Assembly (NCBI GenBank): GCA_021768625.1
Contig: JAETUM010000021.1
Coordinates: 1 to 46,255, forward strand
DNA: 46,255 nt
Source of the DNA: Candidatus Stoquefichus sp.
Lineage (GTDB): Bacteria > Bacillota_I > Bacilli_A > Erysipelotrichales > Coprobacillaceae
Direction of reading: 5' to 3'
Position 1 is the stretch's first letter, and every line of letters starts with the position of its first letter. A program made the translations under genes and the position numbers. Positions 1-46,255 of this stretch are shown one piece after another. The notes below the pieces were generated by a model. It saw only the letters and a program-made list of their open reading frames with translations. It was not told where the DNA came from and ran no database searches.

Positions 1-79
1 CCACAAATTTTGCTTAATTGGAACGTGGATACCTACGACAATCATTATATTATCACATAATGATCAAAATGAAAAGAAA

Positions 80-165
80 AGACTGTTAACTATTTTATTT
101 GTCAACAGTCTGAAAGTAACATAAATGTTACATATTGTTACAAAATAATAATTATTTGATATAAT
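80..165 (+). promoter_or_regulatory. Promoter and possible operator of the RpiR-type gene
   Basis: A TATAAT -10 box lies at 160-165. The best -35 candidates (TTGTTA 135-140, GTTACA 137-142) are weak. Just upstream is a palindrome at 116-131, GTAACAT-AA-ATGTTAC, followed by further GTTACA copies, a possible site for a dimeric regulator. An inverted repeat (80-90 with 101-111, one mismatch) lies further upstream. It has a T-rich flank only on the minus strand, so it is not a good terminator for rightward transcription. The operator role is inferred. Confidence 0.4.
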
Positions 166-193
166 ATGAAGTATTATAGGAGGAATGGATCAT

Positions 194-937
194 ATGTTAT
201 TTTTAGATAAAACACCTGAATTATCTCATACAGAAATTGATATTTATAAATATGTTGTTAATCATCTTGAACAAATTCAATATATGAAGATTAGAGATTT
301 AGCTGATGCAACTTTTACAAGTACAGCAAGTATATTACGATTTTGTCATAAGTTTGAATGTGCAGGATATTCAGAATTTAAAGTAAGATTACAATTTTAT
401 ATCCAAAATAGACAAAAGGAATTAAAGAGTATTGATGAAACAATTCTTATTAATTTTTTACATAGAACAACGGAATCATTTTTTCAAAATAAAGTTCAAG
501 AAGCAGTACAATTAATGAAGGAAAAAGAGCTTTTTTTGTTTGTTGGACATGGCTCTTCAAATATTCTAGCTCAATATGGAGCACTTTATTTTTCATCCCT
601 TTGTGGAGGAGCACTATGTTTAGAAAATCCAGCAAATTATCCAATTAACTCTATATATCAAAATATTTCTAGTAAAATATGTGTTATTATTTTATCGGTG
701 TCTGGGGAATCAGAAGAAATTATTGAATATATGCAACATTTTAAAAAGAATAATAGCCATATTGTTTGTATTACAAATACATCTAAATCAACAATTGCAC
801 ATTTATCTGATATATGTATACCTTATTATATTACTGAGGAAACATTTGAAGGGGCAAACATTACATCACAAGTACCAGCCTTATATACAATTGAATATTT
901 AGCAAGACAGCTTCAAAAAGCAAAGTTATCAGATTAA
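194..937 (+). CDS. MurR/RpiR family transcriptional regulator (HTH + SIS domain)
   Basis: Protein of about 247 residues. The N-terminal 75 residues look like the RpiR winged helix (alternating helices, with TSTASILRFCHKFECAGYSE as the recognition region). Residues about 105-235 form a SIS sugar-phosphate-binding fold (FVGHGSSN, then LSVSGESEEIIEY). Such proteins usually sense a phosphosugar and control sugar or amino-sugar genes. An ATG at 185 sits only 1 base after AGGAGG (178-183), while the ATG at 194 is 10 bases away, so 194 is the preferred start. No sugar operon lies directly beside it; the next genes encode a lipoprotein cluster. Family assignment is firm; the ligand is unknown. Confidence 0.85.
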   Translation: MLFLDKTPELSHTEIDIYKYVVNHLEQIQYMKIRDLADATFTSTASILRFCHKFECAGYSEFKVRLQFYIQNRQKELKSIDETILINFLHRTTESFFQNKVQEAVQLMKEKELFLFVGHGSSNILAQYGALYFSSLCGGALCLENPANYPINSIYQNISSKICVIILSVSGESEEIIEYMQHFKKNNSHIVCITNTSKSTIAHLSDICIPYYITEETFEGANITSQVPALYTIEYLARQLQKAKLSD

Positions 938-1006
938 AATATTTGGATGAAAAATTAAGGATTTTTAATGAGTAGTATGTTATGATGGATATGTGAGGGA
1001 AAACAA

Positions 1007-1501
1007 ATGAAAAAGATGATAAAAACGGTGTGTGTTATTACGTTATTATTGGTATGTGGGTGTTCACAAAATTCTAAAAGCCATAACCAAGATATGTTAA
1101 GTGGTCATTGCTTAACGGCTTCTGATCAATCTTATTTACAGTTAAATAAAGATGGGCATTATGTTTGGTATCAAAATAAAAGTGTGACGAATGACAATTA
1201 TTATGAGGGAACATATGAAGTTTATGTTGGAATGGAAGCAATTGACCAATTAGATTCATTATCTGAATATGGTTTTACAAAACAGGAACAATTGGATTAT
1301 ATAGAACGAAATAAAGATAAGGGTATCAGTGTAGATGATTGGTATGTTATGATACAAACAAGGACAAAGAGAGTTGTACAGGCTCAAGAAACTTTAGAAA
1401 AAACACGTATTGTTTATGCGGGTGTTTATTATAAAGATAAGAAGGTTTATGATGCAGTTAATTGTAACAGTGCTAATTATAGTTATTTTTCAGTTGAATA
1501 A
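1007..1501 (+). CDS. Small predicted lipoprotein, function unknown
   Basis: The 164-residue product starts with a basic N-terminus and a hydrophobic stretch ending in LLVCGC, a plausible lipobox with Cys19 as the lipidated residue. It should therefore be anchored to the outer face of the membrane. The remaining roughly 140 residues are hydrophilic and Tyr-rich, with no motif I recognise. A GAGGGA ribosome binding site is at 995-1000. It is followed after 18 bases by an unknown small protein and then a C39-like protein, all in the same direction, so a three-gene unit is likely. Confidence 0.7.
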   Translation: MKKMIKTVCVITLLLVCGCSQNSKSHNQDMLSGHCLTASDQSYLQLNKDGHYVWYQNKSVTNDNYYEGTYEVYVGMEAIDQLDSLSEYGFTKQEQLDYIERNKDKGISVDDWYVMIQTRTKRVVQAQETLEKTRIVYAGVYYKDKKVYDAVNCNSANYSYFSVE

Positions 1502-1519
1502 AAAAAAGGAGGAATGAGA

Positions 1520-1918
1520 ATGACTATTGTAAATGTTATGCCTAAGTTTGATGGTGATTTTTTTTCAATGAAGTTTATAGATGAGGAGACAAATATTCAA
1601 GTTGATTTAGATTATCATAAAACAGAATTTGGAGAACATTATAGAATATTGGTAGAAATTTTACTGACAAGAATTCATGTTGTTGGTATGGCTATAGGAG
1701 AATTTTATATTGATATTTATAATGGATTTGATCATCAAAAACTTATTGATTTTGCAAAGAAAAGATTAGATATTGAAAACTTACCTGATGATGTTGTTTT
1801 TGATACAATTATGTCAGTTATTTTGCAAACATTATATATTGATAAAGTTGTTGATGATAAATTTTATGAAAATGTTGAAATTTGTTTAGATATGTTACAA
1901 TATATGGATACTCATTAG
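1520..1918 (+). CDS. Conserved-looking hypothetical protein, about 132 residues
   Basis: An acidic cytoplasmic-looking protein without signal peptide or membrane helix. The pattern (a beta-rich first half, then a helical half rich in Asp/Leu) suggests a small alpha/beta fold, but I do not recognise a family. The ATG at 1514 lies 1 base after AGGAGG (1507-1512); the ATG at 1520 has a 7-base spacer and is preferred. It sits between the lipoprotein gene and the C39-like gene and is probably co-transcribed with both. Confidence 0.65.
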   Translation: MTIVNVMPKFDGDFFSMKFIDEETNIQVDLDYHKTEFGEHYRILVEILLTRIHVVGMAIGEFYIDIYNGFDHQKLIDFAKKRLDIENLPDDVVFDTIMSVILQTLYIDKVVDDKFYENVEICLDMLQYMDTH

Positions 1919-1930
1919 GAGTTTTATTTA

Positions 1931-2536
1931 GTGGTTGAGTTAAAGATGCCTGTAATTTATCAAAATCAAATAATAATAGGCTATGGAGGCAATCAGGAAT
2001 GGTTTTTAGACTCATGGGCAAAGTTAGCAGGTTGTGCTAGTGTTTTAGCAAGCAATATGTATGCTTATTATCATCAAGGAACAACATATGAATTAACTGA
2101 CTTTTTAAATATAATGGAAAAGATGTTTCAAGAGATGACACCTGGTAAAATGGGATATCCATATCTATATAAGTTTGGGAGAACATTTTCAAGAATGATG
2201 AATAATGAAGGATATACATTGAAGCCTGTTTACCAAAAAATATCTCGAAACTACAATCAAGCTATTCAATTTGTATTAAAAAGTCTTCAGGAGGGAGATC
2301 CTGTAGGGATGCTTATTCTATACCATCGTGCTCCAGAATTAAAAGATGATAATTGGCATTGGATTTGTTTAAGTGGGTATATAGAAAAAGCTAATGGCTA
2401 TGATATTATTTTTTCTGATTGTGGAGAAAGAAGAGTTATTGATTCTCATATTCTCTTTGATATGCATTATAAGAATGTATTTAAAATGTTAAGAATGAAA
2501 AGAGACCCTAAAAAAGAGGGTCAATCATGTGAATGA
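1931..2536 (+). CDS. C39-like papain-fold protein (putative cysteine peptidase)
   Basis: About 201 residues with a GTG start, preceded by AGGAG at 1917-1921. Features of a C39-type peptidase fold are visible: AGCASVLASNMYAYY near residue 35 (candidate nucleophile Cys at the start of a helix), HWICLSGYIEK near 150 (candidate His), and a following SDCGE segment (candidate Asp). No signal peptide is seen, so it may act in the cytoplasm. It is the third gene after the lipoprotein and the unknown protein. Its 3' end overlaps the convergent pseudouridine synthase gene by 29 bases. The peptidase call rests on motif order only; it could be a non-catalytic relative. Confidence 0.6.
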   Translation: MVELKMPVIYQNQIIIGYGGNQEWFLDSWAKLAGCASVLASNMYAYYHQGTTYELTDFLNIMEKMFQEMTPGKMGYPYLYKFGRTFSRMMNNEGYTLKPVYQKISRNYNQAIQFVLKSLQEGDPVGMLILYHRAPELKDDNWHWICLSGYIEKANGYDIIFSDCGERRVIDSHILFDMHYKNVFKMLRMKRDPKKEGQSCE

Positions 2537-2541
2537 TTTTT
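2504..2541. terminator. Overlapping hairpins between convergent genes
   Basis: GACCCT (2504-2509) pairs with AGGGTC (2517-2522); read leftward it is followed by TCTTTTC, so it can end the rlu transcript. AATCAT (2523-2528) pairs with ATGATT (2533-2538) followed by a T run, a weak signal for rightward transcription. Both lie inside the overlapping 3' ends of the two genes. Confidence 0.45.
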
Positions 2542-3413
2542 AACATATCTTGTGGTGGATGGCACTTTAGTGTCATCTTTTCATTTGTGATAGGATGAAT
2601 AAATTCTAAATAATAAGCATGTAAAGCTTGTCTATCAATAAGCTTTGATTTTTGATGATAAAGTTGATCTCCTAACAAAGGATAACCAATACTTGCCATA
2701 TGAACACGGATTTGGTGTTTTCTTCCTGTATGAAGTATACATTGAATAAGTGATAAATTATTTTTTGAAGCAAGACATTGATATGTTGTTGATGCTTCTT
2801 TTCCAGTTGTAGCAACACGCATACGTTGTTGATGATGTCTATCTCTTGCAATGTCTTTATGAATAGTATGTTTTTGATAATCTGTCATATTACGATCAAC
2901 AATAGCAAGATAGTGACGTTGAATATCTTTAATTGATAATTGATAATCTAATAATGGTTGAATCAATGCACATTTACAATAAAGAATAAGACCACTTGTT
3001 TCATAATCTAAACGATGAATATACTTTACAGGAATATTATACCCCTGTTGTTGGTAGTATGCACTGACCCTATTGGATAAGGAATCTATTTTTGATTGGT
3101 GATCAGGATAAACATGTATAAAAGGTGGCTTATTGACGATAAGAATAAATTCATCTTCGTAGACAATATCAATATTTTTATAGCATGGAGGATACATTCC
3201 ATTATCCTCTTGAAATGCTTTGATAGTCAATTGATCTCCTTTAATTAAGATAGTAGATGATGAAACAAAGCGATTATTTACTGAATATTCTTTATTTTGT
3301 TTATAGAGATGAATTGTCTTTTTAGATAAATGGAATTGATGAAAGAAATCATCTATTGATATTGTTTTTTGAATATAGAATGTAATATATGGGTAGTGAA
3401 CTTTATACTTCAT
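2508..3413 (-). CDS. RluA-family 23S/tRNA pseudouridine synthase
   Basis: The 301-residue length is normal for RluD/RluC-type enzymes. An N-terminal S4-like part (about 1-85) precedes the catalytic domain. The signature HRLDYETSGLILYCK (about residues 132-146) carries the catalytic Asp, and HTGRKHQIRVHMASIGYPLLGD is the typical second motif. It isomerises uridines in RNA; the exact target (23S rRNA sites or other) cannot be told from sequence alone. The start codon overlaps the end of rlmA by 11 bases, so the two RNA-modification genes are translationally coupled. Confidence 0.9.
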   Translation of the reverse strand: MKYKVHYPYITFYIQKTISIDDFFHQFHLSKKTIHLYKQNKEYSVNNRFVSSSTILIKGDQLTIKAFQEDNGMYPPCYKNIDIVYEDEFILIVNKPPFIHVYPDHQSKIDSLSNRVSAYYQQQGYNIPVKYIHRLDYETSGLILYCKCALIQPLLDYQLSIKDIQRHYLAIVDRNMTDYQKHTIHKDIARDRHHQQRMRVATTGKEASTTYQCLASKNNLSLIQCILHTGRKHQIRVHMASIGYPLLGDQLYHQKSKLIDRQALHAYYLEFIHPITNEKMTLKCHPPQDMLKIIHMIDPLF

Positions 3414-4218
3414 TTGGTTTATAGATTGTTATACGTATATCAATAGTGACATCAAATTCATTTAATGTATCTAAAACAGGTCTTTTTTCCTTCTTGATAT
3501 GATAGTAATGAGGTGTCATCTTTAAAAGATTTAAAGTATCTTCCCTATTTTTTAAATGAATTGTTTTCTTAAAATCATAACTTTCTATCATATCAAAAGG
3601 CAATCGTATATATTGATCTGATTTTATCTTTACTTCATCATAAATTAATTCCTTAAATTCAATTAAATGCTTATTATTAGCAGTTACATGAATCATATAT
3701 CCATCTTTTTTTAAACATCTTTGAATTTCATCTGCATTAACAACAGTAAATAAAGCAGTAATGACATCTAAAGAATGATCTTGTATAGGAATATTTTTAG
3801 AATTACCTACAATCCAATAAATATCCTTTGTATACTTTGTTGCCATAATAATGCCATCTTTAGAAATATCTAAACCATAGACAGTTGCTTGACTTCCTAA
3901 CTCTTGTTTTAAACGATATGTATAATATCCTTCACCACATCCTAAATCTAAAATATGCATATCATCATGAAAGTGATTTTTAATATACTGATAAACTTCA
4001 TTTAAAATAACATCATAATAACCTTGATTAAGATATGCTTTACGGCATAATAAGCTTTCTTTATTATCACCAGGATTATTTGTCGCTTTATCCGGATTTA
4101 ATAAAAGATTAATATATTGATTTTTGGCAATATCATAACAGTGATTATTTTCACAACGATAGCTTTTTCCGTATTGAATAAGTGGTTGATGACATTTTGG
4201 ACAGGCTAATTTATGCAT
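3403..4218 (-). CDS. rlmA: 23S rRNA (guanine-N1)-methyltransferase, RlmA family
   Basis: Residues 5-30 form a zinc-finger of the RlmA/TlrB type (CPKCHQP ... CENNHCYD) followed by AKNQYINLLL. A Rossmann SAM-binding domain follows with the motif HILDLGCGEGYYTYRL. The family methylates G745/G748 in helix 35 of 23S rRNA. An upstream in-frame ATG at 4242 is inside the -10 box (TATAAT, 4241-4246, minus strand), so it cannot be the start. The ATG at 4218 has an AAAGGA site upstream and gives the normal RlmA N-terminus. It is the first gene of a two-gene operon with the pseudouridine synthase. Confidence 0.88.
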   Translation of the reverse strand: MHKLACPKCHQPLIQYGKSYRCENNHCYDIAKNQYINLLLNPDKATNNPGDNKESLLCRKAYLNQGYYDVILNEVYQYIKNHFHDDMHILDLGCGEGYYTYRLKQELGSQATVYGLDISKDGIIMATKYTKDIYWIVGNSKNIPIQDHSLDVITALFTVVNADEIQRCLKKDGYMIHVTANNKHLIEFKELIYDEVKIKSDQYIRLPFDMIESYDFKKTIHLKNREDTLNLLKMTPHYYHIKKEKRPVLDTLNEFDVTIDIRITIYKPNEV

Positions 4219-4240
4219 AGTTTCACATCCTTTGCATTTC

Positions 4241-4296
4241 ATTATAACATGTTTACATTTGTTTGAAAATATGGGTATAATAAGAAAATGAGGAGG
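4241..4296. promoter_or_regulatory. Divergent promoters between rlmA and the 4305 gene
   Basis: On the plus strand TTTACA (4252-4257) and TATAAT (4276-4281) are 18 bases apart, followed by AGGAGG at 4291-4296. On the minus strand TATAAT covers 4246-4241 with a TTTCAA-like -35. The two promoters overlap back to back. Confidence 0.6.
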
Positions 4297-4304
4297 TTAT
4301 AGTG

Positions 4305-4571
4305 ATGGGATTTTTTTCTAAAAAACAAAAGATTAATTATGATGCATTATTTAAAGAACAATATAAGTCCATTAATCAATTGACAATGCAAGCTCAAAAT
4401 GAATTAGATTATACGATTAAAGAGTCTTTATATGCTTTAATTATTGAAAAGTATAATGAATTAATAGGATTAATAGATAAGGGAGCTTCTTTTGATAAGG
4501 ATCATTTTTTATCTTTAAGAGATAATATATTAAATGAATATCAAAAGATTCAAGATATTAATAGGGAATAG
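4305..4571 (+). CDS. Small hypothetical protein, 88 residues
   Basis: A short, helical, charged protein beginning MGFFSKKQK. A GTG at 4302 directly precedes the ATG; the ATG at 4305 is 8 bases from AGGAGG and is preferred. There is no signal peptide. The sequence suggests one long helical hairpin (Tyr/Leu/Glu heptad-like spacing) but no family is recognised. It ends 1 base before the Sel1-repeat gene starts and is almost certainly in the same transcript. Confidence 0.6.
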   Translation: MGFFSKKQKINYDALFKEQYKSINQLTMQAQNELDYTIKESLYALIIEKYNELIGLIDKGASFDKDHFLSLRDNILNEYQKIQDINRE

Positions 4572-4572
4572 T

Positions 4573-5661
4573 ATGAATATAAAAATTATTCAAACATTAC
4601 TTGATGTTTTTCATTATTATGGGGAATCTATTCGTTTGGATTTAGAACGTTTTGAAAATGCTTTAAATGATGAAGCACCAGATTTAGTAGATGAACGTTA
4701 TTTAGTTGTTCAAGGACTACAATCTGGAATCTTTGAAATGATGATTTTTGATGATGATTATCGACGTATAAAATATATTGATTATTTAAAGTATGTTCAA
4801 AACATGAATGAAGAGGAAGCATTGTTGACAACAATTGTATTTGAAATATGTTTTCAACAATATGGATATGATTTTGAAATTGGAAATATAGATGAATTAT
4901 TACAAAGAGCTCATGAACAAGATAATTTGGAAGAGTTATATGTTATAGCAAGAGCCTACTTTAAAGGATTTGGAGTTAAACAGGATTATGAAAAGTCATT
5001 TCAATTATTTCAATACCTTTATGGGCAAGGTGATGATAGAGGGGCTTATTATTTAGGATATATGTATGAATATGGTTATGGCATAGAACAAGATATAGAA
5101 AAGGCAATGATGTATTATTCAAGTCATGAAGATGATCAGTGTTTTTTGAGAATGGGAACATTATATATGCTTGGTAAATATGTAGAACAAGATGATGAAA
5201 TGGCTTTGGAATATTTAATGAAAAGCCATGAACAAGATGCTTATTTATATTCTGGTATTCTTTTAGAGAAGCAGCATTTGTATTCAGATGCTTTTCAAGC
5301 TTACTTAAAAGGAGCACAGTTGTTTCAAAAGGATTGCTTGTATAAAGTCGCTATATATTTATATAAAGGAATAGGAACACAACTTAATCAAGAAGAAGCC
5401 TATCGCTATTTTCGATATGCTTATTATTGTTTGCATGGAGAAAGTGCTTATCAGTTGTCAATGATATTCTTTGATGGTGTTGTTGTAGAAAAAAATATAA
5501 AACAAGCATTAACTTTTTTAACTCAAGCTGCTAAACTATCTAATCAAGAAGCATGTTTTATGCTTGCTCGTTTTTATGGTGAGGGATTATATGTAGATAA
5601 GAACTTTGAATTATCTAGGCAGTATTACCAGAAGGCTAATGAATTAAGTGATATTATATAG
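4573..5661 (+). CDS. Sel1-like repeat (TPR-like) protein
   Basis: About 362 residues. After an N-terminal domain of about 110 residues there are repeated Sel1 units of about 36 residues, for example AYYLGYMYEYGYGIEQDIEKA, each with the A-x-x-x-L/I-G-x-x-Y-x-x-G pattern. Such proteins are helical scaffolds for protein-protein contacts; the partner is not known. An earlier in-frame ATG at 4534 lies inside the upstream gene; the ATG at 4573 follows AGGGA (4563-4567) immediately after the upstream stop and is preferred. No signal peptide is seen, so it is likely cytoplasmic. Confidence 0.8.
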   Translation: MNIKIIQTLLDVFHYYGESIRLDLERFENALNDEAPDLVDERYLVVQGLQSGIFEMMIFDDDYRRIKYIDYLKYVQNMNEEEALLTTIVFEICFQQYGYDFEIGNIDELLQRAHEQDNLEELYVIARAYFKGFGVKQDYEKSFQLFQYLYGQGDDRGAYYLGYMYEYGYGIEQDIEKAMMYYSSHEDDQCFLRMGTLYMLGKYVEQDDEMALEYLMKSHEQDAYLYSGILLEKQHLYSDAFQAYLKGAQLFQKDCLYKVAIYLYKGIGTQLNQEEAYRYFRYAYYCLHGESAYQLSMIFFDGVVVEKNIKQALTFLTQAAKLSNQEACFMLARFYGEGLYVDKNFELSRQYYQKANELSDII

Positions 5662-5700
5662 TGGTCAAAAAATGAATTTTGATGAAAAAGAAGGGATAAA

Positions 5701-6444
5701 ATGAAATTATATAAAAAAAGTGATGATACTTCTTATACTTTAGGTGTTTTTCCTACAATTGAATTATTAAAGACAAGACCAAAAGATGTTGTGAGAGTTA
5801 TTGTACATTCATCTATTGAGAAGAATAACGGGTATCCACTTATTCAAGAATTATGTCAACAATATCATATTCATATTGATATACATGATAAAACAATTGA
5901 TAAATTAAGTCCCAAAAATAATTGCTTTGCGATAGCTGTATTTAAAAAATATCGAAGTCAGATTATTGATGGAAATCATGTGGTTTTAGTGAATCCAATG
6001 GATATGGGAAATATGGGAACGATTATGCGAACAATGTTAGGTTTTAACTATACAAATTTAATTATTATTCGACCTGCTGTAGATATTTTTGATCCTAAAG
6101 TTGTACGTTCTTCAATGGGTGCAATTTTTCATTTAAATATACAGTATTATGATAGTTTTTCTACATATTATAAGCAATTTCAACATCATGAATTTTATCC
6201 ATTAATGCTAAAGGGAGCTAAGAATATTCATAAAGTTTCTACAAATCATATACACTCTTTAGTCTTTGGTAATGAAAGTTGTGGATTACCAGATGAGTAT
6301 TTAGAATATGGACAAAGTGTTTTTATTCCTCATACGTCTTATATAGACTCATTAAATTTATCGATGGCACTAGGATTAACATTGTTTCATTTTTCTAAAG
6401 GGATGTTTATAGATCAATCTGTTTTAAGAAATCAATTTGAATAG
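5701..6444 (+). CDS. SpoU/TrmH-family RNA 2'-O-methyltransferase
   Basis: The 247-residue protein has the three SPOUT motifs in order: NPMDMGNMGTIMRTMLGF (motif 1, with the conserved Asn and Arg), VFGNESCGLP (motif 2), and IPHTSYIDSLNLSMALGLTL (motif 3), which form the knotted SAM site. An N-terminal segment of about 90 residues probably corresponds to the substrate-binding part of TrmH-like enzymes. The RNA target (tRNA or rRNA) cannot be decided from sequence. An AGAAGGGA ribosome binding site precedes the ATG. Confidence 0.85.
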   Translation: MKLYKKSDDTSYTLGVFPTIELLKTRPKDVVRVIVHSSIEKNNGYPLIQELCQQYHIHIDIHDKTIDKLSPKNNCFAIAVFKKYRSQIIDGNHVVLVNPMDMGNMGTIMRTMLGFNYTNLIIIRPAVDIFDPKVVRSSMGAIFHLNIQYYDSFSTYYKQFQHHEFYPLMLKGAKNIHKVSTNHIHSLVFGNESCGLPDEYLEYGQSVFIPHTSYIDSLNLSMALGLTLFHFSKGMFIDQSVLRNQFE

Positions 6445-6451
6445 TAGAATG

Positions 6452-6480
6452 TTGACGACAGTGCTTATTATATATAAAAT
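6452..6480 (+). promoter_or_regulatory. Promoter of the MalY/PatB-like gene
   Basis: TTGACG (6452-6457) and TAAAAT (6475-6480) are 17 bases apart; TATAAA at 6473-6478 is an alternative -10. Transcription would start about 20 bases before the GAAGGGG ribosome binding site of the next gene. Confidence 0.5.
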
Positions 6481-6504
6481 AAAATAGGAAAGAAGGGGTA
6501 AGAA

Positions 6505-7674
6505 ATGTATAATTTTGATAAAGAGATAAATAGAAGAAATACAAATAGTATAAAATATGATAGAAATAATATTCAAAATTCTCGTATTATTCCAATGTGG
6601 GTTGCTGATATGGATTTTGAAACATTACCAGAAGTTAAGGAAGCATTAATAAAGAGAGCACAACATGGTATTTTTGGGTATGCTACACCAACCAATTCTT
6701 ATTATCAAGCTGTGATAAATTGGATGAAGGCAAGACATGACTTTGAGGTAGAAAAGGATTGGATTATTACAACATCTGGTATTGTAACAGCTTTAAAATT
6801 AGCTGTAAGAGCATTTACCCAAGTGGATGATAAGATCATGATTATGAAACCTGTTTATTATCCATTTGATGCATCTATCAAACTTAATCATAGAACTGTT
6901 GTTGAATGTCCTTTGGTTTTTGAAAACGATAGTTATACTTGTGATTTTGAACTTTTTGAGAAAACAATTATTGATAATGATATTAAAATGTTTATCTTAT
7001 GTAATCCACATAATCCAATTGGTAAAGTTTGGACAAAGGATGAATTATATCAAATAGGAACGATTTGTCAAAAACATCATGTTATTATTGTTAGTGATGA
7101 GATTCATATGGATTTTGTTTATAAAGTAAATAAACATATTCCATTTTATAATGTTGATGAGTCATTTAAAGATTTTTCAGTCATTTGTACTGCTCCATCT
7201 AAAACATTTAATTTAGCAGCTTTGCAAACTTCAAATATTATTATTGCTAATGAAGAACTAAGAAAACTTTTTAACGAAGAAAAAGATGCATCAGGGGTCA
7301 CTGATCCTAATATCTTTGGGTTAGAAGCATGTGAGGCAGCATATACATATGGAGCAAAGTGGGTTGATGAATTATTAGAGTACTTACAGGGAAATATAGA
7401 TTATATGAATGATTTTTTGAAGACAAGATTACCAGATTTAAAAATGGTTAATCCACAAGGTTTATATTTGATATGGGTAGATATGAGAGCTTTAGGAATG
7501 GATAAAGATGAGTTAGAGGACTTTATGTTGAATAAAGCAAATCTATGGTTGGATGAAGGATATATTTTTGGAACTGGTGGAGATGGATTCGAAAGATTTA
7601 ATATTGCCTGTCCACGTAGTACTTTAAAAAGAGCTTTAGAACAATTGGAAAAGGCTATTCGACAAAGAGGCTAA
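6505..7674 (+). CDS. patB: MalY/PatB-type PLP-dependent cystathionine beta-lyase / aminotransferase
   Basis: 389 residues, the usual length for PatB/MalY. Fold type I landmarks are present: MWVADMDFETLPEV near residue 30 (typical of this branch), NPHNPIGKVWT (Asn of the PLP ring), SDEIHMDF (Asp binding the pyridine nitrogen), and TAPSKTFNLAALQ (Schiff-base Lys), then the C-terminal phosphate/carboxylate Arg region GFERFNIACPRSTL. It likely cleaves C-S bonds of cystathionine or cysteine to give ammonia and pyruvate plus a thiol. It stands alone with its own promoter. The sulfur metabolism block 5 kb downstream makes a C-S lyase role sensible. Confidence 0.87.
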   Translation: MYNFDKEINRRNTNSIKYDRNNIQNSRIIPMWVADMDFETLPEVKEALIKRAQHGIFGYATPTNSYYQAVINWMKARHDFEVEKDWIITTSGIVTALKLAVRAFTQVDDKIMIMKPVYYPFDASIKLNHRTVVECPLVFENDSYTCDFELFEKTIIDNDIKMFILCNPHNPIGKVWTKDELYQIGTICQKHHVIIVSDEIHMDFVYKVNKHIPFYNVDESFKDFSVICTAPSKTFNLAALQTSNIIIANEELRKLFNEEKDASGVTDPNIFGLEACEAAYTYGAKWVDELLEYLQGNIDYMNDFLKTRLPDLKMVNPQGLYLIWVDMRALGMDKDELEDFMLNKANLWLDEGYIFGTGGDGFERFNIACPRSTLKRALEQLEKAIRQRG

Positions 7675-7786
7675 AGGAAAATCATTTATATCAGTCAAGT
7701 TATGAAAAAATAAGAATAATTATGGAAATTTCTTGTATTTCAGTGTATGATATAAATGTAATAAATTTGAAAAGGAGATTGTAATT

Positions 7787-8653
7787 ATGGGATTAGTTTC
7801 AGCTAAAGAAATGCTTGATAAAGCAAAAGCAGGTCACTATGCTGTTGGTCAATTTAATATCAACAACTTAGAATGGACTAAATCAATTTTATTAACTGCA
7901 GAAGAATTAAAAGCACCAGTTATTTTAGGAGTTTCTGAAGGAGCTGCAAAATATATGACTGGATTTAAAACAGTTTCTGCAATGGTAAGCGCAATGGTAG
8001 ATGCATTAAATATTACTGTACCAGTTGCTTTACATTTAGATCATGGTAGTTATGATGGAGCAAAAGCTGCATTAGAAGCTGGGTTCTCATCAATTATGTT
8101 TGATGGTTCTCATTATGGAATTGAAGAAAATATTGAAAAAACAACTGAAATCGTTGAATTATGCCATTCAAAAGGTGTATCAGTTGAAGCCGAAGTTGGT
8201 TCAATTGGTGGAGAAGAAGATGGTGTTGTAGGTGCTGGAGAAGTTGCAGATCCTAAAGAATGTAAGATGATTGCTGATTTAGGTGTTGATTTCTTAGCAG
8301 CAGGTATTGGAAATATCCATGGTAAATATCCAGAAAATTGGGCTGGATTAGATTTTGATGCATTAGATGCAATTCAAAAAGAGACAGGAACATTACCATT
8401 AGTATTACATGGTGGTACTGGAATTCCTGCTGACATGATTAAAAAAGCTATTACATTAGGAGTTTCTAAAATTAATGTTAATACTGAATGTCAATTATAT
8501 TTCCAAGAAGCTACACGTAAATATATTGAAGCTGGTAAAGATTTAGAAGGTAAAGGATTTGACCCTCGTAAATTATTAGCACCAGGTGCAGCTGCAATTC
8601 AAGATTGTGTTAAAGAAAAAATGGAATTATTTGGATGCATTGGTAAAGCTTAA
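7787..8653 (+). CDS. fba: Class II fructose-1,6-bisphosphate aldolase
   Basis: 288 residues. Typical zinc-aldolase motifs: VALHLDHGSYD (zinc-binding His and catalytic Asp), EAEVGSIGGEEDG, VLHGGTGIP, and SKINVNTECQ (phosphate-binding). It splits fructose-1,6-bisphosphate into glyceraldehyde-3-phosphate and dihydroxyacetone phosphate in glycolysis; related tagatose/ketose aldolases look alike, but the single-gene setting fits Fba. An AAAGGAG ribosome binding site precedes the ATG, and codon use is strongly biased, as in a highly expressed gene. Two strong hairpin terminators follow. Confidence 0.93.
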   Translation: MGLVSAKEMLDKAKAGHYAVGQFNINNLEWTKSILLTAEELKAPVILGVSEGAAKYMTGFKTVSAMVSAMVDALNITVPVALHLDHGSYDGAKAALEAGFSSIMFDGSHYGIEENIEKTTEIVELCHSKGVSVEAEVGSIGGEEDGVVGAGEVADPKECKMIADLGVDFLAAGIGNIHGKYPENWAGLDFDALDAIQKETGTLPLVLHGGTGIPADMIKKAITLGVSKINVNTECQLYFQEATRKYIEAGKDLEGKGFDPRKLLAPGAAAIQDCVKEKMELFGCIGKA

Positions 8654-8664
8654 TCATTAAAAAT

Positions 8665-8710
8665 AAAGCTATAACACTTGTTTAGTAAGTCGTTATAGCT
8701 TTTCTTTTTT
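8665..8710 (+). terminator. Rho-independent terminator of fba
   Basis: AAAGCTATAAC (8665-8675) pairs perfectly with GTTATAGCTTT (8692-8702), with an inner ACTT/AAGT extension, followed by TTTCTTTTTT. Confidence 0.9.
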
Positions 8711-8717
8711 GTATAGA

Positions 8718-8756
8718 AATGATATAAAGATGAAATGACTTTATATCATTTTTTTA
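8718..8756. terminator. Second hairpin, probably bidirectional
   Basis: A perfect 12-base stem (AATGATATAAAG 8718-8729 with 8739-8750) followed by a T run rightward. Leftward the flank is TTTCTATAC, so it may also serve the convergent TetR gene. Confidence 0.7.
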
Positions 8757-8767
8757 TAATATATTCT

Positions 8768-9337
8768 TTATTTGTTTGAGATAAATCCATTTAACCCAAA
8801 TAATGATAATTTTTCTATAAAATTAGCTATTTCATCTAAAGGTTCTCTGAAGCCATTATTACACCATTCTTGAATAATAGAAGTAGCACCTGATAGAGTA
8901 AATCTATAAAACATCTCAGCTGTTTCATCATTTGTATATTGACTAATCTTTTTCCAATTATGAATATTTTTATCATGACATAAAGCAATAAGTTGATTAA
9001 TAAAGCTTTTATCTATATTATTAAATAAAACATATGATAAGTCAGGGTTATCTTTTAATAATTTACAAATCGCATAAACAAGATTTGTATCTTCTTTATC
9101 CCTGTTTTTTTCATTAAATAAATCTTGTAAGTTACATAGAATTTCTTCCTCTATTTCAGAGAGAATATCTTCTGGAAGTGTATAATGGCAGTAAAATGTA
9201 TTACGATTAATATCTGCTTTTTGACATAACTCAGTAATTGTAATTTTGGTTAATGGTTTTTCTTTTAAGAGTTCAATTAAAGCTTCTTTTAAAAATTTCT
9301 TTGTATGACAGATTCGCCTATCTTTTTTTCTGTTCAT
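8768..9337 (-). CDS. TetR/AcrR family transcriptional regulator
   Basis: 189 residues. Residues about 8-60 match the TetR helix-turn-helix (TKKFLKEALIELLKEKPLTK, then ITELCQKADINRNTFYCHY). The remaining 130 residues are a helical ligand-binding domain resembling the DhaS/YcdC-like C-terminal families. It is transcribed away from an SDR oxidoreductase gene, and the 157-base gap holds an 11-base palindrome and repeats, so it probably represses that gene and itself. The inducer is unknown. Confidence 0.85.
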   Translation of the reverse strand: MNRKKDRRICHTKKFLKEALIELLKEKPLTKITITELCQKADINRNTFYCHYTLPEDILSEIEEEILCNLQDLFNEKNRDKEDTNLVYAICKLLKDNPDLSYVLFNNIDKSFINQLIALCHDKNIHNWKKISQYTNDETAEMFYRFTLSGATSIIQEWCNNGFREPLDEIANFIEKLSLFGLNGFISNK

Positions 9338-9353
9338 TTTATATCTCCTTTTG

Positions 9354-9447
9354 TTTATTATCGAACGTTTTAAATAAGAAATTGTATTTTAACTAACGGT
9401 TAGATAAAATACTGACCGTTGTTTATCGAACATATTGATAATATAAT
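9354..9447. promoter_or_regulatory. Divergent TetR/SDR control region with palindromic operator
   Basis: CTAACGGTTAG (9393-9403) is a perfect odd palindrome, and a related ACCGTT half-site is at 9415-9420. TTATCGAAC occurs twice in direct orientation (9358-9366 and 9423-9431). The SDR promoter is likely TTGTTT (9419-9424), 17 bases, TATAAT (9442-9447), so the second TTATCGAAC lies in its spacer. The sequence shows the repeats; binding by the adjacent TetR protein is inferred. Confidence 0.6.
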
Positions 9448-9494
9448 ATATTTGTAGTCAAATAACAAGAAAAATAAAGAGGAGGAATGATTTT

Positions 9495-10223
9495 ATGAGA
9501 TTTCAAGATAAGATTGCTATTATAGCAGGCGGAGCAGGAGGTATTGGCAAAGCTGTTTCTTTAGGTTTGTTTAAAGAAGGAGCAAAAATTATTGTTTGGG
9601 ATTTAAATACTTCAGCTCTTGATGAAATGAAACAAGAAATAAATCAATTAGGAGGAACAATTTCCACTGCTAGTGTTGATGTTACTGATTACTATGCAGT
9701 TGAATCAGCAGTTAATGACGTTGTTAATGAATATGGGCGTTTAGATATTATGGTATCATGTGTTGGAGGAGGAACATTTAAGCCACTTATTGAATATACT
9801 CCAGAATTCTGGTTAAAAGAACAAAATTATAATCTAAATAGTGTGTTCAACTGCTTTCACACTTCACTAAAACATATGGTTAAGCAAGAATATGGACGTT
9901 TATTCTGTTTTATGTCAACAACAGGAGGAGTTCCAGGTTTGGCAGGATATGGAGCTGCAAAAGCAGGATGTAAAGCACTTATGGATAATATTAAGGCAGA
10001 ACATAGTAGACAACACATTACTGTTAATGCAGTGTTACCATCATTTACTCCAACACCTTTCTCTATGAAGACATTTAATGATACACCAGAAGGAAAAGCT
10101 CAATATGAAAGTATTGTAAGTAGAATGCCTTTGGGTCCAAACACTGTTGAAAATGTAGCCAAAACTGTACTTGATTTATTAGATAATGAAAGAATTTCAG
10201 GTCAAGTTATCACTTTAATGTAA
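9495..10223 (+). CDS. Short-chain dehydrogenase/reductase (SDR), FabG-like
   Basis: 242 residues, classical SDR size. The cofactor motif AGGAGGIGKA (about residues 11-20), the SCVGGG equivalent of the NAG motif, STTGG (catalytic Ser), and YGAAKAG (catalytic Tyr and Lys) are all present in order. It reduces or oxidises a carbonyl/alcohol with NAD(P)H. The substrate is unknown; the solitary setting next to a TetR regulator suggests an inducible detoxification or catabolic step rather than fatty-acid synthesis. A GAGGAGG ribosome binding site precedes the ATG. Confidence 0.85.
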   Translation: MRFQDKIAIIAGGAGGIGKAVSLGLFKEGAKIIVWDLNTSALDEMKQEINQLGGTISTASVDVTDYYAVESAVNDVVNEYGRLDIMVSCVGGGTFKPLIEYTPEFWLKEQNYNLNSVFNCFHTSLKHMVKQEYGRLFCFMSTTGGVPGLAGYGAAKAGCKALMDNIKAEHSRQHITVNAVLPSFTPTPFSMKTFNDTPEGKAQYESIVSRMPLGPNTVENVAKTVLDLLDNERISGQVITLM

Positions 10224-10229
10224 TTAAAT

Positions 10230-10280
10230 AAAAAATCTTTTAGAAAAATGTGTAAACATGATTATCTAGAAGATTTTTTT
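10230..10280. terminator. Bidirectional terminator between SDR and MocR-type genes
   Basis: AAAAAATCTT plus TAGA (10230-10244) pairs with TCTA plus AAGATTTTTT (10265-10279), about 15 base pairs with one G-T pair. Runs of A on the left and T on the right make it work both ways. The stop codon of the leftward gene lies in the loop. Confidence 0.85.
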
Positions 10281-11584
10281 ATAATTTGTGAAAGTAGTAT
10301 AATTGCGTTTTCTATCTCTGATAATTGAAGAGATGCGAAAGAAATAGATAGTATATGATGATGAATAGAATTGATAGCAATATGTTGTTTTTGACATTCT
10401 TGCATTAACTGACTTTCATTAATATGATCAAGTTGAATATGATAACATAGATAAGCTTCATCTAAATAATAAGGATAAGGAATATATTTTTGTATAGCTT
10501 TTAACATATATTTATTCTTTTCTCGATATTCCTTTTTCAATTTCTTTAGATGCTTTTGTAAATAACCATCAACAATATATTGAGCAAAAGCAAGTTGTTC
10601 TAGTTTAGAAGCAGTAGGACCATACTGCTTTTTTAATTGTTGATAAATTTGATAATAATGTTTATTAAAAACTAAATAACTTATTCTTAAAGAAGGTAAT
10701 AAAAGTCTTGAAAACGAACCACAATAAATAACATTATCATTGTGACTAAAACCCTGTAAAGCATAACGATCTTTAGAAGCATATGTTAATTCACCATTAT
10801 AATCATCCTCAATAATAAAAATATTCTTTTCTTGTGTATAAGAAAGTAAGTCATTTTTAAGTTGATGAGATATAGGCTTTCTTTTGAGACCTTGTGAAGC
10901 ACTATTGATATAAAGAACATCTATATCATGCTTTCTTAAATCATTCATATCAATACCATCATTATTCATTTTAATCATTTCAATTTGATATCCATAAGAT
11001 TCAAATACACGCTTAGCTTGAGAATTCTTCTGATACTCCATACCAATAATAGTTCCTTTTTCAAATAAACCACATAAAATAAATAATAGTGACTGATAAT
11101 TAGAACCTATTAATATTTGATCTGGATGACATAAGACACCTCTTACATTATAAGCATATTGACATAAGGCTTCTCTTAAAACATATTCACCTTGACTATC
11201 ACCATAAGTAGACATATTAGCCATATTATCTAATACATCCTTTAAATATCTCTTCCATACTTTCATTTCAAAACTATCTTGTGAAACTGTTTGTGAACGA
11301 AAGTCATAAGTATAAGAAAGAACTTCATGATGTATCTGATATTGATCTATTTGTTTATGTAATTGAATTCTTTCTTCGTCAATATCAACAAAATAACCAA
11401 TTTGTGGTTTATTAGTAATATAACCTTCCATAACTAATTTATTATAAGCATGTTCAACAGTTGTTTGACTAACTTTTAATAATTGACAACTTTCTCTAAT
11501 ACTCGGAAGAGCTTGATGGTTTAATAAAAAACCTTCTAAAATATCCTTTTTATATTTTTCATAAACAATTTTATATTTTTTCAT
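10262..11584 (-). CDS. MocR/PdxR-type GntR regulator with aminotransferase-like domain, PLP lysine replaced by Arg
   Basis: 440 residues: an N-terminal GntR winged helix (about 1-70, PSIRESCQLLKVSQTTVEHAY) and a fold-type I aminotransferase domain (about 110-440). FIIEDDYNGELTY retains the Asp/Tyr that contact PLP. At the Schiff-base position the family pattern G-T-F-S-K is here GSFSR (codon AGA), followed by LLLPSLRISY with the phosphate-binding Arg intact. A normal aldimine therefore cannot form. The gene faces away from an ECF transporter S-component, the arrangement of PdxR with pyridoxine uptake genes. It may bind PLP non-covalently, another ligand, or be decaying. GGGGTGAT serves as ribosome binding site. 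Confidence 0.85.
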   Translation of the reverse strand: MKKYKIVYEKYKKDILEGFLLNHQALPSIRESCQLLKVSQTTVEHAYNKLVMEGYITNKPQIGYFVDIDEERIQLHKQIDQYQIHHEVLSYTYDFRSQTVSQDSFEMKVWKRYLKDVLDNMANMSTYGDSQGEYVLREALCQYAYNVRGVLCHPDQILIGSNYQSLLFILCGLFEKGTIIGMEYQKNSQAKRVFESYGYQIEMIKMNNDGIDMNDLRKHDIDVLYINSASQGLKRKPISHQLKNDLLSYTQEKNIFIIEDDYNGELTYASKDRYALQGFSHNDNVIYCGSFSRLLLPSLRISYLVFNKHYYQIYQQLKKQYGPTASKLEQLAFAQYIVDGYLQKHLKKLKKEYREKNKYMLKAIQKYIPYPYYLDEAYLCYHIQLDHINESQLMQECQKQHIAINSIHHHILSISFASLQLSEIENAIILLSQIIKKSSR

Positions 11585-11601
11585 AGACTATCACCCCACT
11601 C

Positions 11602-11672
11602 ATTATAACAAACTGTCATCTAAAAAAATATATAAATTGTATATTTTTTAATATACAGATATTTGCTATGAT
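11602..11672. promoter_or_regulatory. Divergent promoter region with a 20-bp palindrome
   Basis: TGTATATT-TTTT-AATATACA (11638-11657) is a perfect inverted repeat between the MocR-type gene and the ECF S-component gene. A rightward -10 TATGAT is at 11667-11672 and a leftward TATAAT at 11607-11602. This is a plausible operator for the divergent regulator, although MocR sites are often direct repeats. Confidence 0.5.
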
Positions 11673-11696
11673 AGAGAACAAGTTAGGGGGATATAT

Positions 11697-12194
11697 ATGA
11701 AAAAGAATTTTACAACCAAGGATATTGTATTAACAGGATTAGGAATAGCTATTGTTTTTATAGCTACATTATTTATTAAAATACCTAATGCATTAGATGG
11801 GTATTTTAATTTAGGGGATGGATTTATATTATTGTTTGCTTCTATTTTAGATCCGTTTTTAGCTTTTCTAGTAGGAGGTTTAGGAAGTGCTTTGGCAGAT
11901 GTTGCAGGAGGATATGCTTATTATTTTATACCAACATTAATTATTAAAGGATTAGAAGGCATTGTCGTTTCTCATCTTATACAAAGATATGGAAAGAGAA
12001 TTCAAATACCTGCATATTTGTTAGGGGCAGTCATTATGGTTATTGGGTATTTTTTAGCAAAATGGTATTTAAAAGGAAGTATGGCTATCGCTTTAACAGG
12101 GATACCCGAAAATGTTTTCCAATCAGGAGTAGGCGTTGTTATTGCATTAATATGTTATCCAATTATTATTCGTTATATTGAAAAAAATATTTAA
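11697..12194 (+). CDS. ECF transporter S-component (substrate-binding membrane subunit), possibly for a B6 vitamer
   Basis: 165 residues with five or six hydrophobic segments. The stretch DGYFNLGDGFILLFASILDP followed by GGLGSALADVAGGY and IIKGLEG is the typical pattern of the riboflavin-like S-component superfamily (ECF-ribofla_trS/ThiW-like). It would bind a vitamin or precursor and work with a shared EcfAA'T module encoded elsewhere. The adjacent divergent PdxR-like regulator suggests pyridoxine or a relative as substrate, by inference only. AGGGGG precedes the ATG. Confidence 0.75.
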   Translation: MKKNFTTKDIVLTGLGIAIVFIATLFIKIPNALDGYFNLGDGFILLFASILDPFLAFLVGGLGSALADVAGGYAYYFIPTLIIKGLEGIVVSHLIQRYGKRIQIPAYLLGAVIMVIGYFLAKWYLKGSMAIALTGIPENVFQSGVGVVIALICYPIIIRYIEKNI

Positions 12195-12257
12195 CATATG
12201 AATGTGTTTGTATTAATATTTTATCATATAAAACCTATAGGAATTATAAAAAAATCT
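12195..12257 (+). promoter_or_regulatory. Promoter region of metY with a putative Rrf2-type site
   Basis: CCTATAGGAATTA at 12234-12246 shares CTATAGGAATTA with a palindrome in the cysK promoter. No clear sigma-A promoter with consensus spacing was found in the AT-rich stretch. The shared motif suggests control by the Rrf2 regulator encoded between metY and cysK. Confidence 0.45.
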
Positions 12258-12510
12258 AAAATAAGAAAGCGATGAAGAGAAGAGTAACTTATCACGAATG
12301 AATAGAGAGTTCTTGGTTGGTGGAAAAGAATCAGGAAGGATGAGTGAAGATGGTCTTGGAGCTGGATGACTGATATGTAAGTCATCACGTGTACACCCGT
12401 TAAAGTGTAAGAGTCTGATGGGACTCGATAAGGTTATGATTGTGAAGTCATAATGAAATTAGGTGGTAACACGTTAACTCGTCCTATGTTAGGGATGGGT
12501 TTTTTATTTA
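12258..12510 (+). ncRNA. T-box riboswitch leader of metY, probable Met specifier
   Basis: A stem I region begins with the GATGAAGAGA...AGTA element (about 12271-12285) followed by AGAGAG and GGTTGGTGGAAAAG. The candidate specifier is ATG at 12350-12352 in GAAGATGG. Further hairpins are GATGACT/AGTCATC (12365-12386) and GAGTC/GACTC (12411-12426). The T-box core TTAGGTGGTAACACG is at 12459-12473, with UGGU (12464-12467) able to pair with an ACCA tRNA end. A terminator stem at about 12478-12499, with a bulge, is followed by TTTTTT. Uncharged tRNA-Met would allow readthrough. The T-box call is firm; the specifier reading is less so. Confidence 0.88.
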
Positions 12511-12533
12511 AAAAAGAAGAGGAGAGAAAGATT

Positions 12534-13835
12534 ATGACATTCGTAAAAAGAGAAGACAGAAAATTAAAATTTGAAACATTACAATTACATGTAGGACAAG
12601 AAAGTCCAGATTCAGCTACTGATGCAAGAGCTGTACCTATTTATCAAACAACTTCATATGTGTTTAAAAATAGTGAACACGCAGCAGCAAGATTTGGTTT
12701 AGCGGATGCTGGAAATATTTATGGAAGATTAACAAACAGTACACAAGATGTTTTTGAGTCAAGAGTAGCAGCATTAGAAGGGGGAGTTGCTGGATTAGCT
12801 GTAGCTTCTGGTGCAGCGGCTATCACTTATGCATTGATTGCATTAGCTAAAGCAGGAGATCATATAGTTTCAGCCAAACAAATCTATGGGGGATCATTTA
12901 ACTTATTATCTCATACATTAAAAGATTATGGTATTGAGACAACATTTGTTGATGGCGATGATCCACAGAATTTTAAAACTGCATTACAGGATAACACAAA
13001 GGCTATTTTTATTGAGACATTAGGAAATCCAAATAGTAGTATTATTGATGTAGAAGCAGTTTCTAAAATTGCTCATGAACATAAAATTCCATTAGTTATT
13101 GATAATACATTTGCAACACCATATTTGTTTAGACCAATTGAACATGGTGCAGATATTGTTGTTCATTCAGCAACAAAATTTATTGGAGGACATGGAACAA
13201 GTTTAGGTGGCGTTATTGTAGATAGTGGAAAATTTGATTGGGAAGCATCAGGAAAATTTCCACAATTAACAACACCTGATCCATCATATCGTGGTGTTAT
13301 TTTCACCAAGGCTGTAGGGGCTGCTGCCTATGTAACAAGGATAAGAGCTATTTATTTAAGAGATACAGGAGCAGCTATTTCTCCATTTAATGCATTCTTA
13401 TTATTACAAGGATTAGAAACATTATCATTAAGAGTAGAAAGACATGTTGAAAATGCTTTAAAAGTAGTTGAATATTTGAATAATCATCCTCAAGTTGAAA
13501 AAGTGAATCATCCATCATTAGTAGATTCAAAATATCATGAACTCTATCAAAAATATTACCCAAATGGAGCGGGATCAATTTTTACATTTGAAATTAAAGG
13601 AGGAGCAGATGAAGCAAAGAAATTCATTGATTCATTAGAAATCTTTTCATTACTTGCTAATGTTGCAGATGTAAAATCATTAGTTATTCATCCAGCAAGT
13701 ACAACACACTCACAATTAACTGAAGAAGAATTAGAAGATCAAGGTATTAAACTTAATACTATTCGTTTATCAATAGGAACAGAGAATATTGATGATATTT
13801 TATTTGATTTAGAAAATGCCTTTGAACAAATATAG
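12534..13835 (+). CDS. metY: O-acetylhomoserine sulfhydrylase (MetY-type)
   Basis: 433 residues from ATG 12534, which has GGAG at 12521-12524. The open frame extends upstream to 12453, but those 27 codons translate the T-box core and terminator and are not part of the protein. Cys/Met-metabolism PLP enzyme motifs: [48 protein letters not shown] (Schiff-base Lys), RLSIGTEN near the end. MetY makes homocysteine from O-acetylhomoserine and sulfide, or cysteine from O-acetylserine. Control by a T-box and by the nearby Rrf2 regulator is likely. Confidence 0.93.
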
Positions 13836-13931
13836 TTTAATATCTATTATAATATATAATCCATATATAAATAGTATGAAATTGATGACATTCATAAAAA
13901 AGAATGATATGATGTTCATTGAGGTGAAAGT

Positions 13932-14366
13932 ATGAAAATTTCAACAAAAGGAAGATATGCATTACGTTTAATGATTGATTTAGCTGAAAATCAGAATCAA
14001 GGAAATGTGTCTTTAAAAGATATTTCTAAAAGGCAAGATATTTCTGTGAAGTATCTAGAACAAATTGTATCTCCACTTACAAAGGCAGGACTTATTAGAA
14101 GTACTAGAGGAGCTCAAGGAGGATATTCACTAGTTTATCCAATAGAACAATATACACCTAAAGATATCTTAAAAGTGGTAGAAGGACCAGTAGCCTGTGT
14201 TGCTTGTTTAGAAACAGAGAAAAACTTATGTCCACGATATAATGAATGTACAACAATTACTTTTTATGAAGGATTAAATAAAGTTATTAATGATTATTTA
14301 GAATCTTATACATTAAAAGATTTGATTGAAATGAAAAATAATAAAACATGGAATTATGTTATTTAA
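13932..14366 (+). CDS. Rrf2-family regulator (CymR/IscR-like)
   Basis: 144 residues. The winged helix begins MKISTKGRYALRLMIDLAEN and includes VKYLEQIVSPLTKAGLIRS and RGAQGGY, all classic Rrf2 features. A cysteine cluster follows: C89, C92, C100, C106. IscR uses three such Cys for a [2Fe-2S] cluster, so this protein may sense iron-sulfur or redox state. It sits between metY and cysK, as CymR regulates cysteine genes in Bacillus/Staphylococcus, where CysK is its partner. A shared motif in both flanking promoters supports a local sulfur regulon. Its ribosome binding site is GAGGTGA. Confidence 0.88.
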   Translation: MKISTKGRYALRLMIDLAENQNQGNVSLKDISKRQDISVKYLEQIVSPLTKAGLIRSTRGAQGGYSLVYPIEQYTPKDILKVVEGPVACVACLETEKNLCPRYNECTTITFYEGLNKVINDYLESYTLKDLIEMKNNKTWNYVI

Positions 14367-14367
14367 T

Positions 14368-14396
14368 ATGGAGTGAAAAACTCCATTTTTTGTTTT
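14368..14396 (+). terminator. Terminator of the Rrf2 gene
   Basis: ATGGAGT (14368-14374) pairs with ACTCCAT (14380-14386) around GAAAA, followed by TTTTTTGTTTT. Confidence 0.9.
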
Positions 14397-14446
14397 ATGA
14401 GAAACTTTTTATAATTATGAGCATATTATTTTATATATAATATTTC

Positions 14447-14502
14447 TTGACATAGAGATATAATTATACTATATTTATATCATATTAATTCTATAGGAAT
14501 TA
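14447..14502 (+). promoter_or_regulatory. cysK promoter and palindromic operator
   Basis: TTGACA (14447-14452), 17 bases, TATATT (14470-14475). Directly downstream is the 15-base perfect palindrome AATTC-TATAG-GAATT (14487-14501), close to the expected start point, where a repressor would block initiation. Its right part recurs before metY. Assignment to the adjacent Rrf2 protein is inferred. Confidence 0.7.
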
Positions 14503-14529
14503 AGGAAATGGAAGGAAGAGGGGCTTAAA

Positions 14530-15462
14530 ATGGCAGATATAAAAAATAGTTTTGTAGATTTGGTGGGGAATACACCATTGGTGAGATTAAATAACTTTAT
14601 AAAGAAAAATGAATTGAAAGCAGATATTTTAGCAAAATTAGAATACTTTAATCCAGCTGGATCTGTTAAAGATCGTATTGCTAAAGAAATGATATTAGAT
14701 GCAATAGACAAAGGATTGATTAAGGAAGGGACAACACTTATTGAACCAACAAGTGGAAATACTGGAATTGGTTTATCAGCAGTTGCAACATCTTTAGGAT
14801 TAAGAATAATTATTACAATGCCAGAGACAATGAGTGTTGAAAGAAGAAATTTGATGAAAGCATATGGAGCCCAACTTGTTTTAACTCCTGGTTCAGAAGG
14901 AATGAAAGGTGCTATAGCAAAGGCAAAGGCATTAGCAGAAGAAATACCAAATAGTTTTATTCCTGGACAATTTGAAAATCCAGCGAATCCTAAAGCACAT
15001 TATAAAACAACAGGGCCAGAAATTTTTCAACAAACAGATGGAAAAGTAGATATATTTGTGGCAGGTGTTGGAACAGGAGGAACAATTTCTGGAATTGGAA
15101 AATACCTAAAGGAACAGAATCCAAATATTAAAATTGTTGCAGTAGAGCCAGCAAGTTCTCCAGTATTATCACAAGGAAAAGCAGGAGCGCATAAAATTCA
15201 AGGAATAGGAGCTGGTTTTGTTCCAGAAACATTAAATACAAATATATATGATGAAATTATAACTGTAGAAAATGATGATGCATTTATAACTGGAAAAGAA
15301 ATTGCTAAAACAGAAGGGATTCTTGTAGGGATTTCTGCTGGGGCTGCTTTATATGCTGCTAAACACTTGGCATTAAAAGAAGAAAATAGAGGAAAAACAA
15401 TAGTTGTTTTATTACCAGATGGTGGAGATCGTTATTTATCAACACCATTAATACAAGATTAA
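14530..15462 (+). CDS. cysK: Cysteine synthase A (O-acetylserine sulfhydrylase)
   Basis: 310 residues, normal CysK length. [11 protein letters not shown] carries the PLP Lys (about residue 44), [10 protein letters not shown] is the substrate loop, [12 protein letters not shown] binds the PLP phosphate, and GISAGAAL follows near 265. It forms cysteine from O-acetylserine and sulfide in the cytoplasm. In Firmicutes CysK can also bind CymR and act as its sensor partner; the neighbouring Rrf2 gene makes this possible here, but it is not shown by sequence. Confidence 0.95.
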
Positions 15463-15867
15463 AAGCATCAAATAGATATTGAAAGATTTCTACTTCTATA
15501 TTGGATATCTATTGAATAAAAACAAAAGAAGTAGGTATATGATTAGTCATATCAAAGTATTTATAAAGCTCATATTTTAATGATTTAGTTTTCATATAAA
15601 TAATAAATTTTACTGTATCAATTAGAAACAGTTTACGAGAATGAATGAAACTGACCTTCAAGATTATAAATCAATTGATTACGAAGTTCATTGAAACAAT
15701 ATATCATCATTGTCAATAGTCAAAAGAAAAAACAGGGGATTGTTTTCATTTGTAACCCCTGCTTTTCTTGATTTCTTAACTTAATAACATAGTTCTAAAT
15801 CACTTATACTTGTTTTGATTTCTTTTATGTTGAAAACCTCTTTTTTCCGTTTTATTGCTATAAAATT
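15463..15867. other. 405-base gap between cysK and the PTS operon
   Basis: No convincing gene. Two interleaved inverted repeats lie directly after cysK: AATAGATAT (15471-15479) with ATATCTATT (15505-15513), and CTACTTCT (15490-15497) with AGAAGTAG (15527-15534), which is pseudoknot-like. The middle part (15540-15720) is featureless AT-rich sequence. The PTS operon terminator follows. Confidence 0.6.
15722..15765 (-). terminator. Terminator of the PTS operon
   Basis: CAGGGG (15733-15738) pairs with CCCCTG (15756-15761). Read leftward the stem is followed by TTTTTTCTTTTG, a strong leftward terminator. Rightward it is followed by CTTTTCTTG and may also act on readthrough from cysK. Confidence 0.85.
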
Positions 15868-17652
15868 CTAAACTTTTAATAGCAATTCTTTTGCTGTGAT
15901 ATCATGTGATTTAACATCTTCTAAATCTTGATTTCCAACAAAAATAATAGGTGTTGTTAAGTCAATATTTTTATCTTCAATAATTTGAGTATTAAATTCA
16001 AGTAATAATTGACCAGCTTGAACCTTTTCTCCTTGAGCAACATGAAGTTTAAATCCTTCACCTTTAAGATTTACAGTATCAATACCTACATGAATTAATA
16101 TTTCGTGATTATATTTATCTTTTAAACCAATTGCATGCTTTGTTGGATATAGAGAAACAATTTCTCCATCAAAAGGGGCATATACTTTATTATCAGATGG
16201 AATAATGGCAAATCCATTACCTAATGTTTTTTCTGCAAATACTGAATCATTAACTTCTGACAAAGGAATTATTTTTCCAGATAGTGGTGCTAAGAAAGAG
16301 ATAGATGATGATTTTCCAACAAATATCTTAGTACAGATTACTCCAACAATAATCTGTATTAAGAAAACAATACATGAGGTAATAAAACTTCCATTCATTT
16401 CTACACACGATACAGTAAATACTGTTGCCATTGAAAATGCTGTTGCTTTTGTTCCTAGTAATCCAGCCAAAGCTCCACCTAATGCACCAGAAATTGCCAT
16501 AGGAATAGCAAATTTTTTATTTCTTAATACATATGAATAAAGAGTAGGTTCTGAAACACCACCAAATAATGCAACAACACTACATGATATAGCAAGACTA
16601 CGTTCCTTTTTATTTTTAGAAATAAGAATAGCTCCTAATGCAATAGCTATATAAGAAATACAAGCACACCACCAATAACCAAATAATGTTGAATATCCAT
16701 TCAATGCAAATTCATTTAAACAAATTGCTGTAATAACCCAATGTACTCCAGAAATGACTAAATAATTCATTGCCACACCAATAAAGATACCAGCAATAAT
16801 TGGACTTATACTATTAATACTGTTAAATAAGTCTCCTACAAAATTACCAATATAATAAGCAATTGGTCCAAAAAGAATGGCAGTTAATGGAACAAAAATT
16901 GCTAAACAAATAGCAGGGTTAAAAACTCCAGCAATTGAACTAGGTATTTTCTTTTCTAAAAATTTCCATAAGAAAGAATATAACCATGTTGAAAGTAAGG
17001 CAGGAATTAATGACGATGTGTAACTAAACATCATAACAGGAATCCCAAAGAAATCAACAATATCTCCTGTATTTTTCATTAATCCTGAAAAACTTGGTTC
17101 CATTAAAGCAGCAGAAATACAAGCAGCAATAAATGGATTAACTTCTAATTTCTTTGCTGCAGAAAAAGCGACTAATATAGGTAAAAAATAGAATACAGCA
17201 TTGGATGCAGCGTTTAATATAGCATATGTTGAACTTTCAACATTCATCATATTAAACTGTGTTAATAATATTAATAGACCTCTAATCATAGAGCATCCAA
17301 TAAGTGCTGGAATTAATGGTGTCATTGTTCCAGAAATAAAGTCAAGAAAAGCATAACCAAAATTTTTGATTGATTTTTTCTTTTTGATGGTTGATGTTGT
17401 TTTTATTTCACCAATTTCTGATTGAACAATAGGATAATATTTAATAACATCTCCTCCAATAATAATCTGACATTCATTACCTACGATATTTATACCTAAA
17501 ACACCTTCTATTTTTTCAATGTTTTCTTTTTGAATGATTTGTGTATCTTTTAATTGAAAACGTAATCTTGTAGCACAATGAGATACTTGATTAATATTAG
17601 ATTTACCTCCAATGTTTTTTAAGATACTTTTTACGTTTTTTTGTATACTCAT
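15868..17652 (-). CDS. bglP: PTS beta-glucoside-type transporter, EIIBCA
   Basis: 594 residues in the order IIB-IIC-IIA typical of BglP/BglF. IIB: VSHCATRLRFQLKD with phosphocysteine C26. IIC (about 100-450): ten or so membrane segments with GGVSEPTLYSYVLRNK, the substrate-site glutamate motif. IIA (about 470-594): HEILIHVGIDTVNLKGEGF with the phosphohistidine, and VAQGEKVQAGQLLLEF. It takes up and phosphorylates a beta-glucoside or related sugar. It lies 12 bases after licT and is the last gene of the operon. No 6-phospho-beta-glucosidase gene is present nearby, so the sugar is unknown. Confidence 0.9.
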   Translation of the reverse strand: MSIQKNVKSILKNIGGKSNINQVSHCATRLRFQLKDTQIIQKENIEKIEGVLGINIVGNECQIIIGGDVIKYYPIVQSEIGEIKTTSTIKKKKSIKNFGYAFLDFISGTMTPLIPALIGCSMIRGLLILLTQFNMMNVESSTYAILNAASNAVFYFLPILVAFSAAKKLEVNPFIAACISAALMEPSFSGLMKNTGDIVDFFGIPVMMFSYTSSLIPALLSTWLYSFLWKFLEKKIPSSIAGVFNPAICLAIFVPLTAILFGPIAYYIGNFVGDLFNSINSISPIIAGIFIGVAMNYLVISGVHWVITAICLNEFALNGYSTLFGYWWCACISYIAIALGAILISKNKKERSLAISCSVVALFGGVSEPTLYSYVLRNKKFAIPMAISGALGGALAGLLGTKATAFSMATVFTVSCVEMNGSFITSCIVFLIQIIVGVICTKIFVGKSSSISFLAPLSGKIIPLSEVNDSVFAEKTLGNGFAIIPSDNKVYAPFDGEIVSLYPTKHAIGLKDKYNHEILIHVGIDTVNLKGEGFKLHVAQGEKVQAGQLLLEFNTQIIEDKNIDLTTPIIFVGNQDLEDVKSHDITAKELLLKV

Positions 17653-17664
17653 AAGTTAAACCTC

Positions 17665-18507
17665 TCATTTTTCCTTTTCTAAATTTTCTAAATGTAATGT
17701 GAGATAAATGACTTCATCATTAACAATCTCATAATTATATTTGCTGATAATATAACGTTTCATTGCTATTGCACATGAGTAAGGGAGTTTATAATTCTCT
17801 TTAACAAATTTTGCTAGTTTTTGATCATATGTAGAATTTATCTTTTGATTATTGATAATACGTAATGCAAAATACTTTAAATGTGTAATAAATCTTGTAT
17901 ATGTATATGAGTTGACTTTTAATTCAATATTCATTACACGACGAACAATATTGACCAAATCATCAACAATTTGAATAGAGGTAATTGTTTCATTCATATT
18001 GTTAGAATTGAGATTGATAAGATGAGTAGCTATAAATGCAATCTCATCATCATTTAATGCGATTTCATATTTTTCTAATAATACTTTTTTAGCAAATATA
18101 CTTATATTAAATTCAGTTTGATAAAACATCTTAATTTCATTTGTAAGAGCATTTCTTAAATAAAGACCTTTCTTTAAACGATGAATTGTTTCATAAATGT
18201 GATCTGCTAGTAACATAACTGCGTTAATTGAAATAAAATTAATAATTTCTTTTTGCTTTTTTTCTTTTTCTAATAATGTACTTGATAATTCTAAAATATC
18301 TTGTGGTATTCTGTCGTAGACATTACGTATTTCATCAAAACCTGCATTATCTAAGACATACCTTTTTAAATCACAATAAGTATTTTCATCAATAATTGAA
18401 TTATTTTTATTTTTAAATCCTATTCCTCTTGCAATAACAATAATTTCATTATTTGAATTATCTAAGGCGATAACAACATTATTATTTAATACTTGTTTGA
18501 TATACAT
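17665..18507 (-). CDS. licT: BglG/LicT-family transcriptional antiterminator
   Basis: 280 residues. CAT RNA-binding domain (1-55: MYIKQVLNNNVVIALDN and ARGIGFKNK), then two PTS regulation domains with all four conserved histidines at about H103, H162, H209 and H272. It binds RAT hairpins in nascent RNA and prevents termination when phosphorylated at PRD2 and not at PRD1 by the cognate EII, so it reports sugar presence and energy status. A RAT/terminator lies at the operon front (20561-20622) and a RAT-like element directly upstream of licT (18540-18564). The ribosome binding site AGGG lies in a possible helix with upstream sequence. Confidence 0.92.
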   Translation of the reverse strand: MYIKQVLNNNVVIALDNSNNEIIVIARGIGFKNKNNSIIDENTYCDLKRYVLDNAGFDEIRNVYDRIPQDILELSSTLLEKEKKQKEIINFISINAVMLLADHIYETIHRLKKGLYLRNALTNEIKMFYQTEFNISIFAKKVLLEKYEIALNDDEIAFIATHLINLNSNNMNETITSIQIVDDLVNIVRRVMNIELKVNSYTYTRFITHLKYFALRIINNQKINSTYDQKLAKFVKENYKLPYSCAIAMKRYIISKYNYEIVNDEVIYLTLHLENLEKEK

Positions 18508-18513
18508 ACATTT

Positions 18514-18575
18514 CCCTACTTTCTTTTAAATAAATATATGGTTTTGCTAAAAATATGACAAGCCTTCGAGTAGGG
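18514..18575 (-). promoter_or_regulatory. RAT-like element enclosed by a helix covering the licT ribosome binding site
   Basis: On the minus strand, GGCTTGTC...AGCAAAACC (18564-18540, 25 nt) resembles the LicT RAT, with the same ends as the RAT at the operon front but a shorter centre. It is flanked by CCCTACT (minus, 18575-18569) and AGTAGGG (minus, 18520-18514), a perfect 7-bp pair whose second arm contains the licT Shine-Dalgarno AGGG. No T run follows, so this is not an intrinsic terminator. LicT binding here could affect translation of licT; this is a hypothesis. Confidence 0.55.
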
Positions 18576-18586
18576 ATATATTCTTT

Positions 18587-20527
18587 CTATAAGCTAGCGC
18601 CTAGGAAATATCCTTCTGTTACTGCTTCGGTAACAGAAGCTACTCTTTTACAATCACCAACATAACGTGTTTCTGGAATAATATCAAAGTATTGATAGAC
18701 TGCTTTGATATCTTGTTGGTATCCTACAGCAATAATAAATTCATTATGTGGAACTGATAATATCTTATCTTTAGTTTTAACAAGACAAGCTTTCTTCATA
18801 ATTTCAATACATTGACTTTCTGTCATAATATGAATACGTGGGTGATTAAGAATATGTTGAAGTAAACTAACACGATAAAGTTCATTCCCATTTTTAGCTA
18901 AAGTGTTACTTGTTTCAATCAAATTGACATCTTTTCCCATGTTTGCAAGTTCTAAAGCAATTTCACAGCCAATGCTTCCAGCACCAAGAATTGTTGTGTT
19001 TTGTGAAGCATGTTCAAAACCACGATCAAGGAAATCCGTAGCCATAAGAACATTGTCACAATCAATTCCTTTTATTTTTGGAACTATAGCTTTTGCTCCT
19101 ATTGCAATAATTAAAACATCTGGTTGTTCTTTCTGAATTAATTCTTTTGTTGCAATTGTACGAAGTATAAGCTTTATTGAACTTTTTTTCACTTGATTTC
19201 TTAAATAGTGTAGATATGAAGCCAAATCCTGTTTGAGTTTACCTTTTGTTGCTTGTATTAAAGCACCACCAATATCATCATTTTTGTCAATAATAGTAAC
19301 ATGATGTCCTTTTTCGTATGCAGTAAGTGCTGTTTTTAATCCCGCTGGCCCAGCTCCAATAATAACAACTTTTTGAGGATGATCTGTTTTTTCTAATTTT
19401 AATGGGACTCTATTTTCTCGATAAATTCTTGGATTAACACTACAACATGTATTAAAATGCTCTGTTGCAATATGATAACAATTATTACATCTAATACATG
19501 GAACAACATCATCTTCCTTGCCCGCTAATATCTTTTTTGGCATGTAAGGATCAGCAACGATAGAACGTCCAATAAGTATTAAATCAGCAACATTATCAGC
19601 GAGCATTTTTTCGGCTTCATCTAAATTCATTATGGCTCCACTTACATTAACAATAACTTGGCATGTTTCTTTTATTTTTTTTGCAACTTCATAATTGAGC
19701 ATATGTTTTTCAAAAATTGGTGGACATAATTTAACGTTTCCATCATGATATTCATCCATTCCTGTAACAATATTAACAATATCAATTTTATTTTCTATTG
19801 CTTTTAAGAATTTAAGCATTTCATCAAATGAATAGGTTTCTTCCACTCCAAGAGTTGCACTTATTCTTAGTTCTAAAACAAAATGATCTCCAATTGCTTC
19901 TCGAATTTTATCAACAATGATATGAGCTAAACGGAAACGATTTTCATAGCTACCGCCCCATTTATCTAATCTGTGATTAAAACCTGGTGCCATGAAATGT
20001 CCAACAATGTTATCATTACTAATATCCAGTATGAGCAAGTCAAAGCCAAATTGGCTTGCTTTTGTTGCTTTTTCTACAACTGTATCTATAAGTTTTTCCA
20101 TAATTTCTTCACTCATGATTTTTGTTGGTCTTGTATGTGGTCTGGCAAATGGTAATCCAGAGGGTGTATATATCTCTCCTTCATAGACATTTCCCATTCC
20201 AACTGCAAATCCCGCTAATGCTCCACCTTGTTTGACTACAGATAAAGATTCACGTAAAACATCTAAATTATATTTACTAAATGGGTTAGCTCCATTTGCT
20301 TCGTATAAAGATGATCCAGCTGTTCCATGATACATCATTCCAATCATAGCAACACCACCTTGTGCTTTATCATAAATTCCTATTCCTCCATAGTTAGTTG
20401 AGGATAAATGAATATGTGTAGGAACTGTTGACATAGTTGTGGAACAAAGTCGATTATTGTAAATAATATTTTTTACCCTTAAGGGTTGAAAAACATGTGC
20501 ATATTTTTTATATACATGATTTTTCAA
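18587..20527 (-). CDS. Old-yellow-enzyme-type NADH:flavin oxidoreductase with FeS and FAD domains (2-enoate/dienoyl-CoA reductase-like)
   Basis: About 646 residues from a TTG start (20525-20527) preceded by GGAGG. The frame is open upstream to 20632, but that part is the RAT/terminator leader. Domains: OYE FMN barrel (about 1-340, ending ILIGRSIVADPYMPKK), a [4Fe-4S] cluster motif CIRCNNC with later Cys residues before SVNP, then FAD (VVIIGAGPAGLKTAL) and NAD (TTILGAGSIGCEIALELA) Rossmann domains. The usual HGAH-x-Y active-site stretch is replaced by DISNDN, while HRLDKWGGSYENR is kept. It is first in an operon with licT and a PTS permease, suggesting reduction of an unsaturated group on or derived from the imported glycoside. 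Confidence 0.87.
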   Translation of the reverse strand: MKNHVYKKYAHVFQPLRVKNIIYNNRLCSTTMSTVPTHIHLSSTNYGGIGIYDKAQGGVAMIGMMYHGTAGSSLYEANGANPFSKYNLDVLRESLSVVKQGGALAGFAVGMGNVYEGEIYTPSGLPFARPHTRPTKIMSEEIMEKLIDTVVEKATKASQFGFDLLILDISNDNIVGHFMAPGFNHRLDKWGGSYENRFRLAHIIVDKIREAIGDHFVLELRISATLGVEETYSFDEMLKFLKAIENKIDIVNIVTGMDEYHDGNVKLCPPIFEKHMLNYEVAKKIKETCQVIVNVSGAIMNLDEAEKMLADNVADLILIGRSIVADPYMPKKILAGKEDDVVPCIRCNNCYHIATEHFNTCCSVNPRIYRENRVPLKLEKTDHPQKVVIIGAGPAGLKTALTAYEKGHHVTIIDKNDDIGGALIQATKGKLKQDLASYLHYLRNQVKKSSIKLILRTIATKELIQKEQPDVLIIAIGAKAIVPKIKGIDCDNVLMATDFLDRGFEHASQNTTILGAGSIGCEIALELANMGKDVNLIETSNTLAKNGNELYRVSLLQHILNHPRIHIMTESQCIEIMKKACLVKTKDKILSVPHNEFIIAVGYQQDIKAVYQYFDIIPETRYVGDCKRVASVTEAVTEGYFLGASL

Positions 20528-20560
20528 TGTTATAACACCTCCATTTTTATTTTTCCTTGA

Positions 20561-20622
20561 AATAATAAAAAGCCCTGCACTATAAAAGTACAAGGTTTTG
20601 CTAACAAGTGTTATAACAAGCC
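20561..20622 (-). promoter_or_regulatory. RAT antiterminator and overlapping terminator
   Basis: Minus-strand GGCTTGTTA...TTAGCAAAACC (20622-20594, 29 nt, the canonical RAT length) is followed by a terminator hairpin: CCTTGTAC (20595-20588) with GTGCAGGG (20580-20573), then CTTTTTATTATT. The RAT and the terminator share the CC at 20595-20594, so forming one excludes the other. This is the standard LicT mechanism and places the whole operon under licT. Confidence 0.87.
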
Positions 20623-20646
20623 TTTTAGACAATTTATTATAATTAC

Positions 20647-20675
20647 ATGATATATAAAACGAATTAATTTGTCAA
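20647..20675 (-). promoter_or_regulatory. Promoter of the flavoprotein-licT-bglP operon
   Basis: Minus strand TTGACA (20675-20670), 17 bases, TATCAT (20652-20647). The start point would be near 20640, leaving a leader of about 110 nt that contains the RAT/terminator. Confidence 0.75.
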
Positions 20676-20763
20676 TAGTCATATTAAAAGAAACTTAAGT
20701 GTTTTTTATTTTGTTTAGGGTAAACAGTAATTCTTTATTTCAATAGAGACATTCTTATAGACT

Positions 20764-22161
20764 TTAATTTTTTAAATCATCTATAGCTTTATAAACACGT
20801 CTTAAAGTTTCTTCTTTACCTAGAATGTGAGCAATTTCAATGGCTCCTCCAGGTGTAAGAGATTTATTTGTTAAAGCAACTCTTACAGGCCACATCACTT
20901 GACCATTTTTAAGACCATTATCTTTCGCAAACTTTATAAACTCTGTTACAAATTTTTCATCATTATTATATTCATTAAATTCCTCTAATAAAGGCAAAAC
21001 TAACTTTAATGCTTTTAATGAATTTTCTGGATTTGTTTTCATCTTTTTATGTGTATAAATAGAAATATCAAAAGGATATGGTTCATTGATGAAATCAGTC
21101 ATATATTTAATATCTGTTAATTTTTCTAAACGAGGTTGTAAAACTAGGCTAAGTTCTAAAAAATCAATATCTTTTGTTATATGTTGATAATATGGTAGAA
21201 CAAGTTGATGAAACTCTTCAAGAGATAAGTTTCTTAGATATGTTTCGTTCATCCATGTTAACTTTTCTATATCAAATATAGCAGGAGATTTAGATATATG
21301 TTTTATATCAAATTTATTAATCAAATCATCTAGAGATAATATTTCATCTTCACCAAATGAACAACCAAGTAATGCTATATAATTGATAATAGCTTCTTTT
21401 AAATAACCTTGTTCTCTTAAATCTTGATAAGATGCATCACCATCTCTTTTACTTAATTTATGTGTTTCATCTTTATTGACAGGAGGTAAATGAATATATG
21501 TAGGTTTCTTCCAACCAAAGGCTTCATAAATAAGATTATATTTAGGAGTACTTGATAAATATTCATTTCCTCTTACAACATGAGTAATATTCATAAGATG
21601 ATCATCAATAACATTAGCGAAATTATATGTAGGATAGCCATCACTTTTGATAAGAATTCCTTCATTAAGTGTTTGATTTTCTACCTCAATATATCCATAA
21701 ACCTCATCTTGAAAAGATGTTATTCCATCTTGAGGAATTGTTTGTCTTATAACATAAGGAGTATTTTGTAATAATTTTTCTTGTATTTCTTCTTGAGATA
21801 ATTGAGTACAGGGATCAATATCTTCAATGTCACCTTCACAAAAGCAGTAGTGAGCCCCACCTAATTCAATAAGTTTTTTAGCATATTGGTGATATATATT
21901 TAATCTTTGGGATTGAATATAAGGACCAAGTCCACCATCTTTATGAGGTCCTTCATCATAATGAAGCCCTGTTTCTTCTAGAACTTGATATATCATATCA
22001 ATAGCTCCACTTACTTCTCTTTGTTGATCTGTATCTTCTATTCTTAATATAAAATCACCATTGTTATGTTTTGCTATTAAATAACAATATAAAGCTGTTC
22101 TTAAATTTCCAATATGCATGTACCCAGTTGGACTAGGTGCAAATCTTGTTCGTATTTTCAT
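20764..22161 (-). CDS. gltX: Glutamyl-tRNA synthetase
   Basis: 465 residues. RFAPSPTGYMHIGNLRTALY holds the class I HIGH-like motif, and HKLSKRDGDASY holds KLSKR. The C-terminal helical anticodon-binding domain fits bacterial GluRS. In most Firmicutes this enzyme is non-discriminating and also loads Glu on tRNA-Gln, which is then amidated; whether that holds here cannot be read directly. A tRNA-Gln gene stands divergently 40 bases upstream. AAAGGAG precedes the ATG. Confidence 0.95.
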   Translation of the reverse strand: MKIRTRFAPSPTGYMHIGNLRTALYCYLIAKHNNGDFILRIEDTDQQREVSGAIDMIYQVLEETGLHYDEGPHKDGGLGPYIQSQRLNIYHQYAKKLIELGGAHYCFCEGDIEDIDPCTQLSQEEIQEKLLQNTPYVIRQTIPQDGITSFQDEVYGYIEVENQTLNEGILIKSDGYPTYNFANVIDDHLMNITHVVRGNEYLSSTPKYNLIYEAFGWKKPTYIHLPPVNKDETHKLSKRDGDASYQDLREQGYLKEAIINYIALLGCSFGEDEILSLDDLINKFDIKHISKSPAIFDIEKLTWMNETYLRNLSLEEFHQLVLPYYQHITKDIDFLELSLVLQPRLEKLTDIKYMTDFINEPYPFDISIYTHKKMKTNPENSLKALKLVLPLLEEFNEYNNDEKFVTEFIKFAKDNGLKNGQVMWPVRVALTNKSLTPGGAIEIAHILGKEETLRRVYKAIDDLKN

Positions 22162-22162
22162 A

Positions 22163-22191
22163 TTGTTTCTCCTTTAAAATTGAGTTATAAT
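22163..22191 (+). promoter_or_regulatory. Promoter of tRNA-Gln
   Basis: TTGTTT (22163-22168), 17 bases, TATAAT (22186-22191), placing the start about 5 bases upstream of the mature tRNA. Confidence 0.65.
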
Positions 22192-22201
22192 AGATTTATA
22201 T

Positions 22202-22277
22202 TGGGGTATAGCCAAGCGGTAAGGCATCAGACTCTGAATCTGACATTTCCCCGGTTCGAATCCAGGTACCCCAGCCA
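22202..22277 (+). tRNA. tRNA-Gln (anticodon CTG)
   Basis: Acceptor TGGGGTA (22202-22208) pairs with TACCCCA (22267-22273), discriminator G, CCA encoded. Anticodon stem TCAGA/TCTGA encloses CTCTGAA, anticodon CTG at 22234-22236. The T-loop is TTCGAAT. The T-stem CCCGG/CCAGG has a C-A mismatch at the middle pair, and the variable loop has six rather than five bases. It reads CAG codons; a TTG-anticodon tRNA-Gln presumably exists elsewhere. Confidence 0.93.
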
Positions 22278-22289
22278 TATATAAATTAT

Positions 22290-22316
22290 AGGATCACAAA
22301 AGTGGTTCTTTTTTAT
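22290..22316 (+). terminator. Terminator after tRNA-Gln
   Basis: GGATCAC (22291-22297) pairs with GTGGTTC (22302-22308) using two G-T pairs, then TTTTTT. Confidence 0.8.
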
Positions 22317-22364
22317 TATAACAGATTTATAAAAAATAGAAAGATAAGGAAATGTAATATATTT

Positions 22365-22435
22365 TACTGTTGATGATAAAAAGTTATCATTGATAATAAA
22401 AAATTATTGACACAATATCAAACTTCATTTATAAT
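22365..22435 (+). promoter_or_regulatory. Promoter of the amt-PII gene with upstream repeats
   Basis: TTGACA (22407-22412), 17 bases, TATAAT (22430-22435), a near-consensus promoter. Two related inverted repeats built from TGATAA/TTATCA and ATAAT/ATTAT lie at about 22373-22409, touching the -35 box, and are candidate regulator sites for nitrogen control. Confidence 0.65.
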
Positions 22436-22489
22436 GCAAATATACATCTTGAATGTATAGAATTTCATAAATTTATAGGGGGAATTTTT

Positions 22490-24178
22490 ATGGAAGAAAT
22501 TTTAAGTGTAGTTTTTAATATTTGGTATCTTATTGGTGCAGCCCTTGTCTTTTTTATGCAGGCTGGGTTTGCAATGGTAGAAGCTGGTTTTACACGAGCG
22601 AAGAATGCTGGTAATATCATTATGAAAAACCTTATGGATTTTTGTTTAGGTGCTGTTGCATTCTTAATCTTAGGGTATAGTTTTCTATGTGGTGCTGATG
22701 CTGGAAATGGTCTTATTGGATGGATAAGTCCATTGAATGGTCCACTATTTAATTTTACTTCTACAGATTGGTCAAGTTTTGTATTTAACTTAGTTTTCTG
22801 TGCTACTGCAGCGACTATTGTTTCAGGTGCAATGGCAGAACGTACAAAGTTTTTATCTTATTGTATTTATAGTTTTGTTATTAGCTTGATTGTTTATCCA
22901 ATTGAAGCACATTGGGTATGGGGTCCAAATGGTTGGTTAACGGCTATGGGATTCCACGATTTTGCTGGTTCTGCAGTTATTCATTATGTGGGAGGCTTAA
23001 CAGCGTTGATTGGTGCAAAATTATTAGGCCCACGTATTGGAAAATTTAATGCTGATGGTTCACCAAATGGAATTCCAGGACATAGTCTTACAATGGGAGC
23101 GTTAGGATGTTTTATATTATGGTTTGGATGGTATGGTTTTAATGGTGCTGCTGCTACAAATGGGTTACAATTAGCGACTATTTTTGCAACAACAACAGTT
23201 GCTCCAGCTCTAGCAACTTGTACTGTTATGATTATCACATGGGTTAAATATGGAAAACCTGATGTTGGTATGTCATTAAATGGATCATTAGCTGGATTAG
23301 TTGCGATTACAGCTGGTTGTGATGCAGTCAATGTTATGGGTGCAGCAATCATTGGTATTTTATCAGGATTTACTGTTGTATTTATTGTGTGGTTATTAGA
23401 CTATAAGTTAAAAATAGATGATCCTGTAGGTGCAGTTGCTGTGCATATGGGTAATGGTATCTTAGGAACAATTTGTGTTGGTTTGTTTGCTTGTGGTACT
23501 GATACAATGCCAGAAGTTCAAGGATTATTCTATGGTGGTGGAGCTCATTTATTAATCACTCAAATTATTGGATTATTAGCTATTGGAGTATGGACAGCTC
23601 TTACAATGACACTAACATTTGTCATTATTAAGAAAACAGTTGGTTTGCGTGTTACACCGCAAGAAGAAATTGAAGGATTGGATAAACTTGAACATGGATT
23701 GGAAAGTGCATATGCAGGATTTGCATTTGATACTGAGTCTATTTCTTATTCAAGCCAACATGTTGATACAATACCTTCAGTGACAATAGAAGAAGCAGTT
23801 CCTGTTGAAACAGTTCAAAATTCTGTATTATCTAAAGTTGTGATTATTGCTAAGCCAGAGCGATTAGATGCTTTAAAAACAGCTATGAACGAAATTGGTA
23901 TTACAGGTATGACTGTGACTAAGGTTATGGGTTGTGGTGTGCAAAAAGGACATGTTTCATATTATCGTGGAGCTAAAGTTGACTTGGATTTATTACCTAA
24001 GTTAAAAGCCGAAATTGTTGTTTCGTCAATTCCTGTACAAGTTGTTGTTGATGCAGCAAGAAAAGTTCTTTATACAGGTCATATGGGAGATGGAAAAATC
24101 TTTATTTATGACGTGAGAAATGTTGTGAGAGTTTCTTCAGGAGAACAAGGTAAAAAAGCTTTATCTTATGAAGATTAA
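22490..24178 (+). CDS. amt: Ammonium transporter fused to a P-II signal protein domain
   Basis: 562 residues. Residues 1 to about 405 form an Amt/MEP channel: FFMQAGFAMVEAGFTRAKNAGN, then the pore His in HYVGGLTALIGAKLLGPR and the second pore His in VHMGNGILGTICVGLF. After a linker of about 45 residues there is a full P-II (GlnB/GlnK) domain (about 445-555): IIAKPERLDALKTAM, GITGMTVTKVMGCGVQKGH, the T-loop with YYRGAKVD, and the DGKIFIYDVRNVVRVSSGE end. Normally AmtB and GlnK are separate and GlnK plugs the channel according to ATP/ADP and 2-oxoglutarate. Here the plug would be tethered. Such fusions are known in some bacteria. Confidence 0.95.
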   Translation: MEEILSVVFNIWYLIGAALVFFMQAGFAMVEAGFTRAKNAGNIIMKNLMDFCLGAVAFLILGYSFLCGADAGNGLIGWISPLNGPLFNFTSTDWSSFVFNLVFCATAATIVSGAMAERTKFLSYCIYSFVISLIVYPIEAHWVWGPNGWLTAMGFHDFAGSAVIHYVGGLTALIGAKLLGPRIGKFNADGSPNGIPGHSLTMGALGCFILWFGWYGFNGAAATNGLQLATIFATTTVAPALATCTVMIITWVKYGKPDVGMSLNGSLAGLVAITAGCDAVNVMGAAIIGILSGFTVVFIVWLLDYKLKIDDPVGAVAVHMGNGILGTICVGLFACGTDTMPEVQGLFYGGGAHLLITQIIGLLAIGVWTALTMTLTFVIIKKTVGLRVTPQEEIEGLDKLEHGLESAYAGFAFDTESISYSSQHVDTIPSVTIEEAVPVETVQNSVLSKVVIIAKPERLDALKTAMNEIGITGMTVTKVMGCGVQKGHVSYYRGAKVDLDLLPKLKAEIVVSSIPVQVVVDAARKVLYTGHMGDGKIFIYDVRNVVRVSSGEQGKKALSYED

Positions 24179-24197
24179 TGTTTGAAATAATGAAAAA

Positions 24198-24236
24198 AGG
24201 AAGATATAAAGGATAACTTGATATCTTCTTTTTTAT
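24198..24236 (+). terminator. Terminator of the amt-PII gene
   Basis: GAAGATAT (24200-24207) pairs with ATATCTTC (24221-24228), extended by A/T pairs with one bulge, followed by TTTTTT. Confidence 0.88.
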
Positions 24237-24320
24237 TTGGTTTCTATTATACAACAAAGATGAAATACGATATAATATGTTATGAAAAACAAGTAAAACT
24301 ATATAAGGAGGAAGTGACTT

Positions 24321-25529
24321 ATGAGTAATCCATGGGAAGAGATTTCATTAAGTGATTATGAAAATCATATGAAGCTTGACTCTGTTAAACAGTTACAAGC
24401 AATGAATGAAATGATGAAAGAACAATTCAATACGTATCCTATTTCTTGTGTAATGATATTAGGGATTGCAGGCGGTAATGGACTTGAGCATATCTCGAAA
24501 AGTAAATTGAAAAAAGTATATGGAGTAGATATCAATTCATCTTATTTAGAAGAAGTTAATCGTAGATATCCAAATTTAGATGGAATCTTAGAATGCTTAT
24601 GTATTGATTTGATAAATGAAACTTGTCAATTACCAAAAGCAGATATGGTTATTGCTAATTTACTCATTGAGTATATAGGTTATGAATGTTTTCAGAAGGT
24701 TATTCAACATGTTTATCCAAAGTATGTTTCATGTATTATACAAACAAATACTGATGATCATTGGGTATCAGAATCACCATATTTGCATGTATTTGATAAA
24801 TTAAATCAAGTACATCATCAAATAGAAGTACAAGAATTGGAGAAAGCAATGCTTCAAATTAATTATTATACAATAAGAACTTTAGAATATATGCTTCCTA
24901 ACAAGAAAAAGTTAATTCAATTAGATTTTAAAAGAAAAAATAAAAATACTCCAACACTTGAAACAGAAAGACTAATTTTAAGAAAGTTTACAGAAAATGA
25001 TTTAGAAGCAATATATAGAATCTATAGTGATGAAGAAGTTAATACATTTTTACCTTGGTTTCCATTAAAGACGATAGAAGATGCAAAAATATTTTATGCC
25101 GAACAGTTTAAAAACAAGTATACACAAGAAAAAGGATATTACTATGCAATTTGTTTAAAAGAAGATAATATTCCTATTGGTTATATCAATGTTAGTGCGA
25201 GTGAAAGTTATGATTTTGGGTATGGACTTTGTAAAGAATTTTGGCATAAAGGGATTGTTACAGAAGCAAGTCAAGCGGTTATTGAACAGTTAAAAGAGGA
25301 TGAGATTCCATATATTACAGCTACACATGATGTCAAAAACTTACGCAGTGGTAAAGTTATGAAAAAATTAGGAATGAAGTACCAATATTCATATGAAGAA
25401 CAATGGCAACCTAAAAATATATTGGTTACGTTTAGAATGTATCAATTAAATTTTGATGGAGATGATAGCAGAGTTTATAGAGAATATTGGAAGAATTCTA
25501 AAGTTCATTTTATAGAAAAAGATATATAA
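24321..25529 (+). CDS. Fused SAM-dependent methyltransferase and GNAT acetyltransferase
   Basis: 402 residues in one frame. The N-terminal half (1 to about 200) is a class I methyltransferase: VMILGIAGGNGLEHI (SAM glycine loop, about 42-56), YGVDINSSYLEEV (acidic loop), KADMVIANLLIEYIG (motif IV region). The C-terminal half (about 210-375) is a RimJ/RimL-type acetyltransferase: LETERLILRKFTENDLEAIY, IGYINVSASE, FGYGLCKEFWHKGIVTEASQ, and NLRSGKVMKKLGMKY. Both halves look complete. A GGAGG site precedes the ATG. I know no defined role for this pair; separate substrates or sequential modification of a small molecule are possible. Confidence 0.82.
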   Translation: MSNPWEEISLSDYENHMKLDSVKQLQAMNEMMKEQFNTYPISCVMILGIAGGNGLEHISKSKLKKVYGVDINSSYLEEVNRRYPNLDGILECLCIDLINETCQLPKADMVIANLLIEYIGYECFQKVIQHVYPKYVSCIIQTNTDDHWVSESPYLHVFDKLNQVHHQIEVQELEKAMLQINYYTIRTLEYMLPNKKKLIQLDFKRKNKNTPTLETERLILRKFTENDLEAIYRIYSDEEVNTFLPWFPLKTIEDAKIFYAEQFKNKYTQEKGYYYAICLKEDNIPIGYINVSASESYDFGYGLCKEFWHKGIVTEASQAVIEQLKEDEIPYITATHDVKNLRSGKVMKKLGMKYQYSYEEQWQPKNILVTFRMYQLNFDGDDSRVYREYWKNSKVHFIEKDI

Positions 25530-25654
25530 ATATAACCATATATGCTAATCATAATATAGTTTTTATAGAATAAGTTAAGAGTATGATTGTTTTGGTGTAA
25601 TGCAATGAGAGTATAATAAAATTATAATATTACATTATTTAGGAGAAATAATAA

Positions 25655-26491
25655 ATGTCAGTAATAGAAGAATTTGAAAAAGAATTTGATAGTGAAGAAA
25701 TAGAAATGTTAGTTTTGATAAAGTCTGGTTGTAGTGGTGCTGCAGTTTATGACAATATGCTTAGACCATCAGTAGATTTTTTAGCTTCGTTTGATTTAGA
25801 AACAGGAACTTTATTAAAGGAAACTGGACGTATAGAATGGATGATTAAGAATGAGAAAAATAGAAAAGGATGGGGATATGATTTTCAACAGTTTGGCATA
25901 TATCATATTAAAGTTAAAAAATGTATTTCTAAAAAATTAAAACCTTATCAGATGGAACTTTTAAATAATCGATATATGCTTATTGATATAATAGAAGATA
26001 ATGTAACAAATGCTGATCTTGAAAAACTTCAAGAATATTATGCAAGACCAGTTACTATAGAAAATGAATTAGGCGTTTTTGAACTCAATAGAGAGTTTTC
26101 ATGGTTTGAAGGAGAAATTGATTGGGATGGTATAGAGGTTTCTGTTTTTATGGAAACAGATGAAGAGGGTGGAGATAGTGCTATAAGGGCAATCACAGCA
26201 TTGTTAGAATTTGCAAATAATTTTAAGGAATTAGATAAGAGATATCGTATATTTGCAGCTAAGCAACTTACAGAGTTAGCTAATGATTGGTTAGAAAGTG
26301 ATGAAGAAAGTGAGTTAGATGAAATTTCACAAGAAATGTTTACAAAGAGAATTGAAATGAGTGAGATGATATTTAGCTCAAGTGGAGAATTAACTTTATA
26401 TTATAATGATGATGATATGTTTTGGGGACATTCAATCGAAATAGATATTGATGTCTCAGGAAAAGCAATTGATGCAAATATAGTTGGATAA
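25655..26491 (+). CDS. DUF2262-like protein
   Basis: 278 acidic residues with no signal peptide. The C-terminal half (about 130-278), from FELNREFSWFEGEIDWDGIE through VSVFMETDEEGGDSAIRAIT to DDDMFWGHSIEIDIDVSG, matches my memory of the DUF2262 pattern. The N-terminal half (about 1-125) contains GWGYDFQQFGIYHIKVKK, which often accompanies it. Function is unknown; such proteins are frequent in accessory regions, sometimes near immunity genes. It has AGGAGA before the ATG and is followed by a degraded gene fragment. Confidence 0.65.
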   Translation: MSVIEEFEKEFDSEEIEMLVLIKSGCSGAAVYDNMLRPSVDFLASFDLETGTLLKETGRIEWMIKNEKNRKGWGYDFQQFGIYHIKVKKCISKKLKPYQMELLNNRYMLIDIIEDNVTNADLEKLQEYYARPVTIENELGVFELNREFSWFEGEIDWDGIEVSVFMETDEEGGDSAIRAITALLEFANNFKELDKRYRIFAAKQLTELANDWLESDEESELDEISQEMFTKRIEMSEMIFSSSGELTLYYNDDDMFWGHSIEIDIDVSGKAIDANIVG

Positions 26492-26596
26492 ATTTTATTA
26501 ACAAAAATGAATTCAATTGCTAGAGACAGTGAAAAGAAAGTGTTAGTCAAATTTTTCATATTTTTAATTCAGTCGATCAACAAAGACGGTGTTGTG

Positions 26597-26756
26597 ATAT
26601 AAGAAATGAGCAATATAAGATAACTATTTATACATTTATACGTCTTATGATAATCATCAAATAACAATTATAGATATGAACAAAGAAAATTTGGATGGAG
26701 ATCAATTGATACGATACTCTTTGATAACAGAAGAACAAATAAAAACACAAAATTAG
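26597..26756 (+). pseudogene. Decayed C-terminal gene fragment
   Basis: From about 26619 to the TAG at 26754-26756 the frame reads through protein-like sequence (YDNHQITIIDMNKENLDGDQ, then LIRYSLITEEQ). Just upstream a shifted frame continues it with CDIRNEQYKITIYT. This looks like the end of a frameshifted gene, possibly from the same family as its upstream neighbour. The product is unidentified. Confidence 0.35.
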
Positions 26757-26797
26757 TTTTATAACTTTTAATTTGTTTATCATTTAACTAAAGAATG

Positions 26798-26837
26798 AAC
26801 TTATACTATATTCATGATTTTAGTATAAGTTTTTTTG
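26798..26837 (+). terminator. Terminator upstream of the LRR gene
   Basis: AACTTATACTA (26798-26808) pairs perfectly with TAGTATAAGTT (26821-26831), followed by TTTTTTG. Confidence 0.88.
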
Positions 26838-26925
26838 ATAATACATATCATTTTATTACGACCTTTTTATTTCATTAAAAATAAATATATGATATTATTT
26901 TTATAGATATAAAGAGGGTGAAATA

Positions 26926-29016
26926 ATGAAATTAATGAAAATATGTTTAGCGTTATTAACAACAATTTCAATGGTTTCTATTTATTCAGTTAATGCCTTA
27001 AGTGATGAATTTGAATATGAATTACTAGATAATGGAACAATTGAAATTCAAGGTTATGATGGAGAAGACACAAGTATAACTGTTCCAGCAAAAATAGAAG
27101 GAATATCAGTTGAAAGTATAGGAGATGATGCTTTTTCATGTTATGATACTCTTACAGATATTACAATTTCTAATGGTATTAAAAATATAGGAAGTTCAGC
27201 ATTTAGTGATTGTACGAGTTTGGAAAGTATATCCATTCCAAAAAGTGTGACAAGTATAGGAGACTTTGCTTTTTATCGATGTGAGAGTTTAACAAGTATA
27301 AAAATTCCAGAAAAAATAAAAATGATATCAGAATATATGTTGAGTGAATGTAGTAGTCTTAAAAGTGTAACAATTCCTAACAGTGTCACAAGTATTGAAG
27401 AAGGTGCTTTTGATTGTTGTAGCAGTTTAACAACGATAATAATTCCTAACACTGTAACAAAGTTAGGAGACTATGCTTTTAATGGGTGTACAGATTTAAA
27501 AGAAATAACAATTCCTAGTAGTGTTACAAGTATAGGAGAATCTGCATTTGATAGTTGTGAGAGGCTTACAGATATCACTATTTTAGGAAATATAAAAAGT
27601 ATATCGGACTATACTTTTAGCGATTGTACACGTTTGAAAAACATTACAATTCCTGATAGCGTTATAAGCATAGGAGAGGGAGCATTTGAAAATTGTAGCT
27701 ATTTATCCAGTATGATTATTCCTAAAAATATCACAAACATGGGAGAATCTGCATTTGACAGTTGTGAGAGGCTTACAGATATCACTATTTTAGGAAATAT
27801 AAAAAGTATATCGGACTATACTTTTAGTGATTGTACACGTTTGAAAAACATTGTAATTCCTGATAGCGTTACAAGCATAGGAGAGGGAGCGTTTGAAGGT
27901 TGTGCTAGTTTAACAAGTATAATCATTCCTAAAAGTGTTACAAGTATAGGAGAAGATGTATTTTATGATTGTCCTCAACTCATATTGAAGGTCTATCCAA
28001 ATTCTTATGCACTTAAGTATGCTAAAGAGAATAGTATTCCATATGAAATAATAACAACATCAGCTTCGGCAGTTCAATTAGATAAAACATCTTTATCATT
28101 ATATATTGGAGAAAGTAAAGCATTAACTGCTACAATCACACCAAGTGATGTAACAGATAAAACATTAATATGGACTTCAAGTGACCCAAGTATTGTGAAA
28201 GTTAATTCTAAAGGTCAAATAACAGCATTATCAAAAGGACAAGCTATTGTTACAGTCAGAACAAGTAGTGGAAAAGAAGCACAATGTTCTATTACAGTTA
28301 TAGCTCCTATTACTTCTGTAAGCTTAAACCAAACAACTCTTACATTAAGTAAAGGAAATATGTATACATTAATAGGAACTATTAGTCCTAGTGATATAAC
28401 AGATAATAAAGTTTTAAGCTGAAGTTCAAGTAATACAGATATTGTACAAGTTGATGAAAATGGAAATGTTACAGCGATATCAGAGGGACAAGCTATCATT
28501 ACAGTTAAAACAAGCAATGGAAAAGAAGCACAATGTTTTATTACAGTTATAGATCCTATTGTGAATATCCCTATAACTTCCATAAGTTTAAACCAAAAAA
28601 ATCTAACGCTAGATAAAGGAAATACATATATATTGATTGGGACTGTTTATCCTAATGATACAACGGATAGTCAATTACTAAGTTGGAGTTCAAGTGATTC
28701 TAGTATTGTAGAAGTTGATTCAAATGGTAAAATTACAGCACTTTCAAAGGGACAAGTTATCATTACAGCAAAAACAAGTAATGGATTGATGACAACTTGT
28801 ACAGTTACAGTAAAAGATACGCAAATAAATATATCTAATGATGAAGAAAGTAACAAACCTCATTCTTTAATACATAAAGATAAAACACCAGTATTAAATA
28901 ATGTTAAGACAGAGGATAAAACAAATATTATCATATGGTTAGAATTGATTATGGGAAGTTTGATTATACTTGTTTATGCAAATATAACAAAAAACAAAAA
29001 AATGAATAGAAATTAA
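26926..29016 (+). pseudogene. BspA-like LRR / Big_2 surface protein gene interrupted by an in-frame TGA
   Basis: A signal peptide (1 to about 25, ending VNALS) is followed by 14 or so LRR_5 units of about 23 residues (I-P-x-S-V-T-S-I-G-x-x-A-F), then three Big_2 Ig-like domains and a C-terminal membrane helix (IIIWLELIMGSLIILVY) with a basic tail. The frame is open from 26926 to 29016 except for TGA at 28420-28422 (codon 499), where sister domains have the conserved Trp of WSSSD. The sequence on both sides is well conserved, so this is a single recent nonsense change, a sequencing error, or a readthrough site. Without readthrough the product lacks its anchor and would be secreted. Such proteins often bind host or bacterial surfaces. 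Confidence 0.85.
27534..27947 (+). repeat. Tandem 207-bp duplication inside the LRR region
   Basis: The segment starting at about 27534 recurs 207 bases later (from about 27741) with only a few base changes. 207 bases equals 69 residues or three LRR units, so the duplication keeps both frame and repeat register. Confidence 0.85.
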
Positions 29017-29021
29017 AGACT

Positions 29022-29068
29022 ATAAAGAGAAAAATAATGAGTAGATCTCATCGTTATTCTCTTTGTTT
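29022..29068. terminator. Terminator after the LRR gene
   Basis: An AAAGAGAA...ATAATGAG arm (from about 29023) pairs with CTCA...TTATTCTCTTT (to about 29064), followed by GTTTG. It may act in both directions for the convergent XRE gene. Confidence 0.65.
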
Positions 29069-29092
29069 GATTATATATCTAAATAAAGATTT

Positions 29093-29557
29093 TTATTTCT
29101 TTGAGTTAAATATAGATCGAATATAATATCCCAAAAACGTACCACATCCAAATATGAATAATCCTATAATACGTATAGTCATGTTTTGCATTAATGTCAT
29201 ATCTAAGATATCAGGAAGAACAAGCATAATTGCTATCCCAAAAATAATTAAAAGTTCTGCAATAAGTCTAAGACAAACTATCTTCTTCTTATTTGAAAAT
29301 AGCATAATTAAGTTTTCTTCTGCTTTCGTTTTATATTCATTATCATTTAATTTTTCTCCAGAGATTAGTTCATTTATAGAAATATCAAGTTCTTTACATA
29401 ATGGTTCAAATAATGAAACATCAGGCATATTCAATCCTCTTTCCCATTTTGAAACAGCTCGATCTGATATACCTAGTTTATCAGCTAATTGCTTTTGTGT
29501 TATTTTTTTGTTTTTTCTACAACTTACAATAAACTTGCCAATCTTTTCATTATTCAT
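29093..29557 (-). CDS. XRE-family regulator with C-terminal membrane helices
   Basis: About 154 residues from the ATG at 29557, which follows GGAGGG; an in-frame ATG 18 codons upstream lacks a good site. Residues about 8-62 are a Cro/CI helix-turn-helix (KKITQKQLADKLGISDRAVS, KWERG, LCKELDISINELISG). After a short linker come two hydrophobic helices (CLRLIAELLIIFGIAIMLVL and IRIIGLFIFGCGTFLGYYI), so it is probably tethered to the membrane. The target is unknown. Confidence 0.82.
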   Translation of the reverse strand: MNNEKIGKFIVSCRKNKKITQKQLADKLGISDRAVSKWERGLNMPDVSLFEPLCKELDISINELISGEKLNDNEYKTKAEENLIMLFSNKKKIVCLRLIAELLIIFGIAIMLVLPDILDMTLMQNMTIRIIGLFIFGCGTFLGYYIRSIFNSKK

Positions 29558-29611
29558 AATATCCCTCCTTCTAGGTAGTATCTTATCAAAAATACTATAA
29601 TAAATATACAA

Positions 29612-30183
29612 ACTAAAAGTTGAGTTTAGTATATTTTGGTTGGAAGTGAATATTAAATTGTGTATATTGCTTTATATAATAAAATTTATCAAGATAGAAG
29701 ATTGATGAAAGTATTAAAATATAAGCTATCTTTTAACATGACTGATAAGATCTATAGCATTTATTTTAAAAAATAGGGAAGTGTTTAGAACAACAAAGTG
29801 ATTTTGATGGGTAGTGTTTCCTTACTGTATGATATTGAGAACAAATCATATCTAAAGCGGAGTTAATAAAATGTGTTCTTGACTAGATTTAATCCAATAG
29901 TAGCAATATATGGTCAAGGATTGCTTGATTTATGAAAAGTTAAAAAATAATTAATGAACCGCTAAAAAGCATTTTGAAAGAATGAAAAATATTTACTTTT
30001 TTAAAATAAGAAATATAATATATTTGAAGATAATTATACGAACTTTTTAGAAAGATTGTTTACAAAAATGATTAGTGAAATTAAGGCTTCTAATAAAAGT
30101 TATTTGTTGTTTTAATTCATGGAATGTATTTAATGGATAACAACGAATATGAAAAAAATTGGAATTTGTAGGAGAATAATGAT
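29612..30183. other. 572-base gap with degraded sequence
   Basis: No intact gene. The middle part (about 29780-29875) is a diverged copy of sequence at about 31655-31775. The right part (about 29975-30168) carries broken coding sequence. The left 150 bases are plain AT-rich sequence that should include the XRE gene promoter. Confidence 0.55.
29975..30168 (+). pseudogene. Frameshifted gene remnant
   Basis: Short protein-like stretches lie in different frames: ERMKNIYFFK, then KYNIFEDNYTNFLERLFTKM followed by ISEIKASN, then KLFVVLIHGMYLMDNNEYEK with a TAG stop at about 30166. Together they look like a small gene broken by frameshifts. The family is unknown; VVLIHG is only weakly reminiscent of hydrolases. 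Confidence 0.3.
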
Positions 30184-30789
30184 ATGAATTTAAATTATTT
30201 TAAATGGACTAGAAAACCAGAAAATTATACAATTTGTGATGATAAAATAGAGATTATTACAAAGCCACATACAGATTTATGGCAAAGAACATATTATCAT
30301 TTTCAAAATGATAATGCTCCAGTTTTGCAAATAGAAACAGATGAAAAGTATTTTAGTTTTGTAGTCAAAACAGAATTTATAGAAAGTCATCATAGATTTG
30401 ATCAATGCGGTATTGTAATGTATCTAGATAGTGAAAATTGGCTAAAGGCTTCTATAGAATATGAAAATGAAAGGTTTCAACATTTAGGAAGTGTTGTTAC
30501 TAATCATGGCTATTCCGATTGGGCAACTACAGAAATAGATGCATCTATAAAATCAATGTGGTATCGTTTAAGTAGAAGAGAAGATGATTATTGTATAGAA
30601 TGTTCTCAAGATGGGATAGTTTTTAGTCAAATGAGAATATGTCATATGTTTAATGGTGGTGAAAAGATTTCTTTTGGTATATATGCTTGTTCACCAGAGG
30701 AATCTTCATTTAAAGCTGTATTTAATCATATGGAAATGACTGAATGTCAATGGAAAGCACATGATGGACAACAACCTGATGATATTTAA
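30184..30789 (+). CDS. DUF1349-like concanavalin-type jelly-roll protein
   Basis: 201 residues, no signal peptide. The pattern WTRKPENYTICDDKIEIITK, TDLWQRTYYHF, FDQCGIVMYLDSENWLKASI, and a late ISFGIYACSPE matches the DUF1349 group of beta-sandwich proteins (YgiD/YteU-like, LamG-related), many of which are thought to bind carbohydrate. A second jelly-roll protein is encoded at 42001. The ribosome binding site is AGGAGAA. Cytoplasmic location is likely. Confidence 0.75.
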   Translation: MNLNYFKWTRKPENYTICDDKIEIITKPHTDLWQRTYYHFQNDNAPVLQIETDEKYFSFVVKTEFIESHHRFDQCGIVMYLDSENWLKASIEYENERFQHLGSVVTNHGYSDWATTEIDASIKSMWYRLSRREDDYCIECSQDGIVFSQMRICHMFNGGEKISFGIYACSPEESSFKAVFNHMEMTECQWKAHDGQQPDDI

Positions 30790-30924
30790 CAAGCGATAAA
30801 TCTAATGTTTAAAGAATGATAAATCAGAATTTATCACGTAATATTATAATGGTGGTATGCTTATCTTCTCTATTCTGTTCATAAATAATTTTCCATTATT
30901 TTGATGTTGGGAGGTGAAAATGGT

Positions 30925-31419
30925 TTGTCAAAATTAGTTATTATACGAGGAAATTCAGGAAGCGGTAAGACAACAGTTGCCAAAGCACTTCAACACAAAT
31001 TAGGGCATAATATCATGGTTATCTCTCAAGATGTTATTCGCAGAGATATACTATGGGTAAAAGATGGGGCAGATACAAAAGCATTACCCTTATTGTCAGA
31101 ATTGCTTGTGTATGGGAAAAATAATTGCGAGATAGTAATCCTTGAGGGAATATTAAATTCAAAATGGTATATGCCATTATTTGAGTTAGCGAAAAAACTA
31201 TTTGGAAATAATATTTGGGCATATTATTATGACCTCACTTTTGAGGAAACTTTAATTAGACATCGTACAAGAAGTAGCAAGGATGATTTTGGAAAAGAGG
31301 AAATGCAAAAATGGTGGAATGAAAAAGACTTTATTGAAGTCATTCCAGAAAAAATTATTTCACAAGATATAAGTTTATTAAATACCGTTGAAATGATAAT
31401 CAGAGATATTTTTGTTTGA
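30925..31419 (+). CDS. P-loop kinase-like ATPase (AAA_33 type)
   Basis: About 165 residues from a TTG start 10 bases after GGAGG (30910-30914); the frame is open upstream to 30901, but that part contains the ribosome binding site. Walker A is GNSGSGKTT (about residues 8-16), followed by ISQDVIRRDIL (like the acceptor-side motif in small kinases) and VILEGILNS (Walker B region), with a lid region RHRTRSSKDDFGKEEMQKWW. It resembles zeta-toxin/chloramphenicol-phosphotransferase-like small-molecule kinases. The substrate is unknown. Confidence 0.75.
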   Translation: MSKLVIIRGNSGSGKTTVAKALQHKLGHNIMVISQDVIRRDILWVKDGADTKALPLLSELLVYGKNNCEIVILEGILNSKWYMPLFELAKKLFGNNIWAYYYDLTFEETLIRHRTRSSKDDFGKEEMQKWWNEKDFIEVIPEKIISQDISLLNTVEMIIRDIFV

Positions 31420-31481
31420 TAACTTTCAATTTATAGAGAAGTTTAAAAAATGATAAATTAAATATTTTAATAAATATACTA

Positions 31482-31571
31482 ATCTATGCTTGTATTGGCA
31501 TAGATTTTTTATATATAAGAAATAAAAAAACGAAACGATTTTTCGTTTCGTAGTTTTCTTGGTACTTCGTA
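31482..31571 (-). repeat. Partial copy of the tRNA-Glu 3' end and its terminator
   Basis: These 90 bases match 34546-34632. A 37-base core (31530-31566) is identical to 34591-34627 and contains the terminator stem CGAAACG/CGTTTCG, the CCA end and the start of the acceptor stem. Similarity stops at 31571, inside the tRNA acceptor stem, exactly as for an att-site remnant. Confidence 0.85.
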
Positions 31572-31616
31572 AGCATGCCTAAATGAATTTACAAAAAGAC
31601 AAATTGAATTATTTTA

Positions 31617-31650
31617 GAAAATTAGGATTCTCATATCCTAATTTTCTTGT
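31617..31650. terminator. Strong bidirectional hairpin
   Basis: GAAAATTAGGAT (31617-31628) pairs perfectly with ATCCTAATTTTC (31635-31646), followed by TTGTTT rightward and TAAAATAATT leftward. It probably ended a gene that is now degraded. Confidence 0.7.
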
Positions 31651-32042
31651 TTAAAAACAAAAAGTGGTTTTGGTGAGTAATGTTTCTTTATTGTGTAATT
31701 CCACTAAAAATTAAAAAAGTTTAGAACAAATCATTAAACCTATATTATTTAAAGGAAAGTTAATGAAATGTGTTTATTAGTAAATATGAAAGATTTATCT
31801 AATTCATTCTTAGAAATTGCTAATGTAAATAGGTGTTTAGTTGTTTGTCAGACAATCATCAAAAAAGTTCTCTTAAAAAGAAGATATATCGTTATAGTGG
31901 AATGTTAGATATTTAAACAGTTGAAATAAAGTAAATCTAAAAGAGTGAGATAGTTTTTTATATAATTATTAAAAAGGAAAAATAGAAAAATAGGTTAATT
32001 ACTTATGTGAGATATTCTAATACTTACCAAAGGAGAAATATA

Positions 32043-32363
32043 TTATTTATTCTTATATTTTTGTATTAACTTTATGATATTAAGTAATTCTGTACTATCT
32101 TCATTAGAAAGATTACTCAAAAAATTAAGAAATGAATCTTTATCGGTTATTGTAACTCCCTTTAATAAATAATCCGTAGTTAAATTTAAAATATTACTGA
32201 TTTTAATAATATTCTCTACAGATAATCCAGTGATACCTCTTTCTACCTCACTATAATGTTTAACAGATATGTCCAACATTTCTGCTATATTTTCTTGAGT
32301 TAAATGATATTTTCTTCGTTCGTTTTTTAATCTCTTGCCCATTTCTTTTTTATAATTATTCAA
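32043..32363 (-). CDS. XRE-family transcriptional regulator
   Basis: 106 residues. The Cro/CI helix-turn-helix spans about 8-65 (KRLKNERRKYHLTQENIAEM, VKHYSEVERG, IIKISNILNLTTDYLLKG). The start codon is TTG at 32363, preceded by AGGTGGTGAT at a good distance; the next in-frame ATG (32342) has no site. It is divergent from two Big_2 protein genes and is the only regulator in the tRNA-Glu cassette, so it may control them. Confidence 0.82.
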   Translation of the reverse strand: MNNYKKEMGKRLKNERRKYHLTQENIAEMLDISVKHYSEVERGITGLSVENIIKISNILNLTTDYLLKGVTITDKDSFLNFLSNLSNEDSTELLNIIKLIQKYKNK

Positions 32364-32428
32364 AATATCACCACCTATTACTTGTATTATAAGTTAACGT
32401 ATAAAGTTTTAAAACAATGCAAAAGGTG

Positions 32429-32458
32429 TTGAAAAAAATAACTAAATAGGTTTATAAT
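32429..32458 (+). promoter_or_regulatory. Promoter of the first Big_2 gene
   Basis: TTGAAA (32429-32434), 18 bases, TATAAT (32453-32458), then GGGAGG before the ATG at 32488. Confidence 0.6.
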
Positions 32459-32487
32459 ATAAAATATATTATAGGGAGGAAAAAGAT

Positions 32488-33264
32488 ATGAAGAAAATAT
32501 TGATTTCACTATTAACAGTTTTGATGATGGTAGGAACACCTATAGTTTTGAATGTGGATTCATTTATAAGAATACAAAATGTATATGCTACAGTCAAAAT
32601 TAACAAAAAAACTGTTAGAGTTTTAAAGGGAAAGACAATTACATTAAAAATAACTGGAACAAAGAAAAAAGTGATTTGGTCATCAAATAAAAAATCTATT
32701 GCTACAGTTAATAGTAAAGGTGTTGTTACAGGAAAGAAAAAGGGGACTGCAACAATTACAGCTAAAGTTGGAAATAAAAAGTATACTTGTAAAGTGGCAG
32801 TAGAGACATCATCATTAAATAAGACAAATATTTCTATAACAAAAGGAAAAACATATCAATTAAAATTGAATGGAACTTCTCAAAAAGTAACATGGAGTAC
32901 ATCAAATAAAAGTATTGCTACTGTTACAAGCAATGGCAAAGTGACTGCTAAAAAAGTTGGGACAACATACATTAAGGCAAAGGTTCAGGGAAAAATATAT
33001 AGTTGTAAAGTAGTTGTAAAGAAGATTAAAAAGATTACAAAAAATACAGCTATTGAAATGGTTAGAAAGAAAACCAATAATAAATTTTATTATTTTTGTG
33101 ATGAAAGAATTGTTTCATATAAAGGAAAACAATATTATATAGTTTATGTCAAACAACATATTGGTAATCATTATAGTACAATAACCCAATATTTGGTTTC
33201 TTTAGATGGTTCTGTTTGTAAAGAAGGATGGTATGTTAATGAGAATAACATGGGTTTTTATTAG
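32488..33264 (+). CDS. Secreted protein with two Big_2 (Ig-like) domains
   Basis: 258 residues. A signal peptide (MKKILISLLTVLMMVG..., cleavage near residues 30-37 around VYATV) precedes two Big_2 domains of about 75 residues (VKINKKTVRVLKGKTITLKI, VIWSSNKKSIATVNSKG, then a second set ending KVQGKIYSCKV). The last about 75 residues, with TAIEMVRKK and repeated Tyr, form a separate domain that resembles a PepSY-like or binding module. There is no anchor motif. The first about 180 residues are nearly the same as in the next gene. Confidence 0.8.
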   Translation: MKKILISLLTVLMMVGTPIVLNVDSFIRIQNVYATVKINKKTVRVLKGKTITLKITGTKKKVIWSSNKKSIATVNSKGVVTGKKKGTATITAKVGNKKYTCKVAVETSSLNKTNISITKGKTYQLKLNGTSQKVTWSTSNKSIATVTSNGKVTAKKVGTTYIKAKVQGKIYSCKVVVKKIKKITKNTAIEMVRKKTNNKFYYFCDERIVSYKGKQYYIVYVKQHIGNHYSTITQYLVSLDGSVCKEGWYVNENNMGFY

Positions 33265-33391
33265 AAAAGATTGAACATGAAAATAGTATAAAATAATTTT
33301 ATATAATTAAATATGTTGTAACAATGACTGATAAAAAAATAGTGGATATGTATGACTTAAAATCATGAATAGAAAGGAAAATGGAATTAAA

Positions 33392-34468
33392 GTGAAAAAA
33401 TTATTAGTAATAGTATTAACAGTATCAATAATGCTAGGAGTACCAACGATAACAAATGTGAATTCATATATAAGTGTTCAAGATGTTTATGCAGCAGTAA
33501 AAATAAACAAGAAAACTGCTAGGGTTTTAAAAGGAGAGAAAATAACATTAAAGATAACAGGTACAAAGAAAAAAGTAATTTGGTTATCAAATAAAAAATC
33601 TATTGCTACAGTTAATAGTAAAGGTGTTGTTACAGGAAAGAAAAAGGGAACTGCAACAATTACAGCCAAAGTAGGAAATAAAAAATATACATGCAAAGTT
33701 ACAGTAGAAGTGCCAGTATTAAATAAAACCAGTATTACAATTTATACTGGGAAGTCATATCAATTAAAGTTAAATGGAACACAGCAAAAGATAACATGGA
33801 GCAGTTCTAATAAATCAATAGCAACAGTCAATAGTAAAGGGAAAATAACTGCTAAAAAAGTTGGAACAACATATGTTAAGGCAAAAGTTCAAGGAAAAGT
33901 ATATAGTTGTAAAATCAATATAATAAAAGATGTTACATATAGTATAAAAAAGGACAATAATCTAAATAAAGTGATTAATAGATTAAATAGTTATTGTGTT
34001 GCAGAGTCGGCAAATAAGCCTCAAACAAAAAATACCGAAATTAAATTATCAAATAAAAATATGATTTCGATCGCTTCGTATGTTAGATATAATTTTAATA
34101 ATGACGAGACATTTACAAAAAATGAACTTGTTAATACAGTAAAACTTTTATTTGGTAAGTCAATTACTAACATAGAATTAGGAAATTGGATTCGAAAGGC
34201 TATTTCATATGACTATACAAGTGATCCATATGTTTATGCAGGAGGAGATTGGGGAAATTATTGTGCAAAATATAATATTTTAAAAATTATAGAAACTTCA
34301 AATAATGTGTACAAAATAACAATTGATGGAAATATGTATTGTTATGAAACAGGGAAGATGAAAAAAATATGTACAGTTAATCTATATATCAAAAAAAGCA
34401 GTCAATCGAGTTATGGTTATATTGTAACAAAATGTAATTATAAAGGTACAGGAGTAGGATATTTTTAA
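33392..34468 (+). CDS. Secreted Big_2-domain paralogue with a different C-terminal domain
   Basis: About 358 residues from a GTG at 33392, which gives the same MKK-type signal peptide as the neighbour; an in-frame ATG at 33365 has no ribosome binding site. The signal peptide and two Big_2 domains (to about residue 175) are nearly identical to the preceding gene, including long identical DNA. The C-terminal about 180 residues (RLNSYCVAESANKPQ ... NWIRKAISYDYTSDPYVYAG ... GYIVTKCNYKG) are unrelated to the first protein and not recognised. It looks like a shared carrier with exchanged tips. Confidence 0.78.
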   Translation: MKKLLVIVLTVSIMLGVPTITNVNSYISVQDVYAAVKINKKTARVLKGEKITLKITGTKKKVIWLSNKKSIATVNSKGVVTGKKKGTATITAKVGNKKYTCKVTVEVPVLNKTSITIYTGKSYQLKLNGTQQKITWSSSNKSIATVNSKGKITAKKVGTTYVKAKVQGKVYSCKINIIKDVTYSIKKDNNLNKVINRLNSYCVAESANKPQTKNTEIKLSNKNMISIASYVRYNFNNDETFTKNELVNTVKLLFGKSITNIELGNWIRKAISYDYTSDPYVYAGGDWGNYCAKYNILKIIETSNNVYKITIDGNMYCYETGKMKKICTVNLYIKKSSQSSYGYIVTKCNYKGTGVGYF

Positions 34469-34586
34469 TAAAACATTATCTTATTATATAGACTAATTTA
34501 TGATTTATGAATTTAAGATAAGGATAATCAATAAAAAGTATATTCATCTATGTCAATATTGGCATAGATTTTATATTTTAGAAATA

Positions 34587-34620
34587 AAAAACGAAACGAT
34601 TTTTCGTTTCGTAGTTTTCT
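34587..34620 (-). terminator. Terminator of tRNA-Glu
   Basis: CGAAACG (34592-34598) pairs with CGTTTCG (34604-34610). Read leftward from the tRNA it is followed by TTTTTTATTTC. An identical copy lies at 31531-31550. Confidence 0.87.
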
Positions 34621-34696
34621 TGGTACTCCGTAGGGGGTTCGAACCCCTGAATGCATGGATGAGAACCATGTGTGTTGACCGCTTCACCAACGGAGC
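34621..34696 (-). tRNA. tRNA-Glu (anticodon CTC)
   Basis: Minus strand: acceptor GCTCCGT pairs with ACGGAGT (first pair G-T), discriminator A, CCA encoded. Anticodon stem CATGG/CCATG encloses TTCTCAT with anticodon CTC. T-stem AGGGG/CCCCT encloses TTCGAAC. Its promoter lies at 34732-34705. Its 3' end and terminator are duplicated 3 kb to the left. Confidence 0.95.
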
Positions 34697-34704
34697 ATAA
34701 TATA

Positions 34705-34732
34705 AGTATACCACGCAAAAAAAAACTGTAAA
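34705..34732 (-). promoter_or_regulatory. Promoter of tRNA-Glu
   Basis: Minus strand TTTACA (34732-34727), 16 bases, TATACT (34710-34705), about 9 bases before the mature 5' end. Confidence 0.7.
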
Positions 34733-34762
34733 GAGTCTTTTGAAAATTGTTGAGAATTTTCT

Positions 34763-34791
34763 TTGATATTTTGCATATTTATATGTATAAT
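34763..34791 (+). promoter_or_regulatory. murA promoter
   Basis: TTGATA (34763-34768), 17 bases, TATAAT (34786-34791). Confidence 0.7.
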
Positions 34792-34857
34792 TTAATTGTG
34801 AAAATTTGCATTACTTTAATGTTTGAAATATATGAAGAGAAAGAAAGGAAGAAAACA

Positions 34858-36126
34858 ATGTCAGAAAGAGTCATTGCTATTGAAGGTGGATATAAATTAA
34901 ATGGAACTGTGCGTATAAGTGGAGCAAAGAATGCAACTGTTGCTCTTATTCCTGCAACAGTTTTATCAGATGAACCAGTAGAAATTTTTGGGGTTCCAGA
35001 GATTTCTGATGTAAAGGCGTTAGCTATTTTATTGAAAGAGTTAAATTGTGAAATGAGTGTTGAGGGAGATAAGATTACTATTGATCCAACTCATATGAAA
35101 GATTTACCTCTTGTAAGTGATGCTGTTAATAAATTGAGAGCATCTTATTATTTTATGGGTGTTTTACTTGGGAAATATAAGAGAGTGAAGATAAAAATGC
35201 CTGGAGGGTGTTATTTAGGACCTCGTCCAATTGATTTGCATCTAAAGGGATTTGAAGCTTTAGGAGCAAAAATTACTTATGAAAATGATACTTATACATT
35301 AGAGGCAGAGGAATTAATTGGAAATCGTATTTATTTAGATTTTGCTTCCGTGGGAGCAACAATTAATATTTTATTTGCAGCAGTGAAAGCCAAAGGAAAA
35401 ACAGTTATTGAAAATGCTGCTAAGGAACCAGAGATTATTGATGTGGCCAATCTATTAACAAAGATGGGAGCAAAAATTAGAGGAGTAGGAACAGACACAA
35501 TTACAATTGAGGGAGTAGAGCACCTTCATGGAACATTTCATGAAATTATTCCTGACCGTATTGAGGCTGGAACATTTTTAATTATTGCAGCAGCAGCTGG
35601 AGAAAAAGTAATTATTCAAAATATTATTCCTCAACATTTAGAGGCTCTTATTTCTAAATTAAAAGAAATGGGTGTTCAAATGGAAGTTATTGGAGATAGT
35701 ATTATTGTATCTGGTTCTTCATCACCATTACAGCCAGTTAATGTAAAAACACAAACTTATCCTGGTTTTGCAACAGATTTACAGCAACCATTAACAACTT
35801 TACTTACACAAGCAGAAGGTGATTCTCAAGTTAAAGAAACAATTTATGCTGAACGTTTTAAACATTGTGAACAATTAAATAAAATGGGAGCAAATATTGA
35901 ATTGAAAGAAGCGTCAAGTATTATTCATGGCGCAACACCTTTACATGGGGCAAGAGTTGAAGCAACAGATTTAAGATGTGGTGCCGCATTAGTGATTGCA
36001 GGACTTATTGCACAAGGAAAAACAGAGATTACTAATATTTATCATATTGATAGAGGATATGATAATATTGATCATAAATTGATTACTTTAGGTGCACATA
36101 TTACAAGATATGAGATAGATGACTAA
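34858..36126 (+). CDS. murA: UDP-N-acetylglucosamine 1-carboxyvinyltransferase
   Basis: 422 residues from the ATG at 34858, preceded by AAAGGAAG. The frame is open to 34747, but that part is promoter and leader. The N-terminus (GGYKLNGTVRISGAKNATVA) and the active loop PGGCYLGPRPIDLHLKGFEA with the catalytic (fosfomycin-target) Cys are typical. It transfers enolpyruvate to UDP-GlcNAc, the first committed step of peptidoglycan synthesis. Low-GC Gram-positives often carry two paralogues (MurA/MurZ); which one this is cannot be told. Confidence 0.93.
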   Translation: MSERVIAIEGGYKLNGTVRISGAKNATVALIPATVLSDEPVEIFGVPEISDVKALAILLKELNCEMSVEGDKITIDPTHMKDLPLVSDAVNKLRASYYFMGVLLGKYKRVKIKMPGGCYLGPRPIDLHLKGFEALGAKITYENDTYTLEAEELIGNRIYLDFASVGATINILFAAVKAKGKTVIENAAKEPEIIDVANLLTKMGAKIRGVGTDTITIEGVEHLHGTFHEIIPDRIEAGTFLIIAAAAGEKVIIQNIIPQHLEALISKLKEMGVQMEVIGDSIIVSGSSSPLQPVNVKTQTYPGFATDLQQPLTTLLTQAEGDSQVKETIYAERFKHCEQLNKMGANIELKEASSIIHGATPLHGARVEATDLRCGAALVIAGLIAQGKTEITNIYHIDRGYDNIDHKLITLGAHITRYEIDD

Positions 36127-36142
36127 TTATTTAAAAAAAGTG

Positions 36143-36171
36143 TTGAATTTGACAATAAGAAATGCTATTAT
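36143..36171 (+). promoter_or_regulatory. rpmE promoter
   Basis: TTGAAT (36143-36148), 17 bases, TATTAT (36166-36171). The leader of about 50 nt contains a small TACTT/AAGTA hairpin near 36180-36195 that could be an autoregulatory L31 leader; this is uncertain. Confidence 0.5.
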
Positions 36172-36228
36172 AAGTTAGCAACTTACTTTGAAGTAGCAAA
36201 TATTTCAAGGCGGAAGGAGATAAATAAA

Positions 36229-36432
36229 ATGAAAAAAGGAATTCATCCAAATTACAAAAAAGTAAAAGTCGTATGTACTTCATGTGGAAATGAATTTGAA
36301 ACAGGTTCAGTATTAGATGAAATTCGTGTTGATACTTGTTCAAATTGTCATCCATTCTACACTGGTAAACAAAGATTTGCAAGTGCTGATGGACGTATTG
36401 ATAAATTCAATAAAAAATACGGACTTAAATAA
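36229..36432 (+). CDS. rpmE: 50S ribosomal protein L31
   Basis: 67 residues beginning [20 protein letters not shown], with two CxxC pairs (CTSC and CSNC), the zinc-binding (C+) form of bacterial L31, and the conserved [10 protein letters not shown] segment. A GGAAGGAG site precedes the ATG. The zinc-binding form is usually replaced by a C- paralogue during zinc starvation in some bacteria. Confidence 0.96.
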
Positions 36433-36437
36433 GAAAG

Positions 36438-36466
36438 CAAGAGTGGATAACCACTCTTTTTCTTTT
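36438..36466 (+). terminator. Terminator of rpmE
   Basis: AGAGTGG (to 36446) pairs with CCACTCT (from 36451) around ATAA, followed by TTTTCTTTT. Confidence 0.88.
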
Positions 36467-36469
36467 ATG

Positions 36470-36491
36470 TAAAAAAGCTCTTAAGAGCTTT
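36470..36491 (-). terminator. Terminator of the MATE gene, overlapping its stop codon
   Basis: AAAGCTC (36474-36480) pairs with GAGCTTT (36485-36491) around TTAA; read leftward it is followed by TTT. The TAA stop is the loop. Confidence 0.75.
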
Positions 36492-37833
36492 CAACAGATG
36501 ATATTAATTTTTTGATTTTACTAAATAATATTGTTGAAGTTATTGCCGAAGAGATTTCTGCAATAGGGAAGCATAACCATATAAGATTAATGTTTCCAAA
36601 TAAAGAAAGAATATAAGCACATGGTAATAAAACAAACAATTGTCTTATTAACGATGTTAATAAACTATATGTACCTTTTCCAACAGCTTGAAAAACAGCT
36701 CCACATACAATACAATAACCAGCAAAGATAAAATGAATAGCAATAATTCTTAATGCAGGAATACCAATAGAAATCATATCAGGAGATGCATTAAAGAAAC
36801 CTAAAAGTGTTTTTGGAATACATTCAAATATAATGATTCCTATAATCATCATTCCAGTAGCATAAATCATAGCAAGGTTAATTGTATCAAACATTCTTTT
36901 ACTCTTCTTAGCACCTAAATTATAAGCAATGATAGGTATCATTCCATTGTTTAATCCAAACACAGGCATAAATACAAAACTTTGTAATTTAAAATAAACA
37001 CCAAATACAGCAGTTGCTGTTGTAGAAAATCGAATTAAAATAGAATTCATTCCAAATGTCATAACACTACCAATAGATTGCATAATAATGGATGGAACAC
37101 CAACTGAATAAATCTGTTTAATAATTGTTAAATCAAATTTGAAATTTTTCCAATCAAAAGAAATATCATGATTACATTTAAAATTAAAGAGCATTGCAAG
37201 AAAAAATGCAATGATTTGTCCTGAAACAGTTGCAAGTGCTGCACCTGCTACTCCCATTTTAGGAAGTCCAAAATATCCAAAAATAAAAATTGGATCCAAT
37301 ATAATATTAATGATTGCTCCCAAACCTTGAGTAACCATTGTAAACAATGTTCGCCCTGTTGCTTGTAAAAGTCTTTCAAATAAAAATTGCCCAAATAAAC
37401 CGAAAGAGAAACCAACAACAATTATGGCATATGTTGTTCCAGCTTGAACAATTTCTTGATTAGAAGTTTGAACATTAAAAAACAAATGAGAAAGAGAAAA
37501 ACCAAGTATAGCAAAAATAAGTGCTGTTACTACATAAATAACAATAGAGTGAATAGCAGTCTGATTCACATGTTCTTGGTTCTTTTCCCCTAAACTCCTA
37601 GAAAGAAGGGCATTAACCCCAACAGCAGTTCCTCCAGCAAAAGCTATCATCAAATTTTGCAATGGAAAAGCAAGAGAAACAGCAGTTAAAGCATTTTCGC
37701 TAATTCGAGCAACAAATATACTATCAACGATATTGTACATAGCTTGAACAAGCATAGAAACAATCATTGGAAGTGACATCGAAATAAGAAGCTTATTAAT
37801 GGGCATTACACCCATTTTATTTTCATTTGACAC
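36481..37833 (-). CDS. MATE family multidrug/Na+ antiporter
   Basis: 450 residues, about twelve hydrophobic helices in two similar halves. Family landmarks: MPINKLLISMSLPMIVSMLV, YNIVDSIFVARISENALTAV, GVNALLSRSLGEKN, and GLNNGMIPIIAYNLGAKK in the second half. It exports organic cations or toxic compounds across the membrane; the substrate is not known. The start is GTG at 37833, directly abutting the stop codon of the upstream kinase-like gene, with AAAGGGA inside that gene, so the two are co-translated. Confidence 0.92.
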   Translation of the reverse strand: MSNENKMGVMPINKLLISMSLPMIVSMLVQAMYNIVDSIFVARISENALTAVSLAFPLQNLMIAFAGGTAVGVNALLSRSLGEKNQEHVNQTAIHSIVIYVVTALIFAILGFSLSHLFFNVQTSNQEIVQAGTTYAIIVVGFSFGLFGQFLFERLLQATGRTLFTMVTQGLGAIINIILDPIFIFGYFGLPKMGVAGAALATVSGQIIAFFLAMLFNFKCNHDISFDWKNFKFDLTIIKQIYSVGVPSIIMQSIGSVMTFGMNSILIRFSTTATAVFGVYFKLQSFVFMPVFGLNNGMIPIIAYNLGAKKSKRMFDTINLAMIYATGMMIIGIIIFECIPKTLLGFFNASPDMISIGIPALRIIAIHFIFAGYCIVCGAVFQAVGKGTYSLLTSLIRQLFVLLPCAYILSLFGNINLIWLCFPIAEISSAITSTILFSKIKKLISSVESS

Positions 37834-38418
37834 CTAGAAATTTCCCTTTTGATATAATTTAACAATAATATCAGCAGCTTCATCAATTCCTAAGTCACTA
37901 TTAATTGTTAGATCAAAATTCTTTAATTGACCCCATTTTTTAGTTGTATAATAATTATAATAATTACTTCTTCCTTTATCTTTTTTCATAACAAACTTTT
38001 TCACATCAGCATGATTTTCTTTGTATTCATCTTTTACACGCTTTATTCTTGATTCTAAAGGAGCGTGAATAAATACAGTTAAAACATTATCATAGTCTTC
38101 TAGTACATAATCTGCACACCCATTAACAATAATACATGAATCATGTTTTGCAAGATGACGAATGATTTTAGATTGAGTTGCAAAAACTTGATCATTTAAA
38201 GGTAAAGTAAATGCAGAAGATGACATTGTATACATAAAACCAGAAGATTTTTCTTCAGCAGCTCTTCTAATTGTATCAATATCAAAACCTAATTCCTTTG
38301 CTGCTAAGTCAATAACTTCATTATCATAATAAACAAGTTGTAATTTTTCAGCTACCTTTTGAGCAATTAAACGTCCGCCAGAACCATATTCTCTAGCAAT
38401 TGTAATAATTTTTGGCAT
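37834..38418 (-). CDS. Cytidylate kinase-like family protein
   Basis: 194 residues with the N-terminus IITIAREYGSGGRLIAQKVA, the cytidylate-kinase-2 type P-loop in which the usual Lys of GKS/T is replaced (GSGGR). Further features are YYDNEVIDLAAKELG and NGCADYVLEDYDNVLTVFIHAP. This group is widespread in Firmicutes next to transporter genes; its substrate is not established. It is the first gene of an operon with the MATE exporter. GGGAGG precedes the ATG. Confidence 0.85.
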   Translation of the reverse strand: MPKIITIAREYGSGGRLIAQKVAEKLQLVYYDNEVIDLAAKELGFDIDTIRRAAEEKSSGFMYTMSSSAFTLPLNDQVFATQSKIIRHLAKHDSCIIVNGCADYVLEDYDNVLTVFIHAPLESRIKRVKDEYKENHADVKKFVMKKDKGRSNYYNYYTTKKWGQLKNFDLTINSDLGIDEAADIIVKLYQKGNF

Positions 38419-38502
38419 AATATAACCTCCCTTTATATTATTATTCTATCATAAAATAAAACATGATGTTATTTTTTTCAAAAGATAAAATTTTTATCTT
38501 TC

Positions 38503-38531
38503 TTGTATTTTTAATGATGAATTTGTATAAT
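38503..38531 (+). promoter_or_regulatory. Promoter of the walJ-rlmH operon
   Basis: TTGTAT (38503-38508), 17 bases, TATAAT (38526-38531), then AAAGGAG. Confidence 0.65.
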
Positions 38532-38553
38532 GAAGTGAGAAAAGGAGAAAACT

Positions 38554-39300
38554 ATGGAATTTCATGTTTTAGCAAGTGGTTCTAAGGGAAATGCGACTTT
38601 TGTATATGAAAATGGTTGTGGTATATTAATTGATTGTGGTATTTCTAGAAAGCAATTATTATTTAGACTAAATAATTTAGGATTTAGTGAAAAAGATATT
38701 CATTATGTTTTTTTAACACATGATCATTATGATCATAATAAAAATATTCATATTTTTGATAAAGATATTGTTTTTTCTGCAAAGAAAAATATAGAGAATC
38801 TAGATGAATATCATACTTTAATACCTTATGAACATAGACAATTTGATGCTTTTGATGTATTAACATTAAGAACATCACACGATGCAAGTGATCCTATTGG
38901 TTTTGTTTTTACAACAAATGAAACATTGCTTTATATGACAGATACAGGATATGTCTCACAAAAAAATAAAAAATATATACATAATCTTGATTATTATATT
39001 ATAGAAAGTAATCATGATATTGAAATGTTGATGGCAACAAAGCGACCATTATTTTTAAAAAATAGAATTTTAAATGATGTAGGGCACTTAAATAATGAAT
39101 ATAGTGCACGTTTAATGAGTGAAGTTATAGGGGAAAAGACAAAAGAAATTATTTTAGCTCATTTATCTCAAGAGGCAAATACAAAAGAAAAAGCTTTAGA
39201 AACATATAAAAATATATTTAATGAAAATAATATTGTATTTGATAATATTAAAGTAGCAAGTCAAGTTGATGTTGTTTCAGGAGAACACCATGAAGATTAG
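38554..39300 (+). CDS. walJ: MBL-fold metallohydrolase, WalJ/YycJ type
   Basis: 248 residues. MEFHVLASGSKGNATFVYEN and LIDCGISRKQLLFRL are typical of YycJ; metal site FLTHDHYDH, then TDTGYVSQKN and IIESNHD, and LAHLSQEAN near the end. In Firmicutes this gene usually belongs to the walRK region and lies before rlmH; here only walJ-rlmH is kept. It is implicated in coordinating cell-wall and DNA processes. Its end overlaps rlmH by 11 bases. Confidence 0.87.
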   Translation: MEFHVLASGSKGNATFVYENGCGILIDCGISRKQLLFRLNNLGFSEKDIHYVFLTHDHYDHNKNIHIFDKDIVFSAKKNIENLDEYHTLIPYEHRQFDAFDVLTLRTSHDASDPIGFVFTTNETLLYMTDTGYVSQKNKKYIHNLDYYIIESNHDIEMLMATKRPLFLKNRILNDVGHLNNEYSARLMSEVIGEKTKEIILAHLSQEANTKEKALETYKNIFNENNIVFDNIKVASQVDVVSGEHHED

Positions 39301-39769
39301 AATTATATGTGTTGGTAAATTAAAAGAGAAATATTTAGTAGATGGAATAAAAGAATATACAAAAAGAATATCTGGTTATACTGATATTGAAGTGATAGAA
39401 GTAGCTGATGAAAGGATACCTGATAAAGCATCTTTGGCTGAAGAAGTTATTGTGAAAGCCAAAGAAGGAAGAAAGATTTTAGATAAAATTAAACAAGATG
39501 ATTACGTTATTTTGTTAGACGTAGGTGGAAAGCAAATAGATTCTGTGGAGTTTTCTAAACATATAGAAAATTGTATGATAGATGGAAAAAGCACAATTGA
39601 TTTTGTAATAGGTGGATCTTTAGGGCATGGAGAAGATATACAAGAAAGAGCAAACTTTCGTCTAAGTTTCTCACCTATGACATTCCCACATCAATTAATG
39701 CGTCTTATTCTTGTTGAACAAATTTATAGAGCTTTTAAAATTATGAGAAATGAAACATATCATAAGTAA
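39290..39769 (+). CDS. rlmH: 23S rRNA (pseudouridine1915-N3)-methyltransferase
   Basis: About 159 residues from the ATG at 39290, which has AGGAG just upstream within walJ; an earlier in-frame ATG would put eight extra residues in front of the conserved MKIRIICVGKLKEKYL. SPOUT features include FVIGGSLGHGEDIQERA and SFSPMTFPHQLMRLILVEQIYRAF, with the usual end IMRNETYHK. It methylates pseudouridine 1915 in helix 69 on assembled ribosomes. Confidence 0.95.
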   Translation: MKIRIICVGKLKEKYLVDGIKEYTKRISGYTDIEVIEVADERIPDKASLAEEVIVKAKEGRKILDKIKQDDYVILLDVGGKQIDSVEFSKHIENCMIDGKSTIDFVIGGSLGHGEDIQERANFRLSFSPMTFPHQLMRLILVEQIYRAFKIMRNETYHK

Positions 39770-39775
39770 TAAGGG

Positions 39776-39809
39776 TTTTAAGAATGATTGAACATCATTC
39801 TTTTTCTTT
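39776..39809 (+). terminator. Terminator of rlmH (copy 1 of a repeated terminator)
   Basis: AAGAATGAT pairs with ATCATTCTT around TGAAC, followed by TTTCTTT. The whole 34-base segment recurs exactly at 40097-40130. Confidence 0.9.
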
Positions 39810-39872
39810 GGATTATACTTTATGATATAATAAATAAAAGTGAGATTATAATCTGTGGGAGGAGTGGATGTT

Positions 39873-40079
39873 GTGAAAAAGGTTGAGTTTGTGAGAATAC
39901 ATTCAGATTTAAATGGATTTGGACTTGGTAAGGGAACCAAATATTACTTTGGAGGAGCTGAAGAAACTATTAAGGAATATATTGAAAATGGATGGAGTTT
40001 TGAAGGATATGTTCCTATTCAAACAAGAGGTGCTGGTGATATTGAAATAATCTCTCTTGTTTTTCAAAAAGAAGAATAA
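39873..40079 (+). CDS. Small DUF4177-like protein
   Basis: About 68 residues starting at GTG 39873, about 9 bases after GGAGGA (39858-39863); the frame is open to 39855, but that stretch is the ribosome binding site. The sequence MKKVEFVRIHSDLNGFGLGK ... IEEYIENGW-like segment ... GWSFEGYVPIQTRG resembles DUF4177 (small beta-alpha proteins with a G-W-x-x motif). Function is unknown. It lies between two identical terminators. Confidence 0.6.
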   Translation: MKKVEFVRIHSDLNGFGLGKGTKYYFGGAEETIKEYIENGWSFEGYVPIQTRGAGDIEIISLVFQKEE

Positions 40080-40096
40080 CATCATAATGTATTATA

Positions 40097-40130
40097 TTTT
40101 AAGAATGATTGAACATCATTCTTTTTCTTT
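40097..40130 (+). terminator. Terminator, exact copy of the one after rlmH
   Basis: The 34 bases are identical to 39776-39809, 321 bases apart, flanking the DUF4177-like gene as direct repeats. Confidence 0.9.
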
Positions 40131-40191
40131 ATATAAACATAGGAAACATGTTATAATAAATTCATAAAATTTAAAGTAAAAAAATTATGAA

Positions 40192-40437
40192 ATGATGGAA
40201 AAAATGATGAAGAGAGAAAATCAAATTATTTTATGTTCAGTATTATTGGCAATAGGATTGATAGGATTTATTTTACAAATTTTTGTATTTGAAGCACCTA
40301 ATGGGACATTAGGATTTATATTGTGTTTATTGAATATATATTTAATCATTGGAAGTATAATCAAATTGTGTCAAATAAGTAAAAGATTTAAAAATTCTTT
40401 ATTAGATATATTAGATTTGCTTTTCTTTATTCGATGA
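40192..40437 (+). CDS. Small membrane protein, about 80 residues
   Basis: It has two hydrophobic helices (IILCSVLLAIGLIGFILQIF and LGFILCLLNIYLIIGSIIKL) joined by a short loop, with a basic C-terminal tail. The start is uncertain: ATG 40192 has no clear ribosome binding site, and ATG 40204 has only a weak GGA. It ends 13 bases before the GNAT gene and may belong to that operon. Family unknown. Confidence 0.5.
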   Translation: MMEKMMKRENQIILCSVLLAIGLIGFILQIFVFEAPNGTLGFILCLLNIYLIIGSIIKLCQISKRFKNSLLDILDLLFFIR

Positions 40438-40450
40438 TAGGAGATAGACA

Positions 40451-40906
40451 ATGAATATTAGAAAAGCAAAGATAGAAGATTTATCAAGAATAGCAGAAAT
40501 ATATATTTTTAATAATAGAGTCAATTATTTCCCTATATTTAAAGATGAAGAATTTTCTTTTGGAGAATTGCAAGTTGTTTCGTTGATAGATCATTATTTT
40601 AAAAACGATGAAGTTATAAAGAATATATATGTATTTGATAATGGACTGATTAAAGGTTTTATTCAGATAGATGGAACAGAGATTTGTAAATTATATGTAG
40701 ATACATTCTTTCAAAGCCAGGGAATTGGAAATGAATTAATTGAATATGCGATAAAAGAACTTCATGCTAATTATTTATGGGCGTTAGAGAAAAATAAAAG
40801 AGCTATTTCTTTTTATCAAAAACATGGATTTCAATTAACTGGTGAAAGAAAATTTGAAGAAGGTACAACAGAGTATCTTGTTAAATTAGAAAGGAATAAA
40901 GCATAA
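40451..40906 (+). CDS. GNAT family N-acetyltransferase
   Basis: 151 residues. MNIRKAKIEDLSRIAEIYIF is the usual GNAT start, and FQSQGIGNELIEYAIKEL carries the acetyl-CoA loop (Q-x-x-G-I-G), followed by NKRAISFYQKHGFQLTGER. It acetylates an amine of a small molecule or protein; the substrate is unknown. Its TAA overlaps the ATG of the next gene (TAATG), so translation is coupled with the DUF5714 gene. Confidence 0.9.
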   Translation: MNIRKAKIEDLSRIAEIYIFNNRVNYFPIFKDEEFSFGELQVVSLIDHYFKNDEVIKNIYVFDNGLIKGFIQIDGTEICKLYVDTFFQSQGIGNELIEYAIKELHANYLWALEKNKRAISFYQKHGFQLTGERKFEEGTTEYLVKLERNKA

Positions 40907-41604
40907 TGCAAGAAGAATGTTTAATTTATAAAGAACCATTAGAATATCTTGAACAAGAAGAACTTATGGAGTGTGTCATTTGTCATAAAAAAGAATATAG
41001 CCAAACCAAATGTATTAAAGGACATTATGTTTGTAATGAATGTCATATCAAAGGGATAGATAGTATTATAGGTATATGCTTGAATGAGACTTCTAAGAAT
41101 CCCATTGAAATTATGGAAAAGTTAATGAGTTTGGATATTTGTCATATGCATGGGCCAGAACATCATATTATGGTTGGTTCAGCATTGCTTACTGCTTATA
41201 AAAATGCAGGTGGAGACATAGATTTAGAGAGTGTCTTATTAGAAATGCAAAGTAGAGGTAAAAAGGTTCCTGGAGGAACTTGTGGCTTTTGGGGAGCATG
41301 TGGTGCAGGAATAAGTAGTGGGATGTTTATTTCTATTATCACAAAATCTACACCACTTTCGCAAAAGGAATGGGGACTATCTAATCAAATGACTTCTCAA
41401 GCATTACAGAAGATAGGAGAAATAGATGGACCAAGATGTTGTAAACGTGATTCATATCTTGCGATTTTAACAGCTATTCAATTTGTTAAAGAAAACTTAG
41501 GTGTTGAAATGGGATATAGTGATATTATATGTCAACGTTCAACAATGAATAATCAGTGTATTAAGGAGAGATGTCCATTTAATAAAAGGAGCAATAATCA
41601 ATGA
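40906..41604 (+). CDS. DUF5714 cysteine-rich protein
   Basis: 232 residues with about 20 Cys. The N-terminal segment (20-60) has a zinc-ribbon-like set CVICHKK ... CIKGHYVCNECH. The main domain has GPEHHIMVGSALLTAYKNAG, PGGTCGFWGACGAGISSGMF, DGPRCCKRDSYLAI, and C-terminal Cys pairs, matching what I recall as DUF5714, found in anaerobes. The conserved Cys/His suggest metal or iron-sulfur binding; the reaction is not known. It overlaps the GNAT gene by 1 base and the HxlR gene by 4 (ATGA). Confidence 0.8.
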   Translation: MQEECLIYKEPLEYLEQEELMECVICHKKEYSQTKCIKGHYVCNECHIKGIDSIIGICLNETSKNPIEIMEKLMSLDICHMHGPEHHIMVGSALLTAYKNAGGDIDLESVLLEMQSRGKKVPGGTCGFWGACGAGISSGMFISIITKSTPLSQKEWGLSNQMTSQALQKIGEIDGPRCCKRDSYLAILTAIQFVKENLGVEMGYSDIICQRSTMNNQCIKERCPFNKRSNNQ

Positions 41605-41927
41605 TAAAAAAAGAAGATTTACCTGAATGTCCAGTAGCAACAACAGTTCAACTTATAGGAAGCAAATGGAAATTACTTATTTTACGAGATTTATTAACTG
41701 GAACAAAACGCTACAATGAACTAAAAAAGTCAATATCAGGCATATCACAAAAAGTTTTAACTGCTTCATTAAAATCAATGGTTGAAGATGGGATTGTGAT
41801 AAGGACAGATTATGCAGAAGTACCTCCAAGAGTAGAATATAGTTTAAGTGAATTAGGACAATCAATGAAACCTGTTATTGATGTAATGGAACAATGGGGA
41901 CAATATTATAAGCAAGAAAATAAGTAG
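41601..41927 (+). CDS. HxlR-family transcriptional regulator
   Basis: 108 residues: ECPVATTVQLIGSKWKLLIL with the family Cys near the start, RYNELKKSISGISQKVLTAS as recognition helix region, and RVEYSLSELGQSMKPVID as the wing. HxlR proteins often use the N-terminal Cys to sense electrophiles or redox change. It is the last gene of the overlapping GNAT-DUF5714-HxlR operon and may regulate it. Confidence 0.92.
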   Translation: MIKKEDLPECPVATTVQLIGSKWKLLILRDLLTGTKRYNELKKSISGISQKVLTASLKSMVEDGIVIRTDYAEVPPRVEYSLSELGQSMKPVIDVMEQWGQYYKQENK

Positions 41928-41947
41928 GCACCTTTTTGTGCCTACTT
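41922..41947 (+). terminator. Hairpin at the end of the HxlR operon
   Basis: AAGTAGGCAC (41922-41931) pairs perfectly with GTGCCTACTT (41938-41947) around CTTTTT. The stop codon lies in the stem. No long T run follows, so termination may be partial. Confidence 0.7.
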
Positions 41948-42000
41948 CACACTATATATCATAAATTATATAATAAACCTACATAGGAGGATTTTTTATA

Positions 42001-42618
42001 ATGAAGAATATAGATTTGAGTTTAGATAATTGTATAGCTGTTCATACAGCTATTGAAAATGTTGAATTAGATAATGAAAATGTATTAAGGGTTGTAAAAG
42101 CAGAAAAGCTCATGGAATTTGATGAAAATACTTATACAAGGTTAAAAAACATATCTTTTCATAATGGAATCATAGAAGTGAAAATGTTAAGTCGTTTATT
42201 AGATGATGCACCTGATTTCGCAAGAGGATTTATTGGTATAGCATATAGAATTAATGAAGATGATACTCAGTTTGAAGCGTTTTATGTAAGACCAACAAAT
42301 GGAAAACAGTGTCATGATCCTGAAAGGAAAGTTCATGGTTGTCAGTATTTTTCATATCCAAAATATACATTTTCTTATTTTAGAGAACATCAAATGACTC
42401 AATATGAAGCACCAGTTGATATAGATTTAAATGAATGGATAATTTTAAGAGCAGTAATTGAAAATGAACATGCTGAGTTTTATATAAATGATCATAAAGT
42501 TTTAATTGTCAATGATATGAAACATGGAGCTAATTTAAAAGGTTCAATTGGTTTTTTTGTAGATATTGGGACAGAAGCTTTTTTTAAGGACTTGAAGGTT
42601 GAAAGTTTTGATGAATAG
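42001..42618 (+). CDS. DUF1080/LamG-like jelly-roll protein
   Basis: 205 residues without a signal peptide. The beta-strand pattern, with YTRLKNISFHNGIIEVKMLS, FARGFIGIAYRINEDDTQFE, AFYVRPTNG, and LRAVIENEHAEFYINDHKVL, then GSIGFFVDIGTEAFFKDLKV, is typical of concanavalin-like domains (DUF1080/3-keto-disaccharide hydrolase-like group). It probably binds or acts on carbohydrate in the cytoplasm. AGGAGG precedes the ATG. Confidence 0.72.
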   Translation: MKNIDLSLDNCIAVHTAIENVELDNENVLRVVKAEKLMEFDENTYTRLKNISFHNGIIEVKMLSRLLDDAPDFARGFIGIAYRINEDDTQFEAFYVRPTNGKQCHDPERKVHGCQYFSYPKYTFSYFREHQMTQYEAPVDIDLNEWIILRAVIENEHAEFYINDHKVLIVNDMKHGANLKGSIGFFVDIGTEAFFKDLKVESFDE

Positions 42619-42624
42619 AATATT

Positions 42625-42658
42625 TAAGAATAACTATACGAAGTTGTTCTTTTTTTGT
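42625..42658 (+). terminator. Terminator after the jelly-roll gene
   Basis: AAGAATAACT pairs with AGTTGTTCTT (one G-T pair) around ATACGA, followed by TTTTT. Confidence 0.85.
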
Positions 42659-42799
42659 TGAAATGATTATATATCATCAACATTGAAATATAATTGAGAT
42701 GTAGTCATGATATGAAAGTCTTTTGTCCAATAAAATTAAATAATTTTACTTTCTTTAAAGCGATAAAAGAGTTAAAATAAAAATGTAAGGAGGATGACT

Positions 42800-45223
42800 A
42801 TGAAATCAATAAAAATTATTTTATCATTTTTATTAACTATATCACTTATGACATTGAATATTTACTCTGTTCAGGCAGAAACAAATAGTGATGAGGTTAC
42901 TGAAAAACATAAATTATTACCAGAACGTGAAAGGATTCCAGATCCTAAGAGTGATGCTTCCGTTTTACCAAGAAGAGGGGCTAGTCTTCCAACAACATAT
43001 AGTTCTGTAGATAAAGGATATGTGACAAGTGCTAAAGATCAAGGGAATTGTGGAACTTGTTGGGCATTTGCAGCATGCAGTGCTGCAGAAACTTCTTTAA
43101 TAAAAAAAGGAATAAAAACTAAGGATAATGCAGATTTATCTGAGGCGCATTTAGCATATTATTTTTATAATACATTCCCAGATTACTATGGAAATACAAA
43201 TAATGATGAAACAAACGCATTAGCAGACATTTTTTATAATAATGGGGGAAATCATATTCTTACAATTCATGGAATTGATAACTTTGGTTTTGCGAATGAA
43301 TCAGTATTCCCTTATGGTCAAATCAAAAATGCTAGTAATTTTTCATCACAGGCAAATCAATATAATACATCTTATATTCTAAAAAATGCATATAATCTTG
43401 ATTCACAAAATAAAGCACTTATTAAACAAGCTATTCAAGATTATGGTAGTGTTGTTGCTATGTATTATAGTGCTACTGATGAAAATTATAATGAAAAATA
43501 TTATAATACAACAAATGGTAAAAAATCATATTATAACCCAGAAAAAATAACAATGACAAATCATGCTATTACAATTGTTGGATGGGATGATAATTTTAGC
43601 AAAAATAACTTCTCTTCAGTTGCTTCAGAGAGACCACAAAATAATGGGGCTTGGTTAGTTAAGAATAGTTGGGGAGAAAATTGGGGTAACAACGGTTACT
43701 TCTGGATGTCATATGATGAAGTATCATTATGTAATACATGTGTATATGATGTTGATGTAAAAACAAGTAATGAAATTTATCAGTATGATGGTTCTGCATC
43801 ACCATATTTGAATTCACATTACATCAATGAAGTAACAATTGCCAATGTTTATAAAGCAAAGAATACAAGCACTACAAAATCTCAAAAATTATCAAGTGTT
43901 TCTTTTGGGACAGAAACTGAAAATGTTGGATATACAATAAAAATATATGGACATTTAACAAATACATCTCAACCAACATCTGGAGCTTTACTAGCAACTC
44001 AAACTGGAAAAACAAAATATGTTGGAATGCATAATGTTAAATTAAACAATACTGTTTATTTAGGGAATGCATCAAGTTATTCAATTGTTATTACATTAAG
44101 ATCATTGAATAATGATGGAATTTCTTACTGGACTGACGAGACAGCTGGATTCTCATGGATTGATTTTATTAATGATACAAGCAAAGATTATAGTTATGTA
44201 AATGAAGGATATGGTTGGGTTAAACTCACAGATTCAACAGTCAGAATAAAAGGATATGCTGAAACTGTTGATAAAACAAATATTTATGGTAAGACATTCT
44301 CATTATCAAAATGCACATATACAGGTTCACCATTAAAGTCTAATGTTGTTGTGAAAGATAATGGAAAGCTTCTTGTTAAAGATAAAGATTATAGACTCAC
44401 ATACTTTAATAATACAAAAGCTGGAACAGGATATGTTGTTGTTACTGGTATTGGAAATTATGCTGGAACAAAGAGATTAGCATTTACTATTGATAGAAAG
44501 AATATTTCCACATTAACATATTCAAAAATAGCTAATCAAACATATACAGGAAAACAAATTAAGCCAAGTATTGTTGTTAAAGATGGTAACAAGACACTAC
44601 AAAAAGATGTGGATTATACAGTATCTTATGGAACAAATAAAGCAAGTGGTAAAGGAACTATAAAAATCACAGGAAAAGGTAACTATACAGGAACAGTTAC
44701 AAAAACGTTCACAATTGCAAAACGTAATGTATCCACATTAACATATTCAAAAATAAGTAATAAGTCTTATACAGGAAAACAAATCAAACCAAGTATAACT
44801 GTTAAATATAATGGAAAGACTTTAACAAAAGGAACAAGCTATACAGTTAGCTATGGAACAAATAAGGCAACAGGAAAAGCAACAGTCAAGATTACAGGAA
44901 AAGGAAATTATACAGGAAGTGTTACAAAGACATTCTATATTGTTCCAAAGAAAGTATCTACACCAACACTAAAGGCTGGTAAGAAATCTATAACAGTGAA
45001 ATATAAAAAAGTGACAGGAGCAAGTGGATATCAAATTGCCTATCAAAAGAGTGGAAGTAAGAGTTGGACATATACAACAGTATCAAGTAAGAGTGCATCA
45101 AAGACACTCACAAAACTAACAAGCAAAAAGAATTATAAAGTGAAAGTAAGAGCATATAAGACAGTAAGTGGTAAAAAGTACTATGGAACATATAGTGCTA
45201 CAAAGACCGTAAAAGTCAAATAA
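42800..45223 (+). CDS. Secreted papain-family (C1) cysteine protease with MBG repeats and Fn3-like tail
   Basis: About 807 residues from the ATG at 42800, 6 bases after AAGGAGG; an ATG at 42794 is too close to it. A signal peptide (to about 26, SVQA) and a short pro-region are followed by the C1 domain (about 60-320): Gln81 and Cys87 in DQGNCGTCWAFAAC, His255 in TNHAITIVGW, Asn289 in VKNSWGENWG, so the catalytic set is complete. A beta-rich domain (about 325-490) follows, then three MBG-like repeats of about 74 residues (494-717, YTGKQIKPSI and ITGKGNYTGT) and a C-terminal fibronectin-III-like domain (718-807). There is no LPxTG motif. It is likely an extracellular or wall-associated protease. 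Confidence 0.92.
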   Translation: MKSIKIILSFLLTISLMTLNIYSVQAETNSDEVTEKHKLLPERERIPDPKSDASVLPRRGASLPTTYSSVDKGYVTSAKDQGNCGTCWAFAACSAAETSLIKKGIKTKDNADLSEAHLAYYFYNTFPDYYGNTNNDETNALADIFYNNGGNHILTIHGIDNFGFANESVFPYGQIKNASNFSSQANQYNTSYILKNAYNLDSQNKALIKQAIQDYGSVVAMYYSATDENYNEKYYNTTNGKKSYYNPEKITMTNHAITIVGWDDNFSKNNFSSVASERPQNNGAWLVKNSWGENWGNNGYFWMSYDEVSLCNTCVYDVDVKTSNEIYQYDGSASPYLNSHYINEVTIANVYKAKNTSTTKSQKLSSVSFGTETENVGYTIKIYGHLTNTSQPTSGALLATQTGKTKYVGMHNVKLNNTVYLGNASSYSIVITLRSLNNDGISYWTDETAGFSWIDFINDTSKDYSYVNEGYGWVKLTDSTVRIKGYAETVDKTNIYGKTFSLSKCTYTGSPLKSNVVVKDNGKLLVKDKDYRLTYFNNTKAGTGYVVVTGIGNYAGTKRLAFTIDRKNISTLTYSKIANQTYTGKQIKPSIVVKDGNKTLQKDVDYTVSYGTNKASGKGTIKITGKGNYTGTVTKTFTIAKRNVSTLTYSKISNKSYTGKQIKPSITVKYNGKTLTKGTSYTVSYGTNKATGKATVKITGKGNYTGSVTKTFYIVPKKVSTPTLKAGKKSITVKYKKVTGASGYQIAYQKSGSKSWTYTTVSSKSASKTLTKLTSKKNYKVKVRAYKTVSGKKYYGTYSATKTVKVK

Positions 45224-45245
45224 AAGAGGCGAGAGAAATTGAGAT

Positions 45246-45330
45246 TTTAAATAATCGTGTGGTTTAAAATGAATGGCTTTAAATATTTGTGTGGTTTTTT
45301 ATGAAAAACCTTTAAATAAAAGTGTGGTTT
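45246..45330. repeat. Three direct repeats at the end of the insertion sequence
   Basis: TTTAAATAnnnGTGTGGTTT occurs at 45246-45265, 45278-45297 and 45311-45330, spaced 32 and 33 bases, about three helical turns. They lie between the protease gene and the end of the transposase gene and are probably subterminal transposase-binding sites of the ISL3-type element. Confidence 0.75.
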
Positions 45331-45350
45331 TTCCCTAATAAATTATACGA

Positions 45351-46255
45351 TTAAACATACGAGGAGGATTCAGTATGAATCCTCCTTTCAGCTTCTAAAA
45401 TCATATATTTTATTTGTTTTTTTGTTTTGTATTTTCCTCTTATTTTTCCTGTGAGTTTTATCTTTTTTGTATCTGTTGGTTTTTCTAAAGGCTTTTCTAA
45501 TTTGTTAAAAACATAAAGCACTCGATTCCTATATCTTTGAAAGTTTTTGTAACCATTAGCCAATTCAAGAATAATTTTTAAATACTTATTTCTTCCTTCT
45601 ATTGGTCCATTATTGATTCTTCTGCCTTTATATGTATGAAATGAATTGATGATTTCTTCTCTTCATGTGAATTATTAAAAATGATATACATTTCCTTTAA
45701 TTCATAAGCATATTTAAGTTCGTTATCTATATTTAGTAGTTTTTCAAGCAAAGCATTTTGAGATAATTTATATTTAAAATGATGATTGTATTTGATATGA
45801 TCATCTGATATTTTAAGGCTGTCCATAAATAGAAGATGATGTTTATACTTTAAAAGATAATATTCATCGCTTTTTTTATTATCTTTATATCTGTTCATGA
45901 CCTTGCATCTTATTTTATTGAGTGCATCATTAATATTTTTGATAATATGAAAACTATCTGCACAACAGAGGGCATTGGGAAAATAAATATGAGCAATATC
46001 TCTGTAATTATCATACATATCCATTGAAATAAATTGAACAATATCTCTTTCACTTTTATCAATCATTCTAAAATAACTTCTTAAATAGGCTTTTTTTCTT
46101 GATTTGAGGACATCTAATACAAGTCCATTTTTAAATCCAATAAGAAGACAGGCAAATTTATCTTTAGAATGCTTAGAAAAATAAAATTCATCAATGCATA
46201 TAACTTCTTGAAGTGGTTTGCGTTCAATTTGAACATATTGATCAAAAATCTCAAT
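45351..46255 (-). pseudogene. ISL3-family DDE transposase, frameshifted and partial
   Basis: Reading leftward from the window edge, CIDEFYFSKHSKDKFACLLI (first catalytic Asp) and VQFISMDMYDNYRDIAHIYF then CCADSFHIIKNI (second Asp region) are in one frame, which stops at 45599. A minus-one frame then continues with INNGPIEGRNKYLKIILELA (with the Glu of the DDE triad) to a stop at 45351. The shift lies near 45650-45660, in GAAGAGAAGAAATC. ISL3 transposases are normally a single frame, so this copy is probably inactive, barring a sequencing error or programmed shift. The N-terminus lies outside the window. Confidence 0.85.

Follow-up and report, generated by a model that had tools for sequence, protein, structure and literature searches.

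Which compound does a LicT-controlled PTS operon import, and what becomes of it, when the only enzyme encoded next to the permease is an OYE-type flavoprotein? This question is raised by a three-gene unit in the window, the whole stretch of 46,255 nucleotides of a Candidatus Stoquefichus sp. contig analysed here. The first-pass annotation had proposed that the unit serves the uptake of a glycoside, for example of a plant phenolic, whose unsaturated part is then reduced.

Operon layout and RNA elements

All the elements lie on the minus strand and in the order first described: promoter, RAT1 with its terminator, OYE-like flavoenzyme, RAT2, licT, EIIBCA, and an inverted repeat with a T-run (Table 1). 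No glucosidase is encoded within the three-gene unit. As a class, promoter-like matches are not above shuffles (31 in the region against a shuffle mean of 36.8); the 17-base spacing was also read upstream of RAT1 in the loci L044 of G005, a genome from the same family but a different genus, and L064 of Mediterraneibacter. The flavoenzyme most likely starts at the TTG at 20527, behind a GGAGG Shine-Dalgarno sequence, the listed ORF start at 20632 being too early. The loop of the closing repeat (15762-15727) is longer than the terminator scan allows, so that the repeat is absent from the scan list. A hairpin at 18639-18613, listed as terminator-like, was rejected as part of the operon, since it falls within the flavoenzyme gene, at the conserved end of its coding sequence.

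Table 1. Features of the OYE-licT-EIIBCA operon, in order of transcription (positions in the window).
Feature	Position	Strand	Evidence
Sigma-A-type promoter TTGACA-N17-TATCAT	20647..20675	-	Best promoter-like match in the region, 11/12
RAT1, LicT-type antiterminator hairpin GGCTTGTTATAACACTTGTTAGCAAAACC	20594..20622	-	Exact pattern match; full stem pairing preserved in three diverged loci
Leader terminator, 9 bp stem (20595-20573) and T5	20567..20595	-	Overlaps 3' end of RAT1; folding -11.5 kcal/mol
OYE / 2,4-dienoyl-CoA-reductase-like flavoenzyme, 646 aa, TTG start	18587..20527	-	Pfam PF00724, PF07992; AlphaFold2
Helix of TCCCTACT (18576-18569) with AGTAGGGA (18520-18513)	18513..18576	-	RNA folding; encloses RAT2, pairs licT Shine-Dalgarno
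RAT2, shortened RAT GGCTTGTCATATTTTTAGCAAAACC, between flavoenzyme gene and licT	18540..18564	-	Exact pattern match
licT, BglG-family antiterminator, CAT RNA-binding domain and two PRDs, 280 aa	17665..18507	-	Pfam
PTS EIIBCA, divergent beta-glucoside-type subfamily, 594 aa	15868..17652	-	Pfam; EIIB Cys and EIIA His motifs present
GC-rich inverted repeat and T-run, terminator-like, after EIIBCA	15727..15762	-	Read from sequence

The leader RAT overlaps an intrinsic terminator, as expected of LicT/BglG systems, and this is conserved in three loci. In the window, G005 and Mediterraneibacter, RAT1 retains its five lower and four upper pairs in full, with different loops. LicT contains PF03123 (CAT_RBD) and two stretches of PF00874 (PRD), and scores 225.5 bits against the NCBIfam equivalog NF046042, below its cut-off of 300. 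Its His-containing PRD motifs start at positions 100, 159, 206 and 269 and match the known phosphorylation-control sites of B. subtilis LicT.

The genomes were searched for the exact pattern GGNTTGTNA-N(5-20)-GCAAAACC, with the reversed pattern as control. The pattern occurs exactly twice in the 2.92 Mb genome, each time within the OYE-licT-EIIBCA operon, and the reversed control matches nowhere. G005 has only two matching sites as well, both in the orthologous operon, and in two Mediterraneibacter metagenome-assembled genomes (MAGs) the pattern matches only RAT1 in each. These results support the control by LicT and RAT that had been proposed. Since the motif is limited to the operon in the four genomes, LicT very probably serves its own operon only, and a LicT-controlled glucosidase elsewhere in these carriers is unlikely. 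Sites with up to two mismatches are in G000 and G005 about as numerous as those of the reversed-pattern controls, which gives no sign of extra LicT targets among them. One site with a single mismatch in G000, indistinguishable from chance, precedes a gene for a hexosaminidase-like secreted protein, a family read from sequence.

The RAT-like element that had been noted ahead of licT is real and keeps all its lower and upper stem pairs in the window and in L044 of G005, being absent from the 22-base gap of L064; however, the terminator scan gave no terminator behind it, and its setting is a helix that sequesters a Shine-Dalgarno sequence. According to RNA folding, in the window and in L044 it is enclosed by a helix of 8-10 bp that pairs the Shine-Dalgarno sequence of licT, with a pairing probability of about 1 in both (reached by 2/500 and 13/500 shuffles, respectively), and the stop codon of the flavoenzyme gene lies some 10 bases before this helix. 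RATs without an overlapping terminator have been reported for E. coli and B. subtilis (PMC12502629). A likely role of RAT2 would be feedback on licT translation or coupling of the latter to flavoenzyme translation.

Recurrence of the unit and the wider flavoenzyme clade

A genome search for the OYE-licT-EIIBCA order had been set beforehand as a test, and the order was found beyond one strain and in two families, so that occurrence in a single strain is rejected. In G005 the identities are 81% for the flavoenzyme, 81% for LicT and 80% for EIIBCA; the two Mediterraneibacter MAGs (Lachnospiraceae) share the order with 66%, 57% and 70%, respectively, and with RAT1 kept. Only unrelated genes surround these orthologous units. 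The proposed association between PTS and OYE-type flavoprotein is supported. A wide spread in Lachnospiraceae was rejected, as only the query genome among the 397 sampled from this family matches at E <= 1e-110 (0/396 of the others). The G+C of the Mediterraneibacter operon is 45% against 29% here, and as this value is close to that of its own flanks (48%), the operon does not look like a recent arrival.

Searches of Erysipelotrichales genomes yielded many flavoenzymes about 33-47% identical to the enzyme of the operon. The PTS-linked flavoenzymes cluster in a tree built from 72 sequences (4 changes against 7.6 in shuffles, 0/500 of which were as low), and two groups of this tree, with 47 members that we treat as the clade, hold nearly all of them. 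Linkage to PTS or GH1 genes occurs in 40 of the 47, against 5 of the 24 other homologues (Fisher p 1.6e-7, a value that ignores shared ancestry). Relatives of the enzyme lie next to sugar importers in numerous bacteria of the gut. The transporters of the clade are of several kinds: a glucose-type EIIBCA, EIIA and EIIBC as separate proteins accompanied by LicT, or IIA/IIB/IIC of the cellobiose type accompanied by an MtlR-like activator; therefore, the link between enzyme and PTS outlasts transporter swaps. L092, which at 46-47% comes next after the four orthologues, shows the order OYE-IIA-IIB-IIC-unknown-GH1, an alpha-L-rhamnosidase and an aldo/keto reductase flank an IIC-IIA-OYE unit in three related genomes (G586, G601, G551), and distant clade members adjoin GH1 genes of the 6-phospho-beta-glucosidase type. 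Because of these GH1 and alpha-L-rhamnosidase neighbours, the gene contexts favour glycosides as the cargo of the clade, which is no proof for the OYE-licT-EIIBCA operon itself. The clade seems to be undescribed before, and among open-access papers that bring OYE enzymes or ene-reductases together with PTS, with LicT or with Erysipelotrichaceae we found none describing this flavoenzyme-PTS pairing.

The genome of origin holds about 18 GH1 genes outside the operon, and the other carriers likewise have several to many; judging from these genes, GH1 enzymes could act in trans. In this sense, the remark that the operon has no glucosidase is right for linked or RAT-controlled genes but not for the genome.

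The flavoenzyme and the permease

The flavoenzyme is composed of Oxidored_FMN and Pyr_redox_2 domains in Pfam, that is, an FMN barrel, 4Fe-4S cysteines and a FAD/NAD domain, and its AlphaFold2 model (pLDDT 93.3) presents the fold of both barrel and FAD/NAD domain. The 4Fe-4S cysteines C344, C347, C350 and C362 are invariant across the clade. The best solved matches are 6qkg (2-naphthoyl-CoA reductase) and 1ps9 (2,4-dienoyl-CoA reductase, DCR); trimethylamine dehydrogenase (TMADH) and histamine dehydrogenase (HADH) are further structural neighbours, and because these are dehydrogenases the reaction might run in either direction. The flavoprotein had been called enoate-reductase-like; its fold and domains are of the OYE type, and the canonical catalytic Tyr and His are absent. 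A His pair that binds the substrate carbonyl is typical of OYE enzymes (thermophilic-like, YqjM type). It is replaced by Asp168/Asn171 in 4/4 orthologues and kept as His-His in most other clade members. Asn173 stands at the position of Y166, the catalytic Tyr of DCR (PMC10769871), and a Tyr is found there in 0/47 clade members and in 12/24 other homologues. BilR has an Arg at this site and yet reduces C=C bonds (PMC10769871), so that ene-reduction may proceed without the Tyr. With the Tyr and His of typical ene-reductases missing, C=C reduction, and with it the electron-sink idea, is inferred and cannot be read from the sequence. Curated profiles score low, with 307.1 for BaiCD (cut-off 825) and 286.7 for the long form of bilirubin reductase (cut-off 750). 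The flavone reductase FLR was rejected as kin, as its paper sets it apart from OYE as a class of its own.

In the permease, EIIB, EIIC and EIIA_1 domains are fused (Pfam, 15868-17652). Its best family is TIGR01995 (beta-glucoside IIABC) with 549.2 bits, below the curated cut-off of 614.7; the Mediterraneibacter orthologue reaches 532.4 bits, and the GH1-linked EIIBCA of the relative L155 passes with 703.5. The closest OYE-free EIIBCA (54% identity) belongs to G041, where it is preceded by a partial licT and a RAT; no OYE orthologue was found in the same genome, and a NagA-like deacetylase gene lies about 640 bases beyond this EIIBCA, with degenerate sequence in between, the whole contig being 3.9 kb long. 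The score below cut-off and the NagA-like gene near the nearest OYE-free relative therefore set EIIBCA apart, at the sequence level, as a distinct and divergent subfamily. The name beta-glucoside PTS, proposed earlier, thus fits as to best family and domain fusion and denotes family resemblance, not specificity. The idea of plant-phenolic glycoside uptake gains from the GH1 and alpha-L-rhamnosidase genes beside clade relatives and loses from the divergent permease and from the NagA-like gene; a plant glycoside is a tentative leading guess for the cargo.

Proposed mechanism and comparison with known systems

Taking the observed gene order, RNA elements, conservation of the unit, operon-limited RAT motif and clade-wide PTS/GH1 linkage together, we propose a cargo-induced 'uptake-and-reduce' operon, a joint model that we hold to be slightly more probable than improbable. 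With no cargo, LicT would be held inactive through phosphorylation by its EII, as in the known family. Import and phosphorylation of a sugar or glycoside by EIIBCA would release LicT, which would bind RAT1 in the leader, prevent termination and switch on its own three-gene unit. The flavoenzyme (FMN, 4Fe-4S, FAD; probably NADH-fed) would then reduce the phosphorylated cargo or its aglycone, the latter being freed from the cargo by a GH1 enzyme encoded elsewhere. That the flavoenzyme acts on the PTS cargo, and by reduction and not oxidation, is what we infer.

Other readings have to be weighed against this model. The one that survives best, possible although clearly behind, is that, much as the first-pass annotation had it, the enzyme reduces the unsaturated aglycone of a plant beta-glucoside, for detoxification or as an electron sink, after a GH1 6-phospho-beta-glucosidase has freed this aglycone in trans. 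It is consistent with the plentiful GH1 genes of all carrier genomes, with the GH1 gene in the L092 operon and with the alpha-L-rhamnosidase beside enzyme and PTS in G586, G601 and G551, but it sits poorly with a RAT motif found at no GH1 gene, with an EIIBCA outside the curated beta-glucoside set and with the missing canonical ene-reductase residues.

It is rather unlikely that the flavoenzyme acts directly on the sugar part, namely on the 6-phosphate of an unusual sugar or amino sugar; the PTS would then import a monosaccharide derivative and no glycosidase would be needed. Many clade relatives retain GH1, and the NagA-like gene that points to such a substrate near the nearest OYE-free EIIBCA relative is separated from it by about 640 bases, past degenerate sequence, on a contig of 3.9 kb; the stability of the hydrolase-free three-gene unit across two bacterial families argues for this reading.

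More doubtful again is a farther-reaching version of our own proposal, in which a hitherto undescribed, PTS-dedicated subfamily of OYE-like flavoenzymes in Erysipelotrichales would act on the phosphorylated glycosides or sugars themselves, so that these bacteria would employ compounds taken up by the PTS as electron acceptors, either in place of hydrolysis or ahead of it, and in the core operon LicT would also repress its own translation via RAT2.

A dehydrogenase like TMADH or HADH, oxidising the imported glycoside, for example in preparation for cleavage, appears improbable. The CxxCxxC spacing of the flavoenzyme is that of these dehydrogenases, both of them are close structural matches and the proton donor of ene-reductases is lost; nevertheless, reductases are the best matches in sequence and fold, and C=C bonds are what the gut relatives characterised to date (BaiCD, BilR and the steroid 5beta-reductase) work on (PMC10769871, PMC12238238). 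Finally, that the flavoenzyme gene merely landed ahead of a licT-EIIBCA pair, as the OYE-free pair of G041 might suggest, is very improbable and largely refuted by recurrence, given that RAT1 and the promoter upstream make it the first LicT-controlled gene, that four genomes keep the unit and that the clade-wide linkage is strong.

Returning to the uptake-and-reduce model, its interest lies in that gut OYE-type reductases have been assigned singly (bile acids, bilirubin, steroids), with substrate entry and inducer usually unknown. Here a flavoenzyme clade carries its own sugar importer and antiterminator, which makes inducer, cargo and enzyme testable together. Should one compound switch on the RAT leader, enter through the EII and be converted by the enzyme, a new chemistry would be defined for the use of glycosides in the gut.

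The flavoenzyme shares the FMN barrel, the 4Fe-4S cluster and the FAD/NAD domain with BaiCD, BilR, the steroid 5beta-reductase (ci2350) and their fold relative E. coli FadH. Unlike BaiCD, BilR and ci2350, it is linked to PTS genes, scores far under the curated BaiCD and BilR cut-offs and has Asn, not Tyr or Arg, at the Tyr166 site. The closest solved structure by both sequence and fold is that of 2-naphthoyl-CoA reductase (NCR, PDB 6qkg), from which the enzyme differs by an identity of about 25% and by an operon in which nothing points to a CoA pathway or to substrates bound to CoA. RAT2 resembles the terminator-free BglG/LicT target RATs of E. coli and B. subtilis (PMC12502629) in lacking a terminator overlap, but in contrast to them it is nested in a helix that conceals the ribosome site of licT itself. 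With the bgl operons (B. subtilis bglPH, E. coli bglGFB, S. mutans licT-bglP and C. acetobutylicum bglGTH) the unit shares a CAT-PRD-PRD antiterminator, a terminator-overlapping RAT, a fused glucose-type EII and autoregulation of the operon. It differs from them in LicT and EIIBCA scores under the curated family cut-offs, in a second, terminator-free RAT inside the helix that covers the licT ribosome site, and in having an OYE-like flavoprotein where they have a 6-phospho-beta-glucosidase. What is new here is this known type of LicT operon with an OYE-like flavoenzyme replacing the usual glucosidase.

RAT2 and translation of licT

RAT2, the shortened LicT-type RAT between the flavoenzyme gene and licT, lies within a helix that masks the licT ribosome site, an arrangement that is also kept in the orthologous operon of the same-family relative G005 (locus L044). 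Feedback by LicT itself on licT translation is possible.

Gene content of related loci

Four loci with OYE-like relatives (L046, L047, L061 and L094) carry at least two OYE-like genes surrounding a GH1 gene, which suggests multi-step reductive glycoside catabolism. Two OYE-PTS-LicT loci, L054 (G005:C6) and L052 (genome G021), contain two or three Gfo/Idh-type dehydrogenases together with GH1 genes, and L054 additionally encodes a glyoxalase-like protein. Members of a family of ~350-aa proteins adjoin GH1 and OYE genes in L047 and L092; this family had no matches in Pfam (two L047 copies and that of L092 scanned) or NCBIfam (one L047 copy and that of L092). The GH1 set of G005 is unusually large, with 47 matches within a single 3.6 Mb genome.

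Other features of the window

Downstream of the T-box leader are genes named from sequence as PLP-dependent sulfhydrylase-like, Rrf2-type regulator and cysteine-synthase-like. Since the listed ORF start at 12453 falls within this leader, the true start is probably after it, near 12534. Of the three surface-type proteins, one is a BspA-like LRR protein with Big_2, another has Big_2 repeats, and the remaining one is a papain-family protease that carries a lectin-like domain.

Features of the window and of related loci
Feature	Position	Strand	Remark
T-box leader	window 12263-12489	+	116.8 bits
Helix enclosing RAT2	window 18513-18576	-	
Ammonium transporter carrying its own PII signalling domain as a fusion	window 22490-24178	+	PF00909 + PF00543
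Surface-type protein genes	window 26926-28422, 33365-34468, 42794-45223	+	
L31-Firmicutes ribosomal protein leader	window 36186-36219	+	score barely above gathering score
~350-aa family members	L047:10115-12228, L092:3367-4449
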